From Herbidospora galbida (GTDB taxonomy: Bacteria > Actinomycetota > Actinomycetes > Streptosporangiales > Streptosporangiaceae), in assembly GCF_005233835.1 (NCBI RefSeq), contig NZ_SZQA01000011.1, positions 1-64,000 of the forward strand: DNA of 64,000 nucleotides, in the 5' to 3' direction. Below, piece after piece: positions 1-64,000 of the stretch. A program made the translations under genes and the position numbers. Position 1 is the first letter of the stretch, and each line of letters starts with the position of its first letter. The notes under the pieces were generated by a model. It had not been told where the DNA came from and did no database searches. It saw nothing but the letters and a program-made list of their open reading frames with translations.

Positions 1-846
1 CCCGCCGAGCACGGCCGGCCGCAGGTCGGGGGCCGAGGCGGTGGCGGGCGCGGGCGCCGGCCGCAGCGAACGGGCGTCGCCGTCGGTGCGCACCCAGACG
101 GTCAGCGGCAGCCCGGCCAGGCCGCGCGCGCACTCGTCGAGGTCGAAGACGGGATGGTGGGCCGTGATGAGGCAGGTGGGACGGCCGGTCTCGGCCACCA
201 GCCCGGCGGCGAAGTCGAGGAAGGTGGCCGCGTTAGCGGGCCCGGAGTAGGCGCGGAACAGCAGCGGCCCGCCGGGGATCAGCGCGTAGGCGAGATGGAA
301 TCCGAAAGGCGCGGCCGGGAAGGACGAACGGGGGAGAAGGGCACTGACATCCACCAGTCCCCCGCGCATCAGAAGCGCGTCCTGTTCCCGTGCTTTCTCT
401 TTTATGTACGCGTAACGCTGTTTCCACAATCGGGCCGAACCGTCCGGCCACGTGACGAGAGAGTGACGCGGCCATAAACCGAGTGAACGCAGTAGACGGC
501 CGATGCTGGTGAGCGTCAGCGAGACGCCGTGGTCACGGGTGACGAGCTCGTTTACGAGTTCCCGCGTCCACAACCGTCCTGTCAAGCCCGCTGACTCCGG
601 GCCGGCCAGCAGCGCGGTCGCCAGGTCGTGCAGCCCGTCGGGCGACAGCGCCGACGGCCGCCCCTGCAGGGGGCTGGCCTGCAGTTTCTCCGGGCCCGAG
701 CGGGCCTGGCGGAGCCATTCGTAGACCGAGGATCGGGACACACCCATGTTCCGGCTCACCTGCGCGACCCGCTCGCCCGCCTCGACCCGGGTCACGGCGG
801 TGGTGCGCAGGGAGGCGAGGAACGCCCGTCCGTCCACATCCCGCAT
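1..846 (-). pseudogene. IS630-like transposase relative, C-terminus cut by window edge, catalytic acids not seen
   Basis: The minus-strand frame stays open from an ATG at 846 to the window edge (282 codons). An N-terminal helix-turn-helix (VSRNMGVSRSSVYEWLRQAR, about residues 29-48) is followed by a winged helix of the IS630/Tc1 type (LWTRELVNELVTRDHGVSL, then LTSIGRLLRSLGLWP). In IS630 enzymes the next region holds a DE motif and a later LDNxxxH motif. Here the matching places read RGGLVDVSAL and LITAHHPVFD, so the acidic catalytic residues appear to be missing, although the fold-like segments (LAYALIPGGP, NAATFLDFAAGL) remain. It may be a degenerate element or a domesticated DNA-binding protein. 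It is typed pseudogene because of the missing motif, but the reading frame itself is intact as far as it can be seen. Confidence 0.6.
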
Positions 847-1200
847 TCGATGCGGACGGCTTGTCAAATCTTTGTCAATGACCGTGTAATGATCCACGTG
901 CGACCAAATAACACGAATTCAGCCAGTATGCAAACATTCGTCTCAGTAATTGAGTCAGGAAACCTGACACAAATAGGGGCCGTCCCGGGGAGGCGCCCAG
1001 ATCAGTGCCGCAGTGGGTGGGTAATCACCGTCCGGAACCGGGCTTTCGGTCCAGGCGAGATGGGCATGACCTGAGAAACCTGCACTGATTAGTCCCGTGA
1101 ACACGTTTGCTGGTGGTCAAGTTGCTCTGTCACGTCTATGCTCCGTTTGACGCACTTGATCGAGGCGTCGGTTTACGCACCGTGTTAGGCGAGGAGCACA
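847..1200. other. intergenic region, AT-richer, with one small palindrome
   Basis: This 354-base gap separates the divergent transposase-like gene and the XRE-TPR regulator. It is noticeably AT-richer than its surroundings around 860-970. A perfect inverted repeat with 6-base arms and an AAA centre (GTCAGG-AAA-CCTGAC) lies at 954-968 and could be an operator. I could not recognise transposon terminal repeats or a convincing -35/-10 pair. A ribosome binding site (GAGGAG) for the downstream gene ends at about 1196. Confidence 0.4.
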
Positions 1201-2565
1201 GTGCCCGAGAAGATCGCTCAACGCGTTCGAGCCGCTCGCCTGCAGAGAGGGTTGTTGCCATTCCAAGTGACGTCCGAACTGGATGCCGACTCGATCGAAC
1301 GGATTGAAAGCGGAGACCTCGAACCGACCGCGGCCATGATCAGGATCATCGCGCGAGGACTCCAATGCTCCCCCCTGTGGCTGACCGACGGACTTGACCC
1401 GCACACCATCGCGGGCCTGCGGGCCGAAGCGGCCAAGGCGGGCGGCGCGCTGGCCGAAGGCCGCTTCCCCGAGGCGAGAGACCGCTACGCGGCGCTGCTC
1501 CGGCAGCCGTCGCTGGGCATGGTCCCCGACCTCTGGCGGCAGGCCGAACTCGGCCAGGCCCAGGCGGCCGAACGCGAGGGCGACCTCCCCCAGGTGATCA
1601 CCCGCGTGACGCGACTGCTCGACTCCCACCTCGACGAGCCCTCCGAGACGCTGGCCCGGTCGAGTGGCCACTGGACGCAGTTCGTCGACTACCGCGTCCG
1701 GCTGGCGACCGTGCTGTGCCGCTGCCACCTCGAAGCGGGTGACATTTCGGCCAGCGTGGCCGTGGGCGAGAGCGCGCTCGACCGCGAGATCGGCGCGGCC
1801 GGCTGGACCTCCAGCGTGATCGAGCTCGGATGCGCCCTCATCGCCACGTACGGAGAGCAGGTCGACCTGCATTCCCACCCGGAAGAAGCCGGGCATGGTT
1901 CGCATCTGCGATTGCATCTGCTGCTGAGCGAGCTGACGAGTGCCGCGATAGAGCTCGGCGAGCCCCGCGGACGTATTTCGGTCGCTTGGCAGAACGGAAT
2001 CGCGGCGGCGAGGTCGGGATTAGCGCCGACCGCACGGGGCCTTTTCGAGCAGGCCCTATCCCTCTACGGCGCGGGCTACCACGACCCGCTCGGCCTGGCC
2101 CGCCTGCGGGCGACCATGGCCGGCGAGCTCATCAGGGCCGATCCGGCGACGGTGGAGGAGCTCTTCCCGCTGCTTCAGCGGGCCCAGACCGAGCTGGCCG
2201 ACGCGGCGGCCGGGATCGTCGACAGGGGGTCCTGCGCCCTCGCGCTGGCCCGTGCCGACGTCGTCAGGGGCGATCCGCACCAGGCGATCGACCGCGCCAA
2301 CGAGGTCGTCAAGGCCGTGGGAGAGACCGCCGCGCTGTTGCACGTCCACGCCTCGGAGGTCATCGCCGAGGCGCACCTGCGGCTCGGCGAGACCTGGGAG
2401 GCCGAACAGGCCCTCGTGGCCGCCGCCGAGCGCTGGGAGACGATGACCTCCCGCGAGCGGGCCTCGGCGATGTGGATGCGGGTCGCCGACCTCAGGATCC
2501 GGAGCGACGACCCCGACGGTGGTCGAGCGGCCCTGGACCGGGCGCTCGCAGTGATGGCGGTCTGA
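1201..2565 (+). CDS. XRE-type HTH regulator with TPR-like C-terminal region
   Basis: This is a 454-aa cytoplasmic regulator. Residues 1-65 form a Cro/C1-type helix-turn-helix (MPEKIAQRVRAARLQRG, then SIERIESGDLEPTAAMIRII and CSPLWLTDG). The rest is a series of alpha-helical repeats rich in Ala, Leu and Arg that look like TPRs (for example AEGRFPEARDRYAALLR and EQALSLYGAGYHDPLGLARL). Actinomycetes have many such XRE-TPR proteins, and the helical region is thought to bind a peptide or partner. The start is GTG at 1201 with GAGGAG four to five bases upstream. Its last 74 bases overlap the end of the convergent gene at 2492-3661. The target genes cannot be read from sequence. Confidence 0.8.
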   Translation: MPEKIAQRVRAARLQRGLLPFQVTSELDADSIERIESGDLEPTAAMIRIIARGLQCSPLWLTDGLDPHTIAGLRAEAAKAGGALAEGRFPEARDRYAALLRQPSLGMVPDLWRQAELGQAQAAEREGDLPQVITRVTRLLDSHLDEPSETLARSSGHWTQFVDYRVRLATVLCRCHLEAGDISASVAVGESALDREIGAAGWTSSVIELGCALIATYGEQVDLHSHPEEAGHGSHLRLHLLLSELTSAAIELGEPRGRISVAWQNGIAAARSGLAPTARGLFEQALSLYGAGYHDPLGLARLRATMAGELIRADPATVEELFPLLQRAQTELADAAAGIVDRGSCALALARADVVRGDPHQAIDRANEVVKAVGETAALLHVHASEVIAEAHLRLGETWEAEQALVAAAERWETMTSRERASAMWMRVADLRIRSDDPDGGRAALDRALAVMAV

Positions 2566-3661
2566 GCCCGCGCAGCAGGTCGGCGGGCTCGCGCCCCAGA
2601 TGCCGCAGCACGCAGCACATGTGCGAGAAGACGGCCTCGGCGCGCGGATAGCGGTCGGTCGAGGCGGCACGCGCGTGCGCCTCGAAGGCGGCGATCAGGG
2701 CTTCGGGGTAGTCGGCCAGGTAGACGCCGGAGATGCGCGGCGCGAACATCGACAGCTCGCGGTCGAGCTGCCAGTAGTAGGACACCAGGTCGGTGAGCGG
2801 CTCACATGCCTTGACCAGGTCGTCGTGGTTCTCGAAGCGGGGCACCGGGTGGTCGTGGTCGCAGACGGGCACCTCGTCGATCGGCACCACCTCCGGCCGT
2901 CCGGTGTCGAGCGGCACGTCGGGGAACTCGATCTCGTTCTCGCCCCCGCTCTCCAGGAGGATCCGGCGGGCCGTGGCCAGCGGCGGATAGCCGAGGGTCA
3001 GCCCGCGCACGGCCCTGGGGAGCTCGGTGAAGGCGTCCATGCCGGCGAAGGTGTGGTTGGCGGGTGATTCCTTGCGGTGCGACAGCAGGCCCCAGGCGGC
3101 CGTCTCGGCCGCCTCCGGGGGCAGCACGTCGCGGTAGTAGGCCACGAGCGCGTCGAGTTCGAACAGCTCCCCGTACGTCTCCTCGCGGCCTGCGGTGATG
3201 TGCAGGGCGTTGCCGTCGACGCGTTCGCGGTGGTACTCCAGCCCCACTCTGCGGGCCCGGATGCACCAGGCCTGGGCCTCGTCGAGGGGGAGGGTGAACC
3301 GGCCGAACGGCTTGCGCCCCGACAGCAGGGCGCCGGCGATCCAGCGTTCACTCCATGCGGTTCCGTCGTAAGGAGAGGGATCGGCGAGATCTCTTAGTAA
3401 CCCCTGTGAAAGGATCTCGTTCCACGGGCTCACTAGAGAACTTCTGAATCCATTCATGGCGGGTCCGGTGAAATCCCAGATCCGGTATCCGTGCCAGACA
3501 GCCAGTATCCGGGTCCAGGCGCCGAACTCGCTTTCCGCCCGTTGTCCGGCGTAAAGGCCGTGTAATGGGTTGCCGAAGTCGTCCTGGAAGGGCCCGGGTT
3601 GGACCCGTCCTGCGGGGCTCACCGGTGTTCGATCATCAATTAGGGGCGTCCAGCCGCGCAC
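2492..3661 (-). CDS. conserved hypothetical protein, unknown function
   Basis: This is a 389-aa soluble protein that I do not recognise. There is no signal peptide or membrane segment, and it is rich in Trp, Tyr and Asp/Glu. The segment around residues 85-300 (WSERWIAGALLSGR, DALVAYYRDVLPPEA, FAGMDAFTELPRAV) looks like a compact folded domain. The C-terminal 25 residues (Arg/Pro-rich) overlap the XRE-TPR gene. I chose GTG at 3661 because AAAGGAGG lies nine bases upstream; the ATGs at 3685 and 3712 have the Shine-Dalgarno inside or downstream of them. The convergent 74-base overlap with the XRE-TPR gene is unusual. Function is open. Confidence 0.6.
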   Translation of the reverse strand: MRGWTPLIDDRTPVSPAGRVQPGPFQDDFGNPLHGLYAGQRAESEFGAWTRILAVWHGYRIWDFTGPAMNGFRSSLVSPWNEILSQGLLRDLADPSPYDGTAWSERWIAGALLSGRKPFGRFTLPLDEAQAWCIRARRVGLEYHRERVDGNALHITAGREETYGELFELDALVAYYRDVLPPEAAETAAWGLLSHRKESPANHTFAGMDAFTELPRAVRGLTLGYPPLATARRILLESGGENEIEFPDVPLDTGRPEVVPIDEVPVCDHDHPVPRFENHDDLVKACEPLTDLVSYYWQLDRELSMFAPRISGVYLADYPEALIAAFEAHARAASTDRYPRAEAVFSHMCCVLRHLGREPADLLRGLRPPSLRAPGPGPLDHRRGRRSGS

Positions 3662-3860
3662 GGGGCCGGGCCTCCTTTCCGCCATAGGGATTGTCAGGCT
3701 CCCCACCGGCACCTTCAGAAGCGCGCCGAAACCGAAAAGAATTTTGCCCGATCAACGATCGGTCGCGCAATGCACCGAATTACCCAAGGTGGGCATTTTG
3801 CGCTGCACGTGCATCTTCGCGTGCGTTTGAAAGTTACTTTCCCTTATGTGCGGGCCGTAT

Positions 3861-4256
3861 TCACCCTTGGGGGGTGGACGCCAGGTGCTCGCGCAGCACC
3901 CGCCGCTGCGTCGGCAGCGCCTCGGAGTGGCGGATGCGGCCGGCGTCGGTCAGCGTCACGAAGACGCCGCGGCGGTCGTCGGCGCACATCGAGCGGAGCA
4001 CGAACCCCGCCTTCTCAAGGCGGGCGATCAGCCGGGACAGCGCGCTCTGGCTCAGACTGACCCCGGCCGCGAGCTCCTGCACCCGGAACTTCCCGTCGGC
4101 GCTCAGGCATACCCCCTCGACCAGACGGTCGAGGACCTCGAACTCGCTGACGCCGAGCTCGTGCCGGTCTTGGAGCTCCCGTTCCAGGTCGGAGACGATC
4201 GCGGCGTGCCTGGCGGACAGTTCACGCCAAGTCGTGACCACCTCGTTGTCGGTCAT
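3861..4256 (-). CDS. MarR-family transcriptional regulator
   Basis: This 131-aa protein has the MarR winged-helix layout: an N-terminal dimerisation helix (WRELSARHAAIVSDLERELQ), a recognition region (VQELAAGVSLSQSALSRLIARL) and a wing (RSMCADDRRGVFVTLTDAG). The DRRG in the wing is typical. The start is ATG at 4256 (MTDNEV) with AGGAG eight bases upstream; the longer frame from 4304 has no such site. It is divergent from the MFS exporter and the gap between them holds nested palindromes, so it most likely represses both genes and is released by a ligand exported by the pump. The ligand is unknown. Confidence 0.88.
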   Translation of the reverse strand: MTDNEVVTTWRELSARHAAIVSDLERELQDRHELGVSEFEVLDRLVEGVCLSADGKFRVQELAAGVSLSQSALSRLIARLEKAGFVLRSMCADDRRGVFVTLTDAGRIRHSEALPTQRRVLREHLASTPQG

Positions 4257-4300
4257 CGTGTCCACTCCTGCTCTCCCTGCGCGGCACCATAGCACCCCGT

Positions 4301-4350
4301 ACAAGCATATGCAAACGCATTAAATGCTTGTGCATTGAATGCATGTGCAT
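4301..4350. promoter_or_regulatory. probable MarR operator between marR and MFS gene
   Basis: A perfect 8-base inverted repeat, ACAAGCAT (4301-4308) and ATGCTTGT (4324-4331), is separated by 15 bases and encloses ATGC-AAAC-GCAT. Immediately downstream are TGCATT-G-AATGCA (4331-4343) and ATGCA-TG-TGCAT (4339-4350). The size and AT-rich core fit MarR half-sites, and the location between divergent regulator and transporter fits autoregulation. Confidence 0.65.
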
Positions 4351-4353
4351 GTA

Positions 4354-5778
4354 ATGTCGCCGTCCATGATGTCTACTCGTGAGGGCCGCTGGGGGGCCTC
4401 CCTTTGGGGCGTCCTCATCGTGCTCTGCACCGTCGTCTTCCTCGACGGTCTCGACGTTTCGATGGTCGGCGTCGCGCTGCCGTCCATCCAGGCCGAACTC
4501 GGCATGTCGACCTCGGCGCTCCAGTGGGTGGTGAGCGGGTACGTCCTCGGTTACGGCGGCCTGCTGCTCCTCGGCGGACGGACCGCCGATCTGCTGGGAC
4601 GACGTCGGGTCCTGCTCGTCGCGCTGGCCGTGTTCGCCTTCGCCTCGCTGCTCGGCGGGATCGTCGACAACGGCGCCCTGCTCATCGCGGCCCGGTTCGT
4701 GAAGGGCATGTCGGCCGCCTTCACCGCGCCGGCCGCACTGTCGATCATCACCACGACCTTCGCCGAAGGGCCCGAGCGCAACCGGGCCCTGAGCATCTTC
4801 ACCGCCTGCGCGGCCAGCGGTTTCTCCCTCGGCCTGATCCTGTCGGGGCTGCTGACCGAACTCGGCTGGCGGTGGACCTTCCTGATGCCCGTGCCGGTCG
4901 CCATCGCGGCCCTGGTCGCGGGGGCCCGCCTGCTGCCCCGCTCGGAGGAGCGCGGGGAGGGCGGCTACGACCTCTTCGGGGCGCTCACCATCACCTCGGG
5001 CATGCTGCTGCTGGTCTACACCGTCGTCGAGGCCCCCGAGGTGGCCCTGGGGCGGACCGTCGCGACCGGGCTCGTCGCCGCCGTGCTGCTGGCCCTGTTC
5101 GTCTGGTGGGAGCTGCGGACCAAGCACCCGCTGGTGCGGCTGGGCATCCTGCGGTCGGCGCCGCTGCGCCGGGCCAACCTCGGGCTCGTCATCCTCTTCG
5201 GCTCCTACGTCGGCTTCCAGTTCGTGGCCATGCAGTACTTCCAGAACATGCTCGGATGGTCGGCGCTGGCCACCTCGCTCGCGTTCCTGCCGGCCGGGCT
5301 GCTCGTCGCGCTGTTCTCCACCCGGGTCGGGTCGCTGGCCGACCGGTTCGGCACCCAGAAGATCGTGCTGGCCGGGTCGGTGTCGCTGGTGCTGGCCTAC
5401 CTGGTCTTCCTGAACATCGACATGGACCCGTCACTGTGGCTGGTCATCCCGGGGATGCTGCTGCTCGGCGGCGCCTTCGCGCTGGCCTTCCCCTCCCTCA
5501 ACATCCAGGGCACCAACGGGGTCGCCGACGCGGAACAGGGGCTCGCGTCGGGGCTCATCAACACCTCCGGCCAGGTCGGCGGGGCGGTCGTGCTGGCCAT
5601 CGTGACGGCCACCTTGACCTCGGGCGCCGGGGGCGGCGACCCGCTGGGGTCGACGCGCGCCGCGATCGTCATCTCGGCCGTGTTCGCGCTGATCGGACTG
5701 GGGATCTCGATCACCGGAGTGGTGGCCGGGAGGAGGCGGCGTACACCCGCTGCGGAACAGGTTCTGGAGGTTGTGTAG
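4354..5778 (+). CDS. MFS drug/metabolite exporter, DHA2 (EmrB/QacA) type
   Basis: A polytopic inner-membrane transporter of about 474 aa. Motif D1 (FLDGLDVSMVGVALPSIQAEL) and the antiporter motif A (GGRTADLLGRRRVLL) are clear. I count roughly 14 hydrophobic segments, as in proton-coupled DHA2 exporters. A second cytoplasmic loop motif (SLADRFGTQKIVLAG) starts the C-terminal half. Start choice is uncertain: ATGs occur in frame at 4339, 4354, 4366 and 4369. I prefer 4354 because the palindromic operator runs to 4350. It is divergent from the MarR gene, which is its likely repressor. The substrate cannot be told. Confidence 0.88.
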   Translation: MSPSMMSTREGRWGASLWGVLIVLCTVVFLDGLDVSMVGVALPSIQAELGMSTSALQWVVSGYVLGYGGLLLLGGRTADLLGRRRVLLVALAVFAFASLLGGIVDNGALLIAARFVKGMSAAFTAPAALSIITTTFAEGPERNRALSIFTACAASGFSLGLILSGLLTELGWRWTFLMPVPVAIAALVAGARLLPRSEERGEGGYDLFGALTITSGMLLLVYTVVEAPEVALGRTVATGLVAAVLLALFVWWELRTKHPLVRLGILRSAPLRRANLGLVILFGSYVGFQFVAMQYFQNMLGWSALATSLAFLPAGLLVALFSTRVGSLADRFGTQKIVLAGSVSLVLAYLVFLNIDMDPSLWLVIPGMLLLGGAFALAFPSLNIQGTNGVADAEQGLASGLINTSGQVGGAVVLAIVTATLTSGAGGGDPLGSTRAAIVISAVFALIGLGISITGVVAGRRRRTPAAEQVLEVV

Positions 5779-5815
5779 CAGATCATATTTGCGCAGGTGA
5801 AGGTAGTATGCCGCA

Positions 5816-6889
5816 ATGAGCCTGCCCACTTTTGAGCAGATCCGCCAGGCCCCCAAGGTGCTCCTTCACGATCACCTCGACGGGGGCCTGCGCACGGAAA
5901 CGATCATCGAGCTGGCCCGCGAGACCGGCTACGACAAACTGCCCTCCACCGACCCGGCCGAGCTCGACGCGTGGTTCCGCGCGTCGGCCGACTCCGGGTC
6001 GCTGGAGCGCTATCTGGAGACCTTCGCCCACACCGTGGGCGTCATGCAGACCCGTGAGGCGCTCGTCAGGGTGGCCGCGGAGTGCGCGGAGGATCTCGCG
6101 AACGACGGAGTGGTCTACGCCGAGGTCCGCTACGCCCCCGAGCAGCACACCGAGCGCGGGCTGTCCCTCGACGAGATCGTCCAGGCGGTCAACGAGGGGT
6201 TCCGGCTCGGATCCGAGGGGCGGGGGATCCGGGTCGGCGCGCTGCTCACGGCGATGCGGCACCAGGCCCGGTCGATGGAGATCGCCGAACTGGCGGTGCG
6301 CTACCGCGACGTCGGGGTCGTCGGCTTCGACATCGCCGGGGCCGAGGCCGGCTATCCGCCCACGCGGCACATCGACGCCTTCGAATACCTCCAGCGCGAG
6401 AACGCCCACTTCACCATCCACGCCGGTGAGGGCTTCGGGCTGCCGTCGATCTGGCAGGCCATCCAGTGGTGCGGGGCCGACCGGCTCGGCCACGGCGTCA
6501 GGATCATCGACGACATCGCCGTCTCGGGCGAGGACGCCAAGCTGGGCAGGCTGGCCGCCTACGTCCGCGACAAGCGGATCCCGCTGGAGATGTGCCCGAC
6601 GTCCAACATCCAGACCGGGGCGGCCGAGTCGATCGCCGACCACCCGATCGGGCTGCTGCGCCGCCTCCAGTTCCGGGTCACCGTCAACACCGACAACCGG
6701 CTGATGAGCGGCACCACCGTCACCAAGGAGTTCGCGCAGCTCGTCGACGCCTTCGGCTACGACTGGGACGACCTCCAGTGGTTCACCGTCAACGCGATGA
6801 AGTCGGCGTTCATCCCCTTCGACGACCGGCTGGCGCTGATCAACGGCGTGATCAAGCCGGGGTTCGCACAGTTGAAGTGGCGCGCATGA
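5816..6889 (+). CDS. add: adenosine deaminase
   Basis: This 357-aa cytoplasmic enzyme deaminates adenosine or deoxyadenosine to inosine in purine salvage. The metal-binding HxH is present near the N-terminus ([11 protein letters not shown]), as are the HAGEGFG motif, the DRLGHGVRI motif and the C-terminal NTDNRLMSG, in which the first Asp is the metal/catalytic one and Asn replaces the second Asp seen in many family members. Length matches the family. The next gene overlaps it by four bases (ATGA). A purine nucleoside phosphorylase about 2.2 kb downstream would use the inosine produced, although it is on the other strand. Confidence 0.93.
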
Positions 6890-7485
6890 CGTTCCGTTCG
6901 AAGACGGCCTGGTTCTTCGGCTGGGCCTGGCTCGTGTTCGTCGTGGCCAACACCGTCGAGCTGATCGTGCGGGGCCGCCTGCCGTCGGCGCTGGTCGTGG
7001 GGGCCGTCCTCGGCTTCGTCACGTGGATGACCTACCTGCTGGCGCTGCGGCCGGCGACGATCACCGAACAGGGCGGGGTACGGGTCCGCAACCCCTTCCG
7101 CACCGCCTACCTGCCGTGGTCGGCCATCGACGACGTCACCGTGACCAGCGCGATCACGATCACGTCCGGCGACCTGACCGTCCGGTGCTGGACGCCGATG
7201 CCGACCGCCCGCGAACGGGCCAAGAGCCTCCGGCAGCAGAACCGGCAGGTCAAGCGGGGGCGCTACCCGACGTCCGAGCCGACCCTGACCAAGGGCGAGC
7301 GGGCCGCCCGCGAGGCCATGGCCGGCCGCACCCACGCCGACTGGGTGGCCGACGAGATCAAGGAGCTCGCCACCGTCAGGAAGCGCGAGTCCACCGGCGA
7401 GCCGACCGTGACGTGGGCGATCGACGCGTTCGCGGCGACGGCGGCGTTCCTGGCGCTGGTCGTGGCGACGATCATCGTCCTCTAG
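6886..7485 (+). CDS. membrane protein with bacterial PH-like domain
   Basis: A 199-aa membrane protein. Two N-terminal hydrophobic segments ([19 protein letters not shown] and [20 protein letters not shown]) precede a bacterial PH-like segment ([22 protein letters not shown]). A charged linker follows, then a C-terminal hydrophobic segment ([18 protein letters not shown]). Proteins of this layout are common beside housekeeping genes in actinomycetes and have no assigned role. The ATG overlaps the adenosine deaminase stop (ATGA), so it is translationally coupled. Its TAG stop shares the palindrome CTAG with the stop of the convergent phospho-sugar mutase gene. Confidence 0.75.
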
Positions 7486-9116
7486 AGGGCGAGGACCTCG
7501 CGCAGGTCGGCCTTCAGCGCCTCGATCTGGTCGGCCGCGGCCGACCGGGTCTCGGCGATCTCGGTCACCGGGAGCACCAGTTCCAGGTAGCACTTCAGCT
7601 TCGGCTCGGTGCCGCTCGGCCGGACCACCACCCGGCCGCCGCCCGACAGCCGGTAGCGCAGGCCGTCGGTTGGGGGCAGGTCGGGAGAGCCGGCCGCCAG
7701 GTCGTCGATCGACTCGACGGTCCGGCCGCCCAGGCGGGCCGGCGGCTTCGCCCGCAGCCGCGCCATCGCGTCGGTGATCTGCGCCAGGTCGTCGACGCGG
7801 AAGGAGAGCTGGCTCGTGGCGTGCAGGCCGTAGCGGACGGCCTGGTCGTCGAGCAGGTCGATCAGGCTCAGCCCGCGCTGCTTGGCCTCGGCGGCGATGG
7901 CCGCGACGGTCAGCGCCGCCCCGATGCCGTCTTTGTCGTGGACCGGCAGGCCCTCGTCGGAGCCGACGCTGTACCCCAGCGCCTCCTCGTAGCCGAACAC
8001 CAGCCCGCTGCCCGCCTTCATGATCCACTTGAAGCCGGTCAGCGTCTCGCGGTGCCGTACGCCATGGGCCTCGGCGATCCTCCCCAGCAGCGACGACGAG
8101 ACGATCGTGGTGGCGACCAGTCGGTCGGGGGCGCTCGTCGACCGCAGCACGTGCTCGGCCAGCAGGCCGCCGACCTCGTCGCCCGTCAGCATCCGGAACA
8201 CGCCGTCGGCCTGGCGCGCGCCCACGGCGCAGCGGTCGGCGTCGGGGTCGTTGGCGATCACCAGGTCGGCGCTGACGGCCGAGGCGGAGGCCAGTTCGAG
8301 GGCCAGGTCCATGGCCCCCGGCTCCTCCGGATTCGGGAACGCCACCGTCGGGAAGTCGGGGTCGGGCCGCGACTGGGCCCCCACGCTCATCGGCGAGGTG
8401 AACCCGGCCAGCATGAACGCCTGCCCCAGCGTGGTTCCGCCGACGCCGTGCAGGGGCGTGTACGCCACCCTCAGGTCGCGCGCCGCCCCCAGCGGCAGAG
8501 CGGTCACCGCCTCGAGATAGGGCGTCAGGATGTCGCGGGCCGACAGGGTCGTCCACCGCTCGCCGAGCGGGAGTTCGTCGACCCGCCCGGCGGCGTCGAT
8601 CGCGGCGGAGATCTCCGAGTCGACCGGCGGGATGATCTGCGCGCCGTCGCTCCAGTAGACCTTGTAGCCGTTGTCGCGCGGCGGATTGTGCGAGGCCGTC
8701 ACCATGACCCCGGCGTCGGCCTTCAGATGGCGGACCGCGAAGGCCAGCACCGGAGTGGGGAACAGCCCGCCCATCAGGCTCACGGTGAGGCCCGCGCCGG
8801 TGAGGACGGCGGCGGTGTCGCGCGCGAACACGTCGGAGTTGTGCCGCGCGTCGTACCCGACGACCACGTGACGCCCCGGGCCCAGCACCGCCGCCAGCCC
8901 GGCCGCCGCGCGCATCACGGTCACCCGGTTCATCCGGTTCGGGCCCGCGCCCAGTTCGCCGCGCAGGCCGGCCGTGCCGAACTCCAGCTTCGCGCCGAAC
9001 CGGTCGGCCAGGCCGTCGTGGTCGCCCGAGTCGAGCAGCGACTTCAGTTCCGCCCGGGTCGCCGGGTCGGGGTCCTGGCCGAGCCACTCCCGCGCGCGTG
9101 TGGTCAGATCGTTCAT
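7482..9116 (-). CDS. phospho-sugar mutase (phosphoglucomutase/phosphomannomutase family)
   Basis: A 544-aa alpha-D-phosphohexomutase that moves phosphate between C1 and C6 of hexose phosphates, feeding glycogen, trehalose and cell-wall sugar synthesis. The four family motifs are visible: the phosphoserine loop TASHNP (near residue 145), the metal-binding loop NDPDADRCAVG, the sugar-binding loop GYEEALGYSVG and the phosphate-binding RPSGTEPKLK near the C-terminus. EFGTAGLRGELG near residue 45 is typical of the long actinobacterial form. The start is ATG at 9116; the frame is open further upstream but into the next gene. It is 14 bases from the purine nucleoside phosphorylase gene, so the two probably form one transcript. 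Confidence 0.92.
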   Translation of the reverse strand: MNDLTTRAREWLGQDPDPATRAELKSLLDSGDHDGLADRFGAKLEFGTAGLRGELGAGPNRMNRVTVMRAAAGLAAVLGPGRHVVVGYDARHNSDVFARDTAAVLTGAGLTVSLMGGLFPTPVLAFAVRHLKADAGVMVTASHNPPRDNGYKVYWSDGAQIIPPVDSEISAAIDAAGRVDELPLGERWTTLSARDILTPYLEAVTALPLGAARDLRVAYTPLHGVGGTTLGQAFMLAGFTSPMSVGAQSRPDPDFPTVAFPNPEEPGAMDLALELASASAVSADLVIANDPDADRCAVGARQADGVFRMLTGDEVGGLLAEHVLRSTSAPDRLVATTIVSSSLLGRIAEAHGVRHRETLTGFKWIMKAGSGLVFGYEEALGYSVGSDEGLPVHDKDGIGAALTVAAIAAEAKQRGLSLIDLLDDQAVRYGLHATSQLSFRVDDLAQITDAMARLRAKPPARLGGRTVESIDDLAAGSPDLPPTDGLRYRLSGGGRVVVRPSGTEPKLKCYLELVLPVTEIAETRSAAADQIEALKADLREVLAL

Positions 9117-9130
9117 CGCCGTCCCCGAAT

Positions 9131-9931
9131 TCAGAGCTTGCCGACGACCTGGCTCAGCAGGCCGCCCATCCGCTGCGCGGTGGCCCGGCCGACCTCGAGG
9201 ACCTCTTCGTGGTTCAGCGGCTCCCCGACGAGGCCGGCGCCCGGGTTGGTGACCAGCGACAGCGCCAGCACCTCGGCCCCGCACTGCCGGGCCGCGATGG
9301 CCTCCAGCACAGTCGACATGCCGATCAGATCCCCGCCAAGGGTGCGGAGCATGCGGATCTCGGCCGGAGTCTCATAAGTCGGGCCGCGGAAGGCGACGTA
9401 CACCCCCTCGGCCAGCGACGGGTCGGCCTCCCGCGCGAGCGCGCGCAGCCGCTTGGAGTAGACCTCGGTGAGGTCGAGGAAGGTCGCGCCGGTCAGCGGG
9501 TTGGCGCCGGTCAGGTTGATGTGGTCGCTGATCAGGACCGGGTCGCCCACGTTCTGGGTCTCGGGCCGCAGCCCGCCGGCGGCGTTGGTCAGCACGACCA
9601 CCCGAGCCCCGGCCGCGCAGGCGGTCCGGATCCCGTGGACGACCGGCTCGACGCCGAGCCCTTCGTAGAGGTGAGTGCGGCCGAGGAAGATCAGGACGTG
9701 CCGGCCGTTGGGTGCCTTGACGGCCCGGATCCGCCCCGCGTGGCCCTCGACGGCCGGGGGAGCGAAACCGGGCAGATCGGTCGAGGGGAACTCGGCGAGT
9801 GGCGCACCGATGGCGTCGGCCGCCGGCACCCAGCCGGAGCCCATGACGAGAGCCACGTCGAACGCGTCGACTCCCGTTTTCGCGCGCAGCGCGGACGCCG
9901 CGTCGGCGGCCAGGGAAAATGCGTTACTCAC
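9131..9931 (-). CDS. punA: purine nucleoside phosphorylase, trimeric (NP-II) type
   Basis: A 266-aa enzyme that splits inosine or guanosine with phosphate into base and ribose 1-phosphate. Family motifs are present: VMGSGW near residue 30, EGHAGRI, LGRTHLYEG, LTNAAGGL, FRGPTYETPAE and GMSTVLEAIAAR, as in the mammalian/mycobacterial trimeric class rather than the hexameric E. coli DeoD class. The gene lies upstream of the phospho-sugar mutase on the same strand with 14 bases between. Phosphopentose or hexose mutase activity next to a phosphorylase suggests the sugar phosphate is recycled. The gene symbol is by family only. Confidence 0.92.
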   Translation of the reverse strand: MSNAFSLAADAASALRAKTGVDAFDVALVMGSGWVPAADAIGAPLAEFPSTDLPGFAPPAVEGHAGRIRAVKAPNGRHVLIFLGRTHLYEGLGVEPVVHGIRTACAAGARVVVLTNAAGGLRPETQNVGDPVLISDHINLTGANPLTGATFLDLTEVYSKRLRALAREADPSLAEGVYVAFRGPTYETPAEIRMLRTLGGDLIGMSTVLEAIAARQCGAEVLALSLVTNPGAGLVGEPLNHEEVLEVGRATAQRMGGLLSQVVGKL

Positions 9932-9948
9932 GCTCCTGAGCGTACAAG

Positions 9949-10401
9949 TCAGTCACCGAGGGACTTACAGGGACGGGCACGCAGTTCGTGGACGTAGTCA
10001 TCAGGGGCCCCCGCCTTCTCGGCCGCGTCGGCGATGATGCCGAGATAACGCGCCGCGGGAAGCCCGCCCTCATAGGAGTCGACCACGTAGAACCAGGCCA
10101 GCACGTCGCCGTCGAGCGTGGCCACCCGCAGCCGGATCTTCGTGTAGAGCCCGAGGTCGAGGCCCGTCCAGCGGTCGAGCGACGGTTCGTCCCACTCGGG
10201 CACGTCGTAGAGGACGACGAACACCTGCGAGCCCTCGTCTTCGACCACGGTCGCCAGCGGGCCCTCCCAGCCGACGTCCTCCCCGCCGAAGGTCAGCCGC
10301 CAGCCGGTCAGCCAGCCTGTTCCCCTCATCGGCGAGTGTGGCGCCCGCTCGGCCATCTGCTTCGGGTCCATGTTGCTGCCATAGGCGGCGTATACAGGCA
10401 C
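9949..10401 (-). CDS. gamma-glutamylcyclotransferase-fold protein
   Basis: A 150-aa protein with the GGCT/AIG2 fold. It begins with the signature YAAYGSNM (residues 4-11), which forms the substrate-binding loop, and carries GWRLTFGG and WTGLDLGLYTKIRL in the positions expected for the family. An acidic residue in DSYEGGLPAARYL matches the catalytic glutamate region. Its physiological substrate is not known in actinomycetes. It is 17 bases upstream of the purine nucleoside phosphorylase gene and on the same strand, so it may head that operon. It is divergent from lpdA. Confidence 0.85.
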   Translation of the reverse strand: MPVYAAYGSNMDPKQMAERAPHSPMRGTGWLTGWRLTFGGEDVGWEGPLATVVEDEGSQVFVVLYDVPEWDEPSLDRWTGLDLGLYTKIRLRVATLDGDVLAWFYVVDSYEGGLPAARYLGIIADAAEKAGAPDDYVHELRARPCKSLGD

Positions 10402-10497
10402 CGCATCAGCCTAAACCAAGATCGCCCGCTGGACCGGCCGTGGCGGTTCCACGTAGTCGTGCCGTTACACCTCTTCGGGTGCGGGAGAATGGGACAT

Positions 10498-11889
10498 GTG
10501 ACAAGGATCGTGATCATCGGCGGCGGCCCCGGCGGATACGAGGCGGCCCTGGTCGCCGCTCAACTCGGTGCCCGGGTCACCGTGGTCGAGGAAGAGGGGC
10601 CGGGCGGCGCGTGCGTGCTGACCGACTGCGTCCCGTCCAAGACCATGATCGCGACCTCGGTCCGCAAACAGGCCCTCCTCGACGGCGCCTCGCTGGGCGT
10701 CCACTTCACCGGCGGCTCCGACGGAGACGTCGGCGGCGCGGTGGCCGACATGCCGGTCGTGAACCGGCGTGTCAAAGAGCTGGCCCGCGCCCAGTCGGCC
10801 GACATCGCGGCCCGCCTGGCCGCCGAGAACGTCGAGGTCGTCCGGGGCCGCGGCCGCCTGATCGAACCCGGCACCGTCCGGGCCGGCGACCGCACCATCC
10901 GCGCCGATGTGGTCATCGTCGCCACCGGCGCCACCCCCCGGGTCCTGCCCGGAGCCGAGCCCGACGGGGAGCGCATCCTCACGTGGCGGCAGATGTACGA
11001 CATCGACGAGCTGCCCGAGAAGCTGATCGTCGTCGGGTCGGGGGTGACCGGCGCCGAGTTCGCCGGCGCCTACATGTCCCTGGGCTCCGAGGTGACCCTG
11101 GTCTCCTCGCGCGACCGCATGATGCCCAACGAAGACGCCGACGCGGCCGAGGTCCTCGAAGAGGTCTACCGGCGGCGCGGCATGAACGTGATGGGCCGCT
11201 CGCGCGCCTCCTCCGTCAAGCGCACCGCCGACGGCGTCGTGGTGACGCTCGAAGACGGCCGCACCGCCGAGGGCACCCACTGCCTGATGACGGTCGGCAT
11301 GGTCCCCAACACCTCGGGCATCGGCCTGGAGGAGAACGGCGTCCGGCTCGACCGCAACGGCTTCATCGAGGTCGACAAGGTCTCCCGGACCTCCGCGCCC
11401 GGCGTCTACGCCGCCGGCGACTGCACCGGCGTGCTCATGCTCGCGTCGGTGGCCGCCATGCAGGGCCGCATCGCGGTGTGGCACGCCCTGGGCGAGGCCG
11501 TCCAGCCGATCCGGCTCGCGACGGTGGCCTCCAACATCTTCACCGATCCCGAGATCGCGGCGGTGGGGGTGACCCAGAAGCAGGTCGAGAACAAGGAAGT
11601 CGACGCGAAGGTCGTGAAGCTGCCGCTGGCGACCAACGCGCGGGCCAAGATGCAGGGCTTCCACGACGGCTTCATCAAGATGTTCTGCCGGCCCAACACC
11701 GGGATCATCCTGGGCGCGGTCGTCGTCGCTCCCCGCGCGTCGGAGCTGATCCTGGCGCTGTCGGTGGCGGTGCAGCACCGGCTGACGGTCGACCAGCTGG
11801 CTCACACGTTCGCGGTCTATCCGTCGCTGTCGGGGTCCATCACCGAGGCGGCACGGCGACTGATGTCGCCGCTGACGGCGGGAATCTAG
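10498..11889 (+). CDS. lpdA: LpdA-type NAD(P)H-quinone dehydrogenase (class I disulfide reductase family)
   Basis: A 463-aa FAD flavoprotein. The FAD-binding GGGPGGYEAA is at the N-terminus, a second dinucleotide fold follows (VVGSGVTGAEFAGAYMSLG), then the FAD motif VYAAGDCTG. The C-terminus (FAVYPSLSGSITEAARRLM) lacks the His-Glu pair of true lipoamide dehydrogenases, as in mycobacterial LpdA (Rv3303c), which acts on quinones. Unlike that protein, which as I recall has lost the first cysteine, this one keeps both redox cysteines (CVLTDC). I chose GTG at 10498 (VTRIVIIGGG); an ATG at 10489 has its purine-rich site too close. It is divergent from the GGCT-like gene. Confidence 0.87.
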   Translation: MTRIVIIGGGPGGYEAALVAAQLGARVTVVEEEGPGGACVLTDCVPSKTMIATSVRKQALLDGASLGVHFTGGSDGDVGGAVADMPVVNRRVKELARAQSADIAARLAAENVEVVRGRGRLIEPGTVRAGDRTIRADVVIVATGATPRVLPGAEPDGERILTWRQMYDIDELPEKLIVVGSGVTGAEFAGAYMSLGSEVTLVSSRDRMMPNEDADAAEVLEEVYRRRGMNVMGRSRASSVKRTADGVVVTLEDGRTAEGTHCLMTVGMVPNTSGIGLEENGVRLDRNGFIEVDKVSRTSAPGVYAAGDCTGVLMLASVAAMQGRIAVWHALGEAVQPIRLATVASNIFTDPEIAAVGVTQKQVENKEVDAKVVKLPLATNARAKMQGFHDGFIKMFCRPNTGIILGAVVVAPRASELILALSVAVQHRLTVDQLAHTFAVYPSLSGSITEAARRLMSPLTAGI

Positions 11890-11917
11890 TCACTGCGGGA
11901 GAGTTCCCCGGCGCTTG

Positions 11918-11957
11918 GTCGGGCGGCCGCCGCCGCCCGACAGTTCGGCATATCGGC
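11918..11957 (+). repeat. dispersed hairpin repeat, copy A
   Basis: A 10-base perfect stem (11918-11927 with 11932-11941, loop CGCC) is followed by TCGGCATATCG (11945-11955). The same hairpin-plus-11-mer arrangement occurs at 35372-35412 and, inverted, at 25809-25844. Here it sits between two convergent genes and could also act as a transcription stop for both. Confidence 0.6.
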
Positions 11958-11992
11958 CTGGGCCGGAGCCTGACGCCGCGGTCCGGGGCGGT

Positions 11993-13186
11993 TCAGCGGG
12001 GGAGGACTGAGCGGACCCGCTGCAGCGCCTGCCTCCCGTGGTGCACCGCTGCCGCGGCCGCGTGGAGTTCCTCCGGGGTCCGGGCCAGGTAGAGGGCCTG
12101 CTTGGCCGCCTCGTAGGCGTCGAGGGCGGCTCGCCAGTCGTGGCTGGGGCCGCTCACCGCGTTGACCTTCATGTCGAAGTCGAGGGTGTCGATCTCCTCA
12201 CCGAAGCGGGTCACGTCCTCCTCCGCCACGCGGCGGGCCATGGTGAAGTTGGCGTCGCTGCGGCGGGTGCGCTGGTGGCTCAGACCCCAGACGATCAACG
12301 TCAGGCTCAGGCCCAGCGCTCCGGCCAGGATGATCAGCAGGGCGGGCGACATGCCCAGGATCCGCGACGGCAGCTGGCGGCTGGCCGGGGCGGGCGTCGG
12401 GTCGTCGCCGGTCTCGGGCGACTCCTCCGGCGGCGTGAACGAGACGCCGGTCGGCAGGTCGGCCGGGGTGCCCTGCGCCCCGGCGAGGTTCAGGTCGTCG
12501 GCCTGGACGAAGCTCGTCTTCTCGACCACCGCGCCGGTGAAGTCGGCGCCCTGGAGTTCGGCCTGGGTGAACTGGGCCTCGGTCAGGTCGGTCTGCTTGA
12601 AGACGGCGTGCTGGAGCTGGGCCTGGCCGAACTCCGCCTCCTTCATCTTCGCCCGGGAGAAGTCGGCCGTCCGGCCCTTGACCTGGCCGAGTTCGGCCTC
12701 GTTCAGGTCGGCGCCGACGAGCTTGGCGTTGGTCAGCGTGACCTGGGTCAGGTTGGCCCTGGTCATGACCGCGTCGGTCAGGTCGGCGTGGGGGAACTCG
12801 GCCTGGCCGGCCTCGACGTCGACCAGGGTGGCGCCGCGCAGGTTGGCCTGCTTGGCCCGGAGCTGACCCAGGTCGGCGGAGGTCAGGTCGGCGCCGCGCA
12901 GGTCGGCGTATTCGAGGTGGGCCTGGGTGAAGTCGGCCTCCTTCATGGAGGCGTCGCGGAGGATCGCGCCCGTCAGGTCTTTCTGGGTGAAGTCGACCTC
13001 GTCGAGCTTCGCGCCGGTGAGATCGGCGCAGCGCAGGTCGCTGGGGAGCTGGCGTCCGTTGGTGAAGTCGGCGCCGCGGAGCTTGGGGCCGGAGCCCTTC
13101 TGGCAGGGCGCCGCCGCGGCGTTCGCGGCGGTGGCGGGGACGAGGACCAGCGAGAGGGCGAAAGATAAGGCGACGAGGGCACGCAC
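11993..13186 (-). CDS. secreted/membrane-anchored pentapeptide-repeat protein
   Basis: A 397-aa protein. A signal peptide (VRALVALSFALSLVLV, cut near ANAAAA) is followed by about 35 A(D/N)LXX-type repeats (LRGADFTNG, CADLTGAKL, ANLRGATL), which should form a right-handed beta-helix. A Pro/Glu/Thr-rich linker, one transmembrane segment (ALLIILAGALGLSLTLIVWGL) and a cytoplasmic helical tail (EEDVTRFGEEIDTLDFDMKV, then HDWRAALDAYEAAKQAL) complete it. The tail is closely similar to that of the neighbouring gene at 13324-14691. The start is GTG at 13186 with AGGAGG nine bases upstream; the longer frame from 13261 has no such site. Function unknown. Confidence 0.82.
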   Translation of the reverse strand: MRALVALSFALSLVLVPATAANAAAAPCQKGSGPKLRGADFTNGRQLPSDLRCADLTGAKLDEVDFTQKDLTGAILRDASMKEADFTQAHLEYADLRGADLTSADLGQLRAKQANLRGATLVDVEAGQAEFPHADLTDAVMTRANLTQVTLTNAKLVGADLNEAELGQVKGRTADFSRAKMKEAEFGQAQLQHAVFKQTDLTEAQFTQAELQGADFTGAVVEKTSFVQADDLNLAGAQGTPADLPTGVSFTPPEESPETGDDPTPAPASRQLPSRILGMSPALLIILAGALGLSLTLIVWGLSHQRTRRSDANFTMARRVAEEDVTRFGEEIDTLDFDMKVNAVSGPSHDWRAALDAYEAAKQALYLARTPEELHAAAAAVHHGRQALQRVRSVLPR

Positions 13187-13277
13187 GGGAAACAGCCTCC
13201 TGAGGGGATGATCCGAGTTTCTCACGCGCCCTTTCGCCCCGCTTGCAGTCACCTTGAACACCCCCTCGACACGGGAA

Positions 13278-13309
13278 GGCCCCGCGGACCTTTCGAGGTC
13301 CGCGGGGCC
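13278..13309 (-). terminator. strong hairpin after the glycine-rich membrane protein gene
   Basis: A perfect 13-base stem (13278-13290 with 13297-13309) has a six-base loop TTTCGA. It lies 15 bases past the stop of the minus-strand gene ending at 13324. There is no long T tract, as is common in actinomycete terminators. Confidence 0.7.
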
Positions 13310-13323
13310 CGTGCCGGGTGTGT

Positions 13324-14691
13324 CTACCAGTCGCCGCCGCCGAAGTCGCCGCCGCCGAAATCGGAGCCGCCCCAGTCGCCGCCGCCACCGAAGTCGCCGC
13401 CGCCGAGGTCACCTCCGCCGTCGGCCGCCACGCCGTCGGCGTAGCCCGCGTCGTAGCCGTATCCGCCGTAGCCGAAGCCGCCGAAGGCGCTGCCGAGCAT
13501 CGTGCCGACCAGCATGCCGGTCAGCAGGCCGTCGAAGCCGCCGTAGTAGCCGTTGGCGTAGGGCTGGTAGGCCGGGCCGGCCGCCCAGTAGGGCGCCCGC
13601 TGGCCGTTGGGCAGGACCACTTCGCGCATCTGGGGGTCGAAGCCGCGCTCGATCGCGTTGGCGTCCATGGCGCAGGCCGGGACGTCGCGGAGCGCGCCGC
13701 CGGGCGGGGCCCAGCGGACGTTGCGCACCGAGGGGCCGTGCTGGGGGTTGAAGAAGCACGGGGGAAGCCGCTCGGGCAGCGGGAGCTGGTTGACCTTGGC
13801 CTTCACGACGGCCAGGGCGTAGCGGCCGTCTTCGAGGGTGGCGGTGACGTCGCGCAGTTCGTCGGCCCGCCGGACCTGCTGGAGCTGGACCTTCGCCTTC
13901 TCGTACGAGTCGAGGGCGTGCTGCCAGTCGTGGTCGGTGCCCGCGGCCGGGAGCATCTTCGCGTCGAGGTCGAGCGAGGTGATCTCCTCGCCGAACTTGG
14001 TGACGTCTTCCTCGACCGTCTGCTTGACCGCCTTGAGGTCGGCGGCCTCCTTCTCCTCGCGCCGGCGCTTGTTCCGGCGGGAGATCAGCCAGATGCCGCC
14101 GCCGCCGACCACGGCGATGACGCCGAGGCCGATCCAGACGCCCGCGTTGCCGCTGATCGTGTCACCGGGGCCCTGGGCTCCCCTGGGGTTGCCCGAGAGC
14201 TGCATGTCGACCCGGTTGGTGAACTCCTGCATCACGGCCACCGGGTCGCCGACGTGGGCGTAGGCCGACTCATTGGCGATCTTGGCGGCCGCGTTCTGGG
14301 GGAACGCGCTGGTCCCGGCGAACAGGCTCGTGCCGTCGATGACCGCGACGGTCGCCGCGGAACGGCCGTTCTTGTCGAGCTCGGTGAGCAGGCCCGGGAT
14401 GAACTGCGGGGCGTTGGCGCGGGTCACGGTGCCCTCGGGCAGCGCGACCGCGTAGATCGGGTATTTCGAGTCCTGCAGCGCCTGCGTGATCTCCGACTGC
14501 TGCGCGCTCGTCAGGGGGGATCCGCTCACCGTGAACAGCTGGCTCTGCTTCCACGCACCTACCACCGTCGCCGCGTCGGGAGGCGCCGCGGCGGCCCCCG
14601 CGGGGGAGCTCACCAGGAAAAGGGCGGACAAGCCGATGAACAGGGCCGCGACGGCGCCCCCAAGGCGGCCTAGTGGGTGGGATTTTGTCAC
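13324..14691 (-). CDS. membrane protein with TPM-like extracellular domain and Gly-rich tail
   Basis: A 455-aa protein. The signal peptide (LGGAVAALFIGLSALFLVSS) is followed by an extracytoplasmic domain that looks like a divergent TPM/YgcG fold (LDKNGRSAATVAVIDG and similar). One transmembrane segment (VWIGLGVIAVVGGGGIWLI) precedes a cytoplasmic helical module (EEDVTKFGEEITSLDLDAKM, then HDWQHALDSYEKAKVQL), which is the same module as in the adjacent pentapeptide protein. The tail ends in GGGDFGGGDW-type repeats, a feature of TPM proteins. The start is GTG at 14691 with GGAGG eight bases upstream. The two adjacent genes are likely parts of one process at the membrane; what it is cannot be said. 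Confidence 0.8.
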   Translation of the reverse strand: MTKSHPLGRLGGAVAALFIGLSALFLVSSPAGAAAAPPDAATVVGAWKQSQLFTVSGSPLTSAQQSEITQALQDSKYPIYAVALPEGTVTRANAPQFIPGLLTELDKNGRSAATVAVIDGTSLFAGTSAFPQNAAAKIANESAYAHVGDPVAVMQEFTNRVDMQLSGNPRGAQGPGDTISGNAGVWIGLGVIAVVGGGGIWLISRRNKRRREEKEAADLKAVKQTVEEDVTKFGEEITSLDLDAKMLPAAGTDHDWQHALDSYEKAKVQLQQVRRADELRDVTATLEDGRYALAVVKAKVNQLPLPERLPPCFFNPQHGPSVRNVRWAPPGGALRDVPACAMDANAIERGFDPQMREVVLPNGQRAPYWAAGPAYQPYANGYYGGFDGLLTGMLVGTMLGSAFGGFGYGGYGYDAGYADGVAADGGGDLGGGDFGGGGDWGGSDFGGGDFGGGDW

Positions 14692-14813
14692 GATTCGGCC
14701 CTCCTTCGTCCATGAGGACGAACGGCGTTGCGCGATGGTTCCTCTGCACTCCACCGTATCCGCCCGTGGACCGCGCCACGCGCGCGGATGAGCCCGCCGG
14801 ACAAGGGGATCCG

Positions 14814-16559
14814 CTACGCGTCCTTGATCTCGCAGATCACTGACCCGGCGGTGACCGTCTGACCCACCCCCGCGGCCAGCCCGGTGATCACGCCCACCTT
14901 GTGGGCGGTGAGCGGCTGCTCCATCTTCATGGCCTCCAGGACCACGATCGTGTCGCCGGGTGACACCGACTCGCCGTCTCCGGCGACGACCTTGACGATC
15001 GTCCCCTGCATGGGGCTGACCAGCGAGTCACCGGACGCCGCCGCCTTCTTGGCGGCGCCGCCGGAGCGCTTGGGAGCCTTCTGTACGGACCTCGCCGGCC
15101 CCCCGCCGGAGAACCCCGACGGCAGGACCACCTCCAGCCGCTTGCCCCCGACCTCCACCGTGATCCGCTCACGGGCGGCCGGCTCGGCCGTCTCCTGGGC
15201 CCCGTCGTAGGGCGGGACGTCGTTCACGAACTCGGTCTCGATCCAGCGCGTGTGCACCGAGAACGGCTCGGAGACGAACGCCGGGTCGGACACGATCTTC
15301 CGGTGGAACGGGACGACCGTGGGCATCCCGTCGATCTCGAACTCCGCCAGGGCCCGCCGGGCCCGCTCCAGCGCCTGGGTGCGCGTGGCCCCCGTCACGA
15401 TCAGCTTCGCGACCAGCGAGTCGAACGACTGGGGGACCGTCATCCCGGCCTCGTAACCCGAGTCGAGCCGGACGCCCGGCCCCGACGGCGTGCGCAGCGC
15501 GGTCAGCGTGCCGGGGGCGGGCAGGAAGCCGCGCCCGGCGTCCTCGGCGTTGATGCGGAACTCGAAGGAGTGGCCGCGCAGCTTCGGGTCGCCGTAGCCG
15601 AGGGTCTCCCCGTCGGCGATCCGGAACATCTCCCGCACCAGGTCGATGCCCGACACCTCCTCGGTGACCGGGTGCTCCACCTGGAGACGGGTGTTGACCT
15701 CCAGGAAGGAGATCGTGCCGTCCTGGCCGACGAGGAACTCGCAGGTGCCGGCCCCCACGTAGCCGGCTTCGCGGAGGATGGCCTTCGAGCTGTCGTACAG
15801 GATGACCATCTGCTCTTCGGTCAGGAACGGCGCGGGGGCCTCCTCGACGAGCTTCTGGTGGCGGCGCTGGAGCGAGCAGTCGCGGGTCGAGACGACGACC
15901 ACGTTGCCGTGGGCGTCGGCCAGGCACTGGGTCTCGACGTGGCGGGGACGGTCGAGGTAGCGCTCGACGAAGCACTCGCCCCGGCCGAACGCGGTGACGG
16001 CCTCGCGCACCGCGGACTCGTACAGATCGGGGATCTCCTCCATCGTGCGGGCCACCTTGAGCCCGCGCCCGCCGCCGCCGAAGGCCGCCTTGATCGCGAT
16101 GGGCAGACCGTTGTCGGCGGCGAACGCCACGACTTCCTCGACGCCCGATACGGGGTCGGGGGTGCCGGCCACGAGGGGGGCGCCGACGCGCTGGGCGATG
16201 TGCCGGGCCTGCACCTTGTCGCCCAGCGACATGATCGCCGACGGGGGCGGGCCGATCCAGGTCAGCCCCGCGTCGATGACCGCCTGGGCGAAGCCCGCGT
16301 TCTCGGCGAGGAAGCCGTAACCGGGGTGGACCGCGTCGGCGCCCGTCCGGCGGGCCACGGCCAGCAGCTTCTCGATGTCGAGGTAGGTCTCCGCGGGGCT
16401 CTGCCCGCCCAGCGCGTGGGCCTCGTCGGCCACTCTGACGTGCAGGGCGTCCAGATCCTGGTCCGCGTACACGGCGACGCTCGCCAGACCCGCGTCCGCG
16501 CACGCACGGGCGATCCGAACGGCGATCTCGCCCCGATTGGCGATCAGGACCTTCTCCAC
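14814..16559 (-). CDS. acyl-CoA carboxylase alpha chain (biotin carboxylase plus BCCP)
   Basis: A 581-aa subunit that carboxylates biotin with ATP and bicarbonate and carries it to the carboxyltransferase that makes malonyl- or methylmalonyl-CoA. The biotin carboxylase half has [16 protein letters not shown] at the start, the ATP-grasp glycine loop ([12 protein letters not shown]) and [17 protein letters not shown] Lys/Ala-rich linker leads to the biotinyl domain with EAMKMEQ near residue 545, where the Lys is biotinylated. Length fits actinobacterial AccA2/AccA3. The partner beta and epsilon subunits lie 20 kb away at 36487-38276, and a biotin ligase is at 44910. It stands alone on the minus strand. 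Confidence 0.95.
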
Positions 16560-16745
16560 CGGGAGCTCCTATCCCTCGACCTTGACACTGGAGTGTATGG
16601 ATTCCCACGTCACTACCCTGCGGCGACCCGGCCGTTGACCTGCCGAACCGGCCCCGAGTCATAGCGGCTGCGCATAACCGGTGCTCAGGGCTGATGCGGC
16701 GTCTACGGTGAGGGCGCCATATCGGTGTCCGTGAAGGGAAAAAAG

Positions 16746-17018
16746 ATGAGTCAGAGCTTGCTCGGCGGTGACCCGGCGGAGATGCAGACCATGGCCGCCC
16801 AGTTCACCCAGCAGGCCGACCAGGTCCGCGCGACGATGGCCACCCTCGACCGTGAGGCCGCCAAGGTCGGCTCGGTCTGGACCGGCCCGGGTGCGGAGCG
16901 GTTCCGTGACGCGTGGCAGAACTACCGGGCCGCCTTCCAGCGCATGTCGGAGGAGCTCAACGAGGCGTCCCGGACGATCAACACCTATCGAGGCAACATC
17001 GAGTCCGCCACCCGCTGA
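16746..17018 (+). CDS. WXG100-family secreted protein (ESX substrate)
   Basis: A 90-aa helical protein with a central WTG (SVWTGPGAERF, near residue 44), flanked by two amphipathic helices as in EsxA/EsxB helical hairpins. Such proteins leave through type VII secretion as dimers, with the C-terminal tail recognised by the EccC ATPase. The start is ATG at 16746 with AAGGGA about ten bases upstream; a GTG at 16725 is less likely. It is convergent with the EccC-like gene and shares a terminator hairpin with it. Only one WXG100 gene is present, so it may form a homodimer. Confidence 0.88.
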   Translation: MSQSLLGGDPAEMQTMAAQFTQQADQVRATMATLDREAAKVGSVWTGPGAERFRDAWQNYRAAFQRMSEELNEASRTINTYRGNIESATR

Positions 17019-17024
17019 CCAGTG

Positions 17025-17055
17025 GGCGTGGTTCCTTCGCGCCGGGAACCACGCC
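17025..17055. terminator. bidirectional terminator hairpin between WXG100 and eccC
   Basis: An 11-base perfect stem (17025-17035 with 17045-17055) with a nine-base loop lies between the two convergent stops. It can serve both directions. Confidence 0.75.
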
Positions 17056-17064
17056 TTCCGCGTG

Positions 17065-20000
17065 TCAGGGAACGGCTGTCTGGATCGGCGTGGCGTTGCC
17101 CGACACGATCAATAGGCCCCGGCCGACCGGGCCGCCGCCCGTGGCCCCACGGGGGAGGCGCACGTTGAACAGGTCGCCGTCCGCCGGGCTCTGGACCGAC
17201 AGGAGCAGGCCCGTACGGGCCTTGCGGGCCTCCGCCACGAAGCCCCGATACGCCGTCGCCAGGTCGCCCGTGGTCCCCGCGATCAGCAGGCCGTGGTCGC
17301 CGTCTCGCGCCTTCCGGAGGATCTCGTCGAGAGCGGTGCCTAGTGCCGAGTCGGGGGAGATGAGCTCGGCGTCGTCCACGATCACCACGTAGTTCTCCTG
17401 GCCCTCCAGGAGCTTCATCGGGTCGTGCGCCCCGGGCAGGCCGCCGAAGCCACCGCCGGCCGCCGCCTGGTCGTCCTCCCGTACGCTGCGCGCGTTGCCG
17501 TCGAGGACCGCCAGCACGCCCCGCAGCTCCCGCAGCGGGCTCCGGCGCGGAGCGATCACCAGCACCGGCACGTCGCGGTCGAGCAACGACTGGGCCGCCG
17601 TCAGCAGCGTCGAGGAGCGGCCCGAACGCGACGGGCCGGCGATCACCGCGGCCGGGCCCTGGCCCAGCAGGTCGACGCCCATCGGGGCCAGCGCGTCGCC
17701 GCCCGCCCCCAGGAGGGCCCACAGGCGCGAGGGGGGCTGGAAGCCGCGTACGAGACCGAGCGCCTGGTCGGCGGTGATGCGGGCGGGCAGCGCGTCGACC
17801 CGCAGCGGGCGGTTGACCGTCGCGGGGGCGGCCGAGCGGGCGAGGGACTGGAGGGCCGCCACCTGCGCCGGGCCCGAGGGGTCTTCGGCCAGCAGGGCGA
17901 TCTGGCTCTCCACGATGCCGTGTTCGCTCATCGACAGGGCCCGGCCGTTGGGCATCGCCGACGGGACGTTCTTCGCCGGGAGCCCGGCCAGGCCGTAGTC
18001 GGCCGGGTCGGCCAGCCGCAGCACGAGCCGGTCGTCGAACACCGTCGAGATCTGGCCGATCAGGCCCGACCGGTCGGAGGTCACCACTGCCCGCAGGCCC
18101 ACGGCGGGGCCCTCGCGGAGCAGCTGCATCACCCCGTCGACCAGCCGTCCGTAGTCATAGTTCTCGAAGGCCGCGACGAAGCCCTCCCACCGGTCGATCA
18201 TCAGCAGCAGCCACGGCTCCTTCAGGCCCGCCGCTCGGGCCTCGGCCAGGGACGCGAAACCGGCCTCGGCCAGCAGTTGCTGCCGCCGGGCGATCTCGGC
18301 GCGGAGCCGGGCCAGCAGCCGTTCGACGCGGTCGAGCTGGTCGCGGGTGACGACCGCGCCGCAGTGGGGCAGGGCGACCAGCGGCAGCAGCGCGCCGGAG
18401 CCGCAGTCGATCGCGTGCAGGTGGAGGTCGTCGGCGGTGACCTGGGTGGCCAGCGATCCGGCGATGGTGCGCAGGGCGGTCGAGCGGCCGCTGCGGGCGG
18501 TGCCGGCGATCAGCAGGTGACCGGGGCCCAGCGTCAGGGGGCGGCGGCGCTGCGCCCACGGCAGGTCGGTCACGCCGAACGCGATCGTCTCGCCGTCGAC
18601 CTCGGGCAGCGCGACCTGATCGGTCAGCGGGGGCAGCCAGGGGCTCGGCTGCTTCGGCACCCCGCGCGACACCTCGATCACCCGGTCGACCAGGCGGGCC
18701 AGGTCGGTCGTGCCGGTCAGCTCGGAGACCAGGGTGCTCGCCGGCGGACGCCCAAGGGCCTCCCAGGGCAGGTCGGTCACCCGTACCTGTCCGGGCGGCC
18801 CGCCCCCGCCGGGCGCCCGCCCCCCGATGCGAGCGGCCTGGACGGCCACCGCCGGCCCCGCGCCCGACCGGACGTAACAACGCCCGGGGGTGGACTTGGG
18901 GATGTGGGCGGCCTCCGGCCCGTCGATGACGTCGGCCGACTCGCGGGCGTCGGTGACCCGAAGCGCGATGCGGAGCGACGTGTTGGCCTGGATGTCGGCG
19001 GTCACCACACCGGCGGGGCGCTGGGTGGCGAGGATGAGGTGGATGCCCAGCGACCGGCCCCGGCGGGCGATGTCGACCAGGCCCTCGACGAACTCGGGCA
19101 GCTCCGCGACCAGGGCGGCGAATTCGTCGATGATCAGCACCAGGCGGGGCATGGGTTCCCGGACGCCGGTCGTCCGGACGGCGGCCCGGCCGAAGATGCC
19201 GGGCGCGGTGGCCTGCCGGACGCCGGTCGCGCCCATGATCCAGGTCGTGCCGCGTTCTTCGAGGTAGTCGTCGATGTCCTTGGCCCCGGCGTCGAGCAGC
19301 AGCCGTTCGCGGCGGCGGATCTCGGCGGCCAGCGACGCCAGGGCGCGCTGGGTGAGGTGGGCGTCGAGGTCGCTGACCATGCCGACCGTGTGGGGCAGCC
19401 GGACGCACTCCTTGAACGCCGCGCCGCCCTTGTAGTCGACCAGCACGAACGTCATCTCGTCGGGCCGGTTCACCGCCGCCAGCGAGCTGATCAGCGTCTG
19501 CAGCAGCTCCGACTTGCCCGCGCCCGTCGTTCCGGCGATCAGCGCGTGCGGGCCGTCGCGCCGCAGGTCGACCGCGAACGGGCCGTCGGGACCCACGCCC
19601 AGGATCGCCCGGGTCGACCGGCCGGGATTGTCCGGTACGTCGATCAGGTCGAGCAGCCGCGCGGAGTCGGGCAGCGCGGCCGACGGGTCGTCGCGGCTCA
19701 CGTCGCGAAGGGGCGCCAGCGAGCGCGCCAGCCGGTCGGCCCACGCGGGGGAGACCTGGTCGGGGCGGATCGCGCCGAGCGCGTCGAGACCGCCGCCGCG
19801 CAGCCGGATCGTGCCGTCGTCCTCGCAGGCCACGACCGTCGCGCACTCCTCCGGCAGGAGCGACTGGGCGTCGTCGATCGCGATCGTGTAGACCCCGGCG
19901 GGCGGGCCCTGGCGCAGCACCTGGGGCATGCCGGGCAGCGCCCGCATCGCCTGGGCGCCGTCGAGTACGACCAGCACGTCGTAGGGGCGCTCGTCGTAGG

Positions 20001-21567
20001 TGCCGAAGGCCGGTTCGGCCTGTTTGGGGGCGCCCCGGCCCAGGTCGTTCCAGCTCGACGGGCCGCCCGTCAACCGGCCCGGCTTCAGCAGCGGGCCGCC
20101 CTCGTCGCCCTGGCGTTCGGTGATCAGGGCGGCCAGCTCGGCCACCCGCCGGGCGGCCGACTCGAGGTCGCCGCCGACCGAGGCCAGGCTGCCGGTCGCG
20201 TGGGTGACGCAGTGGGGCAGCCAGCGCACCCAGCCCCACTGCGACGCGCCGTCGGGGCTCGCCGACAGTACGACGATCGCCAGGTCGCGGGGGCTGTGCA
20301 GGGTGGCCGCCTGGGCCACCAGCCAGCGGGCGACCGCGAGAGCGTCCCGCCGGGGGCCGGTCACCCCGGCCACGCCCAGCCGCCGCATCGCCAGCGCCAC
20401 CGGGACGTCGCGGGCCGGCGGCACGAGTTCGGGGGCGGGCGGCTCGAAGACGATCTCGGCGGGCAGGTCGGCCAGGCCCACCCGCAGCCGCAGCGCGTCG
20501 GGGTCGTGGGTGCGCCGCTCCCACAGCCGCCGCCGGGGGCCGGTCGCGGTCAGCAGCATCTCGGCCGGGTCGGGGGCCGCCGCGCGCCGGGCCGCCTCGT
20601 CGGCCGCGCGGGCCTTCTCGACCGCGCGGCGGAAGGCCTCCATGGCCGCCTTGTGGTCTTTCACCGCCTGGCGGTGCTGCTTGCGGCCGTGCCGCCGGTC
20701 GCTCGCCCACTGGCCGATCATGATCATCGGGGTCATGAAGGCGATGAGCAGGAAGTACCAGTTCTGGAACGCCCACGCCATGACCAGCCCGAACGCCGCC
20801 GGCAGGAAGGCCGCCAGCAGTTGCAGCCGGGCCCCCTCGGCCCGGCGGGGCTCCTGCGGCACCTCGATCTTGGCCACCCGCTCGGGCGGCACCAGCCGGG
20901 GCGGCCGGTTGTACGCCAGCCCGCCGTCGGGCAGCGCGTCGAGATGGGCGTCGGGCGGCTCGACGCGGCCGACCGTGAAGACCGAGTGGCCGATCGCCAG
21001 CACGCCGTCTTCGGGCCAGTCGACCGGCTCGGTCACCGGTTCACCGGCCAGCCGCAGCGGCACCGTGCCGACCGGCTCGACCGTGATCGCGGTCGGGCTC
21101 AGCCGGACCACCGCCGCCTCGGGCGGGAGAAGAGGGTCGGCCACCGCCACGGCGCACGCCGGATCGCCGCCGATCACGTGTGCGCCAAGCCCCAGGCGGT
21201 GGACCGACCCGGCTCCCGGGCCACCGGAGACCCGCAACTCGGCCGTGCCGCCGGGCTCCTCGACCACGGTGGCGGCCGCCCCGGCGGGGTCGAGCGCCAC
21301 CCGGTCGCCGTCGCGCAGCAGGCCGAACACGCGCGCGTCGGCGGGCAGCGGCCGGCCGTCGAGCCAGAGCACCCCGTCGTGGGCCGCCTCGTGGACCGCC
21401 TCCCGGTCGATGCCGTACGGCGCCCGCGCACGCGGGAGCCGGACGACGTTGCCCAGGTTGCGGGTGTCGAGCGCGGCCGCCAGGCCGGTGGCCGTGGTCG
21501 ACTCGTCGCCGTCGACGATCACGTCGCGGTGACCGGCGCCGCCGACGACGGTGAGGGTGATCCGCAT
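17065..21567 (-). CDS. EccC-like FtsK/SpoIIIE ATPase of type VII secretion
   Basis: A 1500-aa membrane ATPase. The N-terminus (1-220) looks like ubiquitin-like plus FHA-like domains, as in YukB/EssC. Two close membrane segments lie at about 249-287. Three ATPase domains follow. The first has an intact Walker A (GTTGAGKS, about 679-686) and Walker B (LVLIIDEF). The second and third read GTARSGRS and GPSRSGRS, with Arg in place of the Walker lysine, so only the first is likely to hydrolyse ATP normally. Residues upstream of 21567 are probably untranslated. No EccB, EccD, EccE or mycosin gene is in the window. It is convergent with the WXG100 gene, its likely substrate, and divergent from the Tad operon. 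Confidence 0.9.
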   Translation of the reverse strand: MRITLTVVGGAGHRDVIVDGDESTTATGLAAALDTRNLGNVVRLPRARAPYGIDREAVHEAAHDGVLWLDGRPLPADARVFGLLRDGDRVALDPAGAAATVVEEPGGTAELRVSGGPGAGSVHRLGLGAHVIGGDPACAVAVADPLLPPEAAVVRLSPTAITVEPVGTVPLRLAGEPVTEPVDWPEDGVLAIGHSVFTVGRVEPPDAHLDALPDGGLAYNRPPRLVPPERVAKIEVPQEPRRAEGARLQLLAAFLPAAFGLVMAWAFQNWYFLLIAFMTPMIMIGQWASDRRHGRKQHRQAVKDHKAAMEAFRRAVEKARAADEAARRAAAPDPAEMLLTATGPRRRLWERRTHDPDALRLRVGLADLPAEIVFEPPAPELVPPARDVPVALAMRRLGVAGVTGPRRDALAVARWLVAQAATLHSPRDLAIVVLSASPDGASQWGWVRWLPHCVTHATGSLASVGGDLESAARRVAELAALITERQGDEGGPLLKPGRLTGGPSSWNDLGRGAPKQAEPAFGTYDERPYDVLVVLDGAQAMRALPGMPQVLRQGPPAGVYTIAIDDAQSLLPEECATVVACEDDGTIRLRGGGLDALGAIRPDQVSPAWADRLARSLAPLRDVSRDDPSAALPDSARLLDLIDVPDNPGRSTRAILGVGPDGPFAVDLRRDGPHALIAGTTGAGKSELLQTLISSLAAVNRPDEMTFVLVDYKGGAAFKECVRLPHTVGMVSDLDAHLTQRALASLAAEIRRRERLLLDAGAKDIDDYLEERGTTWIMGATGVRQATAPGIFGRAAVRTTGVREPMPRLVLIIDEFAALVAELPEFVEGLVDIARRGRSLGIHLILATQRPAGVVTADIQANTSLRIALRVTDARESADVIDGPEAAHIPKSTPGRCYVRSGAGPAVAVQAARIGGRAPGGGGPPGQVRVTDLPWEALGRPPASTLVSELTGTTDLARLVDRVIEVSRGVPKQPSPWLPPLTDQVALPEVDGETIAFGVTDLPWAQRRRPLTLGPGHLLIAGTARSGRSTALRTIAGSLATQVTADDLHLHAIDCGSGALLPLVALPHCGAVVTRDQLDRVERLLARLRAEIARRQQLLAEAGFASLAEARAAGLKEPWLLLMIDRWEGFVAAFENYDYGRLVDGVMQLLREGPAVGLRAVVTSDRSGLIGQISTVFDDRLVLRLADPADYGLAGLPAKNVPSAMPNGRALSMSEHGIVESQIALLAEDPSGPAQVAALQSLARSAAPATVNRPLRVDALPARITADQALGLVRGFQPPSRLWALLGAGGDALAPMGVDLLGQGPAAVIAGPSRSGRSSTLLTAAQSLLDRDVPVLVIAPRRSPLRELRGVLAVLDGNARSVREDDQAAAGGGFGGLPGAHDPMKLLEGQENYVVIVDDAELISPDSALGTALDEILRKARDGDHGLLIAGTTGDLATAYRGFVAEARKARTGLLLSVQSPADGDLFNVRLPRGATGGGPVGRGLLIVSGNATPIQTAVP

Positions 21568-22115
21568 CGGCGGTACTCCAAGGGGATCGGTGGCGGGGTC
21601 ACCGTACAGAGACGGCGCGTCACCACGGCGGTGTATGACCGAATCGGTTGGTGTGTGGACAAGGCCGCATCCCTGTGGGTAACCCTGTGGATAACGGGGC
21701 CGCATTCACGGAGCGGCTGCCGGGGCACCCTGCTGCCAAGTGGGGCCTTTGCCGGGTTCTTCCGCGCCGGATCCACCCTGTTCACCTGGCGTTCCTGTGG
21801 AAAACCGGTGGGTTGTCCACAGGCGCCCGGGATGCTCGGGCGACTTATACCGAAATTCCATATCTGTTGCGGTTACGCCCGCCTCCAGTGTTATACGAAA
21901 GAGGCTGGGGTAATTGTGGCTTTTGTGACCCGTGGGACTTCTCGCCCCGTCTACCTGGGAAAACGGGTGAAGGTGCTGTTCTCTTTGACGGCGTGACCTA
22001 TAACCGATAAGCATGGCTCGCCATTTTTCGGAACTCCCGGGTTCGGCGATGTCCATAATGGCGTGATATTTCGTCGCGAATCCTAAATTGCTTTTGATCT
22101 GGGAGTTCCCTGCCC
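21568..22115. other. 548-base divergent intergenic region upstream of eccC and the Tad operon
   Basis: There is no convincing gene here. It holds the DnaA-box-like cluster at 21654-21821, a possible sigma-70-like promoter toward the Tad operon (TTGCGG at 21867-21872, 18 bases, TTATAC at 21891-21896) and a small inverted repeat ATGGC-TC-GCCAT at 22013-22024. The part from about 21840 to 22090 is clearly AT-richer than the genes on either side. Confidence 0.5.
21654..21821. promoter_or_regulatory. cluster of five DnaA-box-like 9-mers
   Basis: Read as TTNTCCACA, the 9-mers are: 21654-21662 minus (TTGTCCACA), 21674-21682 minus (TTACCCACA, one mismatch), 21686-21694 minus (TTATCCACA), 21796-21804 minus (TTTTCCACA) and 21813-21821 plus (TTGTCCACA). 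TTGTCCACA is the usual box in high-GC actinomycetes. No dnaA or dnaN is nearby, so this is probably not oriC; DnaA titration or DnaA control of the flanking genes is possible. Confidence 0.5.
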
Positions 22116-22817
22116 ATGAGGACCAGCGAGAAGACCGTCCGGGACGCCCCCCGCCCCGTCAACGGCTCCCCCGTCGATCGGCCCACCCTCTCCGGACCGG
22201 CCTCGCGCAAGCTGCCGGTGCCACCACGGGAGCGCAAACCCGCGCTCGCGGCCGTCGCCGTGCTTCTCATCATCGGCGGCGCCCTCACCAGCACCCTCCT
22301 CGTCATGCGCAGCGGCGACCGCGTCTCGGCCGTCGGCGTCGCCGAGCAGATCGGCGCCGGGCAGCAGATCCCGGTCGCCGCGCTGCGCGAGGTGCAGATC
22401 GCCGACACCGGGATCGCGTACGTCCCCTGGCGCCACCGCGACCAGGTCGGCAAGACCTTCGCCGCCGTCACCCTGCTGCCCGGCACGCTGCTGACCGAGA
22501 CGATGGTCACGAGCGACAGCGAGGAGGTCGGGCCCAACCGGGCCCGCGTCGGGCTCTCGCTCAAGGCGGGGCAGTATCCGTCGGGGCTGACCGCCGGCGA
22601 CGTCGTGCAGGTCATCTACGTGCCGGGCAACGCGCGGGCGGGAGCCGTGCCGCAGAAGGTGCTGGTGCCCTCCGCGCGGGTGCACAGCGTCGGGTCGTCG
22701 GAGCGGGGCGCCTCCGGGCTGGTCACCGTGATCGTCGACGCCTCGCTGTCGCCGCAGGTCGCGGCGTTCGCCTCGACCGGGGAGATCGCCCTGGCGGTGC
22801 TCCCGGGGGCCAGGTAG
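22116..22817 (+). CDS. cpaB: CpaB/RcpC-like Flp pilus assembly protein (SAF domain)
   Basis: A 233-aa membrane-anchored protein. A cytoplasmic Pro/Arg-rich N-terminus, one transmembrane segment (ALAAVAVLLIIGGALTSTLL, about 43-62) and an extracytoplasmic SAF domain (VGVAEQIGAGQQIPVAALREVQ, near 73-94) are visible. A second segment (VGLSLKAGQYPSGLTAGDVV) matches the CpaB C-terminal region. CpaB proteins guide the pilus through the envelope; in this monoderm there is no secretin, so it probably acts at the peptidoglycan. It is the first gene of the Tad operon, with GGGAG upstream of its ATG and three bases before the next gene. Confidence 0.82.
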   Translation: MRTSEKTVRDAPRPVNGSPVDRPTLSGPASRKLPVPPRERKPALAAVAVLLIIGGALTSTLLVMRSGDRVSAVGVAEQIGAGQQIPVAALREVQIADTGIAYVPWRHRDQVGKTFAAVTLLPGTLLTETMVTSDSEEVGPNRARVGLSLKAGQYPSGLTAGDVVQVIYVPGNARAGAVPQKVLVPSARVHSVGSSERGASGLVTVIVDASLSPQVAAFASTGEIALAVLPGAR

Positions 22818-22820
22818 CCG

Positions 22821-23561
22821 ATGGCGCTGATCGTGCTCGCCGCCGACAAGGGCGCGCCCGGGGTCACCACCGCGGCGACCGCTCTGGGGGCCGTGTGGCC
22901 GCGTCCGGTGCTGCTGGCCGAGTGCGACCCGTCCGGGGGAGACCTCGCCTATCGGCTGCCGGCGGCCGACGGCGGGGTGCTCAACCCGGCCCGGGGGCTG
23001 CTCAGCCTCGGCGCGGTGGCCCGGCGGGGGCTCCACCCCGACCAGGTGTACGAACACACCCAGCGGCTCGTCGGCGGCCTCGACGTGCTGGCCGGGCTGA
23101 CCAACGGCGAGCAGGCGGCCGGGCTGACCTGGCTCTGGGGCCCTCTGGGTCGCTCGTTCGCCGCGCTCGACCACGCCGACGTGCTCGCCGACTGCGGGCG
23201 ACTGGGCGTACAGCCCGCCATCAACGAGCTGGTCGACGAGGCCGACCAGATCATCCTGTTCACCCGGGCCAGCCTCGACCACGTCGCCCACTTACGCGAG
23301 CGGCTCACCCTGCTGAAGCGGCGGGTGGGCGTGGTCGTGGTCGCCGATCCGCGCAACTACCGGCCCTCCCTCGACGAGGTGCGGCGCATCGTGTCGGGCT
23401 GGGACGTCTCCTTCGTCGGCGGCATCGCCTACGACCCCAAGGGCGCCGAGCTGCTGCGCGGCGAATGGGGCGGCCGGCTGGAGCGCAGCCCGCTCATCCG
23501 GACCGCCCGCGAACTCGCCGGACGGCTGGCCGGCCACCTCCAGAAGAAGGTGGCCCAGTGA
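22821..23561 (+). CDS. CpaE/TadZ-like MinD-family protein with degenerate Walker A
   Basis: A 246-aa P-loop protein in the position of TadZ/CpaE, which places the pilus machine in the cell. The Walker A region reads KGAPGVTT: the MinD signature lysine is kept, but the second lysine of GKT is replaced by Val, which predicts weak or no ATP hydrolysis. The segment DVLADCGRLG fits the switch II region (normally DxxG), and VVVVADPRNYRPSLDEV fits the base-specificity strand. The stop overlaps the GTG start of cpaF. Confidence 0.78.
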   Translation: MALIVLAADKGAPGVTTAATALGAVWPRPVLLAECDPSGGDLAYRLPAADGGVLNPARGLLSLGAVARRGLHPDQVYEHTQRLVGGLDVLAGLTNGEQAAGLTWLWGPLGRSFAALDHADVLADCGRLGVQPAINELVDEADQIILFTRASLDHVAHLRERLTLLKRRVGVVVVADPRNYRPSLDEVRRIVSGWDVSFVGGIAYDPKGAELLRGEWGGRLERSPLIRTARELAGRLAGHLQKKVAQ

Positions 23562-24865
23562 TCGACCACACGCTCGTCAAACGCTTCCGCCAGGAGGTCG
23601 GCGACCGGCTGGCCCACCAGCGGCGCCTCGACCAGGCCGGCGGCATCCCGCCGATGAGCGGCGAGGACGAACGCCAGTTCGCCCGCGCCCTGATCGCCCA
23701 GGTCCTCGAAGAGTTCGCGCGCGGCGAGATCGGCGTCGGCCGCACCCCGCCGACGGTCGACGAGGAGGAGGCCCTCGCGGCCGGCATCCACGCCGCCCTG
23801 TTCGGCGTCGGCCGCCTGCAGCCGCTCCTCGACGACCCCGAGGTCGAGAACATCGACATCAACGGCTGCGACCGGGTCTTCGTCAGCTACGCCGACGGCC
23901 AGGAGCTCAGCCACGAGCCGGTCGCCGAGTCCGACGACGAGCTGATCGAGCTCATCCAGATCCTCGCGGCCTACTCGGGCCTGTCGTCCCGCCCCTTCGA
24001 CACCGCCAACCCCCAGCTCGACCTGCGCCTTCCCGACGGGTCGCGGTTGTCGGCGGTCATGGACGTCGCCGTGCGGCCCGCGATCTCGATCAGGCGGGCC
24101 CGGCTGGGCAAGGTGTTCCTGACCGACCTGGTCGGCAACGGCACCCTGACGCCCGACCTGGCCCGGTTCCTCGCGGCGGCGGTGCAGGCGCGCAAGAACA
24201 TCATGATCGCCGGATCGACCAACGCCGGGAAGACCACCCTGCTGCGCGCGATCGCCAACGAGATCCCCGTCCACGAACGCCTCATCACCGTCGAACGCGC
24301 CCTCGAACTGGGCCTCGACCAGTTCCCGGAGCTCCACCCGAACGTGGTCGCCTTCGAGCAGCGGCTGCCCAACTCCGAGGGCCAGGGCGAGATCACCATG
24401 GCCGAGCTGGTGCGCCGCTCGCTGCGCATGAACCCGTCGCGGGTCATCGTCGGCGAGGTCCTGGGCGACGAGATCGTGACCATGCTCAACGCGATGACCC
24501 AGGGCAACGACGGCTCGCTGTCGACGATCCACGCCAACTCGTCGATGGAGGTCTTCAACCGCATCGCGACCTACGCCCTGCAGGCCGAGGAGCGGCTGCC
24601 GATCGAGGCGTCCCACATGCTCATCGCCGGGGCGATCGACTTCGTGGTCTTCATCGAGAAGCGCAACGACTACCACCGGGGCGGCGCGCTGAAGCGTTTC
24701 GTCTCCTCCGTCCGCGAGGTCGCGGGCTGCGACGGCCGGGTCCTGTCGTCGGAGATCTTCACCGCCTCCGAGGCCGGCGTGGCCGTGGCGCACGCCCCCA
24801 TCGCCTGCATCGACGAACTCGTCCACCACGGCTACGTGCCGTCGGCCGGGGGTGGCTGGGCATGA
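23558..24865 (+). CDS. cpaF: CpaF/TadA pilus assembly ATPase
   Basis: A 435-aa hexameric secretion ATPase of the GspE/VirB11 superfamily that powers pilin assembly. The N-terminal helical part is followed by the ATPase core: Walker A GSTNAGKTT (about residue 220), the Asp box around ITVERALELGLDQ, Walker B-like RVIVGEVLGDE, and the His box GSLSTIHANSS. The start is GTG at 23558, overlapping the cpaE stop. The stop overlaps the ATG of tadB. Length and motifs are normal for the family. Confidence 0.94.
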   Translation: MIDHTLVKRFRQEVGDRLAHQRRLDQAGGIPPMSGEDERQFARALIAQVLEEFARGEIGVGRTPPTVDEEEALAAGIHAALFGVGRLQPLLDDPEVENIDINGCDRVFVSYADGQELSHEPVAESDDELIELIQILAAYSGLSSRPFDTANPQLDLRLPDGSRLSAVMDVAVRPAISIRRARLGKVFLTDLVGNGTLTPDLARFLAAAVQARKNIMIAGSTNAGKTTLLRAIANEIPVHERLITVERALELGLDQFPELHPNVVAFEQRLPNSEGQGEITMAELVRRSLRMNPSRVIVGEVLGDEIVTMLNAMTQGNDGSLSTIHANSSMEVFNRIATYALQAEERLPIEASHMLIAGAIDFVVFIEKRNDYHRGGALKRFVSSVREVAGCDGRVLSSEIFTASEAGVAVAHAPIACIDELVHHGYVPSAGGGWA

Positions 24866-25743
24866 TCCCGTTCGATCCGCTCGTGATCCTGGCCGGCGCG
24901 GCCGCCGGCGGCGGCCTGTTCCTGCTCTTCCTCTCCCTGTACGGTCTGCGCCCGCGCCCCGCCTCACCCGACACCGGCGCCGAGCGGCTGCGATGGTTCC
25001 AGTCCCTGACCACCCGGGGAGCGATCGCGGCCATCGCGGGCGGGCTGACGCTGGTGGTGACCGGCTGGCCGGTCGTGGCCGTCGGCGCGGTGCTCCTGGT
25101 GATCGCCTGGAAGGGCTTCACCGGCGGCGCGGCCGAGGAACGCGCCGCGATGAAGCGCCTCGAAGGCCTCGCCGCCTGGGCCGAGTCGCTGCGCGACACC
25201 ATCGCGGGCGCGGCCGGCCTCGAACAGGCCATCCCCGCCTCGATCAGGGCCGCCGCCCCCATGCTCCAGCCCCACCTGCGCGCCCTGGTCGACCGCCTGC
25301 GGGCCAGGATGCCCCTCGGCGATGCCCTCCGGATGTTCGCCGACGAACTCGACGACCCGTCGGCCGACCTGGTGGTCGCGGCGCTGATCCTCAACTCCCG
25401 CCTCCGGGGGCCCGGCCTGCGCGACGTGCTCTCGGCCCTGGCCGTCTCGGCCCGTGAGGAACTCGACATGCGCCGCCGCGTGGAGGCCGAACGCCGGTCG
25501 ACCCGGCGCAGCGTCCAGATCGTGGTCGGCACGGCCCTGGCCTTCGCGGCCTTCCTGGTCATCGCCAACCGGGACTACGTGGCCGAATACGACTCCCTGC
25601 TCGGCCAGGCCGTGCTCGTGGTGGTGGCGGCGCTGTTCGGCGCGGGGTTCGCGTGGATGCGCCGCCTGGCCCGCTTCGACAAGCCGGGCCGCATCCTGGC
25701 CCCTTACCGACGCCCGGAACCGGCGGAGGCGGTGAGCCCATGA
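24862..25743 (+). CDS. tadB: TadB-like type II secretion F domain protein
   Basis: A 293-aa inner-membrane platform protein. N-terminal segments (VILAGAAAGGGLFLLFLSLYG and the next two hydrophobic stretches) are followed by a cytoplasmic T2SSF domain (LEGLAAWAESLRDTIAGAAGLEQAI, near 100-125, and LRDVLSALAVSAREEL) and C-terminal membrane segments (TALAFAAFLVIANRDYV, AVLVVVAALFGAGFAWM). It binds the CpaF ATPase and holds pilins. ATGA overlap with cpaF. Confidence 0.88.
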   Translation: MIPFDPLVILAGAAAGGGLFLLFLSLYGLRPRPASPDTGAERLRWFQSLTTRGAIAAIAGGLTLVVTGWPVVAVGAVLLVIAWKGFTGGAAEERAAMKRLEGLAAWAESLRDTIAGAAGLEQAIPASIRAAAPMLQPHLRALVDRLRARMPLGDALRMFADELDDPSADLVVAALILNSRLRGPGLRDVLSALAVSAREELDMRRRVEAERRSTRRSVQIVVGTALAFAAFLVIANRDYVAEYDSLLGQAVLVVVAALFGAGFAWMRRLARFDKPGRILAPYRRPEPAEAVSP

Positions 25744-26000
25744 ACAGCCGGGCATCCGCAGGGCCGATCGGCTCACGCTCACTTACCAGTTGGGGAGTCG
25801 AAAGCTGGCTCGATATGCCGAGATATCGGGCGCGGAAGCGCCCGGTCACCTGCTGGGGCCATCCGGCTCCCGCCAGACCGATCCGGCATGACCCGGCCCG
25901 GCGGTCCTCCCGTGTCAGACCGGGAGCGTCCTTCGAGCAGGGGCCTGGCGTGGCTCTGCGGCATCAGGGCCGCGCCGTCCCCCTGGAGGTGACCTCGTGA
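25740..26000 (+). CDS. small ORF filling the tadB-tadC gap, possibly not a real gene
   Basis: An 86-residue frame starts at an ATG overlapping the tadB stop and ends in a TGA overlapping the GTG of tadC, so it is coupled on both sides. The protein is Arg/Pro-rich and unlike any pilus component I know, and its codon use looks poorer than that of its neighbours. It contains copy C of the dispersed hairpin repeat. It may be an insertion that stayed in frame, which keeps translation coupled across 253 bases, rather than a functional gene. Confidence 0.3.
   Translation: MNSRASAGPIGSRSLTSWGVESWLDMPRYRARKRPVTCWGHPAPARPIRHDPARRSSRVRPGASFEQGPGVALRHQGRAVPLEVTS
25809..25844 (-). repeat. dispersed hairpin repeat, copy C (inverted)
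   Basis: On the minus strand a 7-base stem hairpin (25827-25844) is followed by TCGGCATATCG (plus-strand 25811-25821). It matches copies A and B in layout while the loop sequence differs. It lies inside the tadB-tadC gap. Confidence 0.55.
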
Positions 26001-26935
26001 TCGCGACCGCTTTCGCCGGAGGCGTGCTCGGGCTGGGCATTCTGCTGCTCCTCAGGGCTCTGTTCCCCCCGAGGCCGGGGCTGGCGACCAGGCTCGCCGC
26101 GCTCGACGTCGCCCGGACCGGGGAGGACGCGCCCAAGACCCCGCTCGTCGCGCCCGACGAGGAGGTCAGCGCGTTCCGGCAGGCCCTCGGGCAGCGGCTC
26201 GCCAAGTTCTACGCCGCGCGCGGGTGGGAGGCACGGTCGATCCGGGCCGATCTCACGCTGCTCGGCAAGTCGTTCGAGGGGTTCCTCGCCACGAAGGTCC
26301 TGCTCGCCGTCTCCGGGCTGCTCGCCTTCCCGCTGCTGGTCGGGTGGCTGGCGGTCATGGGGTGGGGGGTGTCGTTCCAGATTCCGCTCTGGGCGGCGCT
26401 GCTGGTCAGCGTGATCTTCTTCTTCCTGCCCGACGTCCAGATCGGCAAGGACGCGGCGGTCCGCCGCCGCGACTTCCGGCACGCCGTCGGGGCGTTCCTC
26501 GACCTGGTCGCCATGAACCTGGCCGGCGGGCGGGGGGTGCCGGAGGCGCTCATGATGGCCGTCTCCGTCGGCACCGGCTCCGAGGTGAACGCCCCCGGCT
26601 CCAACTGGGCGATGGAGCGCATCCGCGAGGCGCTCGCCAACGCCCGGATCGTCGGCATCACCCCCTGGCAGGCCCTCGGGCAGCTCGGCGACGAGATCAA
26701 CGTCGACGAACTGCGGGACCTGTCGGCCGCGCTCGGGCTCGTCGCCGACGACGGCGCCAAGGTGCGGTCGTCGCTGACGGCCCGCGCGGCCACGCTCCGC
26801 AGGCGCGAGCTGGCCGAGATCGAGGGCAAGGCGGGCGAACGTTCGCAGTCGATGCTCGTGGCGCAGCTGCTGCTGTGCGCGGGCTTCGTGATCTTTCTCA
26901 GTTACCCGGCCGCGATGAAAATGTTGGGATCTTGA
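25997..26935 (+). CDS. tadC: TadC-like type II secretion F domain protein
   Basis: A 312-aa inner-membrane protein, the second platform subunit. An N-terminal membrane segment (FAGGVLGLGILLLLRALF) is followed by two central segments (TKVLLAVSGLLAFPLLVGWLA and LWAALLVSVIFFFLP), the cytoplasmic T2SSF domain (FRHAVGAFLDLVAMNLAGGRG, then IVGITPWQALGQLGDEINV) and a C-terminal segment (LVAQLLLCAGFVIFLSYPA). The start is GTG at 25997. The Flp pilin gene starts two bases after its stop. Confidence 0.88.
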   Translation: MIATAFAGGVLGLGILLLLRALFPPRPGLATRLAALDVARTGEDAPKTPLVAPDEEVSAFRQALGQRLAKFYAARGWEARSIRADLTLLGKSFEGFLATKVLLAVSGLLAFPLLVGWLAVMGWGVSFQIPLWAALLVSVIFFFLPDVQIGKDAAVRRRDFRHAVGAFLDLVAMNLAGGRGVPEALMMAVSVGTGSEVNAPGSNWAMERIREALANARIVGITPWQALGQLGDEINVDELRDLSAALGLVADDGAKVRSSLTARAATLRRRELAEIEGKAGERSQSMLVAQLLLCAGFVIFLSYPAAMKMLGS

Positions 26936-26937
26936 AC

Positions 26938-27162
26938 ATGATCGATTACCTGGTGGCGATGATCAGCGTCCGAATCCACAAGGCCAGAACGGCCCCCTCA
27001 CGCGGGGCGTCGGCGGTCGAGTGGGCGATCATCACGGCGATCATCGCCGGGGTGGCGCTGGGCCTGGCCGCGCTCATCCAAGGCCTCGTCGAGTCCCGCT
27101 CGGCCGAGATCACCACGAACTTCGGCGGCGGCGACTCCGGTGGCGGCGGCGGTGGTGAGTGA
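26938..27162 (+). CDS. flp: Flp-family type IVb pilin
   Basis: A 74-aa prepilin. A short basic leader (VRIHKARTAPSRG) is followed by the mature start ASAVEWAIITAIIAGVALGL, with Glu at +5 as required for class III/type IVb pilins cut by a TadV-type peptidase. The C-terminus ends in a short Gly/Ser tail. It should be the main pilus subunit. No prepilin peptidase is in the operon, so processing must come from elsewhere in the genome. Confidence 0.87.
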   Translation: MIDYLVAMISVRIHKARTAPSRGASAVEWAIITAIIAGVALGLAALIQGLVESRSAEITTNFGGGDSGGGGGGE

Positions 27163-27590
27163 GACGTCCTGACCGACGGGACGACGACCGCGGCGCGACC
27201 GTCATCGAGCTCGCGCTGCTCATGCCGGTCGTCCTGGTCGTGGTGCTGCTGATCGTCCAGATGGCCCTCTGGTTCCACGGGCGGCAGGTCGCCGACGCGG
27301 CCGCGCGCGAGGGCGCCAGGATCGCGCGGGCCGGCGACGACGACTGGCAGGGCGCCGCCGAGGCCAAGGCGCAGCAGATCATCCAGGCCATCGGGCCGGA
27401 GATCCTGCAGTCCGCCACGGCGACCGCGTGGGAGGAGGGCGACTCGCGCGGAGTGGAGGTGACGGGCAGCGCGGTGCAGGTCGTGCCGCTGCTGCCCGAG
27501 ATCTCCTTCACGATCACGGCCCGCTTCGGCGGGCCGGTGGAGTGTTTCCGGCCCGACGACGGCAGCGGGGGGTGTGCGCCGGATGAGTGA
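27159..27590 (+). CDS. TadE-like minor pilin
   Basis: A 143-aa protein with a basic leader and RGATVIELALLMPVVLVVVL. The conserved Glu follows the TadE pattern (G-ATVIE) and the membrane segment runs to about residue 35. ADAAAREGARIARAG is the AAREGAR motif typical of TadE. The start is GTG at 27159, overlapping the pilin stop. Minor pseudopilins of this kind are needed for Flp pilus assembly. Confidence 0.82.
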   Translation: MRRPDRRDDDRGATVIELALLMPVVLVVVLLIVQMALWFHGRQVADAAAREGARIARAGDDDWQGAAEAKAQQIIQAIGPEILQSATATAWEEGDSRGVEVTGSAVQVVPLLPEISFTITARFGGPVECFRPDDGSGGCAPDE

Positions 27591-27963
27591 GCGAGGGTCC
27601 ATGTCGGTCGAGACCGTCATGCTGGCGCCCGTCCTGCTGCTCTTCCTGCTGTTCCTGGTCGGCGCCGGACGCGTCGTCGAAGCCCAGGGCGAGGTGAACG
27701 GCGCCGCCCGCGACGCCGCCCGCGCCGCCTCGGTACAGCGCGACAGGAGCGCCGCCGAGGAGGCCGCCACGTCGGCGGCCACCGACGCCCTCGCCGACTG
27801 CCCGCCGGAGGTCTCGATGGCGGGCACCGACTGGCAGGAGGGCGGCGCGGTCCAGGTGACCGTGACCTGCACCCTCGACCTCGACTTCCTCGGCTTCGGC
27901 GCCAGCGTGACGATCACCGGGGACTCCGTCGTCCCCCTCGAACAGTTCCGGAGAGTGGAGTGA
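27583..27963 (+). CDS. second TadE/TadF-like minor pilin
   Basis: A 126-aa protein beginning MSERGSMSVETVMLAPVLLLFLL, which again has a short leader, Glu at +5 and a hydrophobic segment, followed by NGAARDAARAASVQR. It overlaps the preceding gene by eight bases. A GTG nine bases upstream of the chosen ATG (27583) is in frame but less likely. It probably joins the other TadE-like proteins in a tip or priming complex. Confidence 0.78.
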   Translation: MSERGSMSVETVMLAPVLLLFLLFLVGAGRVVEAQGEVNGAARDAARAASVQRDRSAAEEAATSAATDALADCPPEVSMAGTDWQEGGAVQVTVTCTLDLDFLGFGASVTITGDSVVPLEQFRRVE

Positions 27964-28385
27964 GAAGGGCCGACCGGGGTTCCATGTCCACCTTCGTGGT
28001 GCTCTTCTCGGTCGCCGTCTTCCTGCTCGCGGGCCTGCTCGTCGACGGGGGCGCGGCGATCAACGCCCGGTTGCGCGCGGCCGACATCGCCGAACAGGGC
28101 GCGCGGGCGGCGGCCGACCAGATCGACGTCGAGACGCTCCGGGCGACCGGTCAGCTGCGGCTGCTCGGCGACGCGGAGGTGTGCGGGAGAGCCGGCGAGA
28201 TCGTGTCCGCGCACGACGCCGACGGGGTCGCGATGGGCCGGTGCACGGTCGGGGCTGGCCAGACCGAGGTGACCGTGGAGGTGAGCGTCACATGGGAAGC
28301 GTTCTTCCTGGCCGCGATCGGGTTTCCGGGCTCGGAGATGACCGCGTCGGCGACGGCCGTGCCCGACCAGGGAGACGGCGCGTGA
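27960..28385 (+). CDS. TadG-like pilus-associated protein
   Basis: A 141-aa protein with leader RRADRG followed by SMSTFVVLFSVAVFLLAGLLVDGG. The position of the pilin glutamate holds Thr, as in TadG-like or Tad-associated proteins, so it may not be processed like its neighbours. AAINARLRAADIAEQGARAAADQ is a helix like those of TadE. The start is GTG at 27960, overlapping the previous stop. Confidence 0.72.
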   Translation: MRRADRGSMSTFVVLFSVAVFLLAGLLVDGGAAINARLRAADIAEQGARAAADQIDVETLRATGQLRLLGDAEVCGRAGEIVSAHDADGVAMGRCTVGAGQTEVTVEVSVTWEAFFLAAIGFPGSEMTASATAVPDQGDGA

Positions 28386-31300
28386 AACGGACCGCCGGCG
28401 ACGTCTTCGCCGGTCTGGCGGCCCTGGTGGCGCTGGCCGCGTTGCTGGGGGGCGTCCCTTATGCCCTGATCCGGTTCGCCGGGCCGCCGATCCCCGAGGA
28501 ACTGCTCGACCTCGACGCGCTGATGAGCCAGGTCGGCACCGAGACGATCATCGCCGTGCTGGTGCTGCTCGTGTGGGTCGCCTGGGCCCAGCTCGTGGTC
28601 TGCGTCCTGGTCGAGGTGTACGCCGGCATCCGCCGCATCGGCATGCCCGCGCGCGTCCCGCTGTCGGGCGGCACCCAGGTGCTGGCCAACCGGCTGGTCT
28701 CGGCCGTGCTGGTTCTGTTCACGGTTTCGGCGGTCGCCGTCCCGCTGACGAGGTTCGCGTCCACGCCCGTGGCGCCCGTCCAGGCGACGCTGGTGAGCGC
28801 CGAGTCGACGATCCCCGAGCGCGCCGCCCTGGTACCGCGCGGCGAGGTCAAGAAGGTGTACGTCGTCCAGCCGCCTCACGGCCGGCACCACGAGAGCCTG
28901 TGGGAGATCGCCGAGAAGTGCCTCGGCGACGGCCGTCGCTACGGCGAGATCTACGAGCTCAACAAGCACAAGGAACAGCCCGACGGAGCCCGCCTCCACA
29001 TGGCCGACCTGATCCGCCCGGGCTGGGTCCTCGACATGCCGGGCGACTCCCGCAACACTCACGTGGTCCCCGCCGACGACAGCCGCACCGAGATCCTCAA
29101 AGACCACCCGGGCCCGCCCGGCGCGGACAAATCAGAGCGCACCGCCCCCCAGCCGGACCGCGACACCCAGCCGGACCGGAACCCCCAACCCGACCGGCCC
29201 ACGCAGTCAGACCGGACCACCCAGCCCGACCGGGCCGGCCAACCCGACCGGGACACCACCCTGCCGGGCGACGACACCCGCTTCGAGAACCGCGACAACA
29301 CCAACGCTCAGCCCCCGGCGGAGCGGCCCGGGGCCGACCCCACGCGCAACCCGACGCGGCCACCCGCGGAGAACCGCCAGCCGACCGCCAACCCCACTCC
29401 GCCGCCCGCCGCGGGGGAGGACAACGCCGCTCGCCCGCCGGTGACGGCAGACCCAACCCGGCCACCGGTCACGGCCGATCCGACCCGCCCGCCTGTCGAG
29501 GAGGATTCGACCCGCCCCGGCGATGCGACCCGCCCCGGCCAGGCCGAGACCGGCAGGCCCGAGGCCACCGCCGGCCCGGAGCGTACCCAGCCGAAGAAAC
29601 CCATCCCGACCGTCACCGCGACCACCCCAGCCGAGGAGGCGGGCATCGGGGACACCACGATCCCCAGATCAGGCGTGGTCGCCGCGCCCGAAGGCGGCAC
29701 CATCCTCACCACCCCGGCCGCCGGCCAGGGCTGGACCGAGCAGGTCGATCTGGTCGACTTCCTGGCGGGCGCCTCGCTGCTCTCGGCGGGCCTGCTCCTG
29801 CTGCTGGGCCGGAGGCGCAGGCAGCAGCTCTGGACGCGGGCCTTCGGGCACCGGATCCAGCGCCCCAGGGGAGAGGCCGCCTCGGCGGAGGTCGCGATGC
29901 GGCTCGGCGCGGACGCCCCGGGCAGCCGCATCCTCGACACCGGGCTCCGGCTGCTCGGCCGGCTGCTGGCCGAGGCCGACCGGCGGCCGCCCGCCATCTA
30001 CGCCCTGCACCTGTCGGCGCGGGGCATGGACCTGTGGGTGCACCCGCCGAGCCAGGAGGCCCCGGCGCCGTTCGAGGCCGCCGACGGCGGGCAGATCTGG
30101 CGGCTGGCCGCCCACGAGGCGCGGCGGCTCGACGACCAGGCCCTCGCCGACGTCCCGGCCCCCTACCCGGGCCTGTTCTCCCTCGGCACCGCCGAGACCG
30201 GCCGGGTGCTCGTCGACCTCGAAGCCGCCCACGGCGTCATCAGCGTCGTCGGCCCGCAGGCCGTCGCCGCCCTGTCGGCGCTGGCCGTCGAGCTGGTCAC
30301 CAACCGCTGGTCGGACACGATGAAGGTCACCCTCGTCGGCTTCGGCCAGGAACTGCGCGCCATCGCCCCGGAACGGGTGCGCGTCGCGGCGTCGCTCGCC
30401 GAGGTCCTGCCGGAGTTCGAGAACGCCGCCACGCCGCCCGACGTGCTCACCGGGCGCATCCACGGCCGGGCGCACGACCCCGTCCACCCGCCCCACTACC
30501 TGCTCAGCGCCGTCCAGCCCACCGCCGACGAGGCGCGCAGGCTCGCGGTGCTGGCGAAGAACACCAGGTCGGCGGCCGGATACGTGATCGCCGCGCCGCT
30601 CCAGCACGCCACCTGGACGTGGGAGGTCACCGAAGACGGCCGCTCGGTCATCGACGCGCTGGGCTTCGACGTGAAGGCGCAGCTGCTGCCGCGCCGCCAC
30701 TACAAGGCCATCGTCGACCTGTTCCGCACCGCCGAGGAGAAGCAGGGCGAACCGCTGCCGCTGCCGGACATCCGCCGCCACGACGAGCCTCCGGCCATCG
30801 AGGTCCGGATCCTCGGCCCGATCGAGATCTCCCCGGTCAACGCCCTGGAGGAGGGCCGCGCGGCGCTCGCCAACGAGCTGGTCGTCTACCTGGCGACCCA
30901 TCCGGGCGGCGTCCACCCGGTCGTGCTGGGCGGGGTGCTGTGGCCGCGCGGCGTGCAGCCGATGGTCCGGGACGCCACCCTGGCCCGCGTCGCCGAATGG
31001 CTCGGCAAGGACCACGAGGGCCGCCCCTACCTGTACGCCGACCCGTCGGGCCGCCTCCACCTCAGCCAGGAAATCAGAACCGACTGGTCGATGTTCCAGG
31101 ACCTGGTCAGACGCGGCGACCCGATGTCGCTGGAGAAGGCGCTGCACCTGGTCAGAGGCCCGTTGCTCAACTCCAGACCGGCCGGCCGCTACGCGTGGCT
31201 GGCCGCCGACCCGCTGGAGTTCGACATCACCGCCTCGGTGGCCGACGCCGCCCACCGCCTCTGCGAGTCGCGCCTCTACCGGGGCGACGCGGAGGGAGCG

Positions 31301-31528
31301 ATAGCCGCCGCCAGGGCCGGGCTGCTGCTGGCCGCCGACGACGAGGGCCTCTGGCGCGACCTGCTCAGGGCCGCCCACGCCACCGGCGAACCGGCCCGGC
31401 TCCGCGCGGTCGTCGACGGCCTGCACCGCCGGGCCGCCTCCCACCCATACGGAGGCGGCATGGCTCCCGAGACCGAAGCCCTCATCGACGAACTGCTCCC
31501 CGTGTGGCGAGCGACGACCACCGCGTGA
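28382..31528 (+). CDS. large membrane protein with LysM, Pro-rich linker and BTAD domain
   Basis: A 1048-aa protein. Two or three N-terminal membrane segments (residues about 5-110) precede a LysM-like domain (VYVVQPPHGRHHESLWEIAEKCL, about 158-220). A long Pro/Thr/Asp linker contains QPDRxT-type tandem repeats (29147-29255) and a tenfold-like ADPTRPPVT repeat. Another membrane segment (FLAGASLLSAGLLLLLG) leads to a cytoplasmic region ending in a winged-helix-like part (VRILGPIEI, LANELVVYLATHPGGVHP) and a BTAD tetratrico-like domain. LysM-BTAD proteins of this sort sit in Tad loci of actinomycetes. A cell-wall sensor or a regulator of pilus assembly is possible. The start is GTG at 28382. 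Confidence 0.8.
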   Translation: MKRTAGDVFAGLAALVALAALLGGVPYALIRFAGPPIPEELLDLDALMSQVGTETIIAVLVLLVWVAWAQLVVCVLVEVYAGIRRIGMPARVPLSGGTQVLANRLVSAVLVLFTVSAVAVPLTRFASTPVAPVQATLVSAESTIPERAALVPRGEVKKVYVVQPPHGRHHESLWEIAEKCLGDGRRYGEIYELNKHKEQPDGARLHMADLIRPGWVLDMPGDSRNTHVVPADDSRTEILKDHPGPPGADKSERTAPQPDRDTQPDRNPQPDRPTQSDRTTQPDRAGQPDRDTTLPGDDTRFENRDNTNAQPPAERPGADPTRNPTRPPAENRQPTANPTPPPAAGEDNAARPPVTADPTRPPVTADPTRPPVEEDSTRPGDATRPGQAETGRPEATAGPERTQPKKPIPTVTATTPAEEAGIGDTTIPRSGVVAAPEGGTILTTPAAGQGWTEQVDLVDFLAGASLLSAGLLLLLGRRRRQQLWTRAFGHRIQRPRGEAASAEVAMRLGADAPGSRILDTGLRLLGRLLAEADRRPPAIYALHLSARGMDLWVHPPSQEAPAPFEAADGGQIWRLAAHEARRLDDQALADVPAPYPGLFSLGTAETGRVLVDLEAAHGVISVVGPQAVAALSALAVELVTNRWSDTMKVTLVGFGQELRAIAPERVRVAASLAEVLPEFENAATPPDVLTGRIHGRAHDPVHPPHYLLSAVQPTADEARRLAVLAKNTRSAAGYVIAAPLQHATWTWEVTEDGRSVIDALGFDVKAQLLPRRHYKAIVDLFRTAEEKQGEPLPLPDIRRHDEPPAIEVRILGPIEISPVNALEEGRAALANELVVYLATHPGGVHPVVLGGVLWPRGVQPMVRDATLARVAEWLGKDHEGRPYLYADPSGRLHLSQEIRTDWSMFQDLVRRGDPMSLEKALHLVRGPLLNSRPAGRYAWLAADPLEFDITASVADAAHRLCESRLYRGDAEGAIAAARAGLLLAADDEGLWRDLLRAAHATGEPARLRAVVDGLHRRAASHPYGGGMAPETEALIDELLPVWRATTTA

Positions 31529-32202
31529 GAACCATGCCGAAACACATACATCACTGGATCGGGGTCCGGCCCGATCGTTACGTTCACCCCGTGCGCTGGG
31601 TAGCCGTCATCGGGCTCGTCACCGCCCTGACCGCCTGCGGAGCCCCGGCGGACAAGGGCTTCACCCCGCAGGGCGCGGGGGCGTCGAAGGCCGCCGTCGA
31701 AGCCGCGCCGGCGACCGCCGAGACCGTCACGATCACCGACGACCTGACGGTCTCGATCGAGTGGCCCGACCAGCGCGACGAGATGATCACCGCGTTCACC
31801 GACTCCTACGTGAACCAGTGGAAGGCCGTCGCCTCCGGCGGCACCGACGAGACGTACCTGCGGAACGTCGAAGACGAGGCGAGCCGCGTCGCCTACGCCT
31901 GGGTGTCCGGGTTCGCCAAGACCAGGACCTCGGCGAAGGGCGTCGCCAAGCTCTATTCGATCCGCGTCGCCGCGGTCGACGGCCGGGGCGCCGAGGTCGA
32001 CGCCTGCGTCGACACCTCGGGGGTGCGGGTGGTCGACGCCACCGACGCCCCCCTGGCGCAGCAGCCCAACTGGACCAAGCCTCCCAAATCCATCTATCTC
32101 CAGGTCGCCGCCGTACGGCGAGGGGACGACGGAACCTGGCGCGTCAAGCTCTTCCAGCACGCCGCCTTTCCCGACCAAGCCGCGAAGGAGTGCCAACGGT
32201 GA
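31525..32202 (+). CDS. putative lipoprotein in Tad operon
   Basis: Up to 225 aa. A hydrophobic segment ends in the lipobox LTAC (VRWVAVIGLVTALTACG), so the mature protein begins with a lipidated Cys and is anchored outside the membrane. The body contains ITAFTDSYVNQWKAV and YLQVAAVRRGDDGTWRVKLF, with a fold like those of small extracellular NTF2-like proteins, which is only a guess. The GTG at 31525 overlaps the previous stop; a GTG at 31591 (VRWVAV) would give a more normal signal length, so the start is unsure. The stop overlaps the next GTG. Confidence 0.72.
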   Translation: MRTMPKHIHHWIGVRPDRYVHPVRWVAVIGLVTALTACGAPADKGFTPQGAGASKAAVEAAPATAETVTITDDLTVSIEWPDQRDEMITAFTDSYVNQWKAVASGGTDETYLRNVEDEASRVAYAWVSGFAKTRTSAKGVAKLYSIRVAAVDGRGAEVDACVDTSGVRVVDATDAPLAQQPNWTKPPKSIYLQVAAVRRGDDGTWRVKLFQHAAFPDQAAKECQR

Positions 32203-33125
32203 AAGCCGCGCTCGCGTTGACACTGGCCCTGAACCTGGTCGCCGCCCCGACCCCCGGCGGCGCCCATGGCAAGGGTTTCCAGACGGGCCGGACCGTTGGG
32301 GTCCAGCTGACCAACTCCAACATCATCATCAGCGGCAACGGGACCAACGGCCGCGCCGACGGCTACCGGATCAAGCGCCCGTGCTGGTACGAACCCGGCA
32401 AGTCCGCCGAAGACATGCTGCAAAGCCAGGAGCAGCTCCGCAGCTGGTGGTTCCACACCAACCCCGGCGGCACCGAAGAGGACTTCCAGAAGTTCCTGGA
32501 GCAGTACAAGGACAAGGTCGGCGAAGACGGCCGCTGGTGGTCGCCGGCCTACAACGCCGCCGACCCCGGCGGCATGGCCTGCTGGTCGGCCCTCGAAGGG
32601 GCGTTGTGGGTCCCCGAGGGCGAGACCCCGGCCGGGGGGATCACGATGGAGGAGCTCCTCCAGATCGCCCGCGCCGCGCTGACCGTCCCCGAACCGACGA
32701 TCCAGCTCAACCCCGACGCGAAGAGCTTCGTCAACCTGCCGACGTGGGTGTGGCTGGGCGACCAGGGCGCGACCACCCGGTCGGTCACCGCGACCCTGCC
32801 CGGCGTCATGTCGGCCACGGTCACCGCGACCCTCGACTCCATCAAGATCGACCCCGGCACCGGCTCCGACCGCGCCGAGGTGAAGCAGAACTGCGGCCCG
32901 AACGGCCACGCCTACGTGAAGGGGGGCACGTTCACCTGCGGAGTCCGCTACCTGCGTGCCTCGGCCGACCAGCCGCGCAAGGTCTACACGCTGACCGTGA
33001 CGACGGTCTGGCCGGTGACGAGCAATGTCGACCAGTCTGTCGTGCCCTTCGTTTACGATCCGGTTGAGGCGACGGTGACCCGAGACGTGCCCGTGGGTGA
33101 GGTGCAAACCTCTGTCGAGGGGTAG
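32199..33125 (+). CDS. secreted protein, last gene of Tad operon
   Basis: A 308-aa protein with a signal peptide (VKAALALTLALNLVAAPTPGGA) and no membrane anchor. It is rich in Trp and Tyr, with four or more Cys (RPCWYEPG, MACWSALEG, QNCGPNG, FTCGVRY), which could form disulfides outside the cell. I do not recognise a family, but proteins with this WW/Cys layout close Tad operons in related actinomycetes by my recollection. It is translationally coupled to the lipoprotein (GTGA). It could be a pilus tip or matrix component. Confidence 0.7.
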   Translation: MKAALALTLALNLVAAPTPGGAHGKGFQTGRTVGVQLTNSNIIISGNGTNGRADGYRIKRPCWYEPGKSAEDMLQSQEQLRSWWFHTNPGGTEEDFQKFLEQYKDKVGEDGRWWSPAYNAADPGGMACWSALEGALWVPEGETPAGGITMEELLQIARAALTVPEPTIQLNPDAKSFVNLPTWVWLGDQGATTRSVTATLPGVMSATVTATLDSIKIDPGTGSDRAEVKQNCGPNGHAYVKGGTFTCGVRYLRASADQPRKVYTLTVTTVWPVTSNVDQSVVPFVYDPVEATVTRDVPVGEVQTSVEG

Positions 33126-33126
33126 A

Positions 33127-33297
33127 CGAGACGTGGCCGGACGAAGTCCGGTCATGGCTCGGACGGGAATCTGCCCGATCCGGCCTCAAAAGCCCGTGAT
33201 CGTGCGTCCGTCACATCTCCTTCGGCGCACGATCACGGCCCCAAAGCGAGACGCGGACGGCCGAAGGCCGGCCGTGGCTCGCGTCGTGCATCTGCCC
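33127..33297. repeat. duplicated palindrome flanking a 13-base inverted repeat
   Basis: Two direct copies of a 50-base palindromic unit (33127-33176 and 33247-33297, about 80% identical) each have arms around a GAA loop. Between them CCGTGATCGTGCG (33194-33206) and CGCACGATCACGG (33226-33238) form a perfect 13-base stem with a 19-base loop. The array lies between the convergent Tad operon and ogt and can act as a terminator for both. The copies differ by a compensatory change next to the GAA loop (A:T in one, C:G in the other). Confidence 0.7.
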
Positions 33298-33798
33298 CTA
33301 AGACAACGCGGCGCCCTCGTGGGCGAGCAGCCACTCCTTGACCGGCGTGCCGTAGTAGTAGCCGCCGTAGCCGCCCGACGACGGCAGCACCCGGTGACAC
33401 GGCACGAAGGGCGCGACCAGGTTCTGCGCGCACGCGCCGCCCGCCGCGCGGGCCGCCGTCCGCGGCATTCCGGCCCGCTCGGCCAGTTCCGCGTAGCTCA
33501 CCGTCGTCCCGGCCCTGACCCCGCGCAGCGCGGTCAGCAGCCGCTGCCGCCGGTCGGTGCCGGGCTGAACGGCCGCGACGCCGTCGAGGGCGTCGAGGCG
33601 TCCGTCCAGATATTCCTTTACGGCTCCCGCCGCCCCCGGAACCTCCCCGACGGTCAGGCCCAGCTTCCGCAGTTCGGGGGAGAGTCTGACGAACATGGCC
33701 TCGGGGTCGCCGGTGAACCCGGCCGCCACCAGGACGTCGTCGTGCGCGAGCATGGCCAGCGGCCCTGCGGGCGTCTGCACGGTCTGTGCGATGATCAT
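33298..33798 (-). CDS. ogt: methylated-DNA--protein-cysteine methyltransferase
   Basis: A 166-aa suicide repair enzyme that moves the methyl of O6-methylguanine to its own Cys. The active-site motif PCHRVLPS (near residue 140) is intact, and the helix-turn-helix (TTVSYAELAERAGMPRTAARAAGGACAQN) is typical. The N-terminal ribonuclease-like domain is present. The start is ATG at 33798 with GAGGAG upstream; it overlaps the stop of ada-alkA (ATGA), so the two are cotranslated. Confidence 0.94.
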   Translation of the reverse strand: MIIAQTVQTPAGPLAMLAHDDVLVAAGFTGDPEAMFVRLSPELRKLGLTVGEVPGAAGAVKEYLDGRLDALDGVAAVQPGTDRRQRLLTALRGVRAGTTVSYAELAERAGMPRTAARAAGGACAQNLVAPFVPCHRVLPSSGGYGGYYYGTPVKEWLLAHEGAALS

Positions 33799-35180
33799 GA
33801 TTTCTCCTCGGCGTTCCACAGATGGAGCGCGGCGTAGGCCCGCCAGGGCCGCCAGCGCTCGGTCTCACTCATGGGGATGGCCAGCGCGGCCATCGTGCGG
33901 CGCAGCCCGAGGTCGTCGTCGGGCCACGCGTCGGGGTCGCGCAGCGCCCGCAGGGCCACGTAACCGGCCGTCCACGGCCCGATCCCGGGCACCTCGACCA
34001 GCGCCGCGACCGTCTCGGCCGGATCGCCGGCCTCCAGGTCGATCTCCCCGGCCGCCACCGCCTCGGCGGCGGCCCGCAGCGTGGCCACCCGGCGCGTCGT
34101 CATGCCCAGCCCGTCGAGGTCGAGGCCGACCATCTCCTCGGCCGACGGGAAGATCTCTTCCGACCGGGCGGCGATGCGCCCCAGGATCGTGCGGGCCCCG
34201 GCGACGGAGATCTGCTGACCGACGACGGCCCGTACGAGCAGCTCGAAGGAGTCCCACGCGCCCGGCACCCGCAGCCCCGGCCGGGCCGCGACGAGCGGCC
34301 CGAGCGTGGTCGGTTCGAGGGCGGCGGCGATCGCGTGGGGGTCGGCGTCGAGGTCGAGCAGCCGGCGGCACCGGGCCACGATCCGGGCGAGATGGCGGGT
34401 GTCCCCGCCGGTCACGGTCAGCCGGACGTGGTCGGTGACCGGGGTCAGCGTGACCTCGCCGCCGGGGATCCGCCGCTTGTAGACGGCGTTGTCGACGACC
34501 TCCTCCACGCCCGGCACGGCCCGCGCGGCGAGGAAGCCCAGCAGCGCCCGCGCCTCGAACGGCTGACGCACGCCCAGCCGCAGGGTCAGCCCCCCGGTCG
34601 CCATCGGCCCGTCGGACCTGCGCAGGTCGCTGGGCGCGAACCGGTAGGACTCCTTCATGGCGGCGTTGAACTGGCGTACCGACCCGAAGCCCGCCGCGAA
34701 GGCCACGTCGGCCATCGGCAGCGACGTCTCGGTCAGCAGCTGCTTGGCCAGCAGCAGCCGCCGGGTCCGCGCCACCGCGAGCGGCCCGGTGCCGAGCTCG
34801 GCCGCGAACAGCCGGTGCAGGTGGCGCTCGCTGACGTGCAGGCGGCGGGCCAGCTCGGCCACCCCGCCGTCGTCGGCGACCCCGTCGTCGATCAGCCGCA
34901 GGGCGCGTCCGACCAGGTCGGCCCGGACGTCCCACCCGGGCGCCCCCGGCGACAGCTCGGGCCGGCACCGCCGGCAGGGCCGGAACCCGGCCGCCTCGGC
35001 GGAGGCGGCATGGTCGTAGAACCGCACGTTCTTGCGGGCGGGGGTCCGCGCCGGGCAGATCGGCCGGCAGTAGATGCCGGTCGAGGTCACCGCCGTGTAG
35101 AACCGCCCGTCGAACCTGCGGTCCCTGGCCGAGATCACCAGGTAGCGCTCTTCGAAGTCGAGTGTGTTCACGTCGAACAC
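33795..35180 (-). CDS. alkA: AdaA-AlkA fusion: methylphosphotriester transferase, AraC HTH and 3-methyladenine glycosylase
   Basis: A 461-aa protein. Residues 1-85 are the Ada N-terminal zinc domain, with four Cys in CRPIC and CRRC, including the methyl acceptor. Residues 90-190 are an AraC-type HTH pair (VAELARRLHVSERHLHRLF; VAFAAGFGSVRQFN). Residues 200-461 are AlkA, with a helix-hairpin-helix (VPGIGPWTAGYVALRAL) and the catalytic Asp in AWPDDDLGLRR. It should be a methyl-activated regulator and a glycosylase in one chain, an architecture common in actinomycetes. GTG at 35171 is an alternative start to 35180. Ogt is coupled downstream. Confidence 0.92.
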   Translation of the reverse strand: MFDVNTLDFEERYLVISARDRRFDGRFYTAVTSTGIYCRPICPARTPARKNVRFYDHAASAEAAGFRPCRRCRPELSPGAPGWDVRADLVGRALRLIDDGVADDGGVAELARRLHVSERHLHRLFAAELGTGPLAVARTRRLLLAKQLLTETSLPMADVAFAAGFGSVRQFNAAMKESYRFAPSDLRRSDGPMATGGLTLRLGVRQPFEARALLGFLAARAVPGVEEVVDNAVYKRRIPGGEVTLTPVTDHVRLTVTGGDTRHLARIVARCRRLLDLDADPHAIAAALEPTTLGPLVAARPGLRVPGAWDSFELLVRAVVGQQISVAGARTILGRIAARSEEIFPSAEEMVGLDLDGLGMTTRRVATLRAAAEAVAAGEIDLEAGDPAETVAALVEVPGIGPWTAGYVALRALRDPDAWPDDDLGLRRTMAALAIPMSETERWRPWRAYAALHLWNAEEKS

Positions 35181-35371
35181 GCTACGCCCAGCTCAACAGC
35201 CCAGGCTGGCGGATTTCGGACCCCAGCGTGGCCACCCCTCTGACCAGCCGGAACGTCACGAAGCCCCGGCCTCCGCGCCCGGTGGCGCGGGTTACGGTGG
35301 AGCCGGAGACCGGCGGCGGGGCCGGCCGGGCGGAGCCGTGACGGAAAGCCCTTGCACGGCGCGGAAGCTGA

Positions 35372-35412
35372 TTCGGGCGGCTTGCGCCGCCCGAAATTTC
35401 GGCATATCGACC
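35372..35412 (+). repeat. dispersed hairpin repeat, copy B
   Basis: A 10-base perfect stem (35372-35381 with 35386-35395, loop TTGC) is followed by TCGGCATATCG (35399-35409). It lies in the gap between ada-alkA and the NYN gene; the rest of that gap (35181-35371) shows no gene. Confidence 0.6.
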
Positions 35413-35433
35413 TGCCCGTGACCGCCGGAGGCG

Positions 35434-36372
35434 CTACTTCGACGAAATGCCCACGCCGAGGTCGAACTCCCGATAGACCCGTGCCCAGAAGCCGTCGCGC
35501 AACCAGACGCGGGCCTCCGGGTAGGGACGCAGGGAGTGCCCGAGCTCCTTCTCGGCCTCGATGAGCAACTCGGTGTCGATGACCGTCGGCAGGAGCGGTC
35601 CGGGCAGGAGGTCGCGGATGTTGTCGCGGCCCCGCGTCAGGATCCACTTCTGCGCGACGTGCTCGCCGACCTCCTCCACGCGGGGACGGCTGGGCCCGAG
35701 CTTGGGCTGGCCGGCCTGCTTCTGCGGCGGGGCGGCCGGTTTCGCGGTGCGGCCCGCGAAGACCTGGGCCGGTGAGGGCGGCGGGGTCACCGCCACCGGG
35801 ATCGGCGCACGCGTGAAAAAGGCCCTCAGGAAATCAGCGGTGATGATCTCAACGGTGTCGGACTCCCAGACCAGCCGTTCGGCCTGGTTCGTGCCAAAGG
35901 GAGGCTCGACCCCCCACAGGTGCACCCGGACTCCGTAGGCCTGGGCGGCCTCCACCGCCGGGACCATGTCCTCGTCACCGGCGATCAAGACGGTGTCACT
36001 GACGGCGTGGTGCCGGGCCAGCGCCTCCAGGTCGCTCCGTATCTGGGCGTCGACGCCCTTCTGCTGGCCACGCGCGTTGAGGTTGCCAAGCCGCACCTTC
36101 ACCCAGGGGAGCTGGGCGATCACCCGCTGGTCGACCGTGGGGACACGGTCGCGGGCGGCGTCGTACCAATAGACACGCAGGAGTTCGCCGGGGAGGCGCT
36201 CCATGGCATGCTTCTGCAGGGATTGGATCAGTTCGTCGGCCGCGACGCGATATTCCTTGCGTTCCTTCGCGCCCAGCAGAACCTCGCCGGCGGCGGCGTA
36301 GAGATAACCGACATCGACGAGAACCGCGTATTTCGCTGCCATGCTGTGCACTGCGAGGTCCGGGATGGCCAT
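35434..36372 (-). CDS. NYN domain protein (PIN-like nuclease family)
   Basis: A 312-aa protein. The N-terminal NYN domain (about 12-180) has the acidic residues of this PIN-like nuclease fold: YAVLVDVGYLYAAAG, KGVDAQIRSDLEALAR and DTVLIAGDEDMVPAVE, all consistent with metal-dependent RNA cleavage. A Pro/Ala linker leads to a C-terminal winged or OST-HTH-like region (LLIEAEKELGHSLRPYPEARVWLRDGFWARV). The ATG at 36372 has GGAGG five bases upstream. Its RNA target is unknown. It is a single-gene unit, with the carboxylase operon about 115 bases upstream on the same strand. Confidence 0.85.
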   Translation of the reverse strand: MAIPDLAVHSMAAKYAVLVDVGYLYAAAGEVLLGAKERKEYRVAADELIQSLQKHAMERLPGELLRVYWYDAARDRVPTVDQRVIAQLPWVKVRLGNLNARGQQKGVDAQIRSDLEALARHHAVSDTVLIAGDEDMVPAVEAAQAYGVRVHLWGVEPPFGTNQAERLVWESDTVEIITADFLRAFFTRAPIPVAVTPPPSPAQVFAGRTAKPAAPPQKQAGQPKLGPSRPRVEEVGEHVAQKWILTRGRDNIRDLLPGPLLPTVIDTELLIEAEKELGHSLRPYPEARVWLRDGFWARVYREFDLGVGISSK

Positions 36373-36486
36373 CGCGTCCTCCAGGCCTCGTCTCCGTGTG
36401 TTGTTGGTCTAGCTGGTATTGCCCTTTTGGAGATACTCCCAACTCTTGGGCCACTTGACACCCGGTTCGGCCGATCTAATCCCTGT

Positions 36487-36686
36487 CTATTCGGGTAGTC
36501 CGCTGGCCCTCCAGGTTCCCTTACCGGGCCTTGGGGGGACGTTTCCCCGCATCCTTCGCGAAGGGGCCCGCCACCTGGGCGGACTCGGCTCACTTTTCTG
36601 CTCCGTCAGTGAAATATCACGTAGCGCTACGACGAGCGCGGCCACCTCTTCGGGCGTCGCGTCGCCGCGCACGATCCTCAGGTGGG

Positions 36687-36690
<4 letters not shown>
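36487..36690 (-). CDS. acyl-CoA carboxylase epsilon subunit
   Basis: A 67-aa protein. The start [23 protein letters not shown] and the end WRASGLPE are characteristic of the small epsilon subunits (PccE/AccE) that hold alpha and beta subunits together in actinobacterial carboxylases. The ATG at 36690 overlaps the stop of the beta subunit (ATGA), which supports the call. The middle is Arg/Pro-rich, as usual. It ends about 115 bases before the NYN gene start. Confidence 0.85.
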
Positions 36691-38276
<1,586 letters not shown>

Positions 38277-38360
38277 GGCGCAAGGGTAATCCGGCCGTCC
38301 CCAGCGAATTCCCAGGGGGTCGGCACGCGTGGGCCGCGTGACGCAGGGTAGTCGCGTGCC

Positions 38361-39674
38361 ATGACTACGCAGGCCCCGAGTCTGAAGCGCGTCATCGGAC
38401 GCCGCATGCTGCTGCTGTTCGTCGTCGGCGACATCCTGGGCGCCGGCATCTACGCTCTGGCCGGCAAGGTGGCCGGCGAGGTCGGCGGCGCTCTGTGGGT
38501 GCCGTTCCTGGTCGCGTTCGTCCTGGCGGCCCTGACCGCGACGGCGTACGCGGAACTGGTCGGCAAGTACCCGCAGGCGGCCGGCGCGGCCCTCTACACC
38601 AACCGCGCCTTCGGCATCCCGTTCCTGACCTTCATCGTGGCCTTCGCGGTCCTGATGAGCGGGGTGACCTCGGCCGGCGCGGCGGCCAGGGCCTTCGGCG
38701 GCACCTACCTCGCCGAGTTCGTCACCCTCCCCACGGTGGTGGGCGCCCTGATCTTCCTGGCGATCGTGACCCTGGTGAACTTCGCCGGGATCTCCGAATC
38801 GGTCAAGGTCAACGTGGTCCTCACCCTGATCGAGGCGTTCGGCCTGCTGGTCATCATCGCGATCGGCGTGTACGCCCTCCTCACCGGCGACGGCGACCCC
38901 TCGCGCGCCCTGGAGTTCCACCCCGAGAACGGCGCCTTCCTCGGCATCCTCGGCGGCACCGCCCTGGCCTTCTACGCCCTCCTCGGCTTCGAGGACTCGG
39001 TCAACCTGGCCGAAGAGGCCCAGGACCCGCAGCGCTCCTTCCCCCGGGCCCTGTTCGGCGGCCTGGCCATCGCCGGCGTCATCTACCTGGCGGTCGCGTT
39101 CACCGCGACGATGCTCGTCGACACCGAGACCCTGAAGAACTCCAGCGGCCCTCTCCTCGAAGTGGTCAAGGTCGCCGGCCTGGAGTTCCCCCCGAAGCTC
39201 TTCGCCCTCATCGCCCTGCTCGCGGTCGGCAACACCGCCCTGATCAACATGCTGATGGCCTCCCGCCTGGTCTACGGCATGGCCCGCGAGGGCATCGTCC
39301 CGAAGGTCTTCGGCGTGGTCCACCCGAGCCGCGCCACCCCGTGGGTCGCCATCGTCTTCACCGTCGCCATCGCCGTGGTCCTGGTCTGCACCGGCGACGT
39401 CGGCGGCCTGGCCGACACGACGGTCCTGCTGCTCCTGTGCGTCTTCACGATCGTCAACATCTCGGTCCTGGTCCTGCGCAGGGAGCCCGTCGACCACGAC
39501 CACTTCCACGCCCCGGTCTGGGCCCCGGTCCTGGGTGCGGTCGCCTGCGTGATCCTGATCCTCCCGATCACGGGCCGCGAGGGCTCGGTCTACCTGCGCG
39601 CGCTCATCCTCCTGGCCATCGGCGTGCTGCTGTGGGCGGTGAACCACGTGGCGAGCCGGCGGTCGAAATCGTGA
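38361..39674 (+). CDS. APC-superfamily amino-acid permease
   Basis: A 437-aa membrane transporter with about 12 hydrophobic segments. The first carries [24 protein letters not shown], where GAGIY is the APC substrate-binding loop of TM1, and TM6 has the broken-helix segment [20 protein letters not shown]. It is a LeuT-fold importer or exchanger, but its substrate cannot be judged. It stands alone, divergent from pccB, with 58 bases before the ABC transporter pair. Confidence 0.88.
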
Positions 39675-39732
39675 CCTCTCTGGCAGAGATCGGCAGAGCC
39701 GGATCCGCTCGAGCCGGGGCAGAGTGGAGGGC

Positions 39733-40497
39733 ATGACAGAGGCGGTTCGGACGCGGGGCCTGGTGAAGGCCTTCGGGCAGCAGGTCGCGGTTGCCGGGGT
39801 GGATCTGGTCGTACCGGCCGGGAGTTTCGCGGGGCTCGTGGGGCCCAACGGCGCGGGGAAGACGACCACCCTGAGCATGATCACTGGGCTGCTCAGGCCC
39901 GACGGCGGGCTGGTGGAGATCCACGGCGCCGACGCCTGGGCCGAGCCCGTGAAGGTCAAGAGCTCCATCGGAGTGCTGCCCGAAGGGCTGCGGCTCTTCG
40001 AGCGGCTCAGCGGGCGGGAGCTGCTGCTCTACAACGCCGAGCTGCGCGGCATCTCCCGGGAGGAGGGTGCGAAGCGGGCCGCCGAGCTGCTGAAGGTCAT
40101 GGACCTCGTCGAGTCGCAGGACAAGCTCGTCGTCGACTACTCGACCGGCATGCGGAAGAAGATCGGCCTGGCCGCCGCGCTGCTGCACAACCCGGCCGTG
40201 CTGTTCCTCGACGAGCCGTTCGAGGGCGTCGACCCGGTCAGCGCCAACACCCTCACCGAGGTGCTGCGCCGCTACACCGCCTCCGGGTCGACCGTCATCT
40301 TCTCCAGCCACGTCATGGACCTCGTCGAGCGGCTGTGCGACTGGGTCTCGGTCATGTCGCGTGGCCAGATCGTCGCGCAGGGGCCGACCGACGAGGTGCG
40401 GCGCGGGCGTTCGCTCAACGAGGCGTTCCTCGACCTCGTCGGGGCCGGCGGGTCCGGAGAGGAGGGCCTGTCGTGGTTGGGCTCTTCGTCCGGCTGA
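39733..40497 (+). CDS. ABC transporter ATP-binding protein
   Basis: A 254-aa ATPase. Walker [10 protein letters not shown], signature YSTGMRKK, Walker [15 protein letters not shown] and the switch His in SSHVMD are all intact. It belongs to the CcmA/DrrA-like exporter group. The start is ATG at 39733, but a GTG at 39724 in frame is possible. It overlaps the permease gene by 25 bases, so the two form one transporter. Cargo unknown. Confidence 0.9.
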
Positions 40498-42026
40498 AGC
40501 TCCGGCTCATCGCCGGGAGCCTCAAGGGCACCGCGCAGCAGCGGGCCGGGTTCATCTTCTCGCTGATCGCCGGGCTGGTGGTCGCCCTCGTCGGGTTCTA
40601 CCTGATGGCGGGGCTGCGGGCGCTCGATCCCGGCATGGCCGCCGACGTCGGGGTGGTCTTCTTCACGTCCATCCTGATCATGTGGATCGTCGGGCCGCTG
40701 CTGATGTTCGGGCTCGACGACACCCTCGACCCCGCCCGGCTCGCATTGTTCCCGCTGACGACCGGGCAGCTCACGCGTGGGCTGCTGGCCTCCTCCGCCG
40801 TCGGCATCTGGCCGATCGCGTCGCTGTTCGCGATGACGGGCGTGATCTTCGGGCTGGCCCGCTCGGTCACCGGAGCGGTCATCGGGATCGTCGCGGTGCC
40901 CGTCGCGTTCGCCTGCTGCCTGGTGGTGTCGCGGCTGGTCACCACCGCGCTGTCCGGCGCGCTCCGGACCCGGCGCGGGCGCGACCTGATGGCGGTCGCC
41001 GTCATCCTCCTCGTCGTGGGGTCGCAGCTGCCGGGCATGCTGCTCAACCAGGGGCTCGGCACCGGCCTGGAGATCATCACCCGGACCGCCGGGGTGCTGC
41101 GCTGGTCGCCCACCGGACTGGCCGCCCACGCCATCGCCGACGGCGGGCTCGTGGGGGTCGCCGAGGTCGTGGCGGTGGCGCTGTTCACCGCCGGCTGCGC
41201 GTGGCTGTGGATCGTCGCGCTCAAGGCCGCCCTCGTCAGGGCCGACTCGTCGAGCCAGGGCGGCGGGAGCGTCCGGCGGTCGCGGTTCGGCGGGCTGCTG
41301 CCCGAGGGCGTGCTCGGGGCGGTCGTCGCCAAGGAGCTCAAGTACGCCCGCCGCGACCCCCGGGGCCGCGTCACCTGGGTCAGCGCCCTGGCCGTCATCA
41401 TCATCATGATCTTCTCGACCCGGAACAACACCGGCGGCGAGCCGACCGTCTGGATGGGCGTCTTCCCCGTCTGGCTGGGCGGCCTGGTGGTGTCGCTGCA
41501 GGCGACCAACTCCTTCGGCATCGACGGCCGGGCCCTGTGGATCAACGCCGTCGTGTACGCCAAACCCGAGGCCCTCCGCGCCGACCTGGCCGGACGCCAG
41601 CTCGCCATCACCTTCCTCGGCGTTCCGCTGATCGGCCTGACGGCCGTGGTCACCGGCCTGCTGACCAAGCCCGAGTGGATCCTCCCCGCGGCCCTGACCG
41701 GCTGGGGCGTGATGGGGCTGGTCTTCACGGTCGGGGCGTTCACCAGCGTCTACATCGCCTACACGCAGCCCGAGCGCATCAACGCCTTCACCGGCGCCGC
41801 CCCCGGGCAGGGCGGGCAGGCGTTCGTGTCGTCGATCGGGTCGCTGGTCGGCGGCGCGGTGCTGTCGCTGCCGGTGCTCATCCCGGTCATGGCGGGCTAC
41901 GTCTGGGTGTCGGTGCTGATGCCGGTCTACGGCTTCGGGCTCGCCTGGCTGGCCCGGAGGAAGGCGTCGGTGATCGGCTTCCGGCGGATGCCGGAGCTGA
42001 TGGCGGATGTGTCGCGGCCGACCTAG
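40473..42026 (+). CDS. ABC transporter permease
   Basis: A 517-aa membrane protein with 10 to 12 hydrophobic segments (FIFSLIAGLVVALVGFYLMAG, SILIMWIVGPLLMFGL and others). It fits the large ABC-2-like exporter permeases paired with a single ATPase. A cytoplasmic stretch (VVAKELKYARRDPRGRVTW) is the typical coupling region. The start is GTG at 40473 with GAGG eight bases upstream, inside the end of the ATPase gene. Transport substrate unknown. Confidence 0.85.
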   Translation: MVGLFVRLKLRLIAGSLKGTAQQRAGFIFSLIAGLVVALVGFYLMAGLRALDPGMAADVGVVFFTSILIMWIVGPLLMFGLDDTLDPARLALFPLTTGQLTRGLLASSAVGIWPIASLFAMTGVIFGLARSVTGAVIGIVAVPVAFACCLVVSRLVTTALSGALRTRRGRDLMAVAVILLVVGSQLPGMLLNQGLGTGLEIITRTAGVLRWSPTGLAAHAIADGGLVGVAEVVAVALFTAGCAWLWIVALKAALVRADSSSQGGGSVRRSRFGGLLPEGVLGAVVAKELKYARRDPRGRVTWVSALAVIIIMIFSTRNNTGGEPTVWMGVFPVWLGGLVVSLQATNSFGIDGRALWINAVVYAKPEALRADLAGRQLAITFLGVPLIGLTAVVTGLLTKPEWILPAALTGWGVMGLVFTVGAFTSVYIAYTQPERINAFTGAAPGQGGQAFVSSIGSLVGGAVLSLPVLIPVMAGYVWVSVLMPVYGFGLAWLARRKASVIGFRRMPELMADVSRPT

Positions 42027-42106
42027 GCAGTGGCCTGGTCAGTGGTCTAGTCCAATGGGTGAGACCGGTCTGAGGCTGTTCGTGACCACTCGCTAGTCTT
42101 CCAACC

Positions 42107-44755
<2,649 letters not shown>

Positions 44756-44764
44756 CCGAATCGG

Positions 44765-44786
44765 GGCCCGCCCCGCGGGGCGGGCC
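44765..44786 (+). terminator. GC hairpin after ppc
   Basis: A near-perfect palindrome of nine stem pairs (44765-44773 with 44778-44786, effective four-base loop) begins ten bases after the ppc stop. A T-rich run follows only loosely. Confidence 0.6.
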
Positions 44787-44909
44787 TGCCATTCCCCTCA
44801 TAACGGTCAACCGTGACCCTCACGGGTAGCCGCGACTACATGGGGTAGTAATCCCAGGTCATCGACTGTTCGTCGAACGGAACGGTGTTCGGAAGGGAGA
44901 ATGGCAGTC

Positions 44910-45725
44910 ATGCCCGAACCTTCGTATCCCGATCTCGACCGGCCCCAGTTGTCCCAGGCCGCCCTCAGGGCCGAGCTGGTCCGGCCCGGATCGTTGTGGT
45001 CGTCCCTCACCGTGGTCGAGCGCACCGGCTCCACCAACGCGGACCTCGGGCAGGCCGTCCGCGACGGCGTCCGCGAGGGCGCGGTCCTGGCGGCCGAGTC
45101 CCAGTACGCCGGGCGGGGCCGCCTCGGCCGCGTCTGGATCGCCCCGCCGCGTTCCGGGCTCACCTTCTCGGTCCTGCTCCGGCCCGACGTCAAGGTCGCG
45201 CTGCAGGGCTGGCTGCCGCTGCTGTTCGGGCTGGCCGCCGCCACCGCGATCCGGCAGGTCGCCGAGGTCGACGTACGGCTGAAATGGCCCAACGACCTGC
45301 TCCACGACGAGCGCAAGCTGGCTGGCATCCTGGCCGAGCGCATCGATTCGGCCGTCGTCATCGGCATGGGCCTCAACGTCAGCCTCCGCGAGTCCGAGCT
45401 CCCCGTCGGCCACGCCACCTCCCTCGCACTGGCCGGAGCGGCCTGCCTCGACCGCGACCGGCTGCTGGCCGGGGTGCTGCGGGAGCTCGAACGGCTCTAC
45501 CGCGACTGGTGTCTGGCCGGCGGCGACGCCGACGCGTCGGGGCTGCGGGCCGCCTACCTGGCGGCGAGCGCGACGGTCGGGCAGGAGGTCCGGGTCGAAC
45601 TGCCCGGCGAACGGCTGCTCGCGGGCCGGGCGACCGGCATCAGCGAGTCGGGTCAGCTCATCGTCAGGAGCGGGGGCGTCGACCACCCGCTGAGCGCGGG
45701 CGACGTCGTCCACGCGCGCCTGTAG
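44910..45725 (+). CDS. birA: biotin--[acetyl-CoA-carboxylase] ligase
   Basis: A 271-aa enzyme that makes biotinyl-AMP and attaches biotin to the BCCP lysine. Motifs: TGSTNADLGQAV, the biotinyl-AMP loop GRGRLGRVW, KWPNDLL and VVIGMGLNVS. A C-terminal SH3-like domain follows. There is no N-terminal HTH, so unlike E. coli BirA it is not a repressor. The start is ATG at 44910 with GGGAG about ten bases upstream; ATG at 44901 is an alternative. It serves the carboxylase genes elsewhere in the window. Confidence 0.94.
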   Translation: MPEPSYPDLDRPQLSQAALRAELVRPGSLWSSLTVVERTGSTNADLGQAVRDGVREGAVLAAESQYAGRGRLGRVWIAPPRSGLTFSVLLRPDVKVALQGWLPLLFGLAAATAIRQVAEVDVRLKWPNDLLHDERKLAGILAERIDSAVVIGMGLNVSLRESELPVGHATSLALAGAACLDRDRLLAGVLRELERLYRDWCLAGGDADASGLRAAYLAASATVGQEVRVELPGERLLAGRATGISESGQLIVRSGGVDHPLSAGDVVHARL

Positions 45726-45778
45726 CGCTTCGCGTCAACCCTGCCCGGGACGGACCGGTACGTGCCACGATGTGGCCC

Positions 45779-46291
45779 ATGGGTCTCCCTGATCACTACC
45801 TGACCGACGGAGAGCGAGTCGTCCACTCGTTCCACCCTCACTGGAAGCGGCTCGTCGGTCCGTTCCTCGCGCTGGTCCTCGTCGTGGCCGCCTCGTCGGC
45901 CGCGATCTACTTCATACCGAACGACTACGAATACTCCGGCATCGCCCGCATCGCGGTCGCGGTGGTCTCGGTCGTCGCGCTCGTCCTGCTCACCTTCGTG
46001 CCCTATCTGCGGTGGAAGACGACCGGCTACACGCTGACCACCCACCGGTTCACGATCAGCACCGGCGTCCTCAGCAAGTCCCAGGACGACATCCCGCTCG
46101 CCAAGGTCAACTCGGTCAGCTCCGACCAGACCCTGATGGAGCGCGTCCTGGGCAGCGGGACCCTGAAGGTAGAGTCGGCGTCCGAACGCGGGGTCATCGA
46201 CTACCGCGACATTCCCAAGATCCAGACCATCCGCGCCGATCTGTTCCGGCTGGTGGAGGACGCGTCCGACGGGGTCGTCGACGGTCACTGA
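45779..46291 (+). CDS. PH-domain membrane protein (bPH2/YdbS-like)
   Basis: A 170-aa protein. Two membrane segments (LVGPFLALVLVVAASSAAIYFI and IARIAVAVVSVVALVLLTFVPYL) precede the bacterial PH2 domain (TTGYTLTTHRFTISTGVLSKSQDDIPLAKVNSV, about 80-112). Such proteins are common next to birA and accessory carboxylase genes in actinomycetes. ATG at 45770 is also possible. It ends 18 bases before two iron boxes. Confidence 0.82.
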   Translation: MGLPDHYLTDGERVVHSFHPHWKRLVGPFLALVLVVAASSAAIYFIPNDYEYSGIARIAVAVVSVVALVLLTFVPYLRWKTTGYTLTTHRFTISTGVLSKSQDDIPLAKVNSVSSDQTLMERVLGSGTLKVESASERGVIDYRDIPKIQTIRADLFRLVEDASDGVVDGH

Positions 46292-46308
46292 TCTGTGGCG
46301 GTCCTCAC

Positions 46309-46356
46309 ATAGGCAAGCCTAACCAAAGTCGGCTACCTTAGGAGAGCCTTACCTAT
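46309..46356 (+). promoter_or_regulatory. tandem IdeR/DtxR-type iron boxes
   Basis: Two 19-base sites match the mycobacterial iron-box consensus TTAGGTTAGSCTAACCTAA at 15 of 19 positions each: 46309-46327 and 46338-46356. Starts are 29 bases apart, and both lie just upstream of bfd. This predicts iron-dependent control of bfd-bfr by a DtxR-family protein, which in mycobacteria activates ferritin genes when iron is plentiful. Confidence 0.75.
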
Positions 46357-46377
46357 GCTTCTCCGAAGGGTCCCTGG

Positions 46378-46557
46378 ATGTACGCCTGTGTGTGCCGCGC
46401 CGTCACCGAGAACGAGGTGCACGACTGCATCGCCAACGGCGCCCGGACCGTCCGGCAGATCCGCGACACCACGGGCGCCGGGGGCGACTGCGCCTCTTGT
46501 GTCAGGAAGATCTGTGCCATTCTGAAGCGGTCAGAGAGTTTGATCACGACCGCTTAG
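46378..46557 (+). CDS. bfd: bacterioferritin-associated ferredoxin
   Basis: A 59-aa [2Fe-2S] protein. The four Cys appear as CVC near residue 4-6, then CASCVRKIC, the Bfd pattern that delivers electrons to bacterioferritin to release stored iron. The ATG at 46378 follows AAGGG. The bacterioferritin gene starts 15 bases after its stop, so they form a small operon behind the iron boxes. The gene is short and easy to miss. Confidence 0.9.
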   Translation: MYACVCRAVTENEVHDCIANGARTVRQIRDTTGAGGDCASCVRKICAILKRSESLITTA

Positions 46558-46572
46558 GCAAGGGGCCCCGGC

Positions 46573-47055
46573 ATGCAGGGCGACAAGGACATCATTGCGC
46601 TGCTCAACGAGCAGCTTACGTCTGAGCTGACGGCCATCAATCAGTACTTCCTCCACGCCAAGATGCAGGAGAACTGGGGCTTCACCAAGCTCGCCAGCTT
46701 CACCCGCGCCGAGTCGATCGACGAGATGCGCCACGCCGAGGCGCTGACCGACCGCATCCTCTTCCTCGACGGCCTGCCCAACTACCAGAAGCTCTTCACC
46801 CTCCACGTCGGCCAGACCGTCAAGGAGCAGATCCAGAGCGACCTGGAGCTCGAGCTCGGCGTGGTCAAGCGCCTGAAGCCGGGCATCGCCCTGATGCGTG
46901 AGCGCGGCGACATCGTCTCGGCGCTGCTCTTCGAGGAGATCCTCAAGGACGAGGAACACCACATCGACTACCTGGAGACCGAGTTGTCCCTCATGGAGAC
47001 GCTTGGTGACGCTCTGTACCTCCAGCGGTACGCCGAGCCGCCGTCCGCGTCCTGA
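46573..47055 (+). CDS. bfr: bacterioferritin
   Basis: A 160-aa iron-storage protein that forms a 24-mer with haem and a ferroxidase centre. Ligands are visible: Glu in LTSELTAINQYFLHAKM (near 18), EMRHAE (His/Glu near 51-56), and EEILKDEEHHIDYLE with the haem Met53-type region. The start is ATG at 46573 with AAGGGG upstream. It is coupled with bfd. Confidence 0.95.
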   Translation: MQGDKDIIALLNEQLTSELTAINQYFLHAKMQENWGFTKLASFTRAESIDEMRHAEALTDRILFLDGLPNYQKLFTLHVGQTVKEQIQSDLELELGVVKRLKPGIALMRERGDIVSALLFEEILKDEEHHIDYLETELSLMETLGDALYLQRYAEPPSAS

Positions 47056-47081
47056 CGCAGTCGAGACGCAGGGCCGCGAGA

Positions 47082-47120
47082 AACGCCCGCCGGGCCCCCG
47101 GCGGGCGTTCGCTTTTCTCC
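47082..47120 (+). terminator. rho-independent terminator after bfr
   Basis: A 12-base stem (47082-47093 with 47098-47109, loop GCCC) is followed by CGCTTTTC. It lies 27 bases after the bfr stop. Confidence 0.85.
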
Positions 47121-47255
47121 GCTCCAGGCCGCCCGGACATGCCGCCGCAAAAACGCCTTTGTCCATGTTTGCCCAGGTCAATTGATGGGTCAACGTGGAG
47201 TCAAACCGCGCGCTGTGCCCGGGAAACGATCGCCTAAGGTCCTACGATCGCTTCC

Positions 47256-47924
47256 ATGACCTGCGTACTTCTCGCCGAGGATGACACCTCGATCTCCGAG
47301 CCGCTTGCGCGCGCCCTGCGCCGGGAGGGCTACCAAGTCGAGGTGAGTCCCGACGGCCCGCAGGCCCTGGAAAGGGCACTCTCGGGAGGCGTCGACCTCA
47401 TCGTTCTCGACCTCGGTCTCCCGGAGATGGACGGCCTGGAGGTCGCCCGCCGTATCAGGGCCGAGGGCCACGGCACTCCCGTGCTGATCCTGACCGCTCG
47501 CGTCGACGAGGTCGACACCGTGGTCGGCCTCGACGCCGGGGCCGACGACTACGTCACCAAGCCGTTCCGCCTCGCCGAACTGCTCGCCCGCGTACGGGCC
47601 CTGCTGCGGCGGGGGACCTCCGAAACGCCGGTGGTCCAGGGCGTGCGGATCGACGCCGACTCCCGCCGGGCCTGGATGGGCGACAAGGAGCTCCATCTGA
47701 CCACCAAGGAGTTCGACCTGCTCCGCGTGCTCGTGCGCGACGCCGGCAAGGTCGTGACCCGGGAGCAGATCATGCGGGAGGTCTGGGACACCAACTGGTG
47801 GGGTTCCACCAAGACCCTCGACATGCACATCTCCTGGCTGCGGCGCAAGCTCGGTGACGACGCGGCGAAGCCGCGGTACATCACGACCGTCCGAGGGGTC
47901 GGCTTCCGCTTCGAACGCGAGTAA
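47256..47924 (+). CDS. OmpR/PhoB-type response regulator
   Basis: A 222-aa regulator. The receiver domain has the acidic pocket (AEDDTS), the phospho-acceptor Asp in LIVLDLGLPEMDG (about 51) and Lys in VTKPF. The C-terminal winged helix (HLTTKEFDLLRVLVRDAGKVVTREQI, then WGSTKTLDMHISWLRRKLG) binds DNA. It is six bases upstream of its sensor kinase gene. In actinomycetes this pair is often linked to purK/purE and GtrA, but its signal is not known. Confidence 0.92.
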   Translation: MTCVLLAEDDTSISEPLARALRREGYQVEVSPDGPQALERALSGGVDLIVLDLGLPEMDGLEVARRIRAEGHGTPVLILTARVDEVDTVVGLDAGADDYVTKPFRLAELLARVRALLRRGTSETPVVQGVRIDADSRRAWMGDKELHLTTKEFDLLRVLVRDAGKVVTREQIMREVWDTNWWGSTKTLDMHISWLRRKLGDDAAKPRYITTVRGVGFRFERE

Positions 47925-47929
47925 GGGGC

Positions 47930-49201
47930 ATGCGGAGGCGTCTGCTCTCTTCGATGCTGCTCGTCGCGGTCATCGCGGTGCTGCTGCTCGGAGTTCCCCT
48001 CGGTGTTGTCGTCGTACGTCTCATCAACGACGAGGCCGCGCAGGAGCTCCGAGCGGAGGCGACGCGCGTGCTGATCAGCGTTGAGTACGCCATCAGCCAG
48101 GAGCAGCCGGTCGATCCCAAACAACTGGAGCGGAACTACCCCAGCCGGTTCATCCAGGTCGCGTTCCGCGGCATCGAGCCGATCACCGTCGGCGTCGAAC
48201 CTCCCGTGAACCGGTCGCTGACCGAGGACGCGCGCTCCGAGAACGGCGTCGTCCGGCTCAGCCGCGACACCGCGGAGATCGACCGTGACATCCGGGCGCG
48301 GCTGCTGCTGACCATCGCCCTGGCGGTCGCCGCGCTGGTCGTGGCCATCGGGCTGGCGGTCGTGACGTCGCGGAGACTCACGCTGCCGCTCCTCGATCTG
48401 GCCAAGATCGCGGAGCGGCTGGGCTCGGGCGACGCCCGTCCGAGCAAACACCGCTACGGCATCCCCGAGCTCGACCGGGTCGCCGAGGTGCTCGACCGCA
48501 GCGCGATCCGCATCTCCGAGCTGCTCGGACGGGAGCGCGAGTTCGCCACCGACGCCTCCCACCAGCTCCGCACGCCCCTGACCGGGCTCACGATGCGCCT
48601 GGAGGAGATCGTCGCGGCGGCGTCCCAGCCGGCCATCGTGCGCGAGGAGGGGGAGGCGGCGATCGTCCAGGCCGAGCGCCTGACGGCGGTCATCGACGAG
48701 CTGCTCAACGCCGCCCGGCGGCAGCGCCACTCCCAGGCCGAGCCGATCGACGTCGACGAGGTGCTGGTCCAGCAGATCACCGAGTGGGATCCGGCGTTCC
48801 GGCGCTCCCACCGGTCGATCCAGCTCACCGGGAGCCGGGGCCTGCACGCGCTGGCCACCACGGGCGGGCTCAGCCAGGTCGTGGCCACGCTGCTGGACAA
48901 CTCCCTGCACCACGGGGGCGGCATCGTGTCGATCACCACGACGAGCTCGGAGAAGTCGATCGTCATCGAGGTCTCCGACCAGGGCGAAGGGGTGCCCGAG
49001 AAGATCCGTACCAGGATCTTCGAACGGAGTGTGACCGGCGGCAGCGGCACCGGGCTCGGGCTCACGCTGGCACGGTCACTGGTCGCCGCCGACGGCGGAC
49101 GGCTGGAGCTGGTCAAACCCCGGCCGGCCACGTTCGCGATCTTCCTGCGGAAGGTCGGCGACGACGAAAAGGGCTATCGCGTGGTGAGCGGCCCCGCCTG
49201 A
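47930..49201 (+). CDS. sensor histidine kinase
   Basis: A 423-aa kinase. Two membrane segments (LLSSMLLVAVIAVLLLGVPLGVVVV near the N-terminus and LLLTIALAVAALVVAIGLAVV near 127) flank an extracytoplasmic sensor region. A HAMP-like stretch, then the phospho-acceptor His in FATDASHQLRTPLTGL (near 204-219), N box (DNSLHHGG), G1 (DQGEGVPE) and G2 (GTGLGL) follow. The gene overlaps the end of the convergent GtrA gene by 28 bases. Confidence 0.92.
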   Translation: MRRRLLSSMLLVAVIAVLLLGVPLGVVVVRLINDEAAQELRAEATRVLISVEYAISQEQPVDPKQLERNYPSRFIQVAFRGIEPITVGVEPPVNRSLTEDARSENGVVRLSRDTAEIDRDIRARLLLTIALAVAALVVAIGLAVVTSRRLTLPLLDLAKIAERLGSGDARPSKHRYGIPELDRVAEVLDRSAIRISELLGREREFATDASHQLRTPLTGLTMRLEEIVAAASQPAIVREEGEAAIVQAERLTAVIDELLNAARRQRHSQAEPIDVDEVLVQQITEWDPAFRRSHRSIQLTGSRGLHALATTGGLSQVVATLLDNSLHHGGGIVSITTTSSEKSIVIEVSDQGEGVPEKIRTRIFERSVTGGSGTGLGLTLARSLVAADGGRLELVKPRPATFAIFLRKVGDDEKGYRVVSGPA

Positions 49202-49665
49202 CCTTCCTCCTGGACCACCGGCGGGGCCATGAACACCCAGCGCTTGTACGACCAGAAGCGGAACAGCGTGCCGAGACCGGTGCCGATCACGAGGCCGATG
49301 TTGTTGGCCAGCAGGCTGTCGAAGCCGAGCGTGTAGCGGATGAAGCCGAGGCAGATCAGCTCGATCAGCAGGCCGACGCCGTTGAAGGCGAAGAACAGGA
49401 TGTACTCGCGGGCCAGGCCGCTCTGCTCACGGTGGCGGAAGGTCCAGAACCGGTTGCCGAAGTAGGCGAACGTGGTGGCGACCACCGTGGCGATGACGTT
49501 GGCGATCAGCGTGCCCTCGGAGCCCCACATGGACCAGAGGATGTTCACCAGGCCGAACTTGATCACAGCGGCGATCGCGCCCACGGCGCCGAATTTGATC
49601 ACTTCACGGAGGAGGGTGGCGAATCGCGCATAGGCGCCGCGGATGAGTTGCTGCACGAGCCGCAC
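49174..49665 (-). CDS. GtrA-family membrane protein
   Basis: A 163-aa protein with four membrane helices (VIKFGAVGAIAAVIKFGLVNIL, GTLIANVIATVVATTFAYFGN, REYILFFAFNGVGLLIELICL, NNIGLVIGTGLGTLFRFWSYK). NRFWTFR and YKRWVF are characteristic of GtrA-like proteins, which flip or carry polyprenyl-linked sugars across the membrane for cell-surface glycans. The start is GTG at 49665 with AGGA upstream. Overlap with the kinase gene is tail-to-tail. Confidence 0.87.
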   Translation of the reverse strand: MRLVQQLIRGAYARFATLLREVIKFGAVGAIAAVIKFGLVNILWSMWGSEGTLIANVIATVVATTFAYFGNRFWTFRHREQSGLAREYILFFAFNGVGLLIELICLGFIRYTLGFDSLLANNIGLVIGTGLGTLFRFWSYKRWVFMAPPVVQEEGQAGPLTTR

Positions 49666-49874
49666 AGTCCTTCCTGGTGGGATGGGGTCGTCTCAGGCTA
49701 CCGGTTGGGGCTGTGAGCCGGGCTGAAAGCTTCCTCTGAGTCCCTTTCTGCCCAGGTCGTCCAAGAACATTTCAAGAAATTTCAGACTTTGCGGCCCGAT
49801 CGGGGCCGCCACGGGCTACGTTGGCGCCCGACGTCACACCCGCGCGCACATTTGGGAGAGGTGCGGGCATCCTC

Positions 49875-50822
49875 ATGGGCCGACTGAGCCGGACGATGAT
49901 CATCGGGATCGTGCTGGGCCTGTTGGCCGCCTGCGGTGGGCTGCCCGCGGAGACCACGGCCCGGGAGTCCCCTACTCGCGAGCCCGAGATCCTCACCCTG
50001 GCCGCCGCCGAGGCCGCCTTCGCCGAGCTGGGCGAGCTCGAGACCGCCTGGGGCGACAGCGACTGCGACGGCGTGGCCCGGCTGCTCGCCGCCCCCGCCG
50101 CCGAGCTGGGCGGCGCCGCCTGCACGGCCACCGCGCTCGGTCACGAGAGCGCCCGGTTCGACTACGGCGAGCCGGAGTTCTACCTGCCGAGCCGCACCGC
50201 CAGGGGCAAGCCCTGGTTCGCCGCCCTGGCGAAGAAGCCCGGCCCGGCCTACTTCGTCTTCACCCAGGGCAAGGACGGCTGGCGGCTGGCCCTCGGGCCG
50301 GTCCCGGTGCCCGACGGCGCCCCCGAGGTGCCCGTGACCGAAGCCGTCGTGCCCGCCGGCGGCGTCAACCCGCAGGTCACCGCCAGCCTGGTGTCTCAGC
50401 GCTGCCTGACTTATCTGACCGACCCGACGGGCGTCAACGGCATCCGCGTCTCCTCCGGCGACGCCATGCGCCAACTGCGCGACTCGATGACCCGGGCCCC
50501 GGCGGCGCACCGTCCCGACAAGACCAGCGTCGACGTGCGCCTCGTCCGAGGCGCGCCGGTCCACGTGCTGGCCCTTCCCGGCGGCGCCTCCCTCGTCTTC
50601 CACACCCTGCGCGTGGTCACCACCCAGACTCCGGGCCCCGGCCGGAGCGAACTGGCCGATCCCGCCTTCGCCGACCGGGACGTCCGCGCCTTCGCCGGGC
50701 AGGGCCGGCTCGTCAAGCTGACCGCCGAGGAGCTGTTGTTCCTGGCCACGAAGGTCGACGCCGACGGCCGGATGACGACCGTGGGGATGGGCCGCAGGCT
50801 GGCCTCCGTGACGAACGGCTGA
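49875..50822 (+). CDS. putative lipoprotein
   Basis: A 315-aa protein. The signal ends in the lipobox LLAACGG (MGRLSRTMIIGIVLGLLAAC), so it is lipidated and held outside the membrane. The mature part is Ala/Gly-rich, with ARLLAAPAAELGGAACTATALG and WFAALAKKPGPAYFVFTQGKDGWRLALGPV. I recognise no family. The start is ATG at 49875 (MGRLSR); the longer frame from 49821 gives an implausibly long N-terminus. It ends 25 bases before purK. Confidence 0.78.
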   Translation: MGRLSRTMIIGIVLGLLAACGGLPAETTARESPTREPEILTLAAAEAAFAELGELETAWGDSDCDGVARLLAAPAAELGGAACTATALGHESARFDYGEPEFYLPSRTARGKPWFAALAKKPGPAYFVFTQGKDGWRLALGPVPVPDGAPEVPVTEAVVPAGGVNPQVTASLVSQRCLTYLTDPTGVNGIRVSSGDAMRQLRDSMTRAPAAHRPDKTSVDVRLVRGAPVHVLALPGGASLVFHTLRVVTTQTPGPGRSELADPAFADRDVRAFAGQGRLVKLTAEELLFLATKVDADGRMTTVGMGRRLASVTNG

Positions 50823-50847
50823 ACCGGGCTGGGTAAGCTTCCCCTTC

Positions 50848-51942
50848 GTGAACAGCCCCTTCATCGTCGGCATGGTCGGCGCCGGGCAGCTGGCCCGGAT
50901 GACCCAGCAGGCCGCCATCGCCCTCGGCGTCGAGCTCCGGGTGCTGGCCGGTTCGCGCGACGAGAGCGCGGCCAAGGTCGTCGTCGACACCCGGCTCGGC
51001 GACCACCGCGACCTCGACGACCTCCTGGCCCTGGCCAAGGGCTGCGACGTGGTGACCTTCGACCACGAGCACGTGCCGACCGAGCTGATCGAGTCGCTCG
51101 GCGTGCCGGCCCGGCCGGGCGCCGCGGCGCTCGTCCACGCCCAGGACAAGCGGGTCATGCGTGAACGGCTGACCGCTCTCGGGGTGCCGTGCCCCCGGTG
51201 GAGCTCGACCGACTTCACCGCCCCCGTCGTGCTGAAGGCCGTCAGGGGCGGCTACGACGGGCGGGGCGTGTGGGTGGCGCGGACCCAGGCCGAGGTCGAC
51301 GAGGTGGTCTCCCACGGGATCGACCTCATCGCCGAGGAGATCGTGCCCTTCGAGCGGGAGCTCGCCGTGCTGGTGGCGCGCTCGCCCCACGGGCAGGGGG
51401 TGGCCTACCCGGTCGTGGAGACCGTCCAGGAAGACGGGATCTGCGTCGAGGTGATCGCGCCCGCCCCCGGTCTCGACCCCGAGCTCGCCGCCGAGGCGCA
51501 GCGGATCGCCCTGACCATCGCCGAGGAGCTCGGCGTGACCGGCCTGCTGGCGGTGGAGATGTTCCAGACCGCCACGGGCCTGCTGGTGAACGAGCTGGCC
51601 ATGCGCCCGCACAACTCCGGGCACTGGACGATCGAGGGCGCCCGCACCTCTCAGTTCGAGCAGCACCTGCGGGCGGTGCTCGACCTGCCGCTGGGCTCGC
51701 CCGAGATGGCGGCTCCCGTGGTCGTGATGGCCAACCTGCTGGGCGGCCCCGAGCCCGACGTGTACTCGCGCTACGAGCACGTGATGGCCAACGACCCCGG
51801 CATCAAGATCCACTTCTACGGCAAGGACGTCCGTCCGGGCCGCAAGATCGGCCACGTGACCGCCCTCGGCGACGACCTCGACGAGGTCCGCGCGAGGGCC
51901 CGGCACGCGGTCACCTGCCTGAGAGGACCTCTCGGTGTCTGA
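50848..51942 (+). CDS. purK: N5-carboxyaminoimidazole ribonucleotide synthase
   Basis: A 364-aa ATP-grasp enzyme of purine synthesis that converts AIR plus ATP and bicarbonate to N5-[54 protein letters not shown] and [19 protein letters not shown] are all in place. The start is GTG at 50848. purE overlaps its end by eight bases, so the two are coupled. Confidence 0.96.
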
Positions 51943-52453
51943 CCTGACGCCTTCCGTCGGCATCGTCATGGGCAGCGACAGCGACTGGCCCGTCATGGGC
52001 CAGGCCGCCGAGGCGCTGCGCGAGTTCGGAGTGTCCTTCGAGGCCGACGTCGTGTCGGCCCACCGGATGCCCGAGGAGATGATCGCGTACGGCAAGTCGG
52101 CCGCCTCCCGGGGCCTGAAGGTGATCGTGGCGGGCGCGGGCGGCGCGGCCCACCTGCCGGGCATGCTGGCCTCCGTGACCCCGCTGCCGGTCATCGGCGT
52201 GCCGGTGCCGCTGAAGTACCTCGACGGGATGGACTCGCTGCTGTCGATCGTCCAGATGCCGGCCGGCGTCCCGGTCGCGACGGTCGCGGTCGGCGGGGCC
52301 CGCAACGCGGGGCTGCTGGCGGTACGGATCCTCGCGGCGTCCGACCCGGCGCTGCAGGAGCGGATGGTCGAGTTCCAGGCCGACCTGAAGAAGACCGCCT
52401 ACGCCAAGGGCGAGGCCCTCCGGAAGGCCGCGGCAGAAGGCGCCGCTTCGTAG
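51935..52453 (+). CDS. purE: N5-carboxyaminoimidazole ribonucleotide mutase
   Basis: A 172-aa class I PurE that isomerises N5-CAIR to CAIR, the step after PurK. The substrate loop [18 protein letters not shown] and [11 protein letters not shown] are intact. The start is GTG at 51935, overlapping purK. It is followed by a convergent small gene four bases past its stop. Confidence 0.96.
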
Positions 52454-52456
52454 GGA

Positions 52457-52738
52457 CTACTTCTTCGGAGTCTGGCCGGTTCCCCCGCAGCGATGACAGT
52501 TGACCCATTTGCGCGTGACCACGGTGGCGCCGGATGCGGTCTTGAACTCGACGACCTCATGCCATCCGCCGGCTCCTTGGCACTGACCGCAGGTCTCGTT
52601 GTCGGCTGTGGTGAGTCCTCTTTCCGGGCCCGGATTGAGAGCGGCGATTACGGCGTTCTTCTGCTGTTCGCTGAGGAACGGGAGGCTGATCACACTTCCG
52701 CGAGGAGTCGTGTACGTCACGAAGTAATCGTTCGACAT
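52457..52738 (-). CDS. small protein with DnaJ-type zinc finger
   Basis: A 93-aa protein. Two CXXCXGXG-type motifs (CGQCQGAGG and CHRCGGTG) form a DnaJ-like zinc-binding site, and there is no J domain. The first half (FVTYTTPRGSVISLPFLSEQQ) is a small beta-rich region. The start at 52738 (MSNDYF) is the likely one; the ORF is open to 52753. The four-base gap to purE means the stops nearly meet. Role unknown. Confidence 0.7.
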   Translation of the reverse strand: MSNDYFVTYTTPRGSVISLPFLSEQQKNAVIAALNPGPERGLTTADNETCGQCQGAGGWHEVVEFKTASGATVVTRKWVNCHRCGGTGQTPKK

Positions 52739-52791
52739 GCCTCGAACGTACATAAAGGTCTAGTGCTCGTATATCGCGGTTGGGTGATGGT

Positions 52792-54102
52792 TTACTGCGG
52801 CCGGCCGAGGGCACGGTAGGTCCAGCCGGCCTCTCGCCAGGTCGTGGCGTCGAGGGCGTTGCGGCCGTCGACGATGTTGCGGACACTCACCACGCGGCCC
52901 AGGGTGTGGGGGTCGAGGTCGACGAACTCCTGCCATTCGGTCAGCAGCAGGACCACGTCGGCGTCGCGGGCGGCGTCCAGGGCCGATTCGGCGTAGCCGA
53001 GGGTCGGCTGGGCCTTGCGGGCGTTGTCGAGGGCGACCGGGTCGTAGACGGTGACCGATCCGCCCTCGTGGCCGATCGTGGCGGCGACGTCGAGGGCGGG
53101 GGAGTCGCGGATGTCGTCGGAGTTGGGCTTGAAGGCGGCGCCCAGGACGCCGACCACGCGGTTGCGGAAGGAGCCGCCGACCATGTCGCGGGCCAGGTCG
53201 ACCATGCGGGCGCGGCGGCGCATGTTGATCGCGTCGACCTCGCGCAGGAAGGTCAGGGCCTGGTCGGCGCCCAGTTCCCCGGCGCGGGCCATGAAGGCGC
53301 GGATGTCCTTGGGCAGGCAGCCGCCGCCGAACCCCAGGCCGGGGTTGAGGAAGCGGCCGCCGATGCGTTCGTCGTACGAGAGAGCCTTGGAGAGCTGTTT
53401 CACGTCGGCCTGGGCGGCCTCGCAGACCTCGGCCATGGCGTTGATGAACGAGATCTTGGTGGCCAGGAACGCGTTGGCGGCCGACTTGACCAGCTCGGCG
53501 GTCGGGAAGTCGGTGACCACGATCGGGACCTCGCCGAGCGGCGCGTAGACCTCCCGGAGGATCCGCTCGGCCCTGGGTGAGGCGACGCCGAGGACGATCC
53601 GGTCGGGGTGGAGGGTGTCGTTCACGGCGAAGCCCTCACGGAGGAACTCGGGGTTCCAGGCCAGCTCGACGTGGTCGCCCGCCAGCCGCTGGAGCCGGGT
53701 GGCGAGGCGCTGGGCGGTGCCGACCGGGACGGTCGACTTGCCCACGACGAGACAGTCGCGCCGCAGGTGCGGGCCCAGGGAGTCGACGACCTGGTCGAGG
53801 TAGGAGACGTCGGCGGCGTACTCGCCCCTCTTCTGGGGGGTACCGACGCAGACGAAGTGGACGTCGCCGAACTCCGCGACCTCCTCGTAGGAGGTGGTGA
53901 ACCGCAGCCGGCCGGTGGCCACGTGTTTCTTGAGGAGGGCCTCCAGGCCCGGTTCGTAGATCGGCGACTCGCCGCGCCGCAGCCGGGCGATCTTGTCGGG
54001 ATCGACGTCGAGCCCGAGCACGTCGAAGCCGAGCTCCGCCATGCACGCGGCATGCGTCGCTCCCAGATATCCGGTCCCCAGGACCGTCAGTCGGTGTGTC
54101 AC
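52792..54102 (-). CDS. ugd: UDP-glucose/GDP-mannose-type 6-dehydrogenase
   Basis: A 436-aa enzyme that oxidises a UDP-hexose at C6 to the uronic acid for cell-surface polysaccharides. NAD-binding VLGTGYLGATHAACMAELG begins the protein. The catalytic Cys is in FGGGCLPKD, and Lys (KSAANAFLATKISFINAMAE) is conserved. VLGAAFKPNSDDIRDSPAL marks the C-terminal domain. I chose GTG at 54102 because GAGGGGAG is seven bases upstream; an ATG at 54129 lacks one. It is divergent from the acyl-CoA dehydrogenase. Confidence 0.92.
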   Translation of the reverse strand: MTHRLTVLGTGYLGATHAACMAELGFDVLGLDVDPDKIARLRRGESPIYEPGLEALLKKHVATGRLRFTTSYEEVAEFGDVHFVCVGTPQKRGEYAADVSYLDQVVDSLGPHLRRDCLVVGKSTVPVGTAQRLATRLQRLAGDHVELAWNPEFLREGFAVNDTLHPDRIVLGVASPRAERILREVYAPLGEVPIVVTDFPTAELVKSAANAFLATKISFINAMAEVCEAAQADVKQLSKALSYDERIGGRFLNPGLGFGGGCLPKDIRAFMARAGELGADQALTFLREVDAINMRRRARMVDLARDMVGGSFRNRVVGVLGAAFKPNSDDIRDSPALDVAATIGHEGGSVTVYDPVALDNARKAQPTLGYAESALDAARDADVVLLLTEWQEFVDLDPHTLGRVVSVRNIVDGRNALDATTWREAGWTYRALGRPQ

Positions 54103-54212
54103 GCCGCCGCTCCCCTCGATGACCTGCATTTATCAGGGTGTGTGATGTTACCTGAGGCTATCCGGGGCAGATCGCCCACCGCTGCGATAGTTGGACGTCC
54201 TAGAATCCGTAC

Positions 54213-55376
54213 ATGAGCTTTCCTCTGTACGCGCCGGCGGAGGAGCACGACATGCTCCGCGAGGCGGTCCGGGCCCTGGCCGAAGAGAAGATCGCCCCGC
54301 GCGCCGCCGCGGCCGACGAGAACGAGGAGTTCCCCGAAGACTCCTACAAAGACCTCGTCGCGGCTGATTTCCACGCGGTCCACGTGCCCGAGGAATACGG
54401 CGGAGCGGGGGCCGACGCGCTCGCGGCGGTGATCGTCATCGAGGAGGTGGCCCGGGTCTGCGCGTCCTCCTCGCTCATCCCCGCGGTCAACAAGCTCGGC
54501 ACGGTGCCCCTGCTGCTGTCGGCGTCGGCGGAGCTCAAGGCGGCCTACCTGCCCGCCGTCGCCCGGGGCGAGGCGATGTTCTCCTACGCCCTCTCCGAGG
54601 CCGAGGCCGGCTCCGACGCCGCCGCGATGCGCACCCGCGCCGTGGCCGACGGCGACTCCTACGTCCTCGACGGCGTGAAGACGTGGATCACCAACGCCGG
54701 GATCTCCGAGTACTACACGGTGATGGCGGTGACCGACCCGTCGGCCGGCGCCCGGGGGATCTCCGCGTTCGTCGTCGAGAAGTCCGACGAGGGCGTCTCG
54801 TTCGGGCCGAAGGAGAGGAAGCTCGGCATCAAGGGCTCGCCGACCCGGCAGGTGATCCTCGAGAACGTGCGCATCCCCGCCTCCCGCATGATCGGCGCCC
54901 CCGGCACGGGCTTCAAGACCGCCCTGGCGACCCTCGACCACACCCGCATCACCATCGCCGCGCAGGCCCTCGGCATCGCCCAGGGGGCGCTCGACTTCGC
55001 CGTGGGGTACGTCAAGGAGCGCCGGCAGTTCGGCAAGGCCATCGGCGACTTCCAGGGCGTCCAGTTCATGATCGCCGACATGGCGATGAAGCTGGAGGCG
55101 GCGCGGCAGCTGACCTATGCGGCGGCGGCCAAGTCGGAGCTGGCGATGCACGGCACGCCGGTCAAGGACCTGACGTTCTTCTCCTCGGCGGCCAAGACGG
55201 CGGCCTCCGACGCGGCGATGGAGATCACGACCGACGCGGTGCAGCTGCTCGGGGGGTACGGGTACACGCGCGACTATCCGGTGGAGCGGATGATGCGCGA
55301 CGCGAAGATCACCCAGATCTACGAGGGGACCAACCAGATCCAGCGCATGGTGATGGCGCGGCAGCTGCTCAAGTAG
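54213..55376 (+). CDS. acyl-CoA dehydrogenase
   Basis: A 387-aa FAD enzyme that puts a double bond into acyl-CoA. Family motifs: [82 protein letters not shown] (catalytic Glu in YEGTNQ). A 14-base-stem terminator follows. It is the last core gene before the island to the right. Confidence 0.95.
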
Positions 55377-55386
55377 GGCCTGAACA

Positions 55387-55426
55387 GCGAAACCCCGCCG
55401 AGGCTGGTTCTGCGGCGGGGTTTCGC
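55387..55426 (+). terminator. terminator after acyl-CoA dehydrogenase
   Basis: A 14-base perfect stem (55387-55400 with 55413-55426) with a 12-base loop begins ten bases past the stop. Confidence 0.8.
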
Positions 55427-55469
55427 GGGTCGGCTTAGGCGACCTAAAGGATCACTGTTCCGTCCGTGT

Positions 55470-55772
55470 TCAGTGAGAGATGAGACGCGGGCGGAACAGG
55501 CGATCGTCGATCGCTTTGCGGGCTCGGTCGTGGGAGCCGGGCATCAGGTGCGCATAGACACGCAGAGTGAAGCCCGGGTCGGCGTGGCCGGGGTACTCGG
55601 CGAGGTCCTTTACGGAGACCGCGCCGGCCAGAATCATGCTCGCGTAGGAGTGGCGGAGCTGGTGGAGGCCTTCTTCGCGCGACGTCGTGAAACGCGTCCG
55701 GCTGTTGGCGTCCTTCGTCGGCGCGGGGACTTGGAAAGGCTCGATCCAGGGCGGCTTCCAGTCATGCCATCC
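55470..55772 (-). pseudogene. tyrosine integrase remnant (C-terminal quarter)
   Basis: Read on the minus strand, 100 codons after a TAG (55773-55775) encode the C-terminal catalytic part of a phage-type tyrosine recombinase: LHQLRHSYASMILAG (Arg and His), LAEYPGHADPGFTLRVYAHLMPGS (His and the nucleophile Tyr). Intact enzymes have about 380-400 residues, so the N-terminal binding domains are gone. There is no plausible start codon position with a ribosome site, and the upstream neighbour ends 39 bases away. It marks an old integration event at the edge of the accessory operon. Confidence 0.8.
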
Positions 55773-55810
55773 CTAGAAGGGGACGCCCCGAGGCCCGTCT
55801 TTCTTCGGCG

Positions 55811-56593
55811 CTAAGCCTTGAACGTCTTGGTTGGAAGGGACCACAGCTTCAGGCAGTCCTTGGAGGTGAGGAACGTCTCCCACGAAAGGCTGAAGCAAGG
55901 ATTGAGGAAGGTCTTCAGTTTGAGGACCGAGACCGTGCCGATCGCCTTGGCCGCCAGGTCCCAGGCCGCGTCGTTGGCGACTTCCTTCAACAGCCACCAG
56001 AGGTTGGACTTGAGCCTCTTCAGAACGGGAATGATCGCCTTTATCTCCGCAGGCGACAGCGTGTTAGACGGCTTCTTCGTCCGCGATTTCTGCTGGAGTT
56101 CCGCCACGTCGTCCTTGATGGCCTGCAGTAGTCCGTGGCCGAGGTGCGCGACGGTCACCTTGACCGCGCCGGCGTTGTCGCCAAGGCATGTGTCGCCGTC
56201 ATGGATGCGGAACCGCAGCCGTCCTGACTGCTTGATCGAGAAGACGCCACCGGCGCCCACTTCCGTGAGATTGATCTGGTCGACGCTCGCCAGGAGTTTG
56301 CCGTAGGCGGCCGGCTTCAGCTTGCAGCCCTGCCAGATCTGCGCATCGATGTGGGCCGGATATCCGGCCGGGCCGACGTGCGGGAAGTTGCGGTGGTCCA
56401 CTGTCCAGGTTCCCGAGATGAACCTGACGATGAGGGTGTCGCCGGCGTGGAGGAAAAGTCCGGCATCCTGCCAGCCGTCCGTCGCCGAGACGGAGACGGT
56501 CACGGGTGCTCTTCCGCTGCTGGCATTGGCCGGAGCGACTCCGCCCATGGCTATCATGACCAACGCCGCACAGAATGACGCGATGCTCCTCAT
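55811..56593 (-). CDS. secreted protein with PA-IL (LecA)-like lectin domain
   Basis: A 260-aa protein. A signal peptide (ASFCAALVMIAMGGVAPANA) is followed by a domain of about 30-150 like the galactose-binding LecA fold (VSVSATDGWQDAGLFLHAGDTLIVRF, HVGPAGYP, GKLLASVDQINLTEVGAGGVF, then GRLRFRIHDGDTCLGDNAGAVKVTV). The C-terminal 100 residues are helical with two Cys. The family relation is my recognition of pattern, not a search. It starts five bases downstream of the previous gene's stop, so it is the last gene of the island operon. It may target a surface sugar of host, phage or neighbour. Confidence 0.65.
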   Translation of the reverse strand: MRSIASFCAALVMIAMGGVAPANASSGRAPVTVSVSATDGWQDAGLFLHAGDTLIVRFISGTWTVDHRNFPHVGPAGYPAHIDAQIWQGCKLKPAAYGKLLASVDQINLTEVGAGGVFSIKQSGRLRFRIHDGDTCLGDNAGAVKVTVAHLGHGLLQAIKDDVAELQQKSRTKKPSNTLSPAEIKAIIPVLKRLKSNLWWLLKEVANDAAWDLAAKAIGTVSVLKLKTFLNPCFSLSWETFLTSKDCLKLWSLPTKTFKA

Positions 56594-56597
56594 GATC

Positions 56598-57164
56598 TCA
56601 CCCTCCTGCCTGGCGCAGTGCCTCGCGGATAGCGGACACCTGGATGAAGCGGAAACTGTCGGCGATCCGCTGGTAAACGTGGTCGGCCAGTTCTCTGCCG
56701 ATGATGTTCCAGATCACGTTGTCGCTGCTCAGGAAGAACGCTCGCCGGGTCCCGTCCTCGATGTCGACGACGGACACCGGGGTGCCGTTCACCATGATTG
56801 CGTTCCTGCGGATCTTGAAACGCAGGCCCGATATCTCGTCACGGATCGACTCCTCCTGGGAGCGGACGTAGTCGATCACGTTCCGGCGGCCCGCGCGCAC
56901 CTCCTGCGCTAACCGGTCGGGCATCCGCGCGAGATTGATCTGGGAGACGGTCAGGGTTCCGTCGCCACGCACCTCCACCTGGACGGCGAGGGCATCCTCG
57001 TCCCAGAACTCGTACTCGGTCTTCGAGCCGCTCGGAACGGCGACACTGACGGGGAAACGGGGATCGGCAACGTAGACGCGGGTGAAGCCCGGGAACTCCG
57101 CGCCGGACTCCCAGAACTTGTTGCTTCTGACCGAGGCCAGTTGTCGCGGGGTGAAGTCGAACAC
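56598..57164 (-). CDS. unknown protein between CHAT protease and lectin-like gene
   Basis: A 188-aa protein that I do not recognise. No signal peptide or membrane segment is visible. The N-half (FTPRQLASVRSNKFWESGAEFPGF) and the C-half (NAIMVNGTPVSVVDIEDGTRRAFFLSSDNVIW) look like mixed alpha/beta. The start is GTG at 57164 with AAGGAG five bases upstream. It is 24 bases after the CHAT gene and four before the lectin gene. A place next to a protease makes it a candidate substrate or inhibitor, which is inference only. Confidence 0.6.
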   Translation of the reverse strand: MFDFTPRQLASVRSNKFWESGAEFPGFTRVYVADPRFPVSVAVPSGSKTEYEFWDEDALAVQVEVRGDGTLTVSQINLARMPDRLAQEVRAGRRNVIDYVRSQEESIRDEISGLRFKIRRNAIMVNGTPVSVVDIEDGTRRAFFLSSDNVIWNIIGRELADHVYQRIADSFRFIQVSAIREALRQAGG

Positions 57165-57188
57165 AACGGCTCCTTACTGTTCGGAGGT

Positions 57189-60100
57189 TCAGGCTCCGGC
57201 GTGGATGTGGGAGGCCCAGACGCCCGGGTATCGGCGGGCTTCGTCGCGACGTGCGCGAACGGCATGGTGCAGGGCCGAGGCGGCCAGCGCCGGGTCGGGG
57301 GGCGTGGCGCCCTGTCGGGTGAGGTCCCCGTACACCGACAGGGCCATCGAGGTGGCGTAGGTGTCGCCGACCGGCCACAGGGTGCCGATCACATGGCGGA
57401 AGCCGGCGAGCTGGAAGGCCGTGGTGATGTGCACCGCTTCGTCGACGAGGCGCTGGTTCGCGACGGTGGTGTTGCAGGCGGACAGGTAGGCGAGCTCCGC
57501 TCCGGCCAGCCGCAGACTCGCGATCGCGGCGACGCTGAACGGGCTGCTGGTGTGATCGTGGAGCAGGAGCCTGCTGCGGCCGGGATCGTTCCAGTCGCTG
57601 TGCCCGTGGCAGGCGAGATGGATGACGGGGTGCGCGGGGAGAGCGTTCAGCACCACCTCGCAGGTGGCGTCCTCGCCGATCAGGATGCGTGACCCGGGCA
57701 CCATCCCGGCCACTTTCCGCACCTCGGTGAGCGTGCCGGGAAGCGGTTCGGCGAACGGCGTCTTGGGCTGGGCGATGAGCAGCGCGGGCCCGGGGGCGGC
57801 GGCCGCGCGTTCGCGGGCGTGGCGGAGGGCGCGGATCGTCGGGGTGTACGAGGAGATCACCCGGTCCAGCACGGTGGCGTCCGATCCGACCTGATGGCGG
57901 CCAGCTGCGTGCAGCGGCAAGAACGCCGTTTCCCCTACCGGGCACCACCACAGCCTGGGCCAGTTGTCGGCGGCAGGGAGCAGGCCGAGCTCGGTCATGA
58001 CCGGCCCGGCCACCGCGTCCCACAGCCAGCCCAGGACGGCCAGCATCTCCTTCTGCGCGGCCAGTCCCTCGCCCTTGATCGCGGCCCGGAAGCGGTTGAC
58101 CTGGTCGATCACCGTTTGGTGGGCCAGCGCGGGCAACTCCACCAGAATCACCGGCCGGTCGGGATCGTCGGTGAGGATCAGCGCGTCGCACCGGAACCGG
58201 CTGGTGTTGACCAGGACGATCGGCCCCTCGGCGGCGTTACGGCCCAGTTCTCGTATGGAGGGTGGTCGGAGGAAGCCCCGCAGCGCCGGGATCGCCCTGA
58301 TCTCGGCGACCGTGTCGTCCCACTCCCTGGCGAACCCTCTCCTCCGCTCGGCCAGGTCCTGGGCGGCCGCACGCGACGCCGCCGAAAGGGCGTGTGCCGG
58401 ATCATCGGTGGCAAACATGGTCACGGCCGCCGCCTCAATCTCGTCGAGATCCTGCCGGACGCGCTGGAACCGGCCGACCAGTCCGGCGGGCGCGTGGGCG
58501 TCGAGCGGCGCCAGCTCTCCCTGGCCGATCATGACCTCGCTCAGCAGTAGCCCCCGGGCCTGCTCCAGCAGTTCAACCGCGAGATCTGGGAGCCCGGCCG
58601 CAATCGCCGCGGCGGCCGCCTCACCGGCCAGACCGGGCATCGCGGCCAGGCCGTGTCGTCTGTCGCTCCTCGTCAGCTCTAGAGTCGTGACCCGGGGCAG
58701 CAGCTCGATGGCCTTCCTGTACGCGGCCAGCGCCGGTTCGCCGTCGCCCGCCAGCATCAGCGACTGGGCGAGCAGACGCTGGGCGAGCAGGATTCGGCTC
58801 GGCGGATCACTGTCCGACCGGGCGGCCTCGATGAGGAGGCCGATCGCCTCCCGCAGCTCGTCCAGCCCCCTCCCCTCCTTCTCGAATCGGGCACGCAGCA
58901 CCTGCGCCAGGTTGCACTGCAGGCCGATTTGATCGTGGTGACCGGATGGTGTCAGGGCCAGTGCGTCCCGGCCGGTCGCGACCGCCTCGGCCCAGGTCTC
59001 GAGGTCGCCGGTGAGGAGGTAGGTCGCCATGAGGGCGACCCCGAGGTTGGACAGGGCGGAGGAGCGCATGGCGTGGTCACGGGGGGTGATGTCCACCGCC
59101 GTCCGTGCGATCCGGAGGGCGTGTGCCAGGTCCTCCTCGTCGCCGGTCCGTTCGTGCCGGATGCGCAGCAGATTGCCTAGGTTGTTCACATAGAGGAGCT
59201 GGCTGAGGTGGTCCTCCGGGATGCCGGTGATCGCCATCGTGGTGAGGGCGATCGCCTCGTTCAGCTCATTCAGGTCGTTGGTTCGTGCGAAGGAGGTCAG
59301 CAGCGCGTTCGCCAGCCCGTTCAGGATGACGGCGTGGTCGGGGGAACCGGGCCGGACGGTGGCGGCGGCCGTACGGTTCAGGGTGATCGCCTCGGTCAGG
59401 AAGTCCCCGTCGCCGGTGACCTGGTGGAGGGCCCGCAATGCGTTGCTGAGGCTGTTCAGGAAGCCGACGTACCAGCGATGTCCCGGCGGCGTGATCGCGA
59501 GGGCTTCCCTGCCGATGCCGATGGCCTCCTTCAGCACCTCAGTGCGTGAGGTCCGCTCGTACATGAGCCTCTTCATGACGCCGAGACCGGCGATGCGCGC
59601 CGGGCGCTCGGGATCGCCGGGGGAGGTGAGCGCGAGCGCGGCCTGGACCGTCTCCATCGCCTCGGTCAGGTCGCCGATCCGGCCGAACTGCTCGTATCGG
59701 AGGCGAAGGCAGAGGGAGAGGGTGGCGAGGTTGAGGGCACGCGTCGTGATGCGCTCCGGCCCGGTGCGCGCCGCCTCGCGGAGGAGGTCGACGGCCTCGT
59801 CGAGCTCCTCCGCGGCTCCGGTGCGCTCCACGCCCAGTCGCAGCAGGTTTCCGTACACGGACAGACAACCAGCCTCACCGGGGTGGCCCTTGGGGGTGAG
59901 GTCCAGGGCTTCCCGGCAGAGCTTGAACGCCTCGTCCAGGTCGGCCTGCCGGCCGTCCCGTTCGTAGCGGAGACCGAACACCGTGGCCAGGTTGCCGAGG
60001 TAGAGCGCCCGGTCGACGTGCCCGCGCGGGGTGGTGGAGACGGCGGTGCCGACCAGGTCGAGGGCCTCCTGAAGGTCGGCCGGATCGTCGTCGATCTCAT

Positions 60101-60692
60101 AGCGGTGGCGCAGCAGGACGCCAAGGTTTCCGACGATGGCCTGCCAGGAGTAATGGCCCTTGCCCACCAGAGCATGTGCCGCCCGCCCCGCCTCTATGCC
60201 CTCGGCGACGGAAGCGGTGTCGCCGGTCCCGAGGTACCGCTGCTGGAGGAGGGCCGCGAGGTTGGAGAGCCGGGTGGGCAGGTGGTCGTCGTCTGCGGGG
60301 GTCAGTTCGATCGCCCGGCGGCCGAACGCGACGGCCTCGTCCAGCGTCTTCGGCTCACCGTCCGTCCCGTGGAGAAGGCCGAGCGCGTTGGAGACGATCG
60401 AGGAGTTGGTCCCTTCCAGCGGCTCGACGTCGACCGCTTCCAGCCCTACGCGGAGCGCCTCCCTCAGTGCGGCGAGGTCGCCGGTCCGTTCGAAAAAATT
60501 GATGAGCCCGTTGGCGAGATTCGACAGATACATGCCTCGGTCGGGATTGCCGGGAGGGGCCGCGCTGACCGCCATGCGGAACAGCTCTATGGCTTTCTCC
60601 TGCAAGCGGATATCGCCGATCTGCTCGAATGCGTGGGCGAACTCGATCGCTTGTTCACTAAAGACGTCGGGATCGTCGAAGAAGGAGTTCAT
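57189..60692 (-). CDS. TPR protein with C-terminal CHAT (caspase-like) protease domain
   Basis: An 1167-aa protein. Residues 1 to about 700 are tandem helical repeats of the TPR type, with each unit containing RHERTGD-, TTPRGHVDRALYLGNLA- or LEEALAL-like stretches, in keeping with the tetratricopeptide arrays of this class. The C-terminus from about 900 is a CHAT domain: catalytic His in HLACHGHSD (about 1029) and Cys in LSACNTT (about 1073), with IGTLWPVGD after it. Such TPR-CHAT proteases are effectors in bacterial conflict systems (for example the partner of CRISPR type III-E). It lies 95 bases downstream of the CATRA-TIR gene. Confidence 0.87.
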   Translation of the reverse strand: MNSFFDDPDVFSEQAIEFAHAFEQIGDIRLQEKAIELFRMAVSAAPPGNPDRGMYLSNLANGLINFFERTGDLAALREALRVGLEAVDVEPLEGTNSSIVSNALGLLHGTDGEPKTLDEAVAFGRRAIELTPADDDHLPTRLSNLAALLQQRYLGTGDTASVAEGIEAGRAAHALVGKGHYSWQAIVGNLGVLLRHRYEIDDDPADLQEALDLVGTAVSTTPRGHVDRALYLGNLATVFGLRYERDGRQADLDEAFKLCREALDLTPKGHPGEAGCLSVYGNLLRLGVERTGAAEELDEAVDLLREAARTGPERITTRALNLATLSLCLRLRYEQFGRIGDLTEAMETVQAALALTSPGDPERPARIAGLGVMKRLMYERTSRTEVLKEAIGIGREALAITPPGHRWYVGFLNSLSNALRALHQVTGDGDFLTEAITLNRTAAATVRPGSPDHAVILNGLANALLTSFARTNDLNELNEAIALTTMAITGIPEDHLSQLLYVNNLGNLLRIRHERTGDEEDLAHALRIARTAVDITPRDHAMRSSALSNLGVALMATYLLTGDLETWAEAVATGRDALALTPSGHHDQIGLQCNLAQVLRARFEKEGRGLDELREAIGLLIEAARSDSDPPSRILLAQRLLAQSLMLAGDGEPALAAYRKAIELLPRVTTLELTRSDRRHGLAAMPGLAGEAAAAAIAAGLPDLAVELLEQARGLLLSEVMIGQGELAPLDAHAPAGLVGRFQRVRQDLDEIEAAAVTMFATDDPAHALSAASRAAAQDLAERRRGFAREWDDTVAEIRAIPALRGFLRPPSIRELGRNAAEGPIVLVNTSRFRCDALILTDDPDRPVILVELPALAHQTVIDQVNRFRAAIKGEGLAAQKEMLAVLGWLWDAVAGPVMTELGLLPAADNWPRLWWCPVGETAFLPLHAAGRHQVGSDATVLDRVISSYTPTIRALRHARERAAAAPGPALLIAQPKTPFAEPLPGTLTEVRKVAGMVPGSRILIGEDATCEVVLNALPAHPVIHLACHGHSDWNDPGRSRLLLHDHTSSPFSVAAIASLRLAGAELAYLSACNTTVANQRLVDEAVHITTAFQLAGFRHVIGTLWPVGDTYATSMALSVYGDLTRQGATPPDPALAASALHHAVRARRDEARRYPGVWASHIHAGA

Positions 60693-60787
60693 TTCGGAAA
60701 AGCTCCCACCTGAACGTATTGCCGGGAGCGCGCAGTCTAACGGCGGCTTTCCTTCGGGGATAAGTTACGGAACCCTTCAGACGCGCT

Positions 60788-62293
60788 TCAGATTTCCGAC
60801 GGTTTAGGGACACGCCTGCGGAACGCGGAGAGCCCCGAGAACCTGGCAGGGTCGAGCCAGTCCTGCCCCGTGTCGTCGACCCGGCATCGGGCCACACGAA
60901 GCCGGTCGGCCAGCTTGCGACGCCAGGCGGAGCCGTCGTCGACTCCGATCACATTCAGCCCGCCCAGGTCGGAGATCGGGCGGTGCCCACCCGCCACCAG
61001 CATCACCGTGCGATCCCGGTAGGCGTTGAGCACCATGCCCAGCTCGATGAGCACGTTGGGGCGGGCCTGCATGCCCGGCCCGACGTCTGCGGGGTCGTCG
61101 GATCCGGCGGACAGTTCCGGGTGCAGGCGGACGATGTCGTCCGGGGTCATCAGCACGACCGCCGCCTGGGCCAGTGGGATCGCTTGGGCGACCACATCGG
61201 CGAGCGTGGGCAGCGCGCTTCCGGTGGCCGCCACCAGGTGCTCCCACTCCAGCGGCTGGAGGCCGAGCGCGCGGAGGAGGTCGAAGACGGCAACACGAAA
61301 CCGCTCGTCCCGCCCGTGCACGACGAAGACACGGCGGCGCTGGTCGTCGGAGGTGTCGGCCGGTTCCTGAGGTCGTGGCAGGAATCGGGCGCGTTCGGCG
61401 TCCACCGACCTATAGGCGATCTCGTCGCCGAGCCGGGCCAGCAGCCAGCCGGCCAGGTCGAGGTCGTCGGCGAAGGGCCCGCCGGGAACGGTCAGGCCGG
61501 AGGCGAGCAGCGAGCGCCGCATCGTGTCGGCGACGATCTCCACGGTCTGGCGGAGTTCGGCGAGGTCCAGCCGCCGGCGATGGTGGTCGGCTGTCTCGGG
61601 AGCCTCCTGCCACACCCTCAGTGCGTGTCGGAGCCGGGCCGCCGACAGCAGATAGCGGGCCAGCGGCGGAATGGCGTCGTCGCCGCGTGACCATACGAGA
61701 GCGCTGGTCCGCGCATCCGCCGTGGCCGGGAAACCGACCACGAAGCGGCGGCGCGCGCGGTCGTCGCGGGAGGCGGCGAGCTCCCAGATCCCGAGATCGG
61801 GTGAGGCGCCGATGCCCGACTCCCACCAGCGTTCGACCGGCACCTCCATTGGCAGCAGCGCACCGGCGCGCCAGCCGAACTCCGGCCCCCACGTTGGGTC
61901 GCCGTCCGCGACCCCGGCGAGGTACAGACGGTCCTCGCCGATCAGACCGGGACGATGCCCTGCGGTCAGGGTGGTCCATCGGCGGTCCCACCCCTGCCAG
62001 CCGGGACCGCCGGGCAGCGCCAATCCGACCGACAGGACCAGCACGTTGTGATGGCGGCGGAGAATCATCTGGCAGGACGTCCCCGCCTGGCCCCGCGCCG
62101 CGAGCGCGGTCTCGGGACCGGTTGGGACGGCGCCGGACAGGTCGGTCGAGGAGACCTGCGGCGTCTGCGGAAGGATCGGCCCGACCGGCTGATCCAGACC
62201 GAACTCGTGAGCCGCGCCGTGCCAAAGGTCGAGCGTGGCCGCGTGATCGGCCAGGTAGGTATGGACCACGAACTGCTGGTCGAGCCTGGTCAT
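60788..62293 (-). CDS. CATRA-type protein with C-terminal TIR-like domain
   Basis: A 501-aa protein. The N-terminal half (1-300, MTRLDQQFVVHTYLADHAATL, WTTLTAGHRPGLIGEDRLYLAGV) resembles the CATRA (caspase and TPR repeat-associated) conflict family. Residues about 322-470 are a TIR-like nucleotide-binding domain: VFVVHGRDERFR, DVVAQAIPLAQAAVVLMTPDD, and RPNVLIELGMVLNAY, where Glu about 417 fits the catalytic Glu of NAD-cleaving TIRs. The ATG overlaps the previous stop (ATGA). It is therefore a likely NAD hydrolase or cyclase joined to a CHAT effector, a link I infer from order. Confidence 0.75.
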   Translation of the reverse strand: MTRLDQQFVVHTYLADHAATLDLWHGAAHEFGLDQPVGPILPQTPQVSSTDLSGAVPTGPETALAARGQAGTSCQMILRRHHNVLVLSVGLALPGGPGWQGWDRRWTTLTAGHRPGLIGEDRLYLAGVADGDPTWGPEFGWRAGALLPMEVPVERWWESGIGASPDLGIWELAASRDDRARRRFVVGFPATADARTSALVWSRGDDAIPPLARYLLSAARLRHALRVWQEAPETADHHRRRLDLAELRQTVEIVADTMRRSLLASGLTVPGGPFADDLDLAGWLLARLGDEIAYRSVDAERARFLPRPQEPADTSDDQRRRVFVVHGRDERFRVAVFDLLRALGLQPLEWEHLVAATGSALPTLADVVAQAIPLAQAAVVLMTPDDIVRLHPELSAGSDDPADVGPGMQARPNVLIELGMVLNAYRDRTVMLVAGGHRPISDLGGLNVIGVDDGSAWRRKLADRLRVARCRVDDTGQDWLDPARFSGLSAFRRRVPKPSEI

Positions 62294-62583
62294 ACTGGCC
62301 CGTCCTCCGGGTCCCGCAGGTCCTCGGGCCCGCCAATCCTCATGACCAGCCGTGCCAAGCGTTCCCTCACGACGGGCGGCGCGGGGACGACCGGCGGATC
62401 GCCGATCCGGGAGATCCGTTTCGAGTCGATGACCATCCTCAACCCGCCGGCTACTCCCTGGATCTCGCCGGGATCGTCGGCATCCGCGAGAAGCTCGGCG
62501 ACGTCCTTCCACACCGTTTCCTTGAGCCGCAGGGTCGGGATCTCCGCCAGCAGTTTTCGCAGGTCGTCAAGACCATCTGACAT
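62290..62583 (-). CDS. CATRA system-associated small protein
   Basis: A 97-aa helical protein (MSDGLDDLRKLLAEIPTL, then ETVWKDVAELLADADDPGEIQGVAGGL). The size, the Trp-Lys pattern and the position directly before the CATRA gene match the small associated proteins of this family as I recall them. The start is ATG at 62583 with GGAGG eight bases upstream; it overlaps the stop of the regulator gene by 17 bases. It could be a coupling or inhibitor subunit. Confidence 0.6.
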   Translation of the reverse strand: MSDGLDDLRKLLAEIPTLRLKETVWKDVAELLADADDPGEIQGVAGGLRMVIDSKRISRIGDPPVVPAPPVVRERLARLVMRIGGPEDLRDPEDGPV

Positions 62584-63880
62584 CGGAACGTCCTCCGTTC
62601 GTGAATTCGGGCAGATCGGTGAGGGAGCGGATGAGGTCCAGCGCAATGCGTTCGAGCGCGCCCTGACGAAGCACGATGCGGAGCTCGGTGCTGAACGGCT
62701 GCTGCTCGGCGCGGGCCACATAGGACTGGACGATCAATCGGAGCAGCGCGCCGGGGGTTGCGTCGGGGATGCGGGCCAGCCCCGAACCGACCAGCGGGAT
62801 GGCCAGTGGTCGCAACTGACCATCGAGACGGGCCGCGTCCCAGAGCCGGTCAAGGCTGTGCCCGAGACCGGCCAGATCCGACTCGGCCAGCAGGTCGTTG
62901 GTCATCCTGCTGTACGCGACCGCGAAGACACACCTGTTGCCGGCGCGCAGCGTGGCCACCGTACCGATGGGATAACGTTTGCGCCGGCCGTGCGGCTTGG
63001 CCTGCCGCGACTCCTCGGCGACCGGCGAAATCCGCTTGCGTCTCAGCGCCGCGCTGATCTCCCTTCCGAGACGGGGCGCATCACCGCCGTACAAGCGGTC
63101 GACCAGTTGCCCCTGCACGCTCTGCGCGCTGATCACCACACCGTCGGCGACGGTGTCGAAGGTGTCGGAGAAGCCGACCACCAGATTGGCGTCGTGCTGC
63201 TCGAACAGGTCACCGACTACCACAGTGATCGACGTTTGCAGCGCAGCCGACTCGCGCCGCAGCACTTGACCGGTCCGGCGGCTCGACCGCAGCCGTTCTC
63301 TCAAGCGGTCGAGATCCTCCGCCAGTTCTGCGGATCCGACGCCCTGGATCAGCAGCCCCTCACCAACCTCGATGGCGCGCTCGATCATGTTCAGTTCGGC
63401 GTAGCTGCGGAAGAGGGCCTGTCCGGCTCCGGCGCGCAACTCCTCCAGCCCGCGAGCCGTCGCCGTGGCGAAGGACAGGTCCCGAAGGGGTGGCCCGCCC
63501 CACAGCGCGAGCGCCCTGGTCAGCACGTCGATCGCGTCCATGGGAGCGGCGCGTAGCCCTTCGTGGACGAGGTCGCGGAACTGGAACACGTCGGCGTCAT
63601 AGTCGTCACGGCGAAGTCGGTAACTTCGATCCTCGGTGACGAGGGAATCTCGGACGCCCAGTTCCTGGCGGAGCTCCCTGATCCGCTGATGGACTACGGT
63701 GTACAGCCCATTGTCGGGCCTTCCGCTCCATACCGTACGAAATATATCTTTTGTCATGACCGACTCGCCCTCGGCCAGAACGAGGCACGCCAGGACTTCC
63801 ATCGCTTTCGGCGGGAGACCGACCTCGCGGCCCTCTACCTCCACCCGCAGTCTGCCTAACATCTTTACCAAGATGGACAT
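62567..63880 (-). CDS. SARP-like wHTH-BTAD protein fused to ThsA-type macro domain
   Basis: A 437-aa protein with an unusual architecture. Residues 1-95 form a SARP winged helix (MLGRLRVEVEGREVGLPPKA, then TVVHQRIRELRQELG). Residues about 98-195 are a short BTAD helical domain (FRDLVHEGLRAAPMDAIDVLTRALALW). Residues about 215-405 match the macro domain of Thoeris ThsA (DUF6430-type): GDLFEQHDANLVVGFSDTFD, VISAQSVQGQLVDRLYGG, YPIGTVATL and LAIPLVGSGLARIPD. ATG at 63880 is preferred; 63862 and a TTG at 63895 are alternatives. It is the first gene of the island operon. A macro domain next to a TIR protein suggests it reads an ADP-ribose-type signal. Confidence 0.72.
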   Translation of the reverse strand: MSILVKMLGRLRVEVEGREVGLPPKAMEVLACLVLAEGESVMTKDIFRTVWSGRPDNGLYTVVHQRIRELRQELGVRDSLVTEDRSYRLRRDDYDADVFQFRDLVHEGLRAAPMDAIDVLTRALALWGGPPLRDLSFATATARGLEELRAGAGQALFRSYAELNMIERAIEVGEGLLIQGVGSAELAEDLDRLRERLRSSRRTGQVLRRESAALQTSITVVVGDLFEQHDANLVVGFSDTFDTVADGVVISAQSVQGQLVDRLYGGDAPRLGREISAALRRKRISPVAEESRQAKPHGRRKRYPIGTVATLRAGNRCVFAVAYSRMTNDLLAESDLAGLGHSLDRLWDAARLDGQLRPLAIPLVGSGLARIPDATPGALLRLIVQSYVARAEQQPFSTELRIVLRQGALERIALDLIRSLTDLPEFTNGGRSDVRWS

Positions 63881-63954
63881 AGAGTTACAATCCAAGATTT
63901 TTGCATTTCCGCCCGCAAGACAGATGTAATGATAACCGCAAATAGGACAAAAGG

Positions 63955-63978
63955 TCAGACCGTTTGAAACGGAACTGA
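63955..63978. promoter_or_regulatory. palindrome upstream of the island operon
   Basis: CCGTTT-G-AAACGG (63960-63972) is nested in an outer TCAG...CTGA pair, giving 24 bases of dyad symmetry 75-98 bases upstream of the regulator gene. The gap from 63881 to the edge is AT-rich and holds no gene. It could be an operator for autoregulation by the SARP-macro protein. Confidence 0.5.
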
Positions 63979-64000
63979 AGATCCTTTTTCGCTGGTTGGT

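Follow-up and report, generated by a model that had tools for sequence, protein, structure and literature searches.

The five DnaA-box-like sites clustered within 168 bp upstream of eccC in Herbidospora galbida most likely constitute a DnaA-type operator, serving the eccC promoter within a conserved DNA-uptake regulon and most likely bound by DnaA, a reading to which we give a rough probability of 0.6. The finding of the earlier note was confirmed, and it is of greater interest than it first seemed. The boxes, their orientation, their distance from the gene, their spacing, their conservation, their recurrence and the composite promoter found at other genes are present in the sequence itself; that they act as an operator, whichever protein occupies them, appears highly probable from these features.

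The window (the whole 64,000-nucleotide stretch of DNA that was analysed) carries the cluster between the eccC gene, on the minus strand, and a Tad operon that runs divergently and includes T2SSE, T2SSF and TadE genes. The genes of the locus are as follows:

16725..17018, plus strand: gene for a WXG100 (Esx-like) protein, adjoining eccC
17065..21567, minus strand: eccC/essC-like FtsK/SpoIIIE ATPase gene of the type VII secretion kind, the likely operator target
22116..22817, plus strand: first gene of the divergent Tad operon, with no Pfam or NCBIfam match, its product taken by us to be a SAF/CpaB-like pilus protein
22821..23561, plus strand: ATPase gene used as the anchor for finding relatives, presumably encoding a TadZ/septum-site-determining-like ATPase
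23561..24865, plus strand: gene for a TadA-type secretion ATPase (T2SSE)
24862..25743, plus strand: gene for a T2SSF protein (TadB-like)
25997..26935, plus strand: gene for a T2SSF-like protein (TadC-like), just under the Pfam cut-off
27159..27590, plus strand: gene for a TadE-like protein
27574..27963, plus strand: gene for a TadE-like protein

The best NCBIfam models for the eccC product were EssC, EccCa and EccCb, all under their curated cut-offs. Through the neighbouring ATPase gene, six Herbidospora genomes were identified as the closest relatives (96-99% identity), the family being Streptosporangiaceae. It had been proposed that DnaA might control the genes on both sides of the cluster. 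This proposal is supported for eccC as the candidate target, toward which the boxes are oriented with operator-like placement and where they are conserved and recur at DNA-uptake genes, but not for the Tad operon: control of the latter by the cluster was rejected, given that the boxes are directed at eccC and that a conserved promoter-like block belonging to the Tad side lies near 22050, about 240-400 bp from the boxes.

The sites of the cluster and the putative promoter element of eccC are located as follows:

21601..21606, minus strand: TACGGT, putative -10 element of eccC
21654..21662, minus strand: exact DnaA box TTGTCCACA, nearest to eccC, the start codon being 87 bp away
21674..21682, minus strand: DnaA-box-like TTACCCACA with one mismatch, a variant present twice in the genome's own oriC
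21686..21694, minus strand: exact DnaA box TTATCCACA
21796..21804, minus strand: DnaA-box-like TTTTCCACA with one mismatch
21813..21821, plus strand: exact DnaA box TTGTCCACA, in the opposite orientation

The three exact and two one-mismatch 9-mers described at 21654-21821 were thus all found, and the claim that their density is far above chance was borne out. Exact TTRTCCACA occurs three times in the window against a mean of 0.20 after shuffling, with one of 100 shuffles reaching three. Of the seven sites in the whole 64 kb that have at most one mismatch, five lie inside the 168 bp; with 5.57 sites expected per window, we calculate for this a Poisson probability of about 5e-12 per stretch. 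The description of the sites as lying in both orientations is accurate as worded, yet it conceals a polarity: the eccC start codon is at 21567, and all but one of the five sites are minus-strand boxes directed toward this gene. Among the Herbidospora genomes, the intergenic DNA diverges and the boxes remain as conserved islands in it. The TTTTCCACA box of 21796-21804 is kept in five of the six other Herbidospora loci, the sixth having CTATCCACA, and the plus-strand box of 21813-21821 is exact in three of the six. Counted from the 5' end of the nearest box, the putative -10 element, as read from the sequence, lies 56 bases downstream; the CTGTACGGT block is conserved in the genus.

Conservation over a wider range was assessed in 81 loci (80 relatives and the window), in 79 of which eccC was found. 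Within 400 bp upstream of eccC in these 79 loci, 130 sites with at most one mismatch were directed toward the gene and 8 away from it. Between -160 and -50 of eccC, at least one gene-oriented site was present in 38/79 loci and two or more in 34/79, counts that overstate the evidence to the extent that the genomes are related and not independent; on the opposite strand, a single locus had at least one site and none had two or more. Among 4000 permuted-motif tests, one reached the 38-locus value and none the 34-locus value. The box nearest to the eccC start codon is mostly located at about 95-107 bp, counted from the box 5' end, and neighbouring boxes are mostly spaced by 18-20 or 30-32 bp, the other spacings being 12 and about 100-110 bp. 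Streptosporangium and Planobispora display a regular order, TTTTCCACA followed after 19 bp by what is usually TTRTCCACA and by a third box about 90-100 bp further on (up to about 310 bp away in two Planobispora).

When the whole eccC-Tad intergenic stretch was considered, 46 of the 79 loci had two or more gene-oriented boxes, 8 had one and 25 had none. The check for conservation in relatives that had been called for therefore gave a positive answer with a boundary: the boxes are kept in many eccC loci, and an operator of two or more gene-oriented boxes is missing in 33/79. On the tree, the trait requires at least 8 changes and clusters by lineage; it is absent from all Microbispora examined, from most Planotetraspora and from Sphaerimonospora. 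In several Sphaerisporangium loci, a gene that we take to be lipoprotein-like lies between the boxes and eccC (L042, L043, L035 and L039, about 3400-5000), and the boxes remain upstream of this new first gene on that strand. In two of these loci measured by hand, L042 and L035, the nearest box is 226-228 bp upstream of the start of the inserted reading frame, in the same orientation. Some Sphaerisporangium loci also carry a presumably cutA-like gene on the Tad side.

The same kind of site was found upstream of genes for DNA uptake. Four orthologous sets, ssbB, yraN, comEA and flp of the second Tad locus, were fetched from 28 relatives spread over the family, and the search covered 220 bp at yraN and ssbB, 890 bp at comEA and 740 bp at flp. 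At least one gene-oriented box was present upstream of ssbB in 28/28 relatives, of yraN in 25/28, of comEA in 24/28 and of flp in 22/28, where one of the 28 loci stopped just past the anchor gene. In the genome of the window, comM and dprA lie downstream of yraN. Sites directed toward and away from the gene numbered 40 and 2 for ssbB, 42 and 2 for yraN, and 29 and 5 for comEA; the bias at flp is modest (54 vs 21). The nearest box mostly lies at -69 to -73 at yraN and at -94 to -104 at ssbB, and second boxes at these two genes are mostly 17-18 or 29-32 bp further upstream. One such site was present in 0.03% of random 110-bp windows of the eccC/Tad loci (n=9441), which are mostly coding, so that intergenic DNA may exceed this figure. 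An M23 peptidase gene, near dprA in the same genome, also has boxes upstream, and that of Acrocarpospora catenulata has a full composite site, of the type described below (L274 1949-2003 and L099 7492-7556); this peptidase may be a wall hydrolase that serves the uptake of DNA.

At ssbB, yraN, comEA and flp, the proximal box usually runs straight into GAACnnnGTTCGGC, giving TTRTCCACA-GAACnnnGTTCGGC. In 72 pooled proximal sites, selected for matching no fewer than 7 of the 11 fixed letters of this extension, the unselected positions include A at offset 49 and T at offset 53, each in 97% of the sites, that is, a -10 element at constant distance. The composite promoter was defined accordingly as TTRTCCACA-GAACnnnGTTCGGC with a -10 element at offset 48-53. 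Required at 16 or more of 20 positions, the pattern of box plus extension was matched 110 times in 1,849,567 fetched bases against 2 matches for the reversed pattern. Matches were obtained at 26 ssbB loci, 23 comEA loci, 32 yraN loci (class genomes included) and 18 flp loci, the remainder being five rows from the genome of the window that correspond to three distinct sites (one of which heads the second Tad operon), five extra loci that had been chosen for holding box pairs, and one eccC locus, that of a Nonomuraea, which is the sole match among the eccC/Tad loci of the 80 relatives. These distances fit a protein that binds immediately ahead of a promoter whose -35 element is not recognisable and that would act as an activator.

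Further sites of this type were encountered. At the operon head of the other Tad locus, a putative second operator consists of two boxes 18 bp apart (C62:163003-163029; L093 8004-8030), and its gene-proximal box carries the composite extension at 18/20 positions together with a -10-like element. Composite sites with a -10 element also precede uncharacterised reading frames in Bailinhaonella and Acrocarpospora (L275 1976, L276 2011, L279 2015, L280 2003), which are possible new members of the regulon. A LexA/SOS box was considered for the extension. The actinobacterial LexA/SOS box is TCGAAC-N4-GTTCGA, and this candidate was rejected because the composite reads GAAC-N3-GTTC in the 72 pooled sites, not the 4-bp half-site spacing, and no GAAC follows the window's nearest box.

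At the eccC gene of the window, the box of the composite promoter is present, while the GAACnnnGTTC extension (GAACnnnGTTCGGC) is absent from the nearest box and the putative -10 element stands at offset 56 instead of 48, a shift of 8 bp away from the box relative to the composite promoter. As its site is without the extension and has a shifted -10 element, eccC in Herbidospora is probably a looser member of the regulon, agreeing in box, orientation, distance and spacing and differing in extension and -10 spacing. It should be noted that the extension is also weak at yraN, ssbB and flp of Herbidospora.

Outside the family, a gene-oriented box was found at about -130 to -55 of yraN in 36/68 genomes of other families of the class, with frequencies by family of 5/5 (f16), 8/8 (f17), 4/8 (f22), 2/8 (f4), 0/5 (f24) and 0/3 (f31). 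The sequence downstream of the box varies between families, and the box itself is kept. In place of GAACnnnGTTCGGC, CCACCAAGATC or a similar sequence follows the box in f16 (L300, L320, L325, L329, L330), and a mostly ATTC-rich sequence in f17 (L293-L328).

The genome as a whole contains 54 exact TTRTCCACA sites against 28 for the reversed pattern. Dense stretches, defined as three or more TTNTCCACA in 250 bp and tallied by eye, number six: the cluster described here, four on contig C34 and one on contig C62. Of those on C34, two precede dnaB and dnaA (the latter gene at C34:61141), one is oriC and one lies at 65561-65728; that on C62 is upstream of a pilin gene of the second Tad locus, which has no family match and which we assume to be flp-like. 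A frequent occurrence of similar clusters elsewhere, or a lack of conservation, had been named as grounds for dismissing the cluster; it proved to be conserved and rare, yet not unique. The dnaB stretch (C34:20436-20575; L092 3437-3576) holds seven boxes with at most one mismatch directly upstream of the gene, six of them directed toward this replicative helicase gene. Oriented box pairs, separated by 18 and 29 bp (L098 2424-2450; L146 2519-2556), precede a metallophosphoesterase gene and a putative permease gene, respectively, the gene before the former being presumably topA. Palindromic box pairs on C32 and C40 were rejected as operators: these pairs, of the TTGTCCACA-3 bp-TGTGGACAA type (L094 2770-2790, L095 2551-2571), lie at gene ends and have the look of terminator hairpins, which would mimic DnaA boxes. 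A third close palindromic pair, on C41, is inside a predicted gene. A second origin was likewise rejected for the cluster itself, dnaA and the dense oriC array beside it being on contig C34.

Which protein reads the boxes is the question on which the strongest alternative turns. DnaA is the likeliest binder because the 9-mer is its known box, because oriC has the same variants and flanks, and because a single protein of the genome has the Bac_DnaA_C domain. Indeed, oriC holds 15 boxes with at most one mismatch in the 500 bp examined, including the variants CTGTCCACA, TTTTCCACA and TTACCCACA that are also found in the window and its relatives. G precedes the oriC box in 11/15 cases and follows it in 13/15, and among 128 box sites of the eccC relatives the same flanking positions, which were not used for selection, are G in 81% and 77%. 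A domain search with Bac_DnaA_C at E up to 10 returned DnaA as the only protein of the genome, and a second DnaA-like protein was rejected as the binder on this ground. Binding by DnaA is thus probable in our judgement. In the alternative, the boxes belong to another regulator: TTRTCCACAGAACnnnGTTCGGC would be recognised by a dimeric competence activator, alone or with DnaA, and the likeness to a DnaA box would be a partial contact or a coincidence. The fusion of the proximal box to GAACnnnGTTC at fixed distance at ssbB, yraN, comEA and flp, which most distal boxes do not share, speaks for it, and the dyad suggests that another protein, a dimeric one, acts at the canonical promoters. The variation of the extension between families also counts on its side, the box meanwhile staying. 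However, conserved boxes that lack the extension are found at eccC and in distal positions, and the base preferences and both flanking G's of the boxes match those of the oriC boxes. We consider this alternative unlikely.

A cluster of the datA kind would be expected to lie without regard to how a nearby gene is oriented or where it starts; the box clusters of S. coelicolor include D78. DnaA-box clusters outside oriC are reported to hold back initiation in E. coli, B. subtilis and S. coelicolor (PMC5742627), and the earlier note had offered that the present cluster might titrate DnaA. As a titration or inactivation locus, it would act on replication timing and not on eccC. The proposal agrees with the presence of several boxes away from oriC, five of them within 168 bp of non-coding DNA, and with the restraint that analogous clusters of B. 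subtilis and S. coelicolor are reported to exert on initiation (PMC5742627). It predicts neither the orientation (130 toward, 8 away) nor the fixed distances from the start codon nor the recurrence, and titration needs no identical pair at ssbB, comEA and yraN; moreover, the cluster is missing from whole genera such as Microbispora. On the orientation and recurrence tests, titration is ranked below the operator and appears quite improbable. Chance or base composition, for which it can be said that single boxes do arise randomly in the genome (the 54 exact sites against 28 above), is practically negligible as an explanation of the cluster, being contradicted by the shuffles and the permuted motifs and already refuted by the conservation in relatives.

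Taken together, these results lead us to propose that a box-binding protein, most likely DnaA, occupies the gene-directed TTRTCCACA direct repeats upstream of eccC, the last of which would lie some 40-60 bp before the -10 region, and that the bound protein switches eccC transcription, most likely on. The genes eccC, ssbB, yraN-comM-dprA, comEA-comEC and flp would form one regulon of DNA uptake and handling, with eccC as its looser member. DnaA as the binder, activation as the effect and competence as the product are what we infer from the arrangement of the sites. A broader scheme can be put forward tentatively, at somewhat less than even odds: the boxes might mark an actinomycete competence regulon in which DnaA, perhaps with a dimeric partner on GAACnnnGTTC, activates comEA-comEC, yraN-comM-dprA, ssbB, the Tad pilus genes and the EccC motor, coupling uptake to the replication-initiation state and placing EccC in DNA transfer.

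The recurrence of the boxes before DNA-uptake genes suggests a possible link between chromosome replication and the acquisition of foreign DNA. Should the regulator be DnaA, horizontal gene transfer would be wired directly to replication initiation in a phylum that makes many antibiotics. The operator common to comEA, ssbB, yraN-comM-dprA and flp offers a sequence to mutate and DnaA as a candidate protein. How natural transformation is switched on in actinomycetes is an open question, as the excerpt of a 2026 study of Micrococcus luteus indicates, in which upstream signals, regulatory cascade and regulator are still to be identified (PMC12849477). Among the matches listed from the open-licence PMC literature, no report linking DnaA boxes to competence genes in actinomycetes was found.

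Several known systems can be compared with the one proposed here. Transformation of M. luteus involves two tad loci, comEA-comEC and a DprA orthologue, in the part of the source available (PMC4322843), the same kinds of genes as those that carry boxes here. In Streptococcus pneumoniae, the level of DnaA is also tied to competence: over-supply of DnaA induces it, an effect explained by replication stress, with arrested forks as the trigger according to the authors, and the available text describes no DnaA boxes at competence promoters (PMC8394987). Like datA of E. coli and the clusters of S. coelicolor and B. subtilis, the cluster reported here consists of DnaA boxes distant from oriC; those clusters are described, in the excerpts of the source, as acting on initiation (PMC5742627), whereas the boxes found here are gene-oriented and recur at functionally linked genes. 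A further likeness is with DnaA-regulated promoters, the autoregulated dnaA and others, which have the same TTRTCCACA boxes near the promoter: such boxes stand upstream of the genome's own dnaA, and DnaA boxes are likewise present in the promoter region of eccC. DnaA is an established transcription factor that activates or represses genes, according to a review that uses none of the terms competence, transformation, ssb and pilus (PMC8203912); in the regulon proposed here, its targets would be DNA-uptake genes, read through direct repeats at a fixed distance.
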